A stretch of DNA of 64,000 bases, taken from NCBI RefSeq assembly GCF_026210795.1, contig NC_089453.1, positions 622,501-686,500 on the forward strand, given 5' to 3'. The DNA comes from Rhizophagus irregularis (Eukaryota > Glomeromycota > Glomeromycetes > Glomerales > Glomeraceae). Positions 1 through 64,000 of this stretch are shown one piece after another (the stretch's first letter is position 1; every line of letters begins with the position of its first letter). The notes beneath the pieces were generated by a model. It was not told the origin of the DNA and did not search any database. It saw nothing but the letters and a program-made list of their open reading frames with translations. The translations under genes and the position numbers were made by a program.

Positions 1-720
1 AATTAATGGACTAATTATGAAAAATCATAAAAAATTAACAGTCATAATGAACTTGTTTTATTTTATTAATAATTTTATTCTAAATTCTCAATAAAGGATA
101 AAATAATTTTCAACTTTACACTTGAAAAGACGTCACGTCGTGCCGAATATTTAACTAAACATATTTGAATGTATATTAGTGGAATTATAACGAAATATTA
201 TAAACTGTCAAGAAATCGGGATGAAATAGATATAAAAATCCTAAACATTAACTCTCTCGACAGCATTAATCCTAAAATAATTCGTTATTGTAACATTTTC
301 CTTCATAATTCTCGAATATACTTGTTCGTTCGTAAAAATTCATCGGCAAAAGCCATTTTTATTTTTGAAATTTATATTATAAATTATATATTTTTTTAAA
401 TTGATAAGTAATTAGACGTCTATTTTACGATCGTTTGTTTAAATACATGTACACAGAAATATCGAGGTTTATAATTTGTATTATTTATAGTTTCAAGAAA
501 GGGAAAAGGTAGATATTCCCTTCTTTCCTCCCATTTAAAACTAGTAATTCTCTTCTGTTACCTCGCACTTATTATTAAAAATTGAATGAGAAATTAAATA
601 AAATCTTTATTTTTAATTCATAGTTATAAATATATTTAAAAAATCGCTAATATTTGTTGCTGACTTAGCCAAGTCCTTTAAAAAACTTGTTGTCACCTGA
701 TCACCACGTTGAGGTGCAGC
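1..720. other. AT-rich gene-free stretch
   Basis: Very AT-rich DNA left of the minisatellite. One open frame at 169-399 (76 codons) is rich in I, N, Y and F as expected of random AT-rich sequence, and shows no domain. No gene or RNA is supported. Confidence 0.6.
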
Positions 721-1500
721 AACATTGATCAGGGGGGAAACGAAAGGGAAGGGGGAAGGGATAACGAAAGGGAAAGGGGAAGAACGAAAGGGAAAGAGGA
801 GCACGAAAGGGAAAGGGGATAACGAAAGGGAAAGGGGAGTACGAAAGGGAAAGGGGAGTACGAAAGGGAAAAGGGATAACGAAAGGGAAAAGGGATAACG
901 AAAGGGAAAGGGGATAACGAAAGGGAAAGGGGATAACGAAAGGGAAAGGGGATAACGAAAGGGAAAGGGAGTACGAAAGGGAAAGGGGAGTACGAAAGGG
1001 AAAGGGGATAACGAAAGGGAAAGGGGATAACGAAAGGGAAAGTGGATACGAAAGGAAGAGGGAGAACGAAAGGGAAAGGGGAGTACGAAAGGGAAAGGGG
1101 AGTACGAAAGGGAAAGGGGAGTACGAAAGGAAGAGGGAGAACGAAAGGGAAAGGGGAGTACGAAAGGGAAAGGGGAGTACGAAAGGGAAAGGGGAGTACG
1201 AAAGGGAAAGGGGATAACGAAAGGGAAAGGGAATACGAAAGGGAAAGGGGATAACGAAAGGGAAAGGGGATAACGAAGGGAAAGGGGATAACGAAAGGGA
1301 AAGGGAGTACGAAAGGGAAAGGGGAGTACGAAAGGGAAAGGGGATAACGAAGGGAAAGGGGAGTACGAAAGGGAAAGGGGATAACGAAAGGGAAAGGGGA
1401 AAACGAAGGGAAAAGGGATAACGAAAGGGAAAGGGGATAACGAAAGGGAAAGAAGGGAAAGGGGATAACGAAAGGAAGGGGAAAACGAAGGAAACACAAC
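721..1500. repeat. G-rich purine minisatellite, 18-19 bp unit
   Basis: About 40 tandem copies of a purine unit of the form CGAAAGGGAAAGGGGATAA, with a second common variant ending GGGGAGTA. Each unit has a GGG-AAA-GGGG pair, so the plus strand offers runs of G triplets and quadruplets separated by short loops, and the whole tract is nearly pure purine. Variants of 17 and 18 bp are interspersed. Long open frames here (for example 613-1512 on the minus strand, reading SLSLSPFPF repeats) come from the absence of stop codons in the repeat and are not taken as genes. Confidence 0.95.
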
Positions 1501-3115
1501 CCACACTCCCACCTACATACCTAAAAGAAGATGTAAAAAAAGAACCGAAGAGAAGACCTAATAAAAGGAAGACCTAAAGAAAAGAGAAGTCCTATCGGGT
1601 GAAGAAACCAAAAGAGAAGGGAAGGAAGAGAAGACAGAGAGAAAGCAGACTTTTCGTTAAAATAAGGTATTGGGGACATACTGTATTTATATTATTTATG
1701 TTATATACTCACGACATTAAGATTACGTGTTGCAAGTCATGAGTAATTGTTTTTGCATGAGTAACCTAACCTTTATTCATATGATATGAGTAATATATTA
1801 TATCGAGTAATATAGATTTATATTTCGAACTCAGATCTAGTGATTTATCAAAAATACGTACTTTTTATTATAATTCTGTTAACTTTAACGTTCTCAAATG
1901 TCAGCGTCTTAACGACCGCTCAATTAAATAAAATATCCGATTTGCGAGGTTGTCATGTGATTTTTCGTATTGAATTACATACGTTTGATAGACAAGAAGG
2001 GAAGATGGGGAGCGATAAAAGTGATGCTTAAATATGACAATGCATTTCGTTTGGACAAAAAATTTGGAGGGTTAAATTAATTTACTATAGAATAACTAAA
2101 GCAAAATGTAATACAATATATTAAATTTTGCAACATATGAATGGTCTTTTTAATTTAGAAGACTTTAATATATTTACTATTATGTTATTAGTTTTATTAA
2201 TTTAAAAATGTTCTTTCTTTTATAATTGATTTTAATTTTTTTTTAATTTTTATAACAATAAAAAAAGATTTTTGTATAAGATTTAAAAAACCTATTAATA
2301 TTCTTATTTCTATAATTAGTCCGCTATAATAAATTTTTTTCGATGATATCACAAATGACTAGCCGTCAAATCATGTGCACGTAAAGTCGTAATGACTCAG
2401 CATGATCATATGGTAATAACAGATAACTCAACTAGTAATAATCATATTTGATTATGTCACGATTTTTTATATACAAAAACTAAAATAATATAAATGAATA
2501 AAAATAAAATTTTACCTTAAAAAAATATTTTGAAATGGTAAAATTAAATAGGAAAATAATGTTTTATTTATAATATTAGTCATGACTCGTAAGTTAATGA
2601 GTATATTATGTACAATACCGCGCGTGAAAAAAAAGGTATTTATTAGATAAGTATTTATTTGCGTCTGAAGGAGGAGTGAAAGAGATGGGTGTTATCCTGT
2701 AAGTAAAATTTTTTTTTTCTTACAATATTTCACTCTTTCCTACACTTTATAACAAGTTTTTTTTTACAATATTTCACTCCACAAATTCTCTACACGTTAT
2801 AACATAATAATTCTTTTTTTTTTGAAATCCCTCGTATTAATCCTTCTAATAACTATGCAACTAAGCATTACTCTCCCAGTCTCCCTCAATAATCAAGATT
2901 AGAAGACGAATGTGAAATGTTTGAATATATATTTCAAAATCATTTGTGGTAAGTTGACAAAAAAATTATTCTGCTGATGGTAGTTTTAACATTTTTCGTA
3001 TTAGATATCTAATAATCTTTTATATTATTTATTTTGCAACAGAGAGGCTAAGGTATTATTTTATCATTAAAATGTTGTGAGTGTTTGAAAGGTGGGCTTA
3101 GCATGTACTTGATAC
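1501..3115. other. Gene-free stretch with purine-rich flank
   Basis: The first 170 bases continue as irregular purine-rich DNA (AAGAGAAG-like runs) that looks like decayed minisatellite. The rest is AT-rich with T-runs near 2710 and 2815 and no convincing coding sequence. The 63-codon frame at 1840-2031 overlaps one arm of an inverted repeat and is not supported. Confidence 0.5.
1935..1974 (+). repeat. Left arm of 40-bp distant inverted pair
   Basis: Forty bases beginning ATCCGATTTGCGAGG match the reverse complement of 5500-5539 at 37 of 40 positions. Similarity appears to continue weakly outward. The arms enclose about 3.5 kb. No target-site duplication was found, so this may be two dispersed copies in opposite orientation rather than the ends of one element. 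Confidence 0.7.
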
Positions 3116-3190
3116 AGTACTCACATATTTTGTATTTCAGATTATTTATTCAGAAGATTAAGAAGATTAAGAAGATTGCAAAGTTGACAA
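3116..3190 (+). repeat. Direct repeat copy A (75 bp)
   Basis: Begins AGTACTCACATATTTTGTAT and ends with a short AAGATT tandem followed by GCAAAGTTGACAA. It matches 3808-3885 almost exactly; the second copy has one extra GAA step. The 617 bases between have noticeably higher GC than the surroundings. Confidence 0.85.
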
Positions 3191-3512
3191 CAAGTGGAGG
3201 TTGTAAAGAGTGGCAAACAAAAGATCTCACCATCTTTTGGCTCTGAAAATCTTTTTTATTGTTGGACTTGTAGAACCATAATGATTAGTTTTAATTAAGG
3301 TACTATTTATCTTTAAATTTCATGCTGTTTGAGAAGGCAATTCCAGACCACCATAGCATGACAAAGATGTGAGAACTATTGTTCTTTACAGGAGGAATAA
3401 TTATGTACCTTTCTCACGGGTCATGTGAGGTCTTTTGTTCTGAAGGAGGAACAATTATGAACCTCCAATATTGTGATATCTTTTAATGGATTTATTTTTA
3501 TTAGGAGTTTCA

Positions 3513-3536
3513 ATATATATATATATATATATATAT
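3513..3536. repeat. (AT)n microsatellite
   Basis: An uninterrupted AT dinucleotide run of about 12 units between the two direct repeats. Confidence 0.9.
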
Positions 3537-3807
3537 CAGAGAACTGGAAGCGCATCGTGGCCACAGTTACTGTGAACGTCCTTCTCTGATTTCAGAAATT
3601 CCTAATAGCACAAATAAGTTGTGTGTCTGAGTTTTGCTGCATGGATAACAGGCATCAGGGTAAGAGTACTTGGTGCAGGGTTGAAATTAGCTTTCTGTTA
3701 TGGGAAAAACCTGATGAGTGTAGTGTCTAAACCTAGTAGGCATAGGCATTACCTGCAAAGAAATTTGTTCTGTTACCATGCCAAATATTCATGTTGTTTG
3801 GTTCAAT

Positions 3808-3885
3808 AGTACTCACATATTTTGTATTTCAGATTATTTATTCAGAAGAAGATTAAGAAGATTAAGAAGATTGCAAAGTTGACAA
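3808..3885 (+). repeat. Direct repeat copy B (78 bp)
   Basis: Second copy of the sequence at 3116-3190. The spacer between the copies contains a short open frame (3621-3809) that reads into this repeat; no domain is recognisable, so I do not call a gene. Confidence 0.85.
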
Positions 3886-5150
3886 TTAATTGGTCAAAAA
3901 TTAAGTGTACATTTTTATTAATGTGGTTTTTTTAAAGCTTGGTATAGACATAGATTACAAAATTGTCTCCAAATAATCTTCTGTTGATATGAGTAATAGT
4001 TTTAATAATACATCCACTCATTCTGATAATAATGTCAATGATCAAGTTTGTTCTGGAGGATTCCACACCCTTAGCCCTTAATTTACCTCAATTAAAAATT
4101 TTGGAACAAATTTCTTGAATAAATCATAAAATTATTAAATACATCACAACACAAATAATTGTACTTTTTAAAAAAATTTTCTGTTTATAATAATTATTTA
4201 TTCTGTATTAAAAATAAATTAATGATTGAAATTATTTTTATAATTAAATATATTTACCGTACTATTTCCGAAATTAAACAACCTCGAGCTCGCATTATGG
4301 CGATTTTGACCAGAATTATGACTACTTTGGCCGGAATTAAGTTCAAAAAATGGTTGTTTAATTTTGGAATGGTACGGTATATTATGTAAATTTTACTGAG
4401 CACCTGGCCACCATTTTACTTGATTATTTAAGCGTGTATTTATAGCGTAATGAAGAATTTATCAATAATGATTTTTTTTCAAAATTTTACATCTTATATG
4501 CCTTTCAGGTAGCGTAACGAAAGACTGGCCATAAATTTATATAGTATTTGCGTATAATTTTCAGAAGTCATAAGAAAGATTGAATTATAAATAATTTGTT
4601 ATAAAAAAAATATTATGTTAATTGAAAGAATGCCTGGAACTCATCCAAGACATACTTTGACTTTGGTGTGTAAAAATAAGTATTATCTCTAATTATCTAT
4701 TATTTAATTATACTTTTATTATTAGACTGCAAAATCTTGCAAACAAACTTTCTTATGCAAAAGAATATATAAAGGTAAACAATAATTTTTATGTATTACA
4801 ATAAAAAAAAACGGCCAATTTTACTTATTATTCATTTAAAAGTAGAAGGATACACGGCATTGCCTAAAAAGAATTTGGCTCCAAATATTACATTAAACAA
4901 AATATATAATACGTACGACTTGTTAATTCAACATGAAGTTTTGTATAGAATATTGCTTTCAAATAAAGTATGATTGAAATTCTTAGTACTTTCTTTATTT
5001 AAAGAAGAAATATTCTCCTGTTACATCAGAAAAAACCACTTTTATATACTTTTGGATGATATTGGCCTCACTCCTCCTCAAGTACCTAGTAAGGATAGGA
5101 CACCCATAAGAGGTATCATTATTGTATTCGTCGCCCAATGATTATGGAAA

Positions 5151-5326
5151 GACGATTCACTATAATAAGACGCATCAAATGGTGGTATTTTCATGGCTTT
5201 AGACTCGATACATAATGAGATATTCTCAATGTCAACTAAAAAAATACAAATAACCTTTCATATATTGAAGCTAGAGACATACCGTTCGATGCGTCTCATT
5301 AATATGAATCCAATGAGCTTTGGTTC
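5151..5326. repeat. Foldback carrying two diverged module copies
   Basis: Around 5165-5192 (reading AAGACGCATCAAATGGTGGT) and in the opposite sense at 5280-5320 (ACCGTTCGATGCGTCTCAT followed by GAATCCAATGAGCT) are two diverged copies of the palindromic module that is repeated many times in the 49-59 kb region. They face each other, giving an imperfect foldback. Ends and target duplication are not visible. Confidence 0.5.
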
Positions 5327-5499
5327 ATTCTTCTATGATTAATAGACGATGTAGTACCTCAGTATTTTTGTAGAAAAAATTAATTTTCCAATATAAAATA
5401 CGTATTGAAAACTCTTGATAGGATGGATAATTTTGAGGATTCAAAAAAAAAAAAATTCTGCAATAAAAATATTAAAAATTCGTGTAAAAACATTTCTTT

Positions 5500-5539
5500 T
5501 TCAATAAGAAAAATCACACGACAACCTCACAAATCGGAT
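5500..5539 (-). repeat. Right arm of 40-bp distant inverted pair
   Basis: Inverted partner of 1935-1974, 37 of 40 bases identical. Confidence 0.7.
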
Positions 5540-8318
5540 TTTGTCATAAATAATCGAGCACTCAATCTCTAGATACTGACCAATTGTAATTAATTATATG
5601 TGTAATTCTTTTGATTCTTTTGGTTCAAAAAAACACCATAATAAAAATTGTAATATGAATCGACACAAAAGCTTAATTAAATTTAAACACGCGATTCATT
5701 AAATTTTGTAATATATATGTACAATTTTTTATTTGAATAATTTCTTTGAATACAATTGGTTGAATCTTTACGAGTATTAATTCTCCTTTTGATTGATAAT
5801 TCCAGATAATTCCTCGATATGTGGTTTCATTTTCTTTTATTTGAAATTTTATACCAGAAATATAATAAGTATTTGTAGTTTAAAAACTAAAATATTCATG
5901 ATTTTGATAAGTAAAAAAAAAAATCATTACCCTTTTTAACGTTTGCCAAATGATAAAAAACTAACTTTAAAGTTTATGGAAGAACCGAGAGTAAGTGAGA
6001 ATGAGAGATCAAGAAATAAGAAAGCGATATTGCGATAAAAACCAAAAATTAGAGAGACAAAAAAGATCAAAGTAGAATACAGTCCAAACAGAGTGTTTCT
6101 GAATCAGTACTGGAACCAATTTTAATCTAACGGATTTTGAAATTAGAACACTGTTCCAACAATTTTAAAAATCGAGAACCGCTCAAATTTGATACAACGT
6201 TCTAGTTTTTAATTTTTCTTGGTAGAACGAAGCAGAATGCGAAACAGAACCTATCCATTCCTAAAAATAAGAGAAAAACATTAAAAAACAAAGAAAATCC
6301 AAAGAAAGTAAAGTGTCTTTTAAGTTTCCTTGAATGTTCTCATCCAGAATCAGCAAACTTAATAATAAATGTAATTCAAAGAAATTTATATAGACACATA
6401 ATGACATAATTCACTTGAATGTGATATCTTCATAGTGAAAATCGCAATAATCCTACATTCTTGAAACTTTTTTCTATGTATAAATAACCATAATTGTTTA
6501 GTAGTATCGGACAGTAGATCCGCAAATAATGTAACAAAACAGGCAAGACAATGAGAATAATAGTAAATTCAGCCCTTTGAAAGTCATTTAAATTTAGAAA
6601 TCCTCGTTCAAAATCATCTCAAGATTCGATTATAAAAGCCGTGTCACTGTTAACGTAAATGAATTAATGCACCGAATTTCGTTTTTTGTACATTGATTCA
6701 TTTTCGTATCTCTACATTCCTAATAGGAAATGATAAAAATTATTATATATTAAATAAGAGTGTAGAGCCACAAAAAATATCGGCAATTCTAATATTACCT
6801 TTCTGCATTGATGATATGAATATTGTCCAAAAATAACAATGAAAGTCCCGAAGTTGTTTCATTGAACGACCAGAAAAAAATTTTATCTTAATTACGTAGT
6901 GTCTCGTTAGTTTCTAATACTTTCATCAGCATTTCTTTGTCCAACAGTTGGTTTCTTTGTTTAAAATTAAATATTAGTAGGGATGTTATGAAAAAAAAAA
7001 TCAAGATTGAAATCAATTGGCATTTGTATTTTTACATTTGATTCTCATGTATTACTCGTATATGTATACTGATTTCTCCAAATATAACAAAATAATCCCT
7101 TATCTCACGCCACAAAACTTCTTGAATAAAACAAGTGAACGTGAAAGTGACGTCTCATCCATACCTACTTTGATTTCCCATACTCTGCAATTGATAAAAA
7201 TACAATTTTTTCTTTTTTTCTAAAAAGGCCACCCATAAATCTTCTTGCATTTCATTGTACAATGATAAAATTATTAAATTACTTGTATTAGGTCATGAAA
7301 CTAATAACAATTCTCGTATTGGCGCTCTTTGTAGTAAAAATGTAATTGTTATCCGATAGCTCATCTATTTTCTATTTTAATAAAAAAAAAAGAGGATTTA
7401 TTGTTCTTTCAACTTTTTAGTATATAATAACATATATTAAACATATTAATTATTTTATCTTTTATAGAAAAGTTACACACGATAAGCGTAATTATATTAC
7501 AGTAATAAATATGTATTCATTAAATAGAATGAGTTATACTTTAATTTTTTATAAATATAGAATTTTGTATGATATTAATAATATCAAAGGCTTTGTTTCA
7601 TTTTACTTGATATAATACTAAATCTGGGTTATCGGTTATCTAATGAGTTATAAAAACGGATAAACGCGAAGCTTAAAAAGAAGTTATATCAAACACGTGA
7701 CAATGTTCTAGAATTGTTTTTTTCAGAAAAATTCTGGTTTTTAACTTACAATGACTACATGTACGTAATTGTGAATAATTATTATTTTTAGATTAAGGAG
7801 CTTTTTTTTTCTTTCTTATTGTTTGATGTTACGCGTCGTTCATTTAACCAGATTTTAACTGCCAACTGCCAAGTTTGACGTTCAGGTAAATATTTACCTG
7901 CTTTCGTATTTATTGATATAATAAATAAATATAGAATTAAAAATCCCTGAATAATAAATAATAAAAACAAATTGTTAGGCTTTCACTAATCTACCATTTT
8001 AAAAGTATCCCTGAAATACAAATAACTACTAAATCCAAAATCATTATTTTGCCAATAAGGAGATCCTGTATCTATACCTGTTTTTTCAAGTTTTGTCGAT
8101 CTATGTTTAGTTCTCATGATCTTTTTCGAAATGTCCATATTTAATTTGTAATTCATTCTCCTCTGAATGAAATTCCTTATTGAGGTTTTGTGTACTGTAA
8201 TTTGTGATATAGAGTGACTTCTTAGTCATCACATTAATTAGCCCATCTTAATCATAAAATTCATCTTTATTGACTCCCTTTTTTTTAAAAAAGAATCTTT
8301 ACTTCTCTCTTATTAATT

Positions 8319-8849
8319 ATGTCGACGCATAATTTTTCGACAGAAGATTTAGCAAAGTCATTACTTGATAAATTGGATAGAAGTAATATCTTCCCGCCAT
8401 TATTGAATAATCCAGAAACTTTTATTTCTACTCTAAGTAATTTATCATTACTTCGACCAAGAAGACCCCCTAATGCTTTTTTACTTTGTCGAAAAAATGT
8501 CCAAGAGGAAGCAAAACGTAAAGGAAATTGTAACATGCGAGTAATAAGTAAAGTTACTGGAGTTTTATGGAAAGATGCTTCTCCAGATGAGAAAAAAGTT
8601 TATGAAAAATTGGCCAATCGGGTTCATGAAATTCATTATAAAAAAATTAGTAAAAATACTAAATCAACGACAAGGTCGCCATATTTATCACAAAATAAAG
8701 AAATTACCACTTCTAATCCCTATCCTGTTCCTGCCTCATTTTCAACTTCTTATTCTCCTATTACTTTTGGTCAAGGTAATGATATTTTACTCTTAAATAA
8801 TAATAACGGTAATAAATATAATTATAATAATTATTATTCTAAATATTGA
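8319..8849 (+). CDS. MATA-HMG-like HMG-box protein 1
   Basis: A single-exon frame of 176 residues. An HMG box occupies about residues 46-109: the start RPRRPPNAFLLCRKN matches the MATA-HMG pattern (basic-P-x-NAF-hydrophobic-x-RK), followed by VISKVTGVLWKDAS and a helix-3 region EKKVYEKLANRVHEIHYKK. Such boxes bind the DNA minor groove and bend it, and act as nuclear regulators in fungal mating-type and related loci. The N-terminal 45 residues (THNFS-EDLA-SL ... NIFPPLLNNPE) are shared with the second HMG gene at 38.2-39.0 kb, so the two are paralogues. The C-terminus is low complexity (N/Y-rich, about residues 155-176). The ATG at 8319 is chosen because its N-terminus aligns with the paralogue's. 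Glomeromycotina carry large families of such genes, so a mating-type role should not be assumed. The target is unknown. Confidence 0.93.
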   Translation: MSTHNFSTEDLAKSLLDKLDRSNIFPPLLNNPETFISTLSNLSLLRPRRPPNAFLLCRKNVQEEAKRKGNCNMRVISKVTGVLWKDASPDEKKVYEKLANRVHEIHYKKISKNTKSTTRSPYLSQNKEITTSNPYPVPASFSTSYSPITFGQGNDILLLNNNNGNKYNYNNYYSKY

Positions 8850-11029
8850 TCCTAATTATGATAAAATCTTTTTAAATTGTGAAATATAATTTAATATATA
8901 ATTTTTATATATTTCAATTTTTTTACTCAATTTTTAAGACATCCAATAAGTTAAAAGAAATACGATATTAAAAATTTATGATTTATATGCTTTAAATATA
9001 TGACATTATATCAAATTAAATTTTCTGTTGTTATTTTATTATTATTAAATATCATTATCATTAGTAAATAAATTATAGGGCATTCATTATTATCATCATT
9101 CCTATTATTATCATTATTCATTTGTAGTTAACTATAAGGTTAACTATAGATTAACGTTCTGTATTTCCAGACATCCATCCTTATTATGATTTTGATTACA
9201 AGAAAGTTTAGAATTGAACTTTCAAATTTAGTTTTTTTTTTGTACCTTTTTTTTTAATTAAGAGGCGTGATCAATTTTAATTATTTGAATAAATGAATAA
9301 AAGTTTAGCTGCTTTATCAGATATTTACTTTTCGTTGTTTATAAAATGGCAATTTTTCACAAATGAATTTGAATTTAAATATTATTATAAATCATATTGA
9401 CATTTTATGAATCTCCAGTTTTATAATTAAAGGAATTATAAATACACTTTGTACTATTTGTTTTTCTTTAATCACTTTAGTCCTTTGACAATTTAAATAA
9501 CGAAAATGCATAATATGTTGTACGTATACTTTATAACCCGGTTTGTGTTATAAAAAAAAGGATAGGTTGTTGTAGAGTCCATACCTCTTTTTTTTTTAGC
9601 CTCGAATCTCGGTGATAATACATTAGGTGAATGATTGACTGAAATAAGCCACATTTGTGGCTCATTCAGCAAATCAAATTCATTCGTAATAAGAAAACCT
9701 TTATATTTAAAATCATTTGAAATAAATATTGAATTTCAGTTACACACTCAATATTTAATTGTGACTTATTGATGTGATATCTATCCACGTCGTTCAGATT
9801 TCTGGTGTAAATTAATGTAACACATCTGAGCAAAGCGCGGTTTATAATATTATTATTCCAAATTTGTTTAGTTAAACTTATTCCTCAGATCATGAACGAA
9901 AATCATCAAAATTAATAAAAATTTTTTATATTATCTGTAAACCATTCCCAGTTACCAGCCACTACGATACAATTTAATTTGTTTGTGTAAGTCTTTTATT
10001 GGTATCATTCAGTATCATTAGGTTTACAAAACCGGGTCAATTCACTTGATAAGATTGATTTAATATAAAATGGTGATTCAAGTTAGTGAAAGTGCCTAAT
10101 CTTGTCTTGAGCGGATAATATGATGTAAACAGGGTTGTGAAAGCTAAATAAGCAGAGTAGACATGGTATTTATATGGTATCATTTATGTGCAAGTTTGGG
10201 GGCCTATAAAAAAGGAACGCTCAGAAACATATGTAACGGTGAAAATAATGACGGTCAGTTTTTTTTAATATAACTCATAAACTTTATAATAAAATTACTA
10301 GAATTTTTTTTATTTTCGAAGAGGAGTCAAAAGTACATATATTTTAATATATAATGAATATTTGGTTTGGCCTCCATCTGTATCAACACAGATTTTGTCA
10401 TGCTATTATTGCTAATAACTTAACTATTAGTAACTATGCTATTTTCAAAATTATTTCATTCCTTCCTAAATTGAGAAATAGCTCATAAATTTTTTTTTCT
10501 TCTTTTTTTACTACTATTTTCTTAATATATTTCTTCAAAAACAAACCAAAATTTTCATTAGGATTTGAGACCCGGGCTTTAAAATGAACAAGAAAGTTCA
10601 TTATTAAAAGAAAAATATCTCAAACAATATGGAAGTTAGCATTTTATACAATTATCATAATAAAAAGCTCATAAAATCTAAAAAATTATTTGTTTGGCCC
10701 TATAAAAAATTTTTCAGAAAAATGATCACGTGCCTGAGTTTCTTAGAAAAATGATCATTTACCGCCAGAATTTTTTTAAAAAATACGCATATTCTAAAGT
10801 TTTCTCGATGAAATAAAATAAAATTAAAAAATGTGAAATAATCATCATTTTGATTTTGGGTGGTATTTTTCTAGCTTTAGTGTGATATTTAGAATAATAA
10901 ACATTCAGTTAGAATTTTGACATTTTTTGTAAGAGGGAGATGTATTGCTTATAGAAATGCAAAAAATTCTAGTTCAATAAGAAAATTTTATTTTAAGAAA
11001 AGGTTAACAGCTTAGCTTTATAAATAGAT
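8850..11029. other. Gene-free stretch downstream of HMG gene 1
   Basis: AT-rich, with poly-T/A runs and ATT/TCA-rich simple sequence near 9040-9120. Sequences of the type CCTATAAAAAATTTT...AAATGATCA at 10700-10770 resemble sequence at 16050-16340, suggesting diverged copies of one repeat. No gene is supported. Confidence 0.5.
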
Positions 11030-11039
11030 TTAATTATAA

Positions 11040-11300
11040 TGGAAGCACATCAGGAATGTTTTTCCGTTTAAAATCCACATGGAAATCCACATCAAATACT
11101 GTGGAAATATGTGGAAATCTAAATAGTTCCAGTATTTTCCGAATACCCTGTGACGAAACACGTGGTATTTTCGGCATAAGTCCACGAAATTCGGTGTGGA
11201 TCCATGTATGATATTGGAAATGTGTGGAATTCCACGTATTTCTGAGCAAACCCACGTGGAATTACATGGACCGACCCACCTAAAAACTTCCTGATGCATC
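11040..11300 (+). repeat. Dispersed ~250-bp repeat, copy 1
   Basis: Rich in GTGGAATTCCACGT-type words; the same order of words recurs in the same orientation at about 32760-32970 (for example ACACCCTGTG...AAACACATGGTATT and GGAATTCCACGTATT then CCTAAAAA). Divergence is substantial. Overlapping minus-strand frames (11030-11328) are by-products of the locally higher GC and have no domain. Confidence 0.7.
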
Positions 11301-11844
11301 TGAAATTACTTATTTTTTCACTATTCAATCTGATATAATTAGTAATGTTCTAATCGGGATATTAATGAAGTTATGTCCAAATTAAGAAGCGGTGTTCTCA
11401 CGGGGACTGTATGTGAGAAATGAGAATATACAATGTATATTATAAAAATATCCATAAAATATAGATAAAATATTCTATAGACATTTATATGCACTATTCA
11501 TTTTATATGTACTTTTCCTGGACATTCCTTTTTATAGGGTACATTTAACCATTTAATCATTTACCTGCATTTGGTACTTACAGTACCTAACATTATAAAA
11601 GTCTCTTGAATGAGCAAGAAAAGGAAAGGACGAAGGAAAGAAAAAGGAAAAGATGAATGAGGGAGACGAGAGAAGGAAAAGAAGAGAAGAAAGGTAATGC
11701 CGAAATTTACTTAGAGAAACACTAAAAAAAGTGAAGTTACTAGCAAACAATAGATATTGTTACATGACAAACAAGCAATTATTATAGGAGACAGACTCCG
11801 ACATTACATAAATTAATATATCGTAATCACTGGGTCAATATTAC
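11301..11844. other. Short gene-free stretch
   Basis: Mixed AT-rich DNA with a purine-rich tract (AAGGAAAG/GAGAAGG) at 11610-11695 that creates a serine/phenylalanine-rich frame on the minus strand. No gene is supported. Confidence 0.5.
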
Positions 11845-12611
11845 GAAAAGCGCGAAAGTATTATTTTGATTCTAAGGAAAAATCATTGATTTAATTTATT
11901 CTGTTTGAAAAAAATTGGTTATATCTTATATTTAATAAAAATTTATTTAATAACTTTTCTACAAAGACAGTCGCGTCGGAAAGTAGCGCCCGATTTGAAA
12001 TTGAAGACAATAACAAAATATATATTTTCACTAGTTTATACATTAATAAAAATTTTATATCTAACTTGCTTCTCTGTTTTTAGATCTACTTATATCTACT
12101 TTACCTTTCAAAGTATAGAATAAACCCATTGGTTTCATAAAAGTATATCGTTAAATGGCGTATTGAAACTTTCTTTTTTCTTTATGCGTATCATTCACTT
12201 TGAATATGATCCGAGACCTTTCCGAGAACCATCCTATTTTTGAAACATATTCTAATAATTATTTATAGGTTAATCGATTTTTTTTGGCGCGTGAAAAAAA
12301 AATTAAATAATTTTCGTTTCATCGTTGTTACAATATATATATAAATTATTATGAAAAATGATGAAATTTTATATTTATCCATTATTATTTCTTTAAATTT
12401 TTTCAATGGTTTATCCTTAATAATTAATTATTAATAAAATTTATTTGTATCATTAATTTTTTATTAAATGATTTTGCATCACTATCGTCACTTGATATTA
12501 TTAAACTCACCATCAAATTCAAATCTTTGAAATAACAAACTTTTTATTTATTCTATTTATAATAAAGTATACAATAAATTGAATTCATGTCGTCGGATAC
12601 TCGCGTGATTG

Positions 12612-13410
12612 TTAAGTTTGTTTCTCTTTGAAAAAACTTTGAATTAATTTTTCAAATTCTTCCAATTTTTCTGGATTTTCCCGATATTCTTTCATTTTGT
12701 CAGGAACTGGTACATTTAACCCTTTTTGAGTTGCTGGTCTTGTATCAATACGTTCGACCCAAGCTTTTAAATTTGGAAATTCATCAATACTTTCTATTCC
12801 AGAAAAAAAATGCCCTCTGATCATAGGATAACTCATAGCATCCGCCAATGTAAATTTATTTCCTACTAAATACTCTTTTCCTTCCAATGATTTATTCATA
12901 ACGTCGTAAAGTCTTTTGATTTCTTTGGCACAATTATTGATGGCGAATGGAATTTTTTCTGGGAGGTATCTACAATAGAAGTTGGATTGTCCTTGCGTAG
13001 GCGCAATTCCTGACGCTTCGAACATAACCTAATATTTTGATAAAAGTTTAATTTTTTTTTAGTTAATCATAATTTTTTTGTGCTAATAAAATATTTACCC
13101 ATTGAATAACTTGACTTCTCAATTTAGGATCATTCTTCGGTAGTAATTTTTCTTCAGGATCATAATTTTCACAAAGATAAATCGCTATTGCGGTACTTTC
13201 AAATACAGAAAAATCTTCTTTACTATGATCAACAATAGTAGGAATTTTCCCATTCGGATTGATTTTTAAATACCAAGGTTCATATTGTTCCCTCTTTCCT
13301 AATTCAACTTGTTTTACTTTATAAGGAATTCCCAATTCTTCAAGAACGGCACTAACTTTTACCCCATTTTGAGTTCCATAAGTGTAAAGAGTAATATCAG
13401 GAGTAGTCAT
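12612..13410 (-). CDS. Glutathione S-transferase, Ure2p-like (copy A)
   Basis: Two exons: 13410-13099 (104 codons) and 13028-12612 (138 codons plus stop), joined by a 70-nt phase-0 intron with GTAAATA donor and ATATTAG acceptor; the join restores QW-VMFEASG. The product has 242 residues. The thioredoxin-like N-terminal domain shows TQNGVKV at 13-19 (Ure2p-class active-site region), the glutathione-binding NPNGKIP at 51-57 with cis-Pro57, and ES at 71-72. The helical C-terminal domain has QSNFY, the RLYDV helix and YLVGNKFTLADA (N-capping/hydrophobic staple). It is expected to conjugate or reduce electrophiles and peroxides with glutathione in the cytosol. It lies 1.5 kb from a near-identical copy with the same intron position. 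Two TTACGTAA sites lie upstream. Confidence 0.95.
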
Positions 13411-13479
13411 TTTTTTTTTTTGTGAGTGGGAAGAAAAAAATTTTTTTTGATTCTTTTTTTATAATCTAGATCATCATGA

Positions 13480-13487
13480 TTACGTAA
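13480..13487. promoter_or_regulatory. TTACGTAA bZIP/Yap-type site, proximal
   Basis: A perfect palindrome about 70 bp upstream of the GST-A start. TTACGTAA is a known target of fungal AP-1-like bZIP factors (Pap1/Yap1 group), which drive oxidative-stress genes including GSTs. Function here is inferred. Confidence 0.5.
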
Positions 13488-13492
13488 TATGA

Positions 13493-13500
13493 TTACGTAA
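13493..13500. promoter_or_regulatory. TTACGTAA bZIP/Yap-type site, distal
   Basis: A second identical palindrome, its centre 13 bp from the first and in the same ATGATTACGTAAT context. The aligned region of GST-B has only a single altered sequence (GATTATGTAG), so both sites are specific to copy A. Confidence 0.5.
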
Positions 13501-14503
13501 TGATGATTTTGCTTTTTTTGTAAAACAACGAAATTGCGTAAATCTTTTAATTTATCTATTAAAGGTTTAATTCCCTTTGTCACAATCATATAATGAGAAT
13601 ATATAAATGGATAATGATTCAACAATCATATAATGGGTAATGACAATTCTAAGTTTTCCATCCTGTTTGAATATTCATAATGGATAATGAAAATCCTTTA
13701 CAATTTACCTAAAGAAATTCTAAAAGTACTACTCTTCGATATTTCCCATTTTGGCTAAAACCCAGTACTTGGACTAGTTAGCGTTATTGTCCGGAGCGAA
13801 GGACGAAAAAAAAATCGATCATGTGAATTTCTCTATCCGCCACGTGATCGTCACCCAATGAAATCTCAAATTTTCGTTCCCGTTTCCTATTGTAGGGTAC
13901 AAATCAAAAGTTAATGTACTGTACTGTGAGCACGGTAATATTTTATTATGGTTTGCTACTAAGCGCTAAAGTATTATTTTTTATTCTAAGGAAAAATCAT
14001 TGATTTAATTTATTCTGTTTGATAAATTTCTCCATGGTAATAACCCAAAAATTTATAAATGAAAAATATCTCATATTTAATAAAAATTTATTTAGTAACA
14101 TTTCAACAAAGACATATTATTCATTCGAGATAATGTCCAGTCGCGTCGGAAAGTAGCGCCCGATTTGAAATTTAAGACAATGACAAAATATATGTTTTCA
14201 CTAGTTTATACACTAATAAAAAATTTATATCTAACTTTCTTTTCTGTTTCTAGATCTACTTATATCCACTTTACCTTTCAAAGTATAGAATAAACCCTAT
14301 TGGTTTCATAAAAGTATATCGTTAAATGGAGTATTGAAACTTTCTTTTTTCTTTATGCGTATCATTCACTTTGAATATGATCCGAGACCTTTCCGAGAAC
14401 CATCCTGTTTTTGAAACATATTCTAATAATTATTTATAGGTTAATTGATTTTTTTATTGGCGCGTGAAAAAAAAAATAATTTTCGTTTCATCATTGTTAC
14501 AAT

Positions 14504-14671
14504 TAGGGGTGCAGACTTTTTCTTTTTTTAGCTACGTCGCTCATTAAGTCAACGAAAGGTTGTAACTCGTGGCGTAGCTCGATATTATATAAATTATTAT
14601 AAAATTTCTCTGTGTGCATCTGCAAACGTAACTTTGTTACGGCAGTTACGTCGGTAAAGTTTACTTACAAT
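14504..14671. mobile_element. 168-bp insertion in duplication unit B
   Basis: Absent from the aligned position in unit A (after TTACAAT at 12328-12334). The insertion is flanked by TTACAAT at 14497-14503 and 14665-14671, a 7-bp target-site duplication. It is more GC-rich than its flanks (TACGTCGCTCATTAAG, TTACGGCAGTTACG). I see no terminal inverted repeat and no tRNA-like A/B boxes, so its class is unknown. Confidence 0.8.
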
Positions 14672-14935
14672 ATATTTTTTAATATAAATAAATATTACGG
14701 AAAATGATGAAATTTTATCCCAATGTTTATCCTTATAAGGAAATTTTAATTAATTATTTAATAAAATTTATTTGTATCATTTAATTTTTATAAAATGATT
14801 TTGCATCACTATCGTCACTTGATATTGTTTAATATTATTAAACTCAATAACAAATTCAAATCTTTGAAATAACTAACTTTATTTTATTTATGATAAAGTA
14901 TACAGTAAATTGAATTCATGTCGTCGTGATTGTTA

Positions 14936-15740
14936 TCACATGTTAAGTCGCTTTTTGATAAGACTTTGAATTGTTTGTACAAATTCTTCCAATTTTTCTG
15001 GATTTTCCCGATATTCTTTCATTTGGTCAGGAACTGGTACATTTAACCCTTTTTGAGTTGCTGGTCTTGTATCAATACGCTCGACCCAAGCTTTTAAATT
15101 TGGAAATTCATCAATACTTTCTACCCCAGAAAAAAAATGCCCTCTGATCATAGGATAACTAATAGCATCCGCCAATGTAAACTTATTTCCTACTAAATAC
15201 TCTTTTCCTTCCAATGATTTATTCAAAACGCCGTAAAGTCTTTTGATTTCATTGGCACAATTATTAATGGCGAATGGAATTTTTTCTGGGAAGTACCTGC
15301 AATAGAAGTTGGATTGTCCTTGCGTAGGCGCAATTCCTGAAGCTTCGAACATAACCTAGTATATTGATAGAAGTTTTAATTTTTTTTTTTTAGTTAATCA
15401 AATTTTTTTGTGCGAATAAAATATTTACCCATTGAATAACTTGACTTCTCAATTTAGGATCATTCTTCGGTAGTAATTTTTCTTCAGGATCATAATTTTC
15501 ACAAAGATAAATCGCAATTGCGGTACTTTCAAATACAGGAAAATCTTCTTTACCATGATCAACGATAGCAGGAATTTTCCCATTCGGATTGATTTTTAAA
15601 AACCAAGGTTCATATTGTTCCTTCTTTAACAATTCAACTTGTTTTACTTTATAAGGAATTCCCAATTCTTCAAGAACGACACTAGCTTTTACCCCATTTT
15701 GAGTTCCGGAAGTGTAAAGAGTAATATCGGGAGTAGTCAT
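14936..15740 (-). CDS. Glutathione S-transferase, Ure2p-like (copy B)
   Basis: Two exons: 15740-15429 (104 codons) and 15355-14936 (139 codons plus stop), with a 73-nt phase-0 intron at exactly the position of copy A (GTAAATA donor, ATACTAG acceptor). The product has 243 residues. It keeps TQNGVK, NPNGKIP with cis-Pro57, ES at 71-72, QSNFY and YLVGNKFTLADA. Roughly nine residues differ from copy A in exon 1. Near the active-site loop Tyr11 is Ser and Val19 is Ala, which could shift substrate preference. The last 15 or so residues have diverged (FVQTIQSLIKKRLNM against FEKLIQSFFKEKQT). It should act as a cytosolic glutathione transferase. The upstream region lacks the TTACGTAA pair of copy A, so the two may be regulated differently. 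Confidence 0.95.
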
Positions 15741-15989
15741 TTTTTTTTTTTTGAGTGGGGAAAAAAGAAAATTTTTTGATTCTTTTTATAATTCTAGATC
15801 ATCATGATTATGTAGTAAACAACGAAAATGCGTAAATCGATTAATTTATCTATTAAAGGTTTAATGATTACTCGACAATCATATAATGAGAATATATAAT
15901 GGATAATGATTCACAATCATATAATGAATAATGACAATTCTCCTTTTCCCATCCTGTTTGGATATTCATAATAGATAATCCTTAACCCA

Positions 15990-16402
15990 GTACGATGTAG
16001 GGAACAAATCAATGAAGTTAATACTATTTTTTGCTATGAAGCTTACACCATGTGACCCTATAAAAATTTTCTGGGAAAATTCCGATAAATGATCATTTTC
16101 TAGTTTTCATTCCAAAAAAACTCCGATATGTGATCAATTTCTAAAAAATTAGATAAATAAACTTGACTAAATATCAACAGCCATTAAATGTATATATATC
16201 CTTTTTGGATTTGCCCTTTTCAAAATCTATTATTCGACATTCATTATCCCGACACTTATTATCCTTTTTAAGAAAGAAAATCCCTATAAAAAAAAAATTC
16301 TGGAAAAAAACTGAAAAAACTCCGATAAATGATCATTTTTATAGTTTTATTCCGAAGAAAGACACGTGACAGTGGTAATTGTCACCATACCAGCATTATG
16401 AT
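15990..16402. other. Gene-free stretch upstream of GST-B
   Basis: AT-rich, with repeated CTATAAAAATTTTC...TCCGATAAATGATCATTTT phrases at about 16050-16110 and 16270-16345. The 68-codon frame 16163-16369 is composed of these phrases and is not supported as a gene. Confidence 0.5.
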
Positions 16403-16547
16403 GGGGCGTCCTTAACGTATAGTGGGAGTTAACGTACAAACTGGCCCGAGTTTAGGAGTTATGCACTTGCACGTGATAGCGTTAACGTTAATTCCGGCCA
16501 GTTTGTACGTTAATATCGTACACCCCCACTGTACATTAAGGAACCCC
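16403..16547 (+). mobile_element. GGGGCGTCC-family MITE, copy 1
   Basis: A 145-bp element with imperfect inverted ends GGGGCGTCCTTAACGTA and TACATTAAGGAACCCC, flanked by ATTATGAT(G) at 16395-16403 and 16548-16556, an 8-9 bp target-site duplication. It is largely self-complementary (CTGGCC...GGCCAG arms around TTGCACGTGATAGCG). Two more copies lie at 47.6-47.9 kb. The size class of the duplication suits hAT or Mutator-like transposases. No coding capacity. Confidence 0.85.
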
Positions 16548-17212
16548 ATTATGATGTACTTTTGGCCAGAATTAAAAATCTAATAAAAACACTGACCGGC
16601 ATTACAACATAAATCAACCACTAGTAACCGTCACCGGACATGGTACACAATAGATCGGTCTAGGCCTTTCTTTATTTGGTAATAAACAATGTAAATCTGT
16701 ATGGTACGCGCGTGATATTTAAACATATACTACAAGATATACTACATGTTATTGTAACACCCCCACTAAAAGCTTAAAATTTATAGAATTGCTAAATCTT
16801 ACTATATCAGCACTAGCAAATATTATAGGTAGAATTTTATGGTATTTTTAATTCTACCTAAAATTCTACCTTAGTTCTGATAAGATACCTTAAATAGATT
16901 TTTAAAATAAATTTTACAAATTTTTTTAAATTTAATATTTAAATTTTAAAGGATTTATATTTATCACTATATATATCACTTAATATTTCAGTTTACCCCT
17001 TCTTTTTTTCTTATTAAATTTAACAACTAATTAAATTATAATATTTATAAATCATATAATTTTATTAAATATAATATAAAATTTTAAATTATTTTTCTCA
17101 AAATAAACTACTTATTATCCTATTTTGGAATTTCATGTATGTACAGTCAGGCAGTTATTATAAAGCTATACAGATGCAACTATAATTATTATAATAATTA
17201 GGCCACTCCAAG
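16548..17212. other. Gene-free stretch between MITEs
   Basis: AT-rich, with one GGCCAGAATTA motif at 16563 and a short imperfect foldback at about 16830-16875 (GTAGAATTTT against AAAATTCTAC). No gene. Confidence 0.5.
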
Positions 17213-17456
17213 TAAGGTTGCTTGTCTAAACCTCTTCAAAATCCTACAATTAGTTTCGTCAAAATTTTACTATAGATTTATTATAGTTTCGGCAGAGTTT
17301 CAGCAGTTTTAGCATTTATAATAAGTTTCAGCAGTTTCGCCTTTCTCCAAAGTTTTGCCAGTTTTTTAATATAACTTTAATATAGTTTTGGCAGAATTTC
17401 ACTTTTCGGCGAAATGCCATCTTGCCTAAACCCCTAGGTTTCAGCAAGCAACCTTA
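17213..17456 (+). mobile_element. TAAGGTTGC-family hAT-like MITE, copy 1
   Basis: A 244-bp element with terminal inverted repeat TAAGGTTGCTTG/CAAGCAACCTTA and an exact 8-bp target-site duplication ACTCCAAG (17205-17212 and 17457-17464). The interior is made of CAG/GCAG-TTTCGGC phrases. An 8-bp duplication and short TIR indicate hAT-type mobilisation. A second copy in reverse orientation is at 22560-22803. Confidence 0.93.
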
Positions 17457-17820
17457 ACTCCAAGCCAATTTTTTGTTTAATATAACATAGGGGATCTTAA
17501 TCTAGACAAAAAATAATACATAAAATACAATACATGGCCAGAATTACCATTAATTTTGGCCAAAATTTTGGAGCAAAAATTTTGAATGATAATTCTGGCC
17601 AAGACTTAAAGATTTATCTAATTCCAGTCTAAATTACATGTATTTTTTTTAATTAAGAAATAAAATCTATTATTAAATCTAAAGTAATTTATTATTGCAT
17701 TTTATTTAATATATATTAGATGAATGGACAGATATTTTTATATAACTTTTATATAATTTTTTATTATATAGTAAGATCTCTTTATAATTACCAAACTTTA
17801 TATGATAATTGTATAAAAGT

Positions 17821-18016
17821 AGAATTCTACTTCAAATTTAAGTATATAAATTCTTAACAGATCTTACTATAAAAGGAAATTTTATGTTATATTATTATGA
17901 TTCTTTTTCTTTTAGCTAATTAATCAATAGAATTTAAAAAAATGTAAGATAAAAATTATTAATAAAGGGCTAATTTATTTTCTACAGTAACCTTTATTAT
18001 AAGTAAATAGGATTCT
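17821..18016 (+). mobile_element. AGGACCC-type MITE, 'ATTATGAT' subfamily (empty-site copy)
   Basis: About 196 bp starting AGAATTCTAC and ending GTAAATAGGATTCT; flanks ATAAAAGT and ATAAAGAT (6 of 8 identical) suggest a decayed 8-bp duplication. Its interior TTTTATGTTATATTATTATGATT is the uninterrupted version of the site occupied by the 3-kb hAT element at 23301-26295, so this copy serves as a paralogous empty site. Confidence 0.75.
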
Positions 18017-19330
18017 ATAAAGATATAACTGTAATTAACAAACTTTTATATAATCATTACTAATAAGTATGCAATAATTATATAAAAAATTTTACAATTT
18101 GTATTTATAATAATATAACATAATAATTAATAATAATAATTATTTTTTAAATAGTAAGACACTGCAGGCAAATTTGCCTGCAATTTTACTGAAAATTCAG
18201 TTTTCATTTAATTTTATAGAAAATAAAGTTATTTTAATAAAATTTTTTTTTGCAAAAAGCTTAAATCTTAATTTACGTGATAATAATTATTATTTATTAA
18301 TTTATATTATAAGATTAAAAATTAACTATTGGTCAAAAGTTGTATTTTTTAGATAACAAAAAATTTTGAAAAATTTTGCATTTAACTTTGACGATCTCAT
18401 TAGAATTTGATTATAGCTATATTAAAGCTTAATAAAAATGTAGAATTTGCTATGGAAAACAACTTTTATTATTATAATTTTTAATGTTTGAAACTGGTAA
18501 TTTGACTTTATATAAAACCTTAAAAAAAGAATTATTTTTGTGAATTTGTAAAAAAATGCATAAAGTTAAATTTTATCATCTCATTAGGATTTGAAATTTC
18601 ATAATAAAAATAAATAAATATATTAAAATACTTTGTAATGAAGCAAAATATTATGGTAAAGAAAATTAATTTATTATATAAAATTTCTGATGTTATTTTT
18701 TCAAGGTTAATTAAGATAGGAATTTGTAAACATAAATTCATAAAATTAAATTTACACAGTTTCAAATTAAATATAAAAATATAATGTACTGTAAAAACTT
18801 CTGTTATAATATACTTTGTTATATATAATAAATCCATTTTATTAGTTGTATCTAATTTTAGTGATTAATCACATATTGAACTATATAATTAATGCTAAAA
18901 ATATAGATCAATATAACTGTAGAATTATAGAATAATTCAAATCATATTGACAAAATTTGTATTTAGATATAATTTATTTTAAAAAATTACAGGCAAATTT
19001 GACATTACTGTTTAAAGAATACATTTTATTATTATTTATTAATTATTATAAAATAATATACTGTAATTATAATAATAAATTTTAATTGAAAATTTTAATT
19101 TTTAAATTTGCTTTTTATAGCTTATTAAAAATATTTGCTGGTTAAAGTAAAGTATTTTAGAGATTTATATTTATAAATACGTAATTTAATTATCATAAAT
19201 AAAATATTAATTTCTAATAATAAAAAATTTGCTTTTTATTAGCTTATATATTAAATTTATAAAATAATTTTATCTAAAATATATTAAGTTATGATAATAA
19301 TACTACTTTACAGAAACTTTAAGTTTTTAA

Positions 19331-19442
19331 GCGATATCATTTTGATATCATTTTGATATTGATTCAATATCAATTTAATATCGATGCGATATTAAAATAA
19401 AATATTATTACTTTAATATCAAAATGATATCAAAATGATAAT
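19331..19442. repeat. GATATCA palindrome cluster
   Basis: A 112-bp imperfect palindrome: GATATCATTTTGATATCA at the left is mirrored by TGATATCAAAATGATA at the right, with further GATATT/AATATC steps between. It could form a long cruciform. No element ends identified. Confidence 0.8.
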
Positions 19443-19489
19443 AGAAATAACATTAAAATAAGTATAAATAAATTACATCTAAAAAAGGA

Positions 19490-19800
19490 AATATTACACT
19501 AAATTATTATGATTTTTTTTCTTTTTAAATTAATTAACCAATAGGATCGCTAGTAAAATTACTAGTAAATTTGAAATTTTTCCTAAAAATCTCTATTAAA
19601 AATAAGCAGGATTCTCTCTTTATTAATAATTTCTACTTTACCTTTTTTTAAATTTTATTGGTTAATTAATTAAAAAGAAAAAAAATTATAATATTATAAT
19701 ATAAAATTTTCTTTTATAATAGAATTTGCAAAAATTTTATATATAATTTTATTTTAAGTTTAAAGATAACCTATCTTATAAGTAAACAGAGTCCTTTAGT
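19490..19800. mobile_element. Two abutting 'ATTATGAT'-subfamily fragments
   Basis: Plus-sense fragment to about 19615 (ends AATAAGCAGGATTCT) directly followed by a minus-sense fragment to about 19797 (ends TAAGTAAACAGAGTCCT). Both share interior GGTTAATTAATTAAAAAGAAA-type sequence with 17821-18016, 23211-26426 and 48404-48630. Arrangement suggests insertion of one copy into or beside another. Confidence 0.6.
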
Positions 19801-20273
19801 ACTTCTTTCTTCAAATCACAAAAATCATTCAAAGTATTTGTTAAAGTAACAGCAAAATAGTTATTAAATAATATTTGATTAGTATCTGCTATTTTATTAC
19901 TATTTAAGATATTTTATTTAATTTGTATTATGTTAGCTATATTATTTTCAGTTATAAAGGCAATATTCCAATTTTAACTTAATAATTAAAGATTGTATTA
20001 TTACTTACATTTTCTTATATATCTATTATATAATTAATAATTCTTTTAATATTTACCTTTTCCTTATTTATATCTTTTTCTTTTCCTAAAATTTTAAAAT
20101 ATATCAACAATAGTTTTATTATAATAAGCTTTAAAATACTTAATAATTTTTACATTAATAAGTAGTTGAGAATAACTTGTAATATTGGATAATTGAAAAG
20201 TTACTTTATTATAAATTAGATTAAATCAAGTAATATTACTATTACTAGTTATTAGCTTATTAACAATTAAAAG

Positions 20274-20572
20274 AGAATACTGAATAATACTAATATAACT
20301 TACAAATAAACTTTAAATACTGAAGTAAAAATACATTTTATAACATAACTCTATTAATATTGAAACTAAAAATGCAATTTTACTATTATTAGAATTTTCT
20401 TATAGAGATGAATCCAATGATATAAATTTTATTAAAATCAAATTACTGATTGTATTAAAACAGAAGTATATAAGATAACAAAATTTTGAAAATACCCCTG
20501 TAATATGCAACTTTTGAAAAATTTTAATATACAAATTTAAATGTGAGTTGTATTAGTATTATTTGAGATCCT
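20274..20572 (+). mobile_element. AGGACCC-type MITE, AATAATACTAATATAA subfamily, copy 1
   Basis: A 299-bp element with ends AGAATACTGAATAATACTAA and (reverse complement) AGGATCTCAAATAATACTAA, flanked by an exact 8-bp duplication ATTAAAAG (20266-20273, 20573-20580). It contains the palindromic module (AGAGATGAATCCAATGATA near 20403). No coding capacity; hAT-type mobilisation is inferred. Confidence 0.9.
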
Positions 20573-21159
20573 ATTAAAAGACTAAAAACTTTAATACTTT
20601 AATAAATCAATTAGTAAAGTTTAACTAATTAGAAGAATTTTATAATAATTTCAATTAATTTATATGAAAATATATTAAATGTTTAAAATATTTTATTAAT
20701 AAAATATTATAATCTATATTGCAATATTTAATGCTATACCATATACTGTACTTTATATATATTTTATTTTCTTAATTTTTTAATTTTTTTTTATTTTGCA
20801 ATATTTATAATATAAAAAAAAAAAGTATTAAGTAAATTTTTTTTGATTATTTTCAGAAATGCTGAATAATTTTAATTAGAGTGATTTCTTTAATTTAAGC
20901 TATAATTTTCATGAAAATATATATTATGATGTTGTATAATTTATAAAGCTTTAAAAAAAAAATAGGTTTTTAATAAAATAATATAAGATTTATATATAAT
21001 AAAGATATAATTAATTTTTCTTATTAGTAAAATTATACTATTTTGAATTATATTACTAGAAATAATATTCAATTTAAATATTTTAATATAAAACTTAATT
21101 ACTAATTACTAACTTCTTTATATATATTATATTCTAACTGTATTAAATAAAATTCTAAC

Positions 21160-22150
21160 ACTATTTATAATAAAAATTAAAAATAATAAATAATAAAAAA
21201 ATAAAATAAAATAAAAATAACAAATAAAATAAATTAAAGAAAACTATTTCTATTTATATATTAGTATGTGAACATGTATTATATGATCATATAAAAAATT
21301 TTTATTGACTAATTTTTTTGATTTTATTAATTTAATTTAATTAATCAATAAAAATTGACTTTATTAAATCACATTACATAATACTTTAATATAAAAGTAT
21401 TATACTTAAAGAAAGAACAAAAAAAATACAATAAAGAAAGATAAAGTAAAAAATTAAGAGAAAATAAAGAAAAGAAAAGATAAATATAAAAGATAAAGAT
21501 AAACCAAAAGAAAAGTAATAAAAAAATGAAATACAATGAAAGATAATAATGATAAATAAAAAGTAATGAAAAGTATGATGAAAAACAAAATATAATAAAA
21601 AACAATAATGAAAAATAAAATATAATAAAAAGTAATAATAAAAAATAAAATGCAATAAAAAATAATAATAATAAATGAAATATAATGAAAGTGGTAATGA
21701 AATTTGATAATAAAAATAAAATATAACAAAAATTAGTTGTTAAGAACAAAATATAATGAAAAGTGATAATGAAAAATAAAAAATAGTAAAAATTGATGAA
21801 AAATAAAATATAATGAAAATTGAAAAAAAATAAGAAAAAAATAAATAAAATAAAAATAAATAATAAAAAAATAATAAAATAAACGAAGAGAAATAAACTA
21901 ATAAAGGAAATAATAGGTAAATAAAAAGAAATAAAGAAAAATGAAAATAAATAATAAAAATAATAAAACAAAAAAAATGAAAATAAATAAAAGGAAAAAA
22001 ATAAGAAAAAGAATTAATTAATATTATTTTAAAGCAATTATAAGTTAGCAAAAAAATATAAAATAATTAAAAATAATTATATCAAGAAATGCAAAAAAAA
22101 GGAAAATAAAAGTAAAAAAGAATAAAAAGAAAAAGAAGAAAAAAGTTACC
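21160..22150. repeat. Long A-rich purine tract
   Basis: Nearly a kilobase of A with scattered G and T (AAATAAAATAAAGAAAAAT words). The minus strand therefore has no stop codons over long distances and gives frames of F, Y, I, L and S (for example 21369-21971, 200 codons) that I reject as genes. Confidence 0.85.
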
Positions 22151-22559
22151 TATTTAAATTACAAAACTAAATTATATTTAAAAAAAAAAATTCATATTTC
22201 AGTAAAAATTAGTTTAAATAAATAATATCAATAACATAAAATTTTAAAAATAAAAATAAAAGTATGAGATATATAATTTATATTTTGCACATTATTAATA
22301 TATATTAAGAAATTTTTATTAAAGAAATAGAAAAAATTACCAATTTTTAAAATTTTAATTAATATTACAAAATTAAATATATTATATAATAAATTTAATA
22401 AAATTGCTATAAATTGCCAGAGGCGATCATTGCCAGTGTCACGTGATTTTTAATAATGTATAATTTGTCACCTCACGTCACATCCTCCTTGTTTCCGTTT
22501 TTACTATGTATTCTAGAGACTTGAATTCTTTTAGTATGAAAAATCCCATTTGTTACCCT

Positions 22560-22803
22560 TAAGGTTGCTTGCTGAAACCTAGGGGTTTAGGCAAGATGGC
22601 GTTTCGCCAAAAAGTGAAATTCTGCCGAAACTATATTAAAGTTATATTAAAAAACTGGCAAAATTTTAGAAAAAGGCGAAACTGCCAAAACTTATTATAA
22701 ATGCTGAAACTGCCGAAACTCTGCCAAAACTATAATAAATCTATAGTAAAATTTTGACAAAACTAATCGTAGGATTTTGAAGAGGTTTAGACAAACAACC
22801 TTA
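22560..22803 (-). mobile_element. TAAGGTTGC-family hAT-like MITE, copy 2
   Basis: A 244-bp inverted copy of 17213-17456, with the same terminal repeat and an exact 8-bp target-site duplication GTTACCCT (22552-22559, 22804-22811). The two copies are the same length and closely similar, so they are probably fairly recent. Confidence 0.93.
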
Positions 22804-23210
22804 GTTACCCTTAATCGTCACATCCTATAATTTTAGCCAAATTTTATAATTCCAGCTAAACTTTCCTTTTTGGAAACTTGAGTAATGTTATACAATCCAA
22901 AAAGGCAATTTCTATGTCAATCATTTAATTCCGGCCAAAATTAAAAAATCACATAACACCGGTGATGATCACTGCCAGCGATAAATAGCAAACTCTTAAA
23001 TTTAATATATTATTACTATATTATTAAAATATAGAATATGATGCAGTAATTTTATATGTAGTTTTTTCAATTTTTTATATTATATAATTTCAAATAATTA
23101 TAAAATAATAAAAACTTTAAAATATAATAATTCTATTAATATTGAAATTACAAATATAAAATATATATTATTCAAATCCTTTTAATAAAACAAATTGAAT
23201 GGTATAAAGA
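22804..23210. other. Gene-free stretch
   Basis: Contains AATTCCAGC/AATTCCGGCC motifs at about 22850 and 22930 and, at 23095-23205, a diverged partial relative of the AATAATACTAATATAA MITE subfamily (ends in CAAATTGAATGGTATAAA). No gene. Confidence 0.5.
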
Positions 23211-23751
23211 AGGACCTGCTTATTTATAAGATAAGTAAAGTAAAAATCATATATAAAAGTCTTTACAGATCTTACTATAAAAGGAAATTTTATGTTATAT
23301 TTAGGGATGGTAAATTAACAGTTAATTATAATTTGGGTTAATTAACCAATTAATTAACCGTTAAATAATAGTTATTGGTTAGGGGTAAAATATCAGTTAC
23401 CCCAAAGGGGTGACATGATATTTTATCTACTATAACTAATAACTAGATTATTGTGTCAGTCACGTAAGATTATGCTATTATTATAGTAAGAGTATATAAA
23501 AAGTATAATTAAACTGCAAATATATTTGATATTTAGCCATTAAAAAAAAAATATCAATTATTTAGCTATCAACAAAAAATATCAGTCCGTTAAAATCTGC
23601 ATGATCCTATTAGACTGACCAATAATTAACTGTTAATTAACTGTTAATTATCCCAATTATAATTTCTGGTCTATTATAATAAATTTTTAAAATTTTTAAA
23701 TTTATTTAATTAAACTTATATTTTTATTTTATATTTATCAAAATTTATTTA

Positions 23752-26160
23752 TTATTCAGTTGCTAAATCCATAATATTTAATTTTAACCCAAATATCCTA
23801 TCATCATCATCATTATTGTTATTGTTACCAGTATTATTATTATTATTATTTATATCATTATCGTTATTATCATTACACTGATCATGTATTAATTTTCTTT
23901 TTAACCCCTTTTCGTATAACTGAAGATTTCCGTAAATATAAACTAACTTCTTAACACGTTCATTTTGCAATCGATTACGGATTTTATTATGAATAAACCC
24001 AAATGTAGAAAAATTTCTTTCAGTGGCAGCAAATGACATTGGAATTAAAAGAATCTTAATAGCTAGTTGTTGAAGGCTACTATTTGGCTAAGATTGCCAC
24101 CATATAGACGGATTAAGATTAGTAGATGATAACCAAATCATTTTATTATCATATGGCAAATTTTTTTGACGAAATTTTACTAATTCTGTAAATATAATCA
24201 CAGATTCCTTTTGACTGAACCTTTTACTTGTGAATTCTGTGAATTCTCTATATCTTATTGCCTCTATATCAGTATTTTTGCTTTCTTCTAAAAAACATGG
24301 ATCTAACATATAAGCAGCCATCATAATGGGATGGTATGTATAATCGTATAATCCCACCGTTTTTGAACAAATTGTTGAATATTGTTAGAAAAATTACAAG
24401 AGATTTCACTAACTCGATGCATTAATTTTTTGAAGTGAAAATAAACAGTTAAAAGAGTAAATGTGTCTGATTCAAACAATTTTAACACTATAACCATTTG
24501 CTCTAAAAATTTTATAATTGTGTCCAACATATCCCAAAAATTTTCCGATAATACAAATTTCTTACTGTATTATTTATTTTTTTACGGATATCAGGATCCA
24601 TTAATGTTTGTTCAAAAGCAGTTTTTGATTTTTGAAGTAACTGAAAACAGCTAAAATGTGCCTTATCGTGTAAGTACTGGTAAAACCAACGCAATCTTTT
24701 TATTATAATTTTCACTTTGAATACGTTTTAATTTTGCTGCTACTTGTATATGAGACTTAAAATAATTTACTATCATTTTAGAATTTTCAACTATGGTTTT
24801 AATTTCATCAATCTTTAAAACATCTCCAATTAAAAGATTAATAACATGAGAATTACACCTAAGACAAACAACATTGGAATATTTTTTCTCAATTCGTCTC
24901 CATGCTGATTTCATTACACTAGCTGTATCCGTAATAACAGCTGAAAATTTTTGAACACCAATAGCTTTCATTTGTTGAATAATTTTATTTGAAATCCATT
25001 CTCCTGTATGGAATTCTTCACCTGAAAATGTAGCATTAAAAAAAACTGGTTTAGGAGTACAAATAATAAAATTTTGTACTGATTCTCAATTAATATTAGA
25101 CCAACCATCAGAAACCATACAAAGAGTCTTTGCTTTGGAAATTTGTTCATCAGTTTAGAGCTCCGAACGAGTCGAGTCGAGTCAAGTTATATGTAAACTC
25201 GATTCGACTCGAGTTAAATCGAGTTGAGTCGAGTCGAGTTAAAATTATAAAAATATAAACTCGACTCGATTTGAGTCGAGTTGGCCCGTCAAACCGAATC
25301 GAATCGAGTCGAATTAAATCACGTGATTTTAATTCGCTATGCCGATCATTTCCTTTTTTTGGCGATAGCCATTCCACAAAATTCCATTTTTGTAATTTTC
25401 AAAAATTTTTCGTCCCGGATTTTGTGTAACATAATTTCCAAAAAGGAAATTCCATAAATTTGGCCGGAATTATGTTTAATTCGGCTTAACTTGACTCGAC
25501 TCGATTTTATTAAATTATTAACTCGACTCGAATCGATTCAATTTGATTGTAATTTTCAACTCGACTCGACTCGACTCGACCAACTCGCAAGTCAACTCGA
25601 CTCATTTCGGAGCACTACATCAGTTTGTAATTTTACTTTATCGTAAACATCATTTAATAAATCTCCAGCAAGTTTTCTCCTATTTGGCAACTTGAAGGAC
25701 GGCTAAAGACATTTAAAAAATTGAATGACAAGCAGATTATCAACAAAGGCAAATGGTACTCCAGCTGAAAATAATGCTTGTGCTAATTGAAATTCAAGAT
25801 CATCTTGTTCTTCTTCGCTCATACGATCAACAAAATTCTCAATTTTAGATGTTTTAGTTATTTTAATTCATTTTACAGGTATATTTGTATGAGTAGTATT
25901 TGGAGTAATAGGTGGAGTATGAATAGTGCTAGTTGTAAAACCTTGTGAATTGATGTTTTTTTTAGACTTTGCATTATCTGGTGCTACTAAATATTCTTTA
26001 TCAAGATGATTTTGCATTCGTGCAGGGACAGCTCTATTCAAAACTTTAGAATAATAATTACATTGTACAGTAGGATGGGAATTGTTTTTATTACTTTCTG
26101 TTTGGTTTTGCGTAATAATAGTCCAATGTTTCCAAACAGCACCTTTTTTTAGTTATTGTT
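23752..26160 (-). pseudogene. hAT transposase (DUF659 type), broken
   Basis: Reading on the minus strand from about 26150: an N-terminal BED-finger-like stretch (GAVWKHW ... VQCNYYSKVLNRAVPARMQNHL, one Cys of the usual pair missing), a DUF659 segment (KTLCMVSDGWSNIN, FSAVITDTASVMKSAWRRIE, CLRCNSHVINLLIGDVLK), a middle region (HPIMMAAYMLDPCFLEES) and a C-terminal hAT dimerisation region (AIKILLIPMSFAATERNFSTF, GFIHNKIRNRLQNERVKKLVYI). Several in-frame stops (for example after NTNIPVK and after DGWSNIN), frameshifts around 24350-24720 and the insertion 25156-25617 prevent a full product. The catalytic D of DGW is still visible. A D/N/G-rich tail follows the dimerisation region. When intact it would cut and paste elements with TAGGGATGG ends; it need not mobilise the AGGACCC elements. 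Confidence 0.9.
25156..25617. mobile_element. TAGAGCTCCG hAT-like MITE nested in the transposase
   Basis: A 462-bp element with ends TAGAGCTCCGAA and (reverse complement) TAGTGCTCCGAAA, flanked by an exact 8-bp duplication CATCAGTT (25148-25155, 25618-25625). Both subterminal regions consist of GAGTCGAGTCGAG / CTCGACTCGACTC arrays in opposite sense, giving long foldback arms. Removing it and one copy of the duplication joins the transposase frame. The 75-codon frame at 25150-25377 is a by-product of these arrays. Confidence 0.93.
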
Positions 26161-26426
26161 AAATTGAAAAATAAAAAAAAATTATTGAAAAAAAGATCAA
26201 TAAAAATCAGAAAATTGGTCACGTGACTATAATCACTTCTTTTAATTGGCTAATTTATAATTAACCAAATTAACCGTTAATTAACCCCATCCCTAGTTAT
26301 ATTATTATGATTTTTTTCTTTTTAGTTAATTAACCAATAGAATTTAAGAAAAAAGTAAGGTAAAAATCATTAGTAAAGAGCCAATTTTCTATGATGATCT
26401 TTATTATAATAAATAAGTGGGGTTCT

Positions 26427-27213
26427 TATAAAAATTAAAATATTTAAATATTTAAGTAAAAATAGAATAGTTAATATTAATTCTATTAATACAATCTTAC
26501 TACTATTTAATTTGCTTTAATTAGAGCTTTTGAATAAGCTATAAATTATTAGTAGATTCTGATTACTAAATGCTAAAATATCTTTAAAATACTTTTATAA
26601 TTAAATTTTTTTTTTTTAAAAAAAAAATTACCCAAAAAACTATATATATTTTATTTATATATTAGTAAGCCTTTTATTATTAAATTTTTTAATAATTTTA
26701 GAAATTATTTAATATTTAATTTAACTATTTTAACTTTTAAAACTTTTAGAAGGCTAAAATCAAATTAATTTTGATTATTTTAACCATTTTTAAAAGTCAA
26801 AATTATTCTAATTTCAATTTTATATATAATCCTAATCAGTACTAGTATAAATTTAATTTAAAAGATATAATAATATTATATGGCTAATATATAAAGGTTT
26901 AATTCAAATGCATTTATAATATTTTATTATGTAATATTACTATAAAAGTATATTATAATATTTAATTGCAGGTTTAATTAAAATCTGAATAATACTAAAA
27001 AAACTAAAAATTTTGCTATTTAAAAATTAGTAATTGGATTTTAATAATCTTAAACTTATTAAATGTATTTTACTAAAATAAACATTTTAATATTTATTTA
27101 TTTTTTTTTTTCTTACAACATATTTTGATATAGAGATTGAATCTGTATAAAAAAATCTTTATTCAGATTATCTAGCAGATAAACCTGTAGGTCATCCAAG
27201 TGAAAGCTAAGTT
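26427..27213. other. AT-rich gene-free stretch
   Basis: Contains partial sequence related to the AATAATACTAATATAA MITE interior (about 26460-26540). The last 60 bases (ACCTGTAGGTCATCCAAG...) resemble sequence just right of the next element and at 29350-29490, suggesting that element inserted into an older repeat. Confidence 0.5.
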
Positions 27214-27221
27214 AATCCAAC

Positions 27222-28271
27222 AGGACCCCGAACAATATATATAAAGGTAGGTTTTGAGTTTGCTTAGCCAACATATAAAAATTTTTCCTATGTAAGATTT
27301 ATTATTGCTTATTTGATAACATAATTTTTAAATAGTCAGATATAATTATACATAGCAGAGTATTAAATTATTAATAGTCAGATATATATTTGCGTAGCAG
27401 GATAGAATTTTTAATATGTATATATAATATAATATATATTTACATTTTTCACATTAAAAAAATCTAATAAAATATGTAAACAAAGTTATAAATATGTTTG
27501 TATAAAAAAAATTTACTATTTTAATACAAAGAATAAGTTAATTGTATACGTAATACAGGAAACATTTTTAGATGTGATCGTGTAACATGTTTTTGATAAA
27601 TCATATACGCGTCTGTATAACATTTAAAAAATATATATTAAAAATGAGAGCAAGAAAAATAAGTGTTTTTCTGTTTTTTTATAATTTTACACTATAATTT
27701 TTGTAATAATCAATAAAAGTTATTTCATTTTTACTTAGAAAATTTTTTAAAAATATTTTTTTTGACAAATTTTACAGTAAATTTTAAAAATAAAAATTCC
27801 GCGTATTGGTGGCATTACAAAAAACATGAATAAATCCATAATTATCTATTCAATCATGATAAAAATTTATATGTGAGTAGATTCGAACCTATTGAACAAC
27901 TTTACTTAAGAAGGTTTTGGATTTTTCCTTTGACTAAAGTGCCTAAATTACGCTATGAAGTCACAGAACAGATATACGAAATATTAATAAGAAACATTTA
28001 TAAGTTGTAATATTACAAAAAAATAATAATAGCTTTTATTTATCCATACATTATTTCAAAAATTTTTGTTTTTTTAGTTTTTTTTATATACATATTTTAT
28101 AAAAAAAATTATATATAAATATATATATGTCATAAAATAAGTTGCTTAGCAGTGTAAAAAATTTATGGGTTAGATAAAAGTTTGCTTAGCAGACATGAAA
28201 AATATTTGCTTATTGACCTTAGTAAATTTTGAATTTTTTAACTGACTTATATATATATTGTTTGGGGTCCT
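27222..28271 (+). mobile_element. AGGACCC-type 1.05-kb element, copy 1
   Basis: A 1050-bp element beginning AGGACCCCGAACAATATATA and ending with the near-perfect inverse, flanked by an exact 8-bp duplication AATCCAAC (27214-27221, 28272-28279). Subterminal words GTTTGCTTAGC / GCTTAGCAG recur in opposite sense at both ends. No frame longer than chance. An inverted copy lies at 59685-60726. Confidence 0.93.
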
Positions 28272-28428
28272 AATCCAACCCATCAACCTACCTGCTATCC
28301 ATTCGTAATCCATATAAAAATTACTAATTATATATTAATTTCTTTTTATTATATAATAGCTTTATGATAAAAAAAAATAAATTTATTATATTTCAAATAT
28401 TATTAATTTCAAGCTTTACAATATAAAT

Positions 28429-29185
28429 AGAACCCTGGACATCATATATATAACTCACATTTGAGTCTTAGCAAATTCAATCAAAATTAGGTTAAACTCA
28501 TAATTTTAGATAGAGCAAATTGATTGAAATTAATTAATAGTTATAATTATAAGTTTTAGCAAATTGTGTTGATTTTACAAAGTCATTTTTATATTTGAGC
28601 AAATTGGTACTTTTTTTAAAATTTAACTTATCCTTTTTTTTTAACTTTTATAGATAATATTTTTAAAAATATTAGTTTCGGGGTCTGGATTATATTTTGG
28701 CTAAAATTAAGTATAATTCCGGCCAAAATTAAGCATAATGCAGGTTAAAAACTGTTCAATTAGTTTCGCAATATTTTATTTTTTAATAATTATTTATATT
28801 TAATTTCTTATTTTTATTAATTATTATTTTATCTATAATTTACATATTTTTAATTATAAATTATAAAAATTAACAGTTTAATTTATATTAATTATTTATT
28901 TTTTTATTGATAATAAAAAAATGATTGTTAATTTCAGTAAATTGACAATTAAATTTACCGATCTGCAAATAATTTTAATAAACTGAAATTATATTTTATT
29001 AAGCAAATTTAAACCTATATTATTTAGAATTTTACTATAACTCATATTTTGAGTTTTAGCAAATTAGTATAGATTTAAAATGTAATAATTTGATTTTTAG
29101 CAAATTAGGTCTATTTTAGCAGGAGCAAAAAGTGCTAAATTCATGCAAATCAGTTATGAGTTATATATGTGATGTCTGGGATCCT
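28429..29185 (+). mobile_element. AGGACCC-type 757-bp element
   Basis: Ends AGAACCCTGGACATCATATA and (reverse complement) AGGATCCCAGACATCACATA, each followed by TATAACTCA; flanks ATATAAAT / ATATAAAC are an 8-bp duplication with one change. The interior repeats TTTGAGTYTTAGCAAATT words in both senses and carries CCGGCCAAAATTAAG motifs near 28715. No coding capacity. Confidence 0.88.
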
Positions 29186-29193
29186 ATATAAAC

Positions 29194-30985
29194 TATTTCT
29201 TTTAAACAAATAATAATTGGCTAATGAATATCATTTAATACTATATAATTCTATATTTGAAAATAAATATAATTTTATTATTTTTACTAATTTATTATTG
29301 TTAATTAAGAACTTTTAAATGATTTATATTGATTAATAAAAAAATTTAATCAACAACAGGTAACTAATCAGGTAATCCAATTGGTAATCTGCTAGATTGA
29401 CCTAATAGTTGACCCATCTACTTCCATCTGAATGGAAATTATTACCAGTTTACCACCCAAATATCTGCCATTTACAGGTAACCCAGGTATAGTTTAACCT
29501 AGGTTCAATTCTTAATTTGATATGTATATAAATAAATTTTTTGTAAATTACTTTACTGGTATAAAAAAAGTATAAAAAGTATAAAATCCATCAGTTATCT
29601 ATAAATATTTAATAAATACTCTAGTAAATATTTTAGTTATCTATAGAATAACAAGTATTTATTATATTAATGCATAGTAAAATTTGATATAATAAAACTT
29701 TAATAAATTAAAATTACCCTTATAGTAAAACTTTTTTTTAAAACTAAATTATATATATTAAAATAATTTTGATATATAAAATATATTAGTAAAATTTTAA
29801 TAATTGCTATAATAAAACAAATTGCAAATCAATTCAGTTATATTAAAAATATTAAAATATATGATGATCCACATTTTTAAACCAATTTAAGCAAAATGAT
29901 TATAAAAGTAGGGTAGAATAGACGATTTTCTTAAATATCAGTTAGTTTTAATATAAAAAACTTTTTGAAAATAAAATAATCTAAATTTTTGTGCATATTA
30001 TACAAATAAAAACTTGATATAATACTGATTTTATATGAAATCCAATATATTAAAATTTTTGACATATTAGAAATCTTGATATACTGGATATTTTTACTTG
30101 AACAGATAGTTTTATTATATTAAATTTCACTGTTTAATAGCAAATATTAGTGAATAGTATTTTATAATATTTTTAATTTTATCTAAAATTTTACTAAATA
30201 ACAACTACTATTAGTGAAAAAAAGTGTTATTTGCTATTCAGTAATTAAAGTTAGCTTATTTAAAAGTTCTAATTAGGATAAATTTAATAGTAGTAAATCT
30301 ATATATAAAATAAATTAAAATATTTTAGTCTAAAAGGCCTAAAAGTTGAAATAAAGTTAAAATAAGTCAAAATTACATCTTATCACATGATTTTAAATAA
30401 TTGCAAAATATTTATCTCAGTATTTCACCATTTGATTCCTCTTATTAAGAGAAATCAAAATGAAATATTTTGAATTTTAATATATAAATCATGTGACTAT
30501 AACTTAATTTTTATTTCAACTTTTGGGAGGGATCAGATCAAATATAATAAGTTAACTTTATATTATATTACAAACTCATTTAAAGTCAATTTTTTACTGA
30601 AGTTTAGTATAACAATTTTTCTGGTTTTTCTGTCCAAGAGGATATCTTTTATAATAATAGATATTTCAACCAAAAAGTAGATATTTTTTATATTTAATAA
30701 CTAGAATTTAATAATAGAAAATAAAAGATTTGTTAAATAAGCTTAAAAATGACATTTAATTTTCCCAAATACTTTAAGTAAATTTGCAGAATACACTTAC
30801 TGAAAGTTATATTTATTAAAATTTTTTGTTGTAAGGTTATATAATATATATACAGTATAAAAATATACTCTGTAAATTAAGAAATTTTCTAAAGAGATAT
30901 TCAAGATTTAAACTAACAATGTTTATTAAAGCTAAAATATGATAGTGTCAAAATAAATATATATTTAATAAAAGTATAAGACTAG
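29194..30985. other. AT-rich gene-free stretch
   Basis: Contains a relative (about 29509-29665) of the ATCCATCGGT element at 46.83-47.07 kb, and further AT-rich DNA with no gene. Around 30400-30530 are words like ACATCTTATCACATGATTTT that resemble the subterminal part of the TATACATGAA family. Confidence 0.5.
29509..29665 (+). repeat. Relative of the ATCCATCGGT element
   Basis: Shares, in order, TTTTTTGTAAATTA, ACTGGTATA-AAAAAGTATAAAAAGTATA, AAATCCATC and TAATAAATACTC...AGAATAACAAGTATT with 46850-47066, but lacks the GC-rich hairpin present there. Confidence 0.7.
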
Positions 30986-31350
30986 TTTTCTCCCCATGTG
31001 ATTTAACCCAGGTAACATCACCTACGTAAAATTAAATCATGTAGATTAGTTAGGGTTAGAGTTAGGGTTAGGGATTGGGTTAGGGGATTAATATTAGGAT
31101 TAGGATTAGGGTTAGGGTTAGGGATTGGGTTAGGGGATTAATATTAGGATTAGGATTAGGGTTAGGATTAGGATTATGGTTAGGGGTTAGGATTAGGATA
31201 AGGTTTGGGTTCGCTGGAGTTATTAAATTTGATAAAAATTTGATGATGTCATTTTAAATTAAAATTTCCAGTTATAAAAGTTATAAATTTTATTTTTTAG
31301 TACAGGTGACGTCACCTAGGTGACATCTCCCAGAGAGAAAGTTAGCAAAA
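30980..31350. repeat. Interstitial telomere-like (TTAGGG) array inside an inverted-repeat pair
   Basis: Between 31050 and 31200 the plus strand is made of TTAGGG, GATTAGG and GGGATTGGGTTAGGGG, with a 63-bp internal duplication (two GGGATTGGGTTAGGGGATTAA blocks). Imperfect inverted ends bracket it: TTTTCTCCCCATGTGATTTA...CAGGTAACATCACCT at 30989 and the opposite-sense AGGTGACGTCACCTAGGTGA...AGAGAGAAAG to 31343. TTAGGG is the usual fungal telomere unit. The brackets suggest a mobile or healed origin rather than a current chromosome end. Confidence 0.8.
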
Positions 31351-32482
31351 TTCTTTATAAAAATAACGTATAAGTTATACTTAATTATTTTTTAATGTTC
31401 GCATCGCATCGGCAGGTCGGGTAAGTTTAAATATGTTTTTGTGATTATGCGAAATCTAATTATTAATAATAAAGCGTCACAAGTACATTAAAACAATACT
31501 TAATAGTAATCATAAGAATAAGCTTGTCTATCAAATAAATTGGCTAAAATTGTTGTGACATAAAATTATAATTAATTTTTAAAAAAATGGCCAGATTTAT
31601 ATATAAATTGGCCTGAATTAATGGCATATATAGTAATTCATAATTCTGGCCAAATTATAATTATAGTCCAATTCGGAAGTGTTTATCATCCAATAAGAAA
31701 TCATGTGAATTTTCATTTCCGTTAGAATCAAAATTTTATGTTCAATTCTAACGCAAGAAACAGCTTCCGGAAATCGTGTTCAGGTTAGAAATTAAATAAA
31801 TAAATAAATTATGATTAAAAGAGTGATAATTTATTTTAATTCAGTCAACATGGAAAGAAATAGTGAAATTTTATTCATTATGATCCATAAATTAGTATTC
31901 AGTTCACCACGAATATTATTAATAAAACCTTCTCATCAGACTTTACATTTAGATGGCTTTATAAGAAGCATTCGTTATTCTAGATTTTCGTGATGCGAAT
32001 CATGCGATATGCATTGAACGAATAATATACAGTATAAATTGATCGTTAATATTAAAATTAATTAATAATGTCATTACATAGGTTTATTTTACAAAAGAGT
32101 TTCAAAATATTTATTTATATTTTCATTGAATATTACAGTGAAGTTTTTTGAATTTCTTGCATCAATTATTACTACTTCATTAATCGTTCTGATTTTCCCA
32201 TCTATTATTAACGATATGGACTAATCTAATCGAGAGTAAATGAACAATTAGAATCTTATCATCCATTACTCAAATTTTATTTATCTCAAGTTCATAATAC
32301 ATATATTCACGCCGAATGTTAACTACGCTTGTATATTCACGTTTTCTTAAATTGTTCGTTTCATTCTTAACTCGTTTAACCTATTTTTGCAATTTGAATA
32401 ATACCAGTTGCTGATTTCCTTTTCATCACTCTGTCATGGTATATTACCATTGTATCGTATCTGAATCATATATTTGTAAATA
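31351..32482. other. Gene-free stretch
   Basis: Contains GGCCAGA/GGCCTGAATTA/TCTGGCCAAATT motifs at 31589-31665. The 60-codon frame 31811-31993 has no domain. No gene supported. Confidence 0.5.
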
Positions 32483-32654
32483 CACAGTGAAATTCGATAT
32501 AATGGAACCATCCGTCCCATCAGTAAAATTTGTCAAAAATCCGTTATATCATATATCGAGGGTAAATTCGTTATGATAATCCCCAATTCCGATATATCAA
32601 GATTTTACTTATGATTCATTATATCGAGGTTCCGGTATATCGAATTTCACTGTG
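32483..32654. mobile_element. CAGTGAAATTCGATATA foldback MITE (Tc1/mariner-pogo-like ends)
   Basis: A 172-bp element with inverted ends CACAGTGAAATTCGATATAA and (reverse complement) CACAGTGAAATTCGATATAC, both continuing to GGAACC. Ends of the CAGT...TCGATATAA type are typical of pogo/Tigger-related elements, but the expected clean TA duplication is not seen (ATA/ATA flanks). Interior includes GATATATC-type words in both senses. Confidence 0.8.
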
Positions 32655-32762
32655 ATAAAATTGAAAAGGTACTTGAATTAATACTTTTATTATTGTAAAC
32701 GGAGAAGTATAAAGTCAAAATGGTTAGGAAATAACAAAATTCGAGATAGCATGAAGAGATTT

Positions 32763-32970
32763 TTTTCCACTTAAAAATTCACATCAAATATTTGTGGAAA
32801 TCTGAATAGTTACAATATTTTCCAAACACCCTGTGTCCTGTGACAAAACACATGGTATTCTCGGCGTAGATCCATGGATATATGGGAATGTAATGTATGG
32901 AATTCCACGTATTCCTGAGCCAATCCATATGGAATTACGTAGACCGATCTACCTAAAAATTTCATGATGA
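32763..32970 (+). repeat. Dispersed ~250-bp repeat, copy 2
   Basis: Diverged direct copy of 11040-11300, sharing the order of ACACCCTGTG, AAACACATGGTATTCTCGGC, GGAATTCCACGTATT and CCTAAAAATTTC. Confidence 0.7.
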
Positions 32971-33097
32971 AGCTTCATTATTTGAGTTGATCTTTGATTA
33001 CATAGCTTGTATCAACATTAACTTTAATTGGAGTGTCAACCTTAGTATATATATGTAATCCATCTATCTCTTTAGCCCATTTAGTTATTTTAAATAA

Positions 33098-33277
33098 ATG
33101 AACTTACCAAATTCGAAGATTTCACATCAATCTCTGCTTTTGCGAGGACTCAGTCTACATCTTATAATATATCCAGTAAACGAATTAAAAAATACCAATG
33201 TGCTTGTTCAAAGACAGCATCAGTTTCATTCTAATCCTCCATTATTATTTAGTGATTCTTCAATCCAATGTAAATAA
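33098..33277 (+). CDS. Small hypothetical ORF (59 codons)
   Basis: ATG at 33098 to TAA at 33275-33277. Codon content (NSKISHQSLLLRGLSLHL..., ending with SNPPLLFSDSSIQCK) is less biased to I/K/N/F than most chance frames here and the local GC is higher. There is no recognisable domain, signal peptide or neighbour to give a role. It may equally be chance or a remnant. Confidence 0.2.
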   Translation: MNLPNSKISHQSLLLRGLSLHLIIYPVNELKNTNVLVQRQHQFHSNPPLLFSDSSIQCK

Positions 33278-33513
33278 TAACGTTATCATTGAAAGCCAAG
33301 TCGCTAAAAAAAGCACATTATTGTGAAAAAATTTAAACCCGATCTCATTTTAGTCTAATAATCATCAAAGGTCATTTCGAGTTGAAATGGAACTTACCCA
33401 GATGCAAATTAGTCAATCAAATCAATGCTAGACAACATGGGAAAATAATTCTATTAGTTCTCATGAACAAAACTTTGTTGAAAGATTTTGGGAGCAAAGG
33501 TTATATATAATAC

Positions 33514-33790
33514 TTACTTGCCATGATAAACTTTGATATCCTTGTATTTTTCCAAAAATTTTGTCTTTGTTCCCAAAGGTTCAACTTTTTTTAGAATATG
33601 GATAACACGTAGCATATATTTGAATTCTTCAACCCATTTTTGTTGACTGTACATGATTTCTTTGTTTCTGAATTCTTCATTCTTCAACAACTTTTTTTGT
33701 GGCTGCACATGATTTCTTTGTTTCTGAATTCTTCAACACTTTTTGTGATTGCACATTCAACACTTTTTTGTGACTGCACATGATTTCTTT
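33514..33790 (-). CDS. Repeat-bearing hypothetical ORF remnant
   Basis: A 64-codon frame (33514-33708) reading EFRNKEIMYSQQKWVEEFKYM..., preceded on the minus strand by two to three further copies of a 50-60 bp unit (GAATTCAGAAACAAAGAAATCATGTGCA...) at 33650-33790. Read through, the units give repeated 'FRNKEIMC-S-KK-VE' peptides, but frame breaks separate them. No family recognised. Either a decayed repeat protein gene or a minisatellite. Confidence 0.25.
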
Positions 33791-36492
33791 GTTTCGCGTT
33801 CAATTAACGAAATTTCAGCCGAAATATTTTCGGCCCGAGTTATGTAGATCACTTTGCAATCAGTTTTAAAGAAAAAACGGTTAGAAAGTATTAATTAATG
33901 ACTGCAGAGAAAAAAAAATGTATACTAAATCTTTTAATTCGTGAAAATTATTGTCTGAATCATAATTATAAAATTATTATCAATTATACTTACTTTAAAA
34001 ACGGGTTGAACCAAAATTATTCACCAAAAATTTAAAGAACAAAATAACATATCATGAACTAGTGTTTTAACCTAAATCTATCTTCCTGTCTCTAATAAAT
34101 AATTGAATTCAATGCTGCTAAATAAAAAAAATAATGGATGAATATTAAGTATTGTCAGGAATATTTTTAGCTTATTGTGGAAAAGTGACCTTTTTTCCTG
34201 CCCTCCATTTTTAAAGGTTCCTTTTTTTTTTTAACAAAAAAAAAAGAAAAAAAAAAAAGAACCTCCGATTTTGCATTTTCGAATGAATACTCTAAAATTC
34301 CGTAACATCCCGTAATGATAAGGAAGAATATTAGATAATTTAATTTATTTTATATACAAATATACAATAGTATACAATATAATTAAATACATTTATTTAA
34401 ATACAGAATGAATAAGGAATTGAATTATTGGTTCTGTACACAATCGAATTGTAATTAAAACCGGGTCTAAATCCGAATAGGTTTTTATTTTGGGGAGACC
34501 AAAACTAATAAAACCGGTTTTATGCACGCCAACATTATTAATCTAAATTTTTAGCCCCTTGTTTACCAAATTGATTTTGGATCAACCGGTATCATCAAAC
34601 CGGTCAGGAGTAAATGAAACCGAATCCAACTCATTGACCCAAATGAAACAGCAAAAGACTATCGTTCCAGGATCTCATTCATAGGATTTTTAACAAAATT
34701 GATTGTTCAAATACGAAGAATTTCAAAGAAACAATTGTCAAAAAGTTTTGTTTCAATTCTAATACGTTTTATTCACTCAAATTCTTTCATCTTTTAGAAT
34801 AGAACTGTAAGAGAATAATAATAATAATAAAAAGAAAGAAAAGGAGATAACAAAGATAACAAAATGTATATTTTTATTTTGTTCATTTATTTAAAAATAA
34901 CTTTAATTTTTTATTTTTGTAAAAAAAAAAAGAAATTTTTATATAATGATGATTATAATGATATTAGTATGTATAAATTATGTTTAAGTTACATTGATTA
35001 ATTAAATTAAACACGATTTTATTATTGCATTCTTATTTATTTATTATGTATTAAATCAAAATTAAAAAAAAAAAGAAAGTTAAATTTAAAATCTAAATCA
35101 TCCAAAGTTGGTTTGGTGTTTCTTATAATGTAAATTGTATTCTGTTATAAAAATTCCCACAAAGAGATCATGAACTTTGGTATCACATGGTCAATTAGCA
35201 AATTTATTTATTTTAGTTTTTTTTATTTCCGGAAATCTTTATCGGATGTAGGATTATCCGAGATCTTTTACGGGATTTCCACGCCATTCAAATTACATTC
35301 ATACTGTCATTTTTTGATTCTATTGAAAATACATAATTATAATATCTAGTCTATTCATAATACTAAATTCGAATTTTTCGTAATACCTTACGAATTTTTT
35401 TTGATTGTTTAATTGTTTCCAAATAAAACTTTGATTAAAGATGATGTGTTGCATATTCGATAAAATATTATTATTATTATTATTATTATTTTTTAAGTTT
35501 TATTTTTTTTTTTATAATTCCTGTAACACAACTAATTAATATTATTTGTGATATGATCAAATTCAAAATCTTGTTCGATTAAAAAGTCTAATTGATCGAT
35601 CAATCATAATTAAGTATTTCGTGATTTTAGAATAAACATTAAACAATAATAATTATAAATATATTGCTATATTTTAATTTCCTTTTTATTTTTTCATATG
35701 CTTTAAATAATAATTGATTACAATATCATATAATATTGTTCAAATCAAGTAATTACTTATTTAAGTTTTATGTTAAACGTGAAATTCCGGACGGATGAAA
35801 AGATTTTGATTTGTGACAAATCTACAAAAGGACTTTCTTTTTTTTTTTGTTCGTTTCAACGGTGCTTCCGTGGAAGATCCGGATCGACTAAAAAGAAGAG
35901 TTGTTAATGGCTTGTTCTAATACTATTATGTACAATCATTTACATTAATGCGGCGTGATGAACTTAATCTTTGAATCCGCATTAAGAGAACAACAAAAAA
36001 TGTTCGTGCCATTTGATAACTTGATGACACATACACAAAATACTTTTTTAATTTTTTGCATTCATTCTATAAACAAAGAAAATCTTAAAATGATTCGTTC
36101 AAAAGATTTATTTTTACATGTACGAACTTTTTTTTTTTCTCAAAGTTATACAAAGTTATACAAAGTTATACAAAGTATACTAACAACAACCCCAAAAAAA
36201 AGGAATCCGAAACAAATTAATTAAATCATTTTTTTTCATACATAATGCCACAAACAATAAACAAATAAATATTCCGTGTTTGCTATTTTTATAACAAGAG
36301 ATTAAAAGAGTCTCAAAGTCAGATATTATTTCCCTTAATTGGTTTCTTTAAAATAAAAAAAAATTTTTTTTTTCATTTATTAAAAAAAAATAAAAATAAA
36401 AATACCGTGAGTATAATACGTGAGAAACTTAATTTTCTCACTCCTAACTTGTCTATAATTTAAATAATTTAATAATAATAATAATAAATAAT

Positions 36493-36528
<36 letters not shown>

Positions 36529-38207
36529 CAACAATAATAATTTATTACTTTACTCATAAGTTATAAAAAAATGTCATAAAAATATTTTTTCTTTTTGAAA
36601 CATGTATTAAATGCATTGAGTAGTATACAAAAAAAAAATGACAGATTTTTAACTTTGAAAAAAAAAAGTCTTTTTTCTTTTTTGCTTGTATCCGAAATAA
36701 CGTCATGAACGTCATGGGGCGAAATTTTTTTATTTTTTGGGATTTTAATCAATATACTTGATTTAGTTAAATACTCCTGCAGTATTACTGTTATCATTCT
36801 AGTTCATTCATCAAAATAAGAATTCAATTACTTTTTTAATTGATGAAATTTACGTGATCCAATAAAATTAGAGATATTATGAAATTTATAAAAATTGTAA
36901 CAGATCAAAAATCTAACTTTATTTGGATTAATTAATTACTTTAACTGTATGTACAATGCTTGACGACGTGTATTTATTGTCTATTTTTAGCATTGTGCAG
37001 CACCCAGAAATTCGGTACATATTTCCTGGTAAGTTCATAAGTTCATATATGGTTAGTCCAAATTTTAATTATTTTTCCAATTTCTCACCTTTCTTACATT
37101 TATTTTCCAGTAAAATAATAAAAAATAAAAAAAAATTAAAAATTAAAAATAAAAAAAAAGTCTATTGTTATAATCTCCTAAATTGTTATTATTCCTAAAT
37201 TAATCTATTTCTTTCAAAAAATTGTTAAAATTAACAAATAAAGAAAAATAAAATAAAATAAAATAAAATAAAAAAAATTCAAAGATAAAAAAATCTCAAA
37301 CATCTAATTTTTTTTTCGTAACTATTTCGGGAAATAAATATTACGTATGTGAAACTTTTCACTCTAATTTGGCAATTTATTTTTAACAAACATGTTGATA
37401 ACGTAATACAGGGGTGAAAAATGGATACCGTTTAATTCTTTTTTTTATTTTGAAGTCGTGAAAAAAAAAATATTCTTTTCATTATGTTTGAAAAAGTTTT
37501 GTTTGAAATGTTTCGTATCATATAGTATCATATAAAGATTATTTAAGATTATTTATAATATATTAATGATAAGTTATTTATTTATTTAATTCTATTATTA
37601 CTATTATTACTTACTTATTTATATAATATTTATTTATAATTCAAACTAACTAAATTCTTTATATTTTAAAAAAATTATTTTGTAATCACTTTTAGTTGGT
37701 AAGTTTGGTTATTTATTTAAGATTTATTATTATCAAATTTGAAACATAATCTTAAAAATTTTATTTTCATAATATTTTATTTTTATTTATTAATATTTTT
37801 TTTTTTTTTTTTTGAAATATCGAACGTGATTCCACGTTATATAACTTAACTAAATTTTAAAAACAACACCACATAATATTTCTTAAATAAGAAAACCTGG
37901 AGAGAAAATGGAAACTTATTATAATTACGACATCGATTAAAAAAATGTTTGTTTTTTTATTTAATCTGTTATACAATTTTTTTTTTTTTAGAAAAACGTA
38001 TTTTATGGAAAAAAAATTATAATACAAAAATAATAATTATAAACGACAAGAAAAAAAAAAGAATAAATGTTTAATTTTCTATGTACATATGAAAAAAAGA
38101 AAAAAAAATACTTTTTTTTTTTAAAAAAAAAACGATAAAATATAAATTGATAAAAAATAAAAACGAAAAAAAGAATAAAAAAAGAAAAAATATATATATA
38201 TATTTTT
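33791..38207. other. Low-complexity gene-free stretch
   Basis: Dominated by homopolymers and simple repeats: poly-T/A near 34215-34260, (ATT)n at 35465-35490, GTTATACAAA x3 at 36145-36175, (AAT)n at 36470-36535, (AAAAT)n at 37245-37275, mixed A/G runs at 38080-38200. Frames at 35955-36224, 36561-36797 and 36956-37198 are not convincing. A CCGGTT-bearing segment at 34460-34620 is slightly GC-richer but shows no coding pattern. Confidence 0.5.
36470..36535. repeat. (AAT)n microsatellite
   Basis: Imperfect AAT trinucleotide run of about 20 units. Confidence 0.9.
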
Positions 38208-39032
38208 TTATTGATTATTAAATGAAAAAATGTTATTATAAAGATATAACAATTGATTCTGTTCGGTTTGCTGTTGTTGTTGTTGATGATGGTAATTATT
38301 TGGAATAATTTGACCATTAATTTCTGTATACGAATTATAATCTATATTATTGGGCTGATGGTTCAAATTATTTAATGAAATATACCCGTTATTTGGTATT
38401 TCGAAATTAAAAGTATTATTATATGGAGTTGATGGATATAATGTAGAGGTGAGAGGAAGAGGAAGTGATGGAGGTGGTAAGCTAGTTGATACTGACGTGG
38501 ATCCTGATCCTACAGTTCCCACGGGTATTAGGGGTCCTATAGGTACTATCGGTCCTATTGATGTTTCTATCTGGGGAGATGTGGGTGGAGGGGCAGACGT
38601 TGCTGTTGATAATTGTATCGGAAATGAATAATAGGGTTTATAAGATGCTCTCTCCTTTAATGATGATACTGTCATTTTTTTATATATTGATGACGTTCTT
38701 TTATAATGAATCTCATAAACCCGATCTGCTAATTTTTTATATACATCCTTTTCTTCTGCAGAGGCGTTCTTCCATAATATGCCCGTGACTTTACTTATAA
38801 CGCGCATATTAAAAGTGCCTTTTCGAGTAGCCTCTTCATGTACATTTCTTCTGCAGACAAGAAACGCGTTTGGACTTCTTTTTGGTCGACGGAATGACAA
38901 ATTTGTTAAATTGTCTGTGGGTGAAAGAAAGGATTCGGGATTGTTAAGCATTGGTGGGAAAATGTTATTCCTATCCAATCTAACAATCAATGACATAGCA
39001 AGATCTTCAATTGAAAAGTTATGGGTAGTCAT
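38208..39032 (-). CDS. MATA-HMG-like HMG-box protein 2
   Basis: A single-exon frame of 274 residues. The N-terminus (TTHNFSIEDLAMSL...RNNIFPPMLNNPESF) matches HMG gene 1. The HMG box spans about residues 48-112 (FRRPKRSPNAFLVCRRNVHE, then VISKVTGILWKNAS and YKKLADRVYEIHYKR). Compared with gene 1 it has about 100 extra C-terminal residues: a P/S/T-rich segment (about 140-210) and an N/Q-rich tail with a HHQQQQQQQ run near residue 250, features of activation or interaction regions. It probably acts as a nuclear DNA-binding regulator; targets and any mating-type role are unknown. It lies about 30 kb from gene 1 in the opposite orientation. A 15-18 bp minisatellite starts within 50 bp upstream of its ATG and may lie in its promoter or 5' UTR. 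Confidence 0.94.
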   Translation of the reverse strand: MTTHNFSIEDLAMSLIVRLDRNNIFPPMLNNPESFLSPTDNLTNLSFRRPKRSPNAFLVCRRNVHEEATRKGTFNMRVISKVTGILWKNASAEEKDVYKKLADRVYEIHYKRTSSIYKKMTVSSLKERASYKPYYSFPIQLSTATSAPPPTSPQIETSIGPIVPIGPLIPVGTVGSGSTSVSTSLPPPSLPLPLTSTLYPSTPYNNTFNFEIPNNGYISLNNLNHQPNNIDYNSYTEINGQIIPNNYHHQQQQQQTEQNQLLYLYNNIFSFNNQ

Positions 39033-39067
39033 TTTCGTAATGTTTATAATGAAGTATGTAACGGTTT

Positions 39068-39410
39068 ATGAGGGTTTTTGAGATAAGTAACAAAAGGTTT
39101 GTATTTTTGAGGTTTGTATTTGTGAGTATTTGCGAGTATTTGCGAGTATTTGCGAGGGTTGAATTTACGAAGTTTGTGTTTGTGAGGTTTGAATTTACGA
39201 GATTTGTAATTGATATGTTTGTATTTGCGAGGGTTGGGTTGTATTTGCGAGATTTATATATGAGAGGTTTGTATTTGCGAGATTTGAATTTGCGAGATTT
39301 GTATGTGAGAGGTTTGTATTTACGAGGGTAAAAGTCTTGTTAAAGTAAGATTTGCGAAAAGATTTACGAAAAAGATTTACGAGATTTGCGAAAGGCGAGG
39401 CTATAGTAAA
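39068..39410. repeat. Minisatellite upstream of HMG gene 2
   Basis: Degenerate tandem copies of GTTTGTATTTGCGAG (about 15-18 bp) from just upstream of the HMG-2 start to about 39330, then GATTTACGAAAA-type units to 39400. The plus-strand frame 39068-39331 is produced by the repeat. Confidence 0.9.
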
Positions 39411-42400
39411 GTCACGAGTGAACGATTTATAATTGAATGAAATAATTTTTGGTTATTTTGTTATTTTTTTTTATTAACTATTTTGTTAATATTGAAGGAA
39501 TTGATGAGAGAAAAAAAGTCGAAGAAAAAATTGGATCCTTTATATAATAAATTTTTCATCTAACAATCTTTAATGTTTATCTGTAATTGAAAACATATAT
39601 TGTTTAAAGTTAAAATTCATAAATAAAGTATTCAATTTAGTATACAGTGGACATCATCATTATTATTATTATTTTACTTTATTTTATTTTATATTTTTTT
39701 TTTTTAAAGATTATTATATATTATATTATTATTATTATTATCCCTTGTTTATACAAATATATTTTGTGAATCACATCAAGTTTCAAAACGTTATAACACG
39801 AAACATGAATAAGGAAATCTCATTCAAGCATCTGATTACACAAATTAATAATCAAAACCTGATATCTTGAGGAGATTTTTTGCTTTGATAAACCGGAGAT
39901 ACAAACAAATTAATAATATATTAGGTTATTTAGTAAATAAAGGGTTTTTATTATTATTTTTTTTTTTTAATGTATACAAAAAAAGAAAAAAATCGAAATA
40001 AAAATTTTCACGCTACGCGAAAAAATAAAAAATCTAATTTTCTTTGTAAAAAAAAAAGATCGTATAACATAAAAAAAAATCTTTTTTCTATTAAAATTAT
40101 AAATTAGGAAATGTTCCTCCGCCTAATTTCAATCTCCGAGTTAATTCCGACCGACCTCTTTTTCTATTTTATCTTTTTCTTCTATAATATCCCCCAAATA
40201 TATAAATTATTTTTTTTTAATCAATCTTTTTTTTTTCTAAAAAAAATGAAATATTCGGGCATATTACCGTATTAAGTAACATCAATATTAAACTTAACTG
40301 TATTTTTATTTTTACATTTAACACATTCAACAAGGTAATTAAGGCATGATATTCGGTCAATCATTAATGGTATAAATAGATTTTTGTGTTATATTACAAT
40401 GCCACATTAAGATTTCCTAAGTAAAGAAATGATTTTTTAAAAAGGAACGTTAATGAAAAAGGATTTAGAAATGACAATAAAAAAATTTTCCCCAAAGTTT
40501 AATCTATCAAATGTCGTTCACAAAGAATAATATGAAAGGAAAAAAAAAATTCCTCATGATTCTTTGTAATTACGTTAAGATACTATTCTTACAAAAAAGA
40601 AAACAAAAAACAAAAAACAAAAACAATAAAAAAATGCTGGCGTGAAATGATGTAATTAAAGGAGGGTATGTTTCTCGGGCCACGGACAAAATCTCCTCTA
40701 ACCCCAAAATATTTTAGAACAACCCTGAATCAAAAATTCTATAGAGCTAAAATGTGAATCAATGGGTATTTTTTTTTTTTATGAGAACAATATTAATCGA
40801 TTATTAATAATATAGTCTGAAACTTATTTTGTAAGAAAAAAAAATATATATATAAAAAAAAATAAAAATTTTTAATAAAATAAAACAAAGAATTATTATT
40901 GTTAAAAGAAAAAAAAAATCGGATAATTTTATATTCTATTCTCAAACGTTCCTCAAACGTTCTAAACATGTTCCAAAAATCTCAAACGCAAAACGTGGAC
41001 TGAAAAAAAAAAGGTATTAATAAACTTTACCGCTTCTTACTTAATTTTACCATGCAGCTCATAATAATTGATTTTCCTATTCCCCCTATCTGTCAATTTA
41101 ATTCTATGCCTATGCTTATTTACCGATCTTTTGCAGAGTTGACATCTTCCTCGTGCATGAATGAAACAATACGAACAATTATAAGAATAACTTTCTTACA
41201 GTAATTAAAGTTTAAACGTAATCTGTCAATAATAATATGTTTTCTACATGATATTTGATTATTTGATCGACAGTTACTACGCCTAAAAATAATTACGAAG
41301 AAATAAAAGTATCTTTGCGATGAAATTTTATACGATATTATAAGTAGAAAAACAGAAAAAAATTTCAATACTAACACTTGCCAAAACTTTAGCGCTGGCC
41401 TGAATCAAAATTTTTTTTTTTAATTAAATTATTTAAATTTTAGATAATTCGAGCAAAATTTCCAAATTATTAATTACCAGTAACGGTAAAAATTTAGCTG
41501 ATCCTACCAGCTCTTTTTTTTATTAAGCATTTAGTCATTTGCTGCTTTTTTTTTCGATTTAAATTTCGTAATAAATTTATTAAAAATTTACAGACACCTT
41601 CTATAATACACAATTACAATATTTTTCATTGGCCTTTAAGTAACAGACGAAAATACGAATTACGATGTACAAAAAAAAGAGAGTCGTTACGGCCTTGCAT
41701 AAAATGTCGTTATTATTACTTATAATTCAACTCAGTTAATTTAATTTTTTTTTTAAAAAAAAAAATATTTTTTAATATTTAGTTTTTATTTTATTTTTTT
41801 TTGATATTCTTTCTTGTGACAATTTAGTATTAATTGTTAACCATTTTCAACGTTTTTTTAAAAAAAAGGATCAAAATAGAGTAATAAATGAATTTTTGTT
41901 AAGTAAATGAGAATTTTTATATTTATGAGGACAAAAGAGGTATTTTGTTCTTACATATAATATATCATTAATTTAACATTCGTAATAAAAAATTTTCCAT
42001 TTTTCATAAGTAATAAAAAAGTCGATATTACTTATTAATATTGATACGTTCTATTTCTTTCTTTATAATTTCCTATGTTATTTTAATAAATATATTTATA
42101 TTAAGAAAAAATATAACGAAAATATATGTAGCGGGTGGCAAATTATTTTACTATAGGTTTGCCAATCATTTGTTTACATTTTAAATATACAACTGATACT
42201 AACAACCAAGATTGCCTAGTCGCAAAAACATATATGCCTAGTCGCAACTTCATTAGGTGTTTTTTAAAGATTTTTTTATAAAAGAAGTTTTTTTAATTAA
42301 AAAAATAAAAGTTCAAAGTTGTGGCTTTCTAACGATATAAATTCTATCCATTTATGTTAAGTATTACAAAAGTTTATATTGTACAGAAAATAGTGCTACT

Positions 42401-44634
42401 ATGTAATAAGGAATTTGACAAGTCGATCTATATGAAGTATCATGTGATACACTCTACCCTTAAATTTAAAACTTTCTTTTTTGTTTATAAAATAATTAAA
42501 ATTTCATCTTTATCGAAGATAAACGGTCATAACAACTTCTTTGCCAATCATTTCTATTTTAGAATAATGATCTACATTTGTTTTTCCGCTGTTTATATTC
42601 ATTATCCACAAAATAAGAAATTTATTAGAAAATCTTTCAATTATATATAAATTTTGTACGAAAAGATAAAGTCGAGTCGTAACGTATTGAATCAATTTTT
42701 ATAAAAAGAAAAGAGGTTGTATCTTATTTGGGAATATTTAATATTATTCAAGATTTTAAGAAGCATTATTAAAGTTATCCTTGTTATTTAAGGATAAATT
42801 TTATTAGGGTATATCATATATTTCCAAAATTAAGCACCCTTTTTTTAATTATGATGCTGGTCAAAGTAATCATAATTCCGGTCAAATCATCATAACGTGT
42901 CCAGGTATTTAATTACGGAAATATATGGTTATAAAAGTTATATACCTATAAAAAAAAATTAAATTTAAAGAATCATACTTATATACTTGGTTTAAATCGT
43001 CTTGAAAAAAGTAATATTTGAGAGATTACACATTTATATAGTATTATATTATTTCGTACTTTATATTGTCCAATCATTTATTTATTTATTTATCTATTTA
43101 TTTTATTAAGTCGCCTACAGTATATTTATTAACACTCTATATATAAACTTATACTTTAAAATATATAACATTAATTCATTAAATAAACAGTATATTTAGT
43201 ATATTTGATCAATTTTGTAGTCTTATTGACCATCAACTAGAATTAATGATAATTCTATAATTCTGGTCAAAAATCAAAATAAAGTAACGTGATCGAATGT
43301 GTTGTTAAAATTATCAAAAATGATCGACGAATTTTTTTTTCGGGAAAAAACATAAACCTTCCTAGTTTAATATGCAACATACACAAAAAAACAATTTTCA
43401 TTATATATTTTAAAAATGGTATTAGAATTTTCATTTTTTAAATGACAAGGTAAATCGTATAATAATATTATTGTCACGAGTACCATTTTTTTTTTGATCG
43501 CTCTTAATATTTCTCATTGTTAATTCTAAATTGGTATATTTCTTTCTTTACCAAAATTAGAGAATTTTTCGGAGTTATTACCGGAGATAAATATTACAAC
43601 CATAACTAATTTGATTTTTGCGTATCCTGTCGCATATTAAAAAAATCTTACGTCTGTTACGTCTGGTCAGTCGCAAAATTACACGTTAGTTTGTTGTCAT
43701 AATAAGTTTACGAGTTCTAAAATTCATTAATAAATTTGAAATTATAATATAATACCTTTTCATCTGGTAATCCTATATTTATACCCTTATACATTATTGA
43801 ATTCACCCTGATTAGACGAAGCAAATTTTGGTAGTTTTATGCTTTCATACTGATAGAAATGATATTAATGAAAAATTTAATAACGACGGATTACCTTTTG
43901 CGGAACTGCACTGCGTGTATGTCACGTGGAAAAATTATGATTATTCACGTGATCTTTCTCCAGTGTGTGTAAGTGGTTGCTTAATGCGATAATTCCGGCC
44001 GGGCAGGCTCCCAGTTGGTACACCTGATAAGAATGCAAAAATACTATTTAATGAGACGTTTTATCGGGTCACAACCGACCAGCCCGTTCATTTCACACCC
44101 TATCATTTCCGTTAATATATTGTATCATCATTTTTATATCTCATAAAACCAATATCCGCAGCAATTAATGATACTTATAAAGCAATTTATAAAAAAGCGC
44201 GTGTAAAACCCCCATTCGATACTCTCGATTGATACTCCCGTTTACTCCGTTTACTCAAAACTATCATTTTTTAAAAATTCATTATTTTTAATGATCTGAT
44301 TAATATATTTTAAATCTTTTGTAAAATTCAACGTAATTGTGTAACCTGTTTAAATATGGATTTTCTTTCCTCTTTATCTCGAACTTTTTATCCCTATTCT
44401 TTATGTCAAAAGGCTGTTTAAATAATTAAAAAGAAATTAATTAGAAGAAATCAACGATGAAATCAATTTCGAAGGCGCAGAATTTTAATAAAACGTCAAT
44501 AATAAATAATGATGCGATCACATTACAGTAAATCTTATAAATTGCGAGATACTCTAATCAACGTTGTTCGAAGGATACTTGACATACTGTATTAACGCAT
44601 TCGTTAGAACTTGGTAAGGCTCAAAAATATCGGG
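39411..44634. other. Long gene-free stretch
   Basis: AT-rich with many homopolymers (39950-40110, 40550-40640, 41750-41810). Frames at 41120-41377 and the opposing 42354-42650/42510-42695 have no domain. GGTCAAA/CCGGTC motifs lie at 42850-42895 and 43256. A slightly GC-rich patch (43980-44100, CCGGCCGGGCAGGCTCCC) shows no gene or tRNA fold by eye. Confidence 0.5.
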
Positions 44635-44649
44635 AGCAGAGTGGCGTAG
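44635..44649 (+). other. Initiator-tRNA-like 15-mer
   Basis: AGCAGAGTGGCGTAG equals the first 15 bases of a eukaryotic initiator tRNA-Met apart from one common variant, but the following sequence does not continue as a tRNA. It may be a tRNA-derived remnant or coincidence. Not a functional tRNA. Confidence 0.3.
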
Positions 44650-45882
44650 TTCTTATTTTATTCTGAGATATACCGAATCTTACCGTGTTCCCTCGACATG
44701 TGACTAGCTGTCCCGCACTTATGATATTGCGAGTCGAATTTTATATTTGCAAAATCTAATTTTCTATGATGTCTCTTTTCTTTAAATATTATCTATTATT
44801 ACTAAGATTTAGTAAATATGGTTACGATTTTAATCATACTTAATTATTAATTCATACTTTTAAATCTTAATTGTTCATTATTTTTGTGGATCTCTAGTTC
44901 ATAATACAATCGCGCCGGAAAAGTAATGTTACGATTGCTTATGTTAAAATGCCTCATTTATTTCCATAATTTTTATATTTTTATGAAAACTTTTTCGTTT
45001 TAAGATGTCATACAGTATCAGTTATATGTACTGAAACGAAGTTTCAAAATAAGAGAAAAATCTTAATATTTCAGTAAGCCAAAAATTGGCTAAAATTAAA
45101 TAAAATTGCAACTTCTAATTTGCCGGTTAATTTAAACCAAGTAGAGAACATGTGGAAGTTATTTAATAAATTATCCAGAAGTGTAATGCCGTAATATACA
45201 ATTGAATTTAAGTACGGACTGTATGAAGGCTGCTGCTTCGGCGTTATGAAACTTTGATGTAGTATACAATTGATTTTAAGTAAGGACTGTAATCACTGTA
45301 TGAGTACTTTGGCTCGTGATATACGGTATGTTTTTATATTTTTCACGTGAAATTTTATTTAAATTTTACAAAAATATGAATTGAATCCAGAGTACGGAGT
45401 ATATTTACGCTGCTGCTCTAAATATTTGAATAGTAACGAGATGTAAGCATCGTAGCCAATACTATTCTAAGTATTAACAATGTCATTGATTTATAATTCA
45501 TAACAAACTTTTTTTTTTAAGATGATATTCCAAAACTAGTTAAATGACGTACAAAGTTTTCGACTACCTTATGACCAAAAATAGGAGAAAGAGAAATAAT
45601 TTAGGAAACTCAAAAACTTCTTTATGTTAATCTCGTTAGAATCAATTCGAAAATAAATAAAATAAATACATTTTAAATCAATAAATGAAATTTTTCTACA
45701 GAGATCTCAAAAAAGTAAGGAGGAAGTAATTCAAATTAAGATCGTCCCAAAAATTGATAATTGTTTCACTCACTTTCTAATGAAAAATTAATTGCTCATC
45801 ATTTTTTATTTTTATTTTTTTTTTTTTCAACGAAAGAATAATTAAGATTAGGAAATTAAAGATTGATAATTAAAACAAAAAA
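44650..45882. other. Gene-free stretch with a short tandem repeat
   Basis: GTATACAATTGAATTTAAG-type units (about 67 bp apart) occur at 45195 and 45262, each followed by GGACTGTA; a diverged third lies near 45375 with GCTGCTGCT words. No gene. Confidence 0.5.
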
Positions 45883-46600
45883 ATGATTACTCCTGATATC
45901 AACTCTTTACACTGCTATGTCTCCTAATGGGTAAAAGTAAGCATCGTCCTTGAAGAATTAGGAATTCCTTATAAAGTAAGAGTAATTTTTATTAAAGATG
46001 ATGAACATAAACAGCTATTCCTGATCAACCTGTCGGGAAAATGTCCTGTCGAGAAACGGCCCGTAAGCGAGATTGGTCACGTATTTGAAAGTGTGATTAT
46101 GATCTATCTTTGTGAACATTATGATCCCGAAAAAAAATTATTGCCAAAAGATCCTGTTATTCAATGGGTAAATATCTTCTTTATTTTTTGCGCAATAAAA
46201 ATAAATTGATGAAGGACAAGCTGGACACTTTAATAGGTACGCACTAGAAAAAGTTCCATACACCATTAATCGATATACCGATGAAGCCAAAAGACTTCAC
46301 TACGTTTTGAACGGTGCTTTGGAAGGTAAAGAATATTTGGTAGGAAACAAATTTACTTTAACGGATGCTATAAGTTTCTCGTGAGTCAGAGTTCATTTCC
46401 TTTCCGGTATAGAAAGTATCGATGAGTTTCCAAATTTAAAAACTTGGGTTGCACGTATTGGTACAAGACCTACTGTTCAAAAGGTTGAAATGTACCCGCT
46501 CCTGATAATATTCAAGAATTGATGGATAATCCTGAAAAATTGGATGAATCTATTAAAAATGGAACTCAACAGATGAAAAATAGGTTATTTATACAAACGT
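45883..46600 (+). pseudogene. Glutathione S-transferase pseudogene
   Basis: Clearly homologous to GST-A and GST-B but broken. It starts MITPDI, then has a 1-nt insertion before the LYT codons and a 1-nt loss in the NG/VK codons. It continues LEELGIPYKVRVIFI, HVFESVIMIYLCEHYDPEKK and PVIQWV to the same intron donor (GTAAATAT). The start of exon 2 is deleted; the frame resumes GHFNRYALEKVPYTINRY and LEGKEYLVGNKFTLTDAISF, then meets TGA at 46380-46382. A further frameshift follows (QKVEMYPLLI where the genes read QKGLNVPVP). The glutathione-binding loop has also changed (LSGKCPVEK for PNGKIP), so it was already unlike a normal GST. It lies 30 kb from the live genes in the opposite orientation. 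Confidence 0.93.
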
Positions 46601-46829
46601 AATATGTAAACCTGGATGTATACCATTATTTTTTTTTTGTAAACGTTATGTAAACACTGTAAATTTTATTGTATAAAAATGTTATAAATAAGATGTGTTT
46701 TATACAAATAATAACGTGATGAGAGGATAGTTGTCATTTGTAGTTATCGCTAATAATATTTATCTTCGCCCTAATTCTGGTTTACCTTTTAGCTACGATT
46801 GATATTAAGTAACTTTTTTTATCCCATCG
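46601..46829. other. Short gene-free stretch
   Basis: 3' flank of the GST pseudogene, AT-rich, nothing recognised. Confidence 0.5.
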
Positions 46830-47066
46830 GTACTATGTATACACCGATGGATTTTTTTGTAAATTATTCCACCGGTATAGAAAAAGTATAAAAAAGTATA
46901 AAATCCATCGGTGTATACGCCATACACAATGAGATAAACCTGTTATTCCATGGGTATCTAATAAATACTCCATATACACCGATGCTCCCCTCCCTTCGGG
47001 GGCCCCAAGGCATCGGTGAATATTTCAATTATTCATTGATAACCATGGAATAACAAGTATTAATTT
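46830..47066. mobile_element. ATCCATCGGT element with GC-rich hairpin
   Basis: Words CACCGATG / CATCGGTG occur in both senses (46840, 46907, 46975, 47010) and CCATGG words at 46960 and 47045, giving a complex foldback. A relative without the hairpin lies at 29509-29665. At 46980-47012 is a strongly GC-rich hairpin, CCCTCCCTTCGGGGGCCCC, whose loop reads CTTCGG. Element ends are not fixed by a target duplication. Confidence 0.7.
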
Positions 47067-47570
47067 TTTAATTACTTTTAATAATTAGACTATATGTATA
47101 TTATGTTTTCATAAGTCGATATACTCACCAGTTATTGATATATATTCACTATATTTTTAACCGAAAAAAGATTATATTTTAACAAAAATAGGTTTAAGTA
47201 GTTTAAATATCAAAGTATTGCTAATAAATTTAATGCATTGTTATAAAATTTTTGTTAAAAAGGATTATTTTTTATGTTTTAATGAAAATTTCTATTGTAA
47301 GTTAATAAAAAAAACGAGCTTTTTTTCTTGGATATTGCTAAATCACACTGCAGGTGATTTTCACCACACCAGCATTAGCAAATATGCAAAGTTTCATGAC
47401 TTTTTTAGTTCTGCCAAAAATTCTACCATAATTCTGGTAAGGTGACAATTACTAGTGGTGATATTTAGCAATACTTTTTTTCTTAATTAGAAAATTTTAG
47501 CATTATAGTTTATTAAAGAAATTATAAGTAAAATTTTAAAAAATTAAAGGATATATAATAGGAGCATCCT
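47067..47570. other. Gene-free stretch
   Basis: A 75-codon frame (47218-47445) is not supported by any domain. The sequence AGGTGATTTTCACCACACCAGCATTAGC at 47350 resembles that at 16380-16395, next to a GGGGCGTCC element. Confidence 0.5.
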
Positions 47571-47696
47571 TAACTTACGCATCATGTGTTATGTGTATGA
47601 TATTAACGTACGCACTGGCCGGAGTTAAGTTTAACGCTATCACGTGTAAGTGCATAACTCCTAAACTTTGGTAGGGTGCGTATGTTAAGGAACCTC
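47571..47696 (-). mobile_element. GGGGCGTCC-family MITE, copy 2
   Basis: About 126 bp, with ends GGAGCATCCTTAAC and GTTAAGGAACCTC and a CTGGCC...AACGCTATCACGTG interior in the opposite orientation to copies 1 and 3. No clear target duplication remains. Confidence 0.75.
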
Positions 47697-47718
47697 ATAT
47701 TTTAGACTAATTAATAAT

Positions 47719-47871
47719 GGACGTCCTTAACGTATAGTGGGGTGTACGATATTATATGTACGAACTGGCCTGAGTTTAGGAGTTATGCACTTGCACGTGA
47801 TAGCGTTAACGTTAATTCCGGCCAGTTCGTACGTTAATATTGTACATCCTTACTGTACATTAAGGAACCCC
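47719..47871 (+). mobile_element. GGGGCGTCC-family MITE, copy 3
   Basis: About 153 bp, close in sequence and orientation to copy 1 (GGACGTCCTTAACGTATAG...ACATTAAGGAACCCC), only about 22 bp from copy 2. Target duplication not visible. Confidence 0.8.
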
Positions 47872-48403
47872 TATATATCAATATACTATTAAAAATTTGA
47901 TATACCGATAAAATTTTATTTTCTTACTATATATTAGGACATATAAATATTAATATTACTTTGATATAATGATATTTCTTAAATTTCCTAAAAATTTCAT
48001 ATATGTCCTAATATATCACTATATAAAGGTTTAACTGTATTTTATATTTGTAGTTTAATATTGATAAAATTATTGTATTTTAAAGTCTTTATTATTTTAT
48101 AATTATTTGAATAATATAACATAATTTTAGCAAAAAATTAAAAAAATTAAAAGAACTACAAATGATTTATATAAAATTATTATATCATATTCTATATTTT
48201 AATAATATAGTAAATTCATTATATAATATATTAAATTTTTAAATAATTTAGATTAAATAATTTGTAATATTAATCAGAATTATAATTATTATAATTTTAT
48301 TTGACATAAATTTTTTGAAAATTGGTAATTTTTTCTATTTTTTTAATAATAATTTTTTAATATACAGTACATTAATGTATAAATATAAATTATATGTTTA
48401 CAC
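47872..48403. other. Gene-free stretch
   Basis: Very AT-rich, no gene. Confidence 0.5.
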
Positions 48404-48630
48404 AGGATTCTGCTTACTTATAATAAAGGTCATCATAGAAAATAGGCTCTTTACTAATAGTTTTTACCTTATTTTTTTCTTAAATTTTATTGGTTAATTA
48501 ACTAAAAAGAAAAAAAAATCATAATAATATAATATAAAATTTCCTTTTATAGTAGAATTTGCAAAGAATTTTATATATGATTTTTACTTTAAGCCTAAGG
48601 GTGACCTATCTTATAAGTAAACAGGGTCCT
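48404..48630 (-). mobile_element. AGGACCC-type MITE, 'ATTATGAT' subfamily, complete copy
   Basis: A 227-bp element with ends AGGATTCTGCTTACTTATAA and (reverse complement) AGGACCCTGTTTACTTATAA. It is the minus-sense, uninterrupted counterpart of the MITE that hosts the hAT element. Flanks GTTTACAC / ATTCACAT do not give a clear duplication. Confidence 0.82.
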
Positions 48631-48823
48631 ATTCACATACTAGTTAAAATAAAATAAGTTATACTGGCCAAATTTTGGTAAAGTTTTAGTAAAATTCTGG
48701 CTTGCATTAAAAACTAAATGAAAATCAACCAAAATTAGGTTTACTGATTTATAACTTATTTCTGGTCTTAAGAATCATTTAAAATTTGCCAATTATCTAA
48801 TTGTGAACTATTTTTAAATGAAC

Positions 48824-49346
48824 TTCATCAGAAAATTTGTTTAGGCGTAATTTAGTATAATACTTCAGAGGTGGTGTAAAATTTTGAAATATTACACTAA
48901 AAACATAATATTACAAAAGTTTACGTTCTTAAATTTAGATAATTATAGTAATTTAAGAATATCTCACTATCTACTAATCCAATCAAGATGATCTATAGCT
49001 CATTGGAATCAGCTCATCAAGACAAATCGAATGGTGTTAAAATCGCAGTTTTACATTTGATAGATGGCTTTCTATTAATTTAAAACTTTATTGTATACTA
49101 TAGAGCATTCTATCAACTGTAGAAATGCAAATTTACCACCATTCGATTTGTCTTGATGAGCTGATTCCAATGAGTTATAGATCGTTTTGATTGGATCAGT
49201 AAATAGCGAGATATTCTTAAATTACTATAATTATTCAAATTTAAGAGCGTAAACTTTTGTAATATTACATTTTTAGTGTAATATTTCAAAATTTTACACC
49301 ACCTCCAAAATATTATACTAAATTACGCCTAAACAAATTTCCTGAT
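48824..49346. mobile_element. AAATTTGTTTAGGCG long foldback element
   Basis: Two arms of more than 200 bp: CATCAG-AAATTTGTTTAGGC at 48827 and its inverse ending at about 49346. They pair through TAATTTAGTATAATA, GTGGTGTAAAATTTTGAAAT and further. Each arm carries a palindromic-module copy (49009-49042 and 49139-49173). The loop between is about 100 bp. Flanking duplication not found. Confidence 0.85.
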
Positions 49347-49470
49347 GTAATAACTAATCATCAAAAGAATCTCTTACAGTAAGATTATATTGATAATTAC
49401 TATTATCAAAAGATATTTTTAAAGGTAACGAATATCTGTAAAATTACCATTTAAAGTTAAAAATAGCTTA

Positions 49471-49749
49471 CACTGGTAAAAAAATGATTTATCCTACACA
49501 TATCTTACACATATTGGGTACTTAAAATGTAGAAAATCATACACAAATAATACACATATCATACACATATCGGGTACTAATATATATATCATACATATAT
49601 CAGGTACCTGATAGGTATACTATATATATAAGTACCCGATATGTGTATGATATGTGTATTATTTGTGTATGATTTTCTACATTTTGAGTACCCGATATAT
49701 GTAAGATATGTGTAGGATATGTGTAGGATAGACCATTTTTTTACCAGTG
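49471..49749. mobile_element. CACTGGTAAAAAAATG foldback element
   Basis: A 279-bp near-perfect foldback with ends CACTGGTAAAAAAATG / CATTTTTTTACCAGTG and a TTA target duplication (49468-49470, 49750-49752). The arms are internally repetitive (TACACATATC, GGGTAC). The 3-bp duplication is unlike the neighbouring 8-bp families and suits PIF/Harbinger- or CACTA-type transposition; assignment is uncertain. Confidence 0.9.
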
Positions 49750-49763
49750 TTAACAGGTAATAC

Positions 49764-50863
49764 AGGATCCCGGATTATACATGAAACCAAAATTGGTTAA
49801 TTTTGACCTCCAAAATGGTCAAAATGGTCGAAATGATTTCGACTTGAGCCCCTCCAAAAGTCGAAATGGTCGAAATTACATCATAGTCATATGATTTTAT
49901 AGTAAACAATAATATTAAAATTCAAAGTTAACGATCTCCGCATCCAGTGATTCAATTTTTATGATCTTTACACGGTTGGATTCAGCTCATCGAGAGGATT
50001 CCAATGATATGTATTTCATATTTGTAGCATCAATATTGACGGAGTTATTCACATTTAAAATTTGGTATTAAATAGTTTTATAATTTTTATAGTAAACAAT
50101 AATATTAAAATTTAAAGTTAACGATCTCTGCATCCAGTGATTCAATTTTATGATCTTTACACGGTTAGATTCAGCTCATCAAGAGGATTCCAATGATATG
50201 TATTTCATATTTGTAGCATCAATATTGACGGAGTTATTTACATTTAAAATTTGGTATTAAATAGTCTTATAATTTTTATAGTAAACAATAATATTAAAAT
50301 TCAAAGTTAACGAACTCCGAATCCAGTGATTCAATTTTATGATCTTTACACGGTTGGATTCAGCTCATCGAGAGGATTCCAATGATATGTATTTCATACC
50401 TGTAGCATCAATATTGACGGAGTTATTCACATTTAAAATTTTATATTAAATTATAATTATAAAAATCACATGACTATGATGTAATTTCGACCATTTCGAC
50501 TTTAATTTTGACTTTTGACCTTCCCAAGTCGAAATATTTCTACTTTTGGGCTTTAATTTTGACTTCATGTATATCCCGGATATCTCTTATAGAACTTACA
50601 ACTGACTTTTTGCCAAAGAAAACCCAATTTGCTTTTTTTTTATTTTCCGTATTTTGCAATTATCTTGGTATCCAGTAATCCAATTCATGCGGATTTAATT
50701 TTATTTTGTAGAGCTCGATGAGAACTACAAAACAAAAAAAAGTTCGTACAAATTGAACTACTGGATGCTGAAATAATCGCAAAAAACTGATTTTTTTTTG
50801 TGAAATTTAGGTCAATCTGTAAAAAAGTTGCCACTGAGTTGTATATGTAATGTCTGGGGTCCT
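49764..50863. mobile_element. AGGACCC-type element interrupted by a TATACATGAA element
   Basis: Outer ends AGGATCCCGGA and (reverse complement) AGGACCCCAGACATTACATA, flanked by an exact 8-bp duplication GGTAATAC (49756-49763, 50864-50871). The inner element 49776-50573 sits close to the left end. Without it the outer element is about 290 bp, a foldback around TAGAGCTCGATGAGAACTAC. Plus and minus frames at 50685-51058 are not genes. Confidence 0.9.
49776..50573 (+). mobile_element. TATACATGAA-family element, copy 1
   Basis: A 798-bp element with ends TATACATGAA / TTCATGTATA and an exact 8-bp duplication TCCCGGAT (49768-49775, 50574-50581). Subterminal arms pair (GTCGAAATGGTCGAAATTAC with its inverse near 50485). 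The core is three tandem units of about 188 bp, starting near 49902, 50091 and 50279. Each has one palindromic-module copy (ATTCAGCTCATCGAGAGGAT) and ATCAATATTGACGGAGTTAT. No coding capacity. Confidence 0.93.
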
Positions 50864-50871
50864 GGTAATAC

Positions 50872-52182
50872 AAATAGTAATATAAATGATACAAAAGGTA
50901 GCTCAAAAGGTTCTAAAGGTAATGGCAAAAAGTTTATATTAAAAGGTTTAGAATATAGTAAAAGGTTTATATTGGCAAAATTATCATTAAAAAATTCAGA
51001 ATATGTTAAAATAAAGCATTTGTACTTGTCTTATAATTATTATTATTATAATAATTAGAACAAAAAGCATTAAATTCTATATTGTTATTAAAAAAATTAA
51101 TTATTTAAAGTTATTAAAGAAAAATTTTCTTTAAAAAAATAACAAAATAAAAAAGTGGCATTTTTGTATATTTAAAGAAAACCATTTAAAAAATTTATAA
51201 AAATCAAGGTAAAAATTCACTTGTGGTGAATTTTACCATAAAATTATTAATTTATGCATAATGTAAATTATAGTAAAATTCATTCTGATGAATTTTACTG
51301 AAAATGAATGTAAAATTAATCTTTTATTTAATTCAAATAATCTAATTTTAAACTTTTTTTTTAATGTAATAAATTCTAATAAATTAAACTAATTTTAACT
51401 TTTTCTTTTAATAATAAATTCAAATAAATTAACTTTAATAATAAAAAATAGAATACTTGAGTATAAATAAATAATATAATATATTATTTGTCCAAAGTTT
51501 AAAATCTAAAAAAATCTTAAAATTTAATTTTAAATAATATTAAAATATAATGCAAGCCAATTATTATTTATTGAAATTTTAAACTTATTAGAATTTTAGA
51601 TTTCAGGATTTTTAAATCTTCTAAAATTATTATATAAAATTATGCAATATATTACATATTTTTGCAAATATTAGAAAAAAGTTACTTTAATTAAGATTAA
51701 AAGATACAAATTTTATCTTTATACTTATAATAATAAGAAAACTTATTTTGAATTAAATGAAAATAAAAATTAGAAAGTATAATATCATTATAAAGTTCTG
51801 AATAATACTAATATAATTCACATTTGAGTTTACTTAGAATTTAAATTAAAATTTTTTAAAAGTTGCATATTATAAAAATATTTTTAAAATTTTGTTATCT
51901 CACATATCTCCAAGGTAAACTTGTTAAATTTTATATTGAACAATAAAAAATTTTTTTTTTGTGGCTTATTTATATTTAATGTTATTAATTGATGAATTAT
52001 CATTACATTTAAATATGATCTTGTAAGATAAAATCAGAATCAAAATATGCCAATTAATGTAATTCATATAAAATTTATATTAGATCTACAAATTAATTTT
52101 ATACTATTGAGTAATAATAATTTTGTAATCTTTTAAAATCTTATATATATTTATAGATGAACTAATCAAAAGAATTAAATTA
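50872..52182. other. AT-rich gene-free stretch
   Basis: Contains a left-end fragment of the AATAATACTAATATAA subfamily at about 51792-51910 (TTCTGAATAATACTAATATA then TTCACATTTGAG). No gene. Confidence 0.5.
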
Positions 52183-53142
52183 CAGTCAACTCTCTTTATA
52201 GTCACACATTTGGGACAAGTCCATATTTGGTGATTATAAAGAGATGTGACTATATAAAAAATTTCTTATATTAGTATATCATAATTCCGGCCAAAAATTA
52301 ACATAATTTTAGCCAAAATTATACTCAAAACTTTATTGTATCATAACTCTACCAATATTAATCGTAGAGAGATGATCTTACCGCCATTCGATTCGTCTTG
52401 ATGAGACGGTTCTAATGGTATAAAATACATAGAAATCCAATCACTAAATTAATTTCCGAAATTAAAAAAATATTAATGGCTTTTGTGTAATAACTCTGCC
52501 AATATTGATCCTAGAGAGACAATCTTACTACCATTCGATTCGTCTTAATGCGGCGAATCTAATGGTATAAAATACAATGAAATCCAATCACTAGATCAAT
52601 TTCCGAAATTAAAAATATTAAATGGTTTTTAAGTAGTAACTCCGTCAATATTGATCACAGAGAGATGAGCTTACCACCATTCGATTCGTCTTTATGAGGC
52701 GATTCCAACGAGCTATTAATCGTCTTTTTACAATCACTAGGTACCGAGAAATTTAGCAAAATGTTAAATGGCGCAGTAAACGTAAATCAAGAATATAATA
52801 ATGCCGATGCTTAACATTTTGTTGAATAACTCATCAGCCAGTGATCGCAAAAGGATAAAACTACCACCATTCGATTCATCTCAGTGAGACGATTCTAACA
52901 AGCTATGATACATCTTTGTACGATTATTAGATGCCAAGTTATTTAATATATTCTTTATATAACTGTGATTATAAACGGTTCTTTTTAATATAAGATTTTT
53001 GAGGATAGGTGTGATAGTGACTATAGATAGATTGTGACTATATAGGATAGTTTTTAATAATAAAGTGTTTTGAATATTCAACTGGTGTGACTATATAGTA
53101 GAATGTGACTATAACGGGAGTGACTATAGAGGGAGTTGACTG
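52183..53142. mobile_element. CAGTCAACTC pogo-like element with module tandem repeats
   Basis: A 960-bp element with ends CAGTCAACTCTCTTTATAGT and (reverse complement) CAGTCAACTCCCTCTATAGT, flanked by TA on both sides (52181-52182, 53143-53144). These features are typical of Tc1/mariner-pogo elements. The interior from 52376 to 52910 has four units of 130-190 bp, each with ACCATTCGATTCGTCTTRATGAG-like sequence (the palindromic module); three also have AACTCYGTCAATATTGAT. No transposase. Confidence 0.92.
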
Positions 53143-53979
53143 TATTTGAAAGTGATAATGATGGTAAATATCTTTACTTTATGACTTTCTTTGTTTTGTA
53201 AATTTTATATTATATAAAATTATGCTTTTATTAGATTACCTGACAAAAGAACTTGAATTGGATCAATTCAATCTCATATTTTTTTTAATATTTGAAACCA
53301 GCAATTAATTATATTATAAATTATTTGATTTTATTAAATATAATATAAAATTTTAATTATTTTTTTTTCCTTTTGATAATTATATTATAAGTGTTATTTT
53401 TTTAATAAAATTATATAATTTATATTATTATATAAAATAATAAAAAATTCTAAATAATACTAATATAATTTACAAATAAATTTTAAATATTAAAGTAAAA
53501 ATATATTTATAATATAACTTTATCAATATTGAAGTTAGATATAATTTTACTATTATTAAAATCCTTTTATTAAGATAAATCCAATGATATAAATTTATTA
53601 AAATTAAATTACTGGTTGTGTTAAAATAGAAGAAGTCACTATTTCATCTTATATATATTTTAGTTAGTTAAGATTTTTTATATATGAATTTTGCAAATTT
53701 ACAATTTATAAGGTTTTTTTTTACACTATTTAAAAATATATATTATTTTTTTTTCAAATTTTTTATTTTTTTTTAGTTTTTTTTTAGCATATTTTGATCC
53801 TACTGGTTTTAAAAATATGCTTAGGTAATGTAATACATTAATACCTTTTTTTAGCAAATTTTTAAAGTATTTATATTATTGTAATGTATTTTTAAAATAA
53901 TGCAAACATCATTTCAGAGCAATAGTATTTAATATATAAAAATCTGTTGAAATTAATTATAGATTGCTAATTATTTTGT
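53143..53979. other. AT-rich stretch with a truncated MITE
   Basis: At 53447-53630 is a truncated AATAATACTAATATAA-subfamily copy (left end, module and AAATTACTGGTTGTGTTAAAA present, right end missing). Otherwise AT-rich with T-runs near 53740-53790; no gene. Confidence 0.6.
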
Positions 53980-54288
53980 AGGACTCTGAATAATACTAAT
54001 ATAATTTACAAGTAAACTTTAAGTATTAAAGTAAAAATACATTTTATGATATAACTCCATCAATATTAAAGCTAAAAATGCAATTTTATTATTATTAAAA
54101 TCCTCTTATTGAGACGAATCTAATGATATAAATTTTATTAAAATCAAATAACTGGTTATATTAAAAATAGGGGTATGTAGGATAATAAAATTTTTAAAAT
54201 ATTACTGTAATATATAACTTTTGAAAAATTTTAATATAAACTCTACGCAAACTTAAATGTAAGTTATATCAGTATTATTCAGAGTTCT
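53980..54288 (+). mobile_element. AGGACCC-type MITE, AATAATACTAATATAA subfamily, copy 2
   Basis: A 309-bp element with ends AGGACTCTGAATAATACTAA and (reverse complement) AGAACTCTGAATAATACTGA; flanks TATTTTGT / CATTTTGT are an 8-bp duplication with one change. Contains ATAACTCCATCAATATTAA and the module (CTCTTATTGAGACGAATCTA). Confidence 0.9.
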
Positions 54289-54296
54289 CATTTTGT

Positions 54297-55769
54297 AATT
54301 GAACTTTATTACTATTTTTAATTTAATGTAACTTCCCTAATTTTTATACATTATCACAGAAATTAGTTTTCAGTTTTTATGTTATTATCATATAATGATT
54401 AATATTAGTTAAACCAATAAAATTTAACAAAATTATATTCATATTTTTTTTATTTTTTTCAGTATTTTAGCTGTTATATAAAATGACAAAAAAAAAAATA
54501 TAAAATTAAAATATATTTTAGTTATCAAAAATACCTTTATTATAGAATAAATCTAACAAAATAAACCTGTAAACATAAAAAAAACTGTTAAACCAATTAA
54601 AAAAAATTGAACAGCTCATATTAAAAATGCGTTTCCAAAAGTTTTTAATTCTAATAACTCTTTTGATTTTAAACAATTAGATTTTATTAAAAATAAGAAC
54701 GAATATTTTCAATATACAGTAAATATAATTTAACAGAAACTATTCAATTATCATTTTGTTTAATATGTAATAGTTTTTATTAGTGTTTGATTTCCAAAAA
54801 CACTAAACAGATAAGAAATAAAAATTCTTTTATAAAAATAATTAAAACTACTATTATATTAAATTTTACATTTAAATATAATAGTTTTAATAAAAGTGAA
54901 CATATCCGCTGATTTGCGAAATTTGCCGATCATCAGTTATGTGGTGCAGTACCAATTAAAATTGATCAAACCCCATTCCTACGTAAGAAAAAATGTTAAA
55001 AAATATATAAAAAAAACTTTTAAGATCTCTTCCAAAATATTTACCTCTTTAAACTGAAACTAATAGAAGGAGTTTCTAGAAAAAAAAAGGAAAAAAATAT
55101 TATAAAGTTAGTTTATTAAAAAAAAAAGAAAAAAAACTTTACAAATCCAGAATATTTAATAATTTAACGAAAAAAAATTAACTGAAAAATAATTAATAAT
55201 AAATATCAAATAGATTTTAATTAAACAGCTAATCAATACATAATCTAAATTTGCTAAAACATTGTTATTAATATTTAGAGTTATTTATTTATTGAAAGAT
55301 TTTTTTTGAATAATTTTGCTTTCTAAATAAATTTTTTCTATAAACTATATAAAAAAAAATAAAAAAACAGCTCCAAGTTGTATCTAATATAAAATAATTA
55401 CTAATATACTTGCAAAAATTCTCAACTTACTTGATATAAAAACTGGTTGAAAAGTTGATGGTGGAGTTGATGGGGAGTTTAATAGGGAGTTTACAAAAGA
55501 AAAAAATTTTTTAACGCTACTTTTTGTTGAAGTAATTTCTTAATATCTGTCATATGATCATGTAGCACAAGTGTAATCATTTTTGCAAAACTTAATTTAC
55601 CTAATTTTTATTAAATTATTGTCAAATTCCTTAATTTAGATGAATTTTGTTAATTTCGCAAATTGGAGAATATGAAATGAAAATAATATTAAATTAGAAA
55701 TCAAATATAAACTCATAATTAAAAAGTAGATGATACTTCACTTTCTGCTAAAAATCAATCAATTATAAT
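54297..55769. other. AT-rich gene-free stretch
   Basis: No gene. Short GC-richer patch at 54900-54985 (CCGCTGATTTGCGAAATTTG) without coding pattern. Confidence 0.5.
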
Positions 55770-56174
55770 AGGACCCCGAACAATACTGATATAACTCACA
55801 TTTGAGAATATATTATTATACTCTGGAAGGAATGATCATCCTAAGAAGAACCTATCATATATGTCACAACACCCTGAGTGGATAACAACTCACATTTGAG
55901 TTTGTGTAGAGTTTATATTAAAATTTTTCAAAAGTTGCGTATTATATAAGGATATTTTTAAAATTTCATTATCCTACATACCCCTGTTTTTAATATAACC
56001 AGTAATTTGATTTTAATAAAATTTGTATCATTGGATTCGTCTCGATGAGAGGATTCTAATGATAGTAAAACCGAATTCCTAGCTTCAATATTGACAGAGT
56101 TATGTCATAAAATGTATTTTTACTTTAGTACTTAAAGTTTACTTGTAAGTTATATTAGTATTATTTGGAATTCT
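55770..56174 (-). mobile_element. AGGACCC-type MITE, AATAATACTAATATAA subfamily, copy 3
   Basis: Ends AGGACCCCGAACAATACTGA and (reverse complement) AGAATTCCAAATAATACTAA; flanks ATTATAAT / GTTATAAT are an 8-bp duplication with one change. Opposite orientation to copies 1 and 2, with a well-kept module (GGATTCGTCTCGATGAGAGG). A 94-bp insertion at 55807-55900 lengthens it to 405 bp. Confidence 0.9.
55807..55900. mobile_element. 94-bp insertion with 14-bp duplication
   Basis: Inserted in the MITE just after AACTCACATTTGAG (55793-55806), which is repeated at 55887-55900. The inserted sequence (TCTGGAAGGAATGATCATCC...) is GC-richer and not found elsewhere in the window. A 14-bp duplication suits target-primed retrotransposition or a repair event; there is no A-tail. 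Confidence 0.7.
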
Positions 56175-56182
56175 GTTATAAT

Positions 56183-56682
56183 AATCTTTAAATTAGATAA
56201 ATTCTTACTTCATTGCAAATTAATATATTATATTACTTTTTGAAAATAAAAAGATTCATACTAATTGTCTGAAGCATAAGCATAAGACATTTATATTCTA
56301 CTCTAAATTATGCATGTGTTATCTGTTCATACATATGTATGACCAATAAAATCTTAGAATTAGGTATAACCTTAGATTTGTTTATATATATAATACATAT
56401 CCTTCTGATTTAAAATATCTTTAAAAATTTTTATGCTATTTAATAAGACCTAGATATATATATATAACTTTAATATATGTATTAAAATTGCAAAAATAAA
56501 TACCTTTTTATGTAATTTTACAATAAGCTAATTATTTTTATAAAGTTGAAATTGAAATACATTTTTCAGTTCATATTTGCATTTTTTCAATATATTCATC
56601 AAATAAAAATCAACATACTTACAAATAATTTCTTGCAATATTTAATAAATAATAATATAATAAATTATTAATATATATTTTT
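56183..56682. other. AT-rich gene-free stretch
   Basis: Nothing recognised beyond simple AT sequence. Confidence 0.5.
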
Positions 56683-57579
56683 GTCTGGAGCGAAGCAAAG
56701 AACTATATATGTTTATGAATCTTAATGACATATTGGATCACGTGGTGATGTCTGTTTATCTGCACGCGTCATTTCTGATTGGTCCGCACAGATTGTGTCA
56801 TTGAAATTTCATACTACTTCAAAAATAAACAAGTGTAATAATCATAATAAGTTTATGATAAACATGATTACCTGATAATCTCTTTTTTTATTTGGTTTCG
56901 TCTAGTGAGTATATTGTTTTTTAATTGACTTCAAAGGAATGTTTTTGATTTATTTCTTATTCTTTTTCTAGGGTTTCTGGATTTCTTGTACATACTGGAC
57001 TTTAAAGGTAAATTAGGAAGTAGAGGGTTTTTTATTTGTTTAGCTTTAAAGAAACGTTTCTAACGTTTCATTTCTTACTTTTTTCCTAGGGTTTCTGGAT
57101 TTCTTGTATATACTGGACTGGTAAGTTGTTTTTTTATTTGTTTTGCTTTAAAGAAACATTTCTAACATTTCACTTATTATTATTTCTAGGGACACGGGAT
57201 TTTTGTACACGCCAGATTTTTAAAGGTAAATTGGCTTTTCTTATTTGTTTGACTTTAAAGAAATGTTTTTAACGTTTCATTTCTTACTTTTATCCTAGGG
57301 TTTCTGGATTTCTTGACTGGTAAATTGTTTTTTATTTGTTTTACTTTAAAGAAACGTTTTTAACGTTTCATTTTTATTTTTTTATCTAGGAATGCGGGTT
57401 TTTTATATATGGCAGATTTTTAAAGATAAATTGTGAAGAGGGGCTTTTCTTATTTGTTTAACTTTAAAGAAACATTTCTAACGTTTTATTTTTTATTTTT
57501 TTTAGGGACGCCAGATTTTTTGTACAAATTAAATTTTTAAAGATATTTGGATTTTTGTACAAAATCTTTTGCTCCAGAC
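56683..57579 (+). repeat. GTCTGGAGC element with exon-like tandem units
   Basis: Inverted ends GTCTGGAGCGAAGCAAAGA and (reverse complement) GTCTGGAGCAAAAGATTTT bracket about 900 bp. Inside, from 56930 to 57545, are six units of 90-120 bp. Each unit has a T-rich tract and a TAG, a short GC-richer block of 21-37 nt (for example GGTTTCTGGATTTCTTG...), then GGTAAATT or GGTAAGTT, then TTTATTTG and CTTTAAAGAAACGTTTCTAACG. The blocks look like micro-exons at 56972-57007, 57090-57120, 57190-57225, 57299-57319, 57390-57425 and from 57506, with 69-82 nt introns; the fifth has lost the GT donor. No start codon or protein family is recognised, so this may be a mobile minisatellite instead of a gene. Confidence 0.6.
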
Positions 57580-58728
57580 TTACAACGATTTCCGTTTCCT
57601 AGTATATTATAATAAACAAAATTCTTAAATGATTTACATTTATATTATTTTTATTAAAAACTTTTTTTATTCTAGTATACATTACTATAGATTTACAATA
57701 CAATCCATTTTGTATATATATAAATAACTTTTTAACTAATATTTTTTCAATACAAAGTAAGTTTAACAATTTGTTTTTTCATATATTTATCATTAAATAG
57801 AAGTGTTATATACCATTTGAGATTATTAACTATATTTTTAGATATTAAAAAAGTATTTCTATTTGCAAAAAAAAGAAAATTTAGAAAATGTCAAAAAAAG
57901 AAAATAATACATAACTTGAAAACTAACTTTATTTAGTTAATATAGTACCTAAAATTTGGTAAATATAAAGTTTATGATAAAAAATTTATGAAATTGTAAG
58001 AAATTACAAGAAACTAAACAAATTGAAGAAATTTTATTAAAATAGTTCATAAAAAAATAGAGAAAATCAGAGAAATCAATCCCAATTTATATATTATTAT
58101 ATAATTTCACAATCAGAAGGTTATATTAAATTATATATACATATATATATATATATAAATACAACTAGTACTGTACATATAATTACAAAAATATATTCAT
58201 CATGAATAATTAAATGGCATAAGTTTATTACTATCTAAAGATATTAAGTATTATTATAAGTGGTTTCAATATTAATTTTTTTACTAGATTTTATATAGTA
58301 AAACTTAAATTATATCTGATTATATTTTTATTTGTGACAATTTTTTCTTAAAAATAATGATAAATTAAATTTGAACTAATTTAATTAAATTAAAATATAA
58401 CTTATATATATTTTTTCTGAAATTTGTTACTAATTAATAGTTAGAATTTTAAATTCAATTAATAAAATTAAAAAAAAAAACTATAATTTTATTTATTTAT
58501 TTTTTTTTGCTACAGCACAACTAGATTTTTATTAAGATAATAAAAACATTTGTAAATATAATATATATATAATAAATAAACTATTCTAATATTATTAAAA
58601 TTTAAACCACCTGTTAACTACATTCAAGAAACCATGTTTACACTATTAGTAATGGATTTAAGCTAAGGAAATAAACAACTTTTGTAAGATCATTTTCTTA
58701 AAAAGAAGTCTTTCTTTTCAGTCTATAT
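57580..58728. other. AT-rich gene-free stretch
   Basis: Simple AT-rich DNA with an (AT)n run at 58130-58160. No gene. Confidence 0.5.
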
Positions 58729-59488
58729 TATATATGAAGTCAAAATTAAAGCCCAAAAGTAGAAATATTTCGACTTGGGAAGGTCAAAAGTCGAAATTAA
58801 AGTTGAAATGGTCGAAATTACATCATAGTCATGTAATTTTTATAATTATAATTTAATATAAAATTTTAAACATGAATGACTCTGTCAATATTGATGCTAC
58901 AGATATGAAATACATATTAATGGAATCCTCTCGATAAGCTGAATCCAACTGCATAAAGATCATAAAATCGAATTACTGGATGCGGAGTTCGTTAACTTTG
59001 AATTTTAAAATTATTGTTTACTATAAAAATTATAAGACTATTTAATACCAAATTTTAAACGTGAATAATTCCATCAATATTAATGCAAATATGAAATACA
59101 TATCATTAGAATCCTCTCAATGAGCTGAATCCAACCGCATAAAGATTATAAAAATCGAATCACTGGATGCAGAGTTCGTTAACTTTGAATTTTAAAATTA
59201 TTGTTTACTATAAAAATTATAAGACTATTTAATACCAAATTTTAAACGTAAACATATCATTGGAATCCTTTCGATGAGCTGAATCCAACCGTGTAAAGAT
59301 CATAAAAATTGAATCACTGGATGCGGAGTTCGTTAACTTTGAATTTTAATATTATTGTTTACTATAAAATCATATGATTATAACGTAATATCAACCATTT
59401 CAACTTTTGGAGGGGCTCAAGTCGAAATCATTTCGATCATTTTGACCATTTCAGAGGTCAAAATTAACCAATTTTGGTTTCATGTATA
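58729..59488 (-). mobile_element. TATACATGAA-family element, copy 2
   Basis: A 760-bp inverted relative of 49776-50573 with ends TATATATGAA / TTCATGTATA and an exact 8-bp duplication GTCTATAT (58721-58728, 59489-59496). It also holds three tandem core units, the last shortened, each with a module copy (58918, 59103, 59260). Confidence 0.93.
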
Positions 59489-59496
59489 GTCTATAT

Positions 59497-59684
59497 ATGC
59501 GGATATGCCATGAGTATCTCTAAAGACTTACTGATACTACATAAACTTAAGTTTGAATACAAAAAAAAAGAAAATAAAGGAAGTAAACAATAAGTTAGAG
59601 TAAAAAAAAAAATTTTAAATAAGAGAAACTAAAAAAAATATTAATATTTTTTGAATATAAAGTATCTACTATAATGATCAATTT
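59497..59684. other. Short AT-rich spacer
   Basis: Nothing recognised. Confidence 0.5.
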
Positions 59685-60726
59685 AGGACCCCGAACAATA
59701 TATATATAGGTCAGATAAAAAATTCAAAATTTACTAAAGTCAATAAGCAAATATTTTTCATGTCTGCTAAGCAAACTTTTATCTAATCCATAAATTTTTT
59801 ACACTGCTAAGCAATTTATTTTATGACATATATATATTTATATATAATTTTTTTTATAAAATATGTATATAAAAAAAACTAAAAAAACACATATTTTTGA
59901 AATAATAATGTATGGATAAAGCTATTATTATTTTTTTGTAATATTATAACTTATAAATGTTTTTTATTAATATTTCGTATATCTGTTCTGTGACTTCAGA
60001 GCATAATTTAGGCACTTTAGTCAAAGGAAACATCCAAAACCTTCTTAAATAAGTAAAGTTGTTCAGCAGGTTCGAATCTACTTACATATAAATTTTTATC
60101 ATGATTGAATAGATATTTATGGATTTATTCATGTTTTTTGTAACGCCACCAATACGCAGAATTTTTATTTTTAAAATTTACTGTAAAATTTGTCAAAAAA
60201 AATATTTTTAAAAAATTTTCTAAGTAAAAATGAAATAACTTTTATTGATTATTACAAAAATTATAGTGTAAAATTATAAAAAAACAGAAAAACACTTATT
60301 TTTTTTGCTTTCATTTTTAATATATATTTTTTAAATGTTACACGGACACATTATCAAAAACACCGTTACATGATCACATCTAAAAATGATTCCTGTATTA
60401 TGTGTACAATTAATTTATTCTTTATATTAAAAATAGTAAATTTTTTTTATACTGTACAAACATGTTTATAACTTTGTTTACATATTTTATTAGATTTTTG
60501 TAATGTGAAAAATGTAAATATATATTATATTATATATATATATTAAAAAATTCTATCCTACTACGCAAATATATATCTGACTATTAATAATTTAATACTC
60601 TGCTACGCATAATTATATCTGACTATTTTTATCAAATAAGCAATAATAAATCTCACATAGGAAAAATTTTTATATGTTGGTTAAGCAAACTCAAAACCTA
60701 CCTTTATATATATTGTTCAGGGTCCT
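59685..60726 (-). mobile_element. AGGACCC-type 1.05-kb element, copy 2
   Basis: A 1042-bp inverted copy of 27222-28271, closely similar end to end; flanks ATCAATTT / ATTAATTT are an 8-bp duplication with one change. No coding capacity. Confidence 0.93.
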
Positions 60727-60739
60727 ATTAATTTCCTAT

Positions 60740-62445
60740 AGTTTACTAAAACTGGCCAGTCATTCTATTAGTATCCAATCTTTTAAGTAAGTTTCTGATT
60801 TCTACTAACAAAGTAAGTTTACCAGTAGCAGTATTATTGCCATTTAAATATTTTTTTATAGTCTTAAGATTTTTTAAAGCCAGTTTCTTTTTAAAAGATT
60901 TGCTCTTCTATTTCTTGTTATTTAAAGTATTTGGTTTAACTTTGTGAGCTGAGTTTTAGTTCTTCTTCTGATTATGGCCACTTTTTAATGATTAATTATA
61001 ACCTTTAGAGAATTGAAAAGAAAAATACTAAATCCAAGAAATCTTTATATTTTGGCAAATTTAACTTGATACTAGTGATTTTATCCAAATTAACTTAATT
61101 TTTGAAGTATAAAATAAGCTTGTATGTATTTTTCTTCTGAACTATTTTGAAAGCTTTACATCTTACATGGAAAATTAGTGATTAGAAAGAATCTGAAGAA
61201 TACAGCATTGAGTAAGAATGCTTGCCAAAACTATTTTCAAAATTTTAGTTTAGTCAAAATTCAATCTGAACTTATTTTTTATAATAAACTTAATTGCTGA
61301 AACTGTTTTTATACTTTTCTGAAACTAATTATAATTTAGAAAATAAAGTTTCAGATTTATCAATTTTTTTATTAAAAATAAAGTTTTTGAGTTTCAGATT
61401 TTTGAATTTTATCATTAAATGAGTTTTGGGTAGTAACATTAGCATTAAAGTAATTATATTTCCAAGTAAATTTATAACAACCACCTGAAATTGTTCTCTT
61501 TTTTTTCTTTGTTGAAGATTCCAGTTAATAAGATATTAACGGACAGGTAAACCTCCTAAAAGAGTAGTTCAGATTCCTTGATTTTATAAGTTCATTGCCT
61601 ACTTATTAAAGTCAATTGAAACAATAACTATAAAATATTTCTTCTGATTTTTTGTTTTAAAAGCGATTATGTGATCCTATTTCTCCAGATACTTGAAATA
61701 TTAAGCTGAATCCAGGTAAAAGGAATATTATATACAGTTAATTCCTGAACATTATCCTGTAGTACTGAAGTATATATATCTGGTCATAACAGATTAAATA
61801 ACTTTTGGAAGAGCATTAATTTGTTTCTTCTTAATAGGTTATACTTGCTATCAGATGACTATCAGATGTAACACTTGTTCGCATTAGGTTTAGTTCTATT
61901 ACTAGATGAAATCAGAGAGGTATTACAGGACCCCGAAAAATACATATGGAAGTCATAAATGATTGGCAAGATTTTGGCCTAAAATAAGCAACTTTTCAGG
62001 GCCGGAATTATGATAATGCTAGCCAGTATCAAAACGGACAATAAAATTTAGGCCAGCACTATCTAAAAAAGGCAAGATTTTCATGAAAATTTAGGTTCTT
62101 TTTAAGCAAACTCAAATGTGACCTTTTTATGTATTTTTCAGGGTCCTGGTATTACGATTACTGCTTGTATCTATAGGGTATAGTTTTAATATTAAGTTTA
62201 TAGGACTCTTGAAGTTCTTTATTGAAGATTCAATTTGCACATCTATTGATTGGTTCTCAGTATTTTGATTATTATGTTCTACATCTATTAATTAGTGTTT
62301 AACATTTTCAAAAATTTTCATATTTGTTTATTTATCTTGATATGAAACTGGTATATCATTAGTAAATTTTATTGACTCTAACTGTACTATTTGTTTTCAG
62401 AATTCTTGCTCTATAAACTTTTCATAGTCACTTAGTAGTTTTTGA
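60740..62445 (-). pseudogene. Gag-like retroelement ORF, degraded
   Basis: The minus strand reads as one long decayed frame: FYQKLLSDYEKFIEQEF, then QIVQLESIKFTNDIPVSYQD, DVEHNNQNTENQSIDVQIES and LKLYPIDTSSNRNT. After the MITE at 61927-62147 it continues SLISSSNRTKPNANKCY. Farther on come LLGGLPVR-YLINWNLQQRKK, REQFQVVVINLL and NTATGKLTLLVEIRNLLKRL. The pattern (coiled-coil N-part, RNA-binding-like middle, basic tail) suggests a gag or LINE ORF1 protein, but I cannot name the family. Stops stand mostly where CAA, CAG, CGA or TGG would be expected, as after C-to-T decay. It is not functional. Confidence 0.6.
61927..62147. mobile_element. AGGACCC-type 221-bp MITE inside the gag-like pseudogene
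   Basis: Ends AGGACCCCGAAAAATACATA and (reverse complement) AGGACCCTGAAAAATACATA, with an exact 8-bp duplication GGTATTAC (61919-61926, 62148-62155). Its interior carries GGCCTAAAAT / GGGCCGGAATTATG / AGCCAGTAT motifs. The reading of the host pseudogene resumes on the other side. Confidence 0.93.
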
Positions 62446-62499
62446 TAAAAATGAAGACAGTGTATAACAAATAGGTAAGTTGTACATCAGGAAATTTTA

Positions 62500-62955
62500 T
62501 AGCGCAAAAAATTGCGTAAGTTTACGATTTTGTAAGTTTATGAAAGTTTATGGCATAATATTTCGAAAAATTTCAAAATATTACGTAAGTTTACAATTTC
62601 GTAAGATTTATGTGATATTACGGTTAAAATATTACGTAAGTTTACAATATCGTAAGATTTACGCAATATTACGGTCAAAATATTCTGCAAATTTACGAAA
62701 CTGTAAACCTGCGTAATATTACGGTTGAAATATTTCGAAAATTTACGAAACTGTAAACCTGCGTAATATTACGGTTGAAATATTTCGAAAATTTACGAGA
62801 CTGTAAATCTGCGTAATATTACGGTTAAAATATTTCGAAAATTTACGAAACTGTAAACCTGCGTAATATTACGGTTGAAATATTTCGAAAATTTACGAGA
62901 CTGTAAACCTGCGTAATATTCCGTTTCGAAAATTTACGAGATTGTAAACTGCGTA
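62500..62955. repeat. 50-bp minisatellite
   Basis: At least five well-kept 50-bp units from 62651, phased at CTGTAAACCTGCGTAATATT (62701, 62751, 62801, 62851, 62901). More diverged half-units with TTACGTAAGTTTACAAT extend left to about 62500. Each unit combines ATTTACGAAACTGTAAA and GCGTAATATTACG, both locally palindromic. The frame 62480-62716 is part of the repeat. Confidence 0.95.
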
Positions 62956-63322
62956 TGCAGTAGAACGTATACAAGGGGCATGTGATACTATTGAATAATC
63001 AAAAATAATATAAACACCTTTTCTTTTATATAAACACCTTTTTTTTTAAGTTTGGGAAAGCAAATTTATTTTTATTTACGAATTTTTTATTATTTACAAT
63101 TTTTATGTTAAAAATTAAAGTAAATTCTAATTTTTATTATAACTTAATAAAAAAATATACATTTGATACTTGTTCGCTACTATTTTATAAAATAGTACCC
63201 AGGCTGTACGGCGTGGACGTCAGTATCAGTCACAGCCCAAAAAAAACGTGAGTCTCCAGCCGATATTTGGTACCGGACCAAGGGCCTAGCTACTTACTTA
63301 ATAAATAAAAAAATAAAAATAA
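62956..63322. other. 3' flank of the Myb/SANT-like gene
   Basis: AT-rich, then a GC-richer block (63195-63295) directly beyond the stop codon, possibly 3' UTR. No separate gene. Confidence 0.5.
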
Positions 63323-63963
63323 TTATCTTCTACGATACGTAGGTAAGTTTCTCCTTCTCCTACGATCGTCACGCGTATCTAAAATTGATCAAATTTATCA
63401 AATTTAAAATGTGAACGTAAAATAGAATGTAATATTAATTATAAAATTTTATTATAGTATAATTACCCGGCCTCTCCCAAAATCTCGTTCTAAATTCGCG
63501 ATAATATCTTTGGCCGGTACGCGTCCACAGCCGCCGCCCAGGCCGATCAGGGGTACCATTACGATAAAGGACATAGTTCTAAATATCAAAATCAGTTTGA
63601 ATATTCGGTAAATACATTTAATTTAAATGAATGTAATTTTATTTATTTACTTACATGGTAATCCCTGACGAGGTTCCTCCACTTTTGGCTGCACTGTTGC
63701 CCGGAAACCCTCGTTCGAAATATTCTATTTATTCTGATTCAATTAAATGGATTGGTTAATTTGAATTTAAATTCTTTCTTAAAGAAAATTATAGATATTA
63801 GTCATATGAACCTATTGGCAACAGAGTCCCAAAAATCATGGCGGCTTCTACCATTAATATTATGGTAGGCGCGGTTTCTGTCGCGGCGTATGTCGACAAG
63901 TTCGTCCATCATAGCCCAGTTCCAATGGACGTTATAGGAATGACGACGTGTTTGGCGAGGCAT
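63323..63963 (-). CDS. Myb/SANT-like DNA-binding protein, four exons
   Basis: Exons 63963-63812, 63724-63655, 63578-63467 and 63378-63323 join in frame to 129 residues ending TAA. Introns are 87, 76 and 88 nt; donors GTTCAT, GTAAGT and GTAATT, all acceptors end TAG. The N-terminal part (NVHWNWAMMDELVDIRRDRN, GRSRHDFWDSVANR) and the residues after the first intron (VSGQQCSQKWRNLVRDYH) match a trihelix/MADF-type Myb/SANT domain: spaced tryptophans, W-xx-L-V-R-DY at helix 3. The middle is R/Y-rich (LYRNGTPDRPGRRLWTRTGQ) and the C-terminus very basic (DDRRRRRNLPTYRRR), suited to DNA binding in the nucleus. Such domains occur in host regulators and in PIF/Harbinger accessory proteins. The gene is much more GC-rich than its surroundings. 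Exon joins were deduced by eye; the first donor is weak. Confidence 0.82.
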
Positions 63964-64000
63964 TATTAGATTTGATTTTATTTTTATAATTTGATTTTGG

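Follow-up and report, generated by a model that had tools for sequence, protein, structure and literature searches.

A DNA module of about 112 bp recurs inside transposable elements of the plant-symbiotic soil fungus Rhizophagus irregularis whose ends and target-site duplications differ. The recurrence, noticed initially in a 64,000-nt stretch of contig NC_089453.1 (the window), is confirmed and is larger than first noted. Each module comprises an inverted core, ATTCGTCTC-3 bp-GAGACGAAT, between two different flanking arms. From its sequence features, we lean toward the view that the module acts in cis as a separate, accessory unit of non-autonomous terminal inverted repeat (TIR) transposons of several end classes, and that it is kept by protein binding.

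Module copies in the window and in the genome

A profile built from module copies, as suggested in the preliminary description of this DNA, finds 18 copies in the window at E<1e-3. All 18 positions listed in that description are recovered as module copies, against the figure of about 19 in its title, and 15 of them overlap the interval then reported (49002-59290), with the other three outside. The core sequence proposed at that time matches none of the window copies exactly (the best has one mismatch), and the short palindrome taken as the unit gives way to one of about 112 bp. The term palindromic remains apt for the core and fails for the whole unit, whose arms are of two different types. 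A second motif, TCAATATTGA beside AACTCYGT, had been recorded separately and is the left arm of the module. Carriers and modules are listed below, with E values from the profile search.

48826..49347, no strand: AAATTTG foldback element, 522 bp, with arms of 261 bp that are 88% alike
48963..49066, minus: module in the foldback, E 8.6e-21
49110..49210, plus: module in the foldback, inverted partner, E 2.1e-19
49776..50573, no strand: first TATACATGAA element, 8-bp duplication TCCCGGAT, three tandem modules ~189 bp apart
49936..50048, minus: module in the first TATACATGAA element, E 3.1e-26
50126..50237, minus: module in the first TATACATGAA element, E 3.8e-24
50315..50426, minus: module in the first TATACATGAA element, E 8e-25
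50662..50771, plus: marginal, strongly diverged module-like palindrome, E 0.1, in an inverted repeat at 50646-50790; uncounted
52183..53142, plus: pogo-like element flanked by TA, with CAGTCAACTC ends; three modules at 147-bp intervals and one inverted
52343..52449, plus: pogo-like module 1, E 5e-26
52490..52596, plus: pogo-like module 2, E 4.6e-24
52637..52748, plus: pogo-like module 3, E 6e-27
52830..52942, minus: pogo-like module 4, inverted, E 1.1e-20
53514..53618, plus: module in a truncated AGGACC-type relic (by eye), E 1.8e-9
53981..54287, plus: AGGACC-type element, one module, duplication ATTTTGTA 2 bases past the matched right end
54051..54157, plus: module in this AGGACC-type element, E 9.3e-16
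55771..56173, minus: AGGACC-type element, one module, duplication TTATAATA 2 bases past the matched right end
55997..56103, minus: module in this AGGACC-type element, E 4e-22
58729..59488, plus: second TATACATGAA element, three modules, 8-bp duplication GTCTATAT
58879..58987, plus: module in the second TATACATGAA element, E 6e-21
59065..59174, plus: module in the second TATACATGAA element, E 6.4e-19
59254..59328, plus: module in the second TATACATGAA element, E 1.5e-15, profile positions 39-113 only
20275..20571, plus: AGGACC-type element, module at 20345-20452, 8-bp duplication ATTAAAAG (by eye)
5155..5348, no strand: inverted module pair found with the profile (5155-5222 minus, 5250-5348 plus)

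The 8-bp duplications attributed to TATACATGAA elements were read at both of these elements, and TA was read on each side of the pogo-like one. Elements previously called AGGACCC are of AGGACC type and have 8-bp duplications, apart from the copy at 53514-53618, which sits in the truncated relic. No terminal repeats were found around the module pair at 5155-5348. Several pairings of ends, among them 24513-26644 and 56593-59488 in the window, were judged spurious and set aside.

Searches beyond the window covered 146.7 Mb in 32 contigs. The exact core word of 14 bases occurs 247+255 = 502 times, whereas the same pattern read backwards does not occur. With up to three mismatches, a 22-base core yields 2203+2232 = 4,435 strand matches (reversed control 0), among which one copy may count on both strands because the core is nearly symmetric. 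At E<0.01, the profile gives 134 merged matches in 354 kb of loci and none on the reversed sequence. In a random sample of 20 regions of 10 kb, largely drawn from the initial 1.6 Mb of contigs, modules occur in three regions and total 14 copies. This points to a genomic copy number on the order of ten thousand, with a wide error since copies are clustered and the sample comes mostly from contig starts. A search of viral contigs with a 21-base core returned no match.

Structure and edges of the module

In an alignment of 44 diverse copies, seven of which (partial, interrupted, or odd) were left out before scoring, the core reads GATTCGTCTC-3 bases-GAGACGAATC. The left arm resembles AACTCCGTCAATATTGATGCTAGA and the right arm CATCAAAATCCGATCACTAGAT. 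These arm types are distinct, in that a left arm is mostly similar to left arms in other families, and a right arm to right arms, with some exchanges.

When 11 element contexts are represented by a single copy each and anchored on the core, the copies align without gaps inside the unit; these contexts are not fully independent, as TATAC-type ends are common to three of them and families have probably exchanged sequence. Information, as ten-column means, is 0.44-1.16 bits from -60 to +49, 0.21 bits at +50 to +59, and 0.12-0.23 in more distant columns, compared with a mean of 0.15 and a 95% point of 0.22 for ten-column means of 11 random rows. The unit therefore has edges, because conservation drops to background outside -60 to +49. 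Ungapped identity between contexts (55 pairs) tells the same story, averaging 62% inside the unit versus 31-32% in the flanks, where a single pair reaches 64%. When all 25 copies picked by hand for the information profile are used, the flanks score 0.08-0.20, which in most bins is above the random 95% point of 0.11; such an excess is expected from families represented by several copies. Conservation starts at TA, and the edges read TAACTC on the left and, weakly, GAG-TA on the right. Conserved columns show no significant ten-base periodicity (permutation 0.39).

Carriers with different ends

Nine kinds of carrier element have both ends defined, and seven of these end types show TA, TTAA, or 8-bp target duplications. 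Four have 8-bp duplications: TATACATGAA, TATACTTGTG (perfect in six of seven fetched copies with both ends), TATACATGCTG (GTGCATTC at locus L040), and AGGACC. TA is duplicated at the pogo-like CAGTCAACTC elements and at a carrier in L048, and TTAA at the single copy in L049. The other two end types are the AAATTTG foldback, which recurs at L019:9295-9817, and a CAGGTCG element in L042. Two further contexts are less sure, namely L015, with degenerate ends read by eye, and L007, with no ends established. The preliminary description held that families with different ends and duplications share one internal unit, and this is borne out across 11 contexts, among which TA, 8-bp, and TTAA duplications occur. 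Counted conservatively, the independent end classes number only three (TA, with Tc1 type for L048; TATAC with 8 bp; AGGACC with 8 bp), because the TATAC-type families, three in all, may belong to a single superfamily.

An element without the module in L028 encodes a 342-residue open frame that matches DDE_3 and HTH_Tnp_Tc3_2, as in Tc1-type transposases. The end of the L048 carrier is 80% alike to the end of this Tc1 element over 102 positions, and both are flanked by TA; this duplication and likeness would place the L048 carrier in Tc1/mariner. Carriers with CAGTCAACTC ends are presumably pogo-like, a label that we take from their ends and TA duplication only. Among 100 listed exact CAGTCAACTC ends and 49 listed DDE_1 matches on C1-C9, a DDE_1 match is situated 7.5 kb inward of an end, the only such match within 8 kb; ends within two mismatches number 933 in all. 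A DDE_1 relic in L044 was considered as an autonomous carrier and rejected, as it lies outside the adjoining module element.

The module is accessory, because four of the nine end types also occur without it. Besides the Tc1 element in L028, it is missing from all five fetched AGGACC elements with near-consensus ends, whose 8-bp duplications are clear by eye, and from the window elements at 27223-28270 and 59686-60725. The same is true of a 177-bp TATACATGCTG element in L020 (8486-8662) and of a TA-flanked element of 198 bp in L040 (176-373), whose ends are akin to those of pogo-like elements. The random sample contains many further inverted-repeat candidates in which no module is present. Of the 14 modules in these 200 kb, 13 lie inside elements with ends seen (one L019 end by eye), and the 14th is in the degenerate terminal-repeat element of L015, read by eye.

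Arrays and exchange of interiors

The pogo-like and TATACTTGTG families have different ends and duplications and share an interior of ~460 bp, at 70% identity, that consists of three modules and their spacers. An interior common to two such families indicates that cassettes were exchanged. Arms are also mosaic: the left arm of TATACTTGTG unit 3 is nearest to TATACATGAA, and that of unit 2 is nearest to pogo-like unit 1.

Array makeup varies among carriers. AGGACC elements have one module, and the foldbacks and L042 have two inverted ones. Pogo-like elements have three direct modules and one inverted, L040 has six that alternate, and L058 has seven direct and one inverted, with equal scores for four neighboring units. 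These arrays look like satellite-style expansions inside transposons. In the loci examined, all arrays hold one to seven direct units and lie inside elements, and no long tandem array was seen. An earlier suggestion of a mobile satellite thus fits in part, through the short arrays and the common interior.

Probable constraint on the distance between core and arms

Module and spacer decay to a similar extent within families (3.6 versus 3.3% in 14 pogo-like copies; 2.0 versus 2.4% in seven TATACTTGTG copies). Therefore, copies look neutral after insertion, and source lineages would be where any constraint acts. Within modules, CpG sites decay three to four times faster than other sites, and the core CpGs are kept in the consensus despite this. 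The fast CpG decay fits the CpG methylation at transposons in this species that is described in part of a published study (PMC8647823).

The spacing between core and arms behaves differently from what neutral decay would predict. In decaying pogo-like and TATACTTGTG copies, there are 26 indels per 276 substitutions, or about one per 11, and the mean difference from consensus between families is ~0.54 substitutions per site. Among 24 copies picked by hand and scored with a profile that omitted their own family, 47 of 48 arms lie at the exact consensus distance from the core, with a 1-base shift in L033 as the sole exception. For all 132 usable copies (two of 134 were left out), 229 of 243 scorable arms are in phase and 14 are shifted, while 21 score too low. 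In a simple neutral simulation, the share of arms still in phase falls to 60% with 0.2 substitutions per site and to 29% with 0.54. Independence of arms is assumed in this simulation, and it does not hold for families that exchange interiors.

When contexts are aligned pairwise with gaps allowed, 153 gaps appear in 55 pairs, and four pairs are gapless. These gaps can be counted against the claim of a fixed phase, but we set them aside as unreliable and, in our view, they are artefacts of alignment between such diverged copies, because ungapped identity is 62% over the whole unit. Between the pogo-like and TATACTTGTG families, modules are 75.7% identical versus 60.0% for spacers, a modest difference (Fisher P 0.011), and other shared interior stretches, at 72-79%, are as similar as modules. 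Among these observations, we give the most weight to the phase result. Spacing that stays locked despite indels in decaying copies argues for selection on a phased protein-DNA site.

A proposed role in transposon spread

In a plausible scheme, the module would have entered different families as their interiors were exchanged by recombination or gap repair. It would then be recognized by at least one DNA-binding protein, supplied by the host or encoded by transposons and acting in trans, with the core dyad and both arms occupied together in a phased complex. The symmetric core would suit a dimer, and the two different arms would be contacted at a fixed distance from it. Such a complex would promote the spread of its carrier regardless of which transposase acts on the ends. 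Chromatin access, end synapsis, and replication timing are candidate routes for such help, because different transposases move the carriers. Unrelated families may all benefit from one shared signal. The locked spacing is also compatible with the original proposal of a host-factor target, the factor itself being putative. Any function of the module is read from sequence patterns, and some findings weigh against the protein-binding explanation: AGGACC elements do well without the module, and in the comparison of the pogo-like with the TATACTTGTG family, modules are only modestly better conserved than spacers and no more alike than other shared stretches.

A stronger form of the proposal, which we regard as possible and put forward tentatively, is that the module is a superfamily-independent transposon enhancer, in which a phased protein site raises the spread of any carrier and acts as a selfish unit hopping between interiors.

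Alternative explanations

It seems rather doubtful, though well worth weighing, that the module is a passive passenger, a functionless satellite-like unit spread by interior recombination through gap repair, template switching, and array expansion. Such a history would account for the interior that the pogo-like and TATACTTGTG families share beyond the module, the arrays of one to seven direct units with near-equal neighbors in L058, the arms that are mosaic between families, and the seemingly neutral decay of copies. It does not account for core-arm spacing that is locked over families at ~0.5 substitutions per site, or for the same edges in 11 contexts.

The edges themselves, with conservation that begins at TA, raise the prospect that the module was once an independent miniature transposon, now fossil, with TAACTC...GAGTTA ends and a duplication of TA, and that it inserted into other elements. 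This origin is improbable, as the 14 copies in the 200-kb random sample include no solitary copy with its own duplication, and no empty site was seen.

A role at the RNA level, where a transcribed hairpin might serve as a small-RNA source or a structural RNA, is very unlikely. One of six copies folds with a z-score of -5.5 and four have values of -1.6 to -2.9, and small RNAs and methylation at transposons have been published for this species, as stated in part of PMC8647823. However, the sixth copy folds no better than its shuffles (z +0.5), and arm complementarity is 49.9% within copies versus 51.2% with right arms redealt, which gives no sign of covariation. A conserved RNA hairpin is unlikely because the arms do not covary and folding varies this widely. 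Rfam searches at gathering thresholds gave no match in six sources.

Chance in AT-rich sequence and simple nesting of one family in others, which the preliminary description named as possible refutations, are scarcely credible: with up to two mismatches the core word has 12 matches in the window (some on both strands of one copy) versus a shuffle mean of 0.35, and reversed controls give 0, which refutes a chance match; insertions beside or inside carriers do occur, and a pogo-type end abuts a module element in L033, but similarity stops at module edges and not at the ends of another family.

Relation to known systems

Short interspersed elements (SINEs) carry central domains that include CORE, V, Deu, and others. 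As described in part of PMC7983390, such a domain is a short internal piece found in otherwise unrelated SINE families, and its origin and function are not known. To the extent of that account, the module is similar in being one internal piece in elements with unrelated ends. SINEs are retrotransposons, whereas module carriers are TIR elements of several end classes with TA, TTAA, or 8-bp duplications. Unlike the SINE domains as described there, the module has an inverted core with two phased arms and often occurs in short arrays.

Non-autonomous Helentrons (Cg_HINE, Pearl, and DINE-1) bear satellite-like central repeats of 140-180 bp in short arrays, according to portions of two reports (PMC7492417, PMC5139131), the first of which describes the Cg_HINE type in oysters. 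The module resembles these repeats, as portrayed in the same portions, in forming short arrays in non-autonomous elements and in being joined to different flanks. In those accounts, Helentrons belong to one superfamily, lack target duplications, and keep array orientation fixed in every element. By comparison, the module crosses TA, TTAA, and 8-bp classes and can be present as direct and inverted copies in one element. Assignment of the carriers to the Cg_HINE type was rejected on account of target duplications in seven of nine end types. The model of Scalvenzi and Pollet for Xenopus, as cited in part of PMC7492417, concerns short arrays of tandem units carried by transposons; it differs, as cited, from one module unit in elements with many kinds of ends.

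Within the scope of these partial accounts, SINE central domains and Helentron central repeats are the closest in concept, and neither covers one unit across TIR families with TA, TTAA, and 8-bp duplications. Searches through titles and abstract openings of open PMC papers turned up no report of the module. As a DNA-transposon counterpart that is present in thousands of copies and whose phased architecture can be aligned, the module would make it testable whether a shared internal signal helps elements regardless of the enzyme that moves them. It also provides an entry point to this symbiont's transposable elements, two-thirds of which are said to be unclassified in the relevant part of PMC11075540.

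As a separate observation, the window encodes, at 38208-39032, a protein that is 97% identical to a MATA-HMG protein of Rhizophagus irregularis and 85% identical to one of R. clarus.

Repeat arrays and insertions associated with the module

The genome of Rhizophagus irregularis also contains a pogo-like element (locus L058) in which four of the seven direct units of an enlarged module array have equal scores. This array, expanded to its present number of units, is a possible nascent satellite.

Features in the window and in further fetched loci
L058 (G000:C1:3931500-3933100): pogo-like element with enlarged module array, seven direct 147-bp units
L004:1544-2510: 967-bp insertion in module arm, 19-bp direct repeat at both flanks
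L028:6525-7843: Tc1-type transposon, TA flanks
Window 49470-49750: 281-bp palindrome without module, arms 85% alike, ends ACACTGGTAAAAAAAT
Window 38208-39032, minus strand: MATA-HMG gene, 97% identity to R. irregularis
Window 613-1512, minus strand: long open frame of low complexity, with a high content of proline, phenylalanine, serine and leucine

The direct repeat bracketing the insertion within one module arm of L004 is CTATAAATCGTCTTTTTAC. Judged by eye, the far-end sequence of this insertion reads like that of a tRNA-derived retroelement. Module arms in two other loci, L003 and L019, are also broken by similar junctions.

Neighboring motifs and elements

Another short motif, resembling TTCCGGCCA-AAATTA, lies near modules at window 52183-53142 and in loci L031 (as GGCCAGAATTAGCC) and L033, whose carrier families differ in their ends. 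It may be a further piece common to such families. The 281-bp palindrome sits between two module carriers and contains TACACATATC-like repeats. The Tc1-type transposon, which lacks the module, has an uninterrupted 342-residue transposase frame matching the DDE_3 and HTH_Tnp_Tc3_2 domains.
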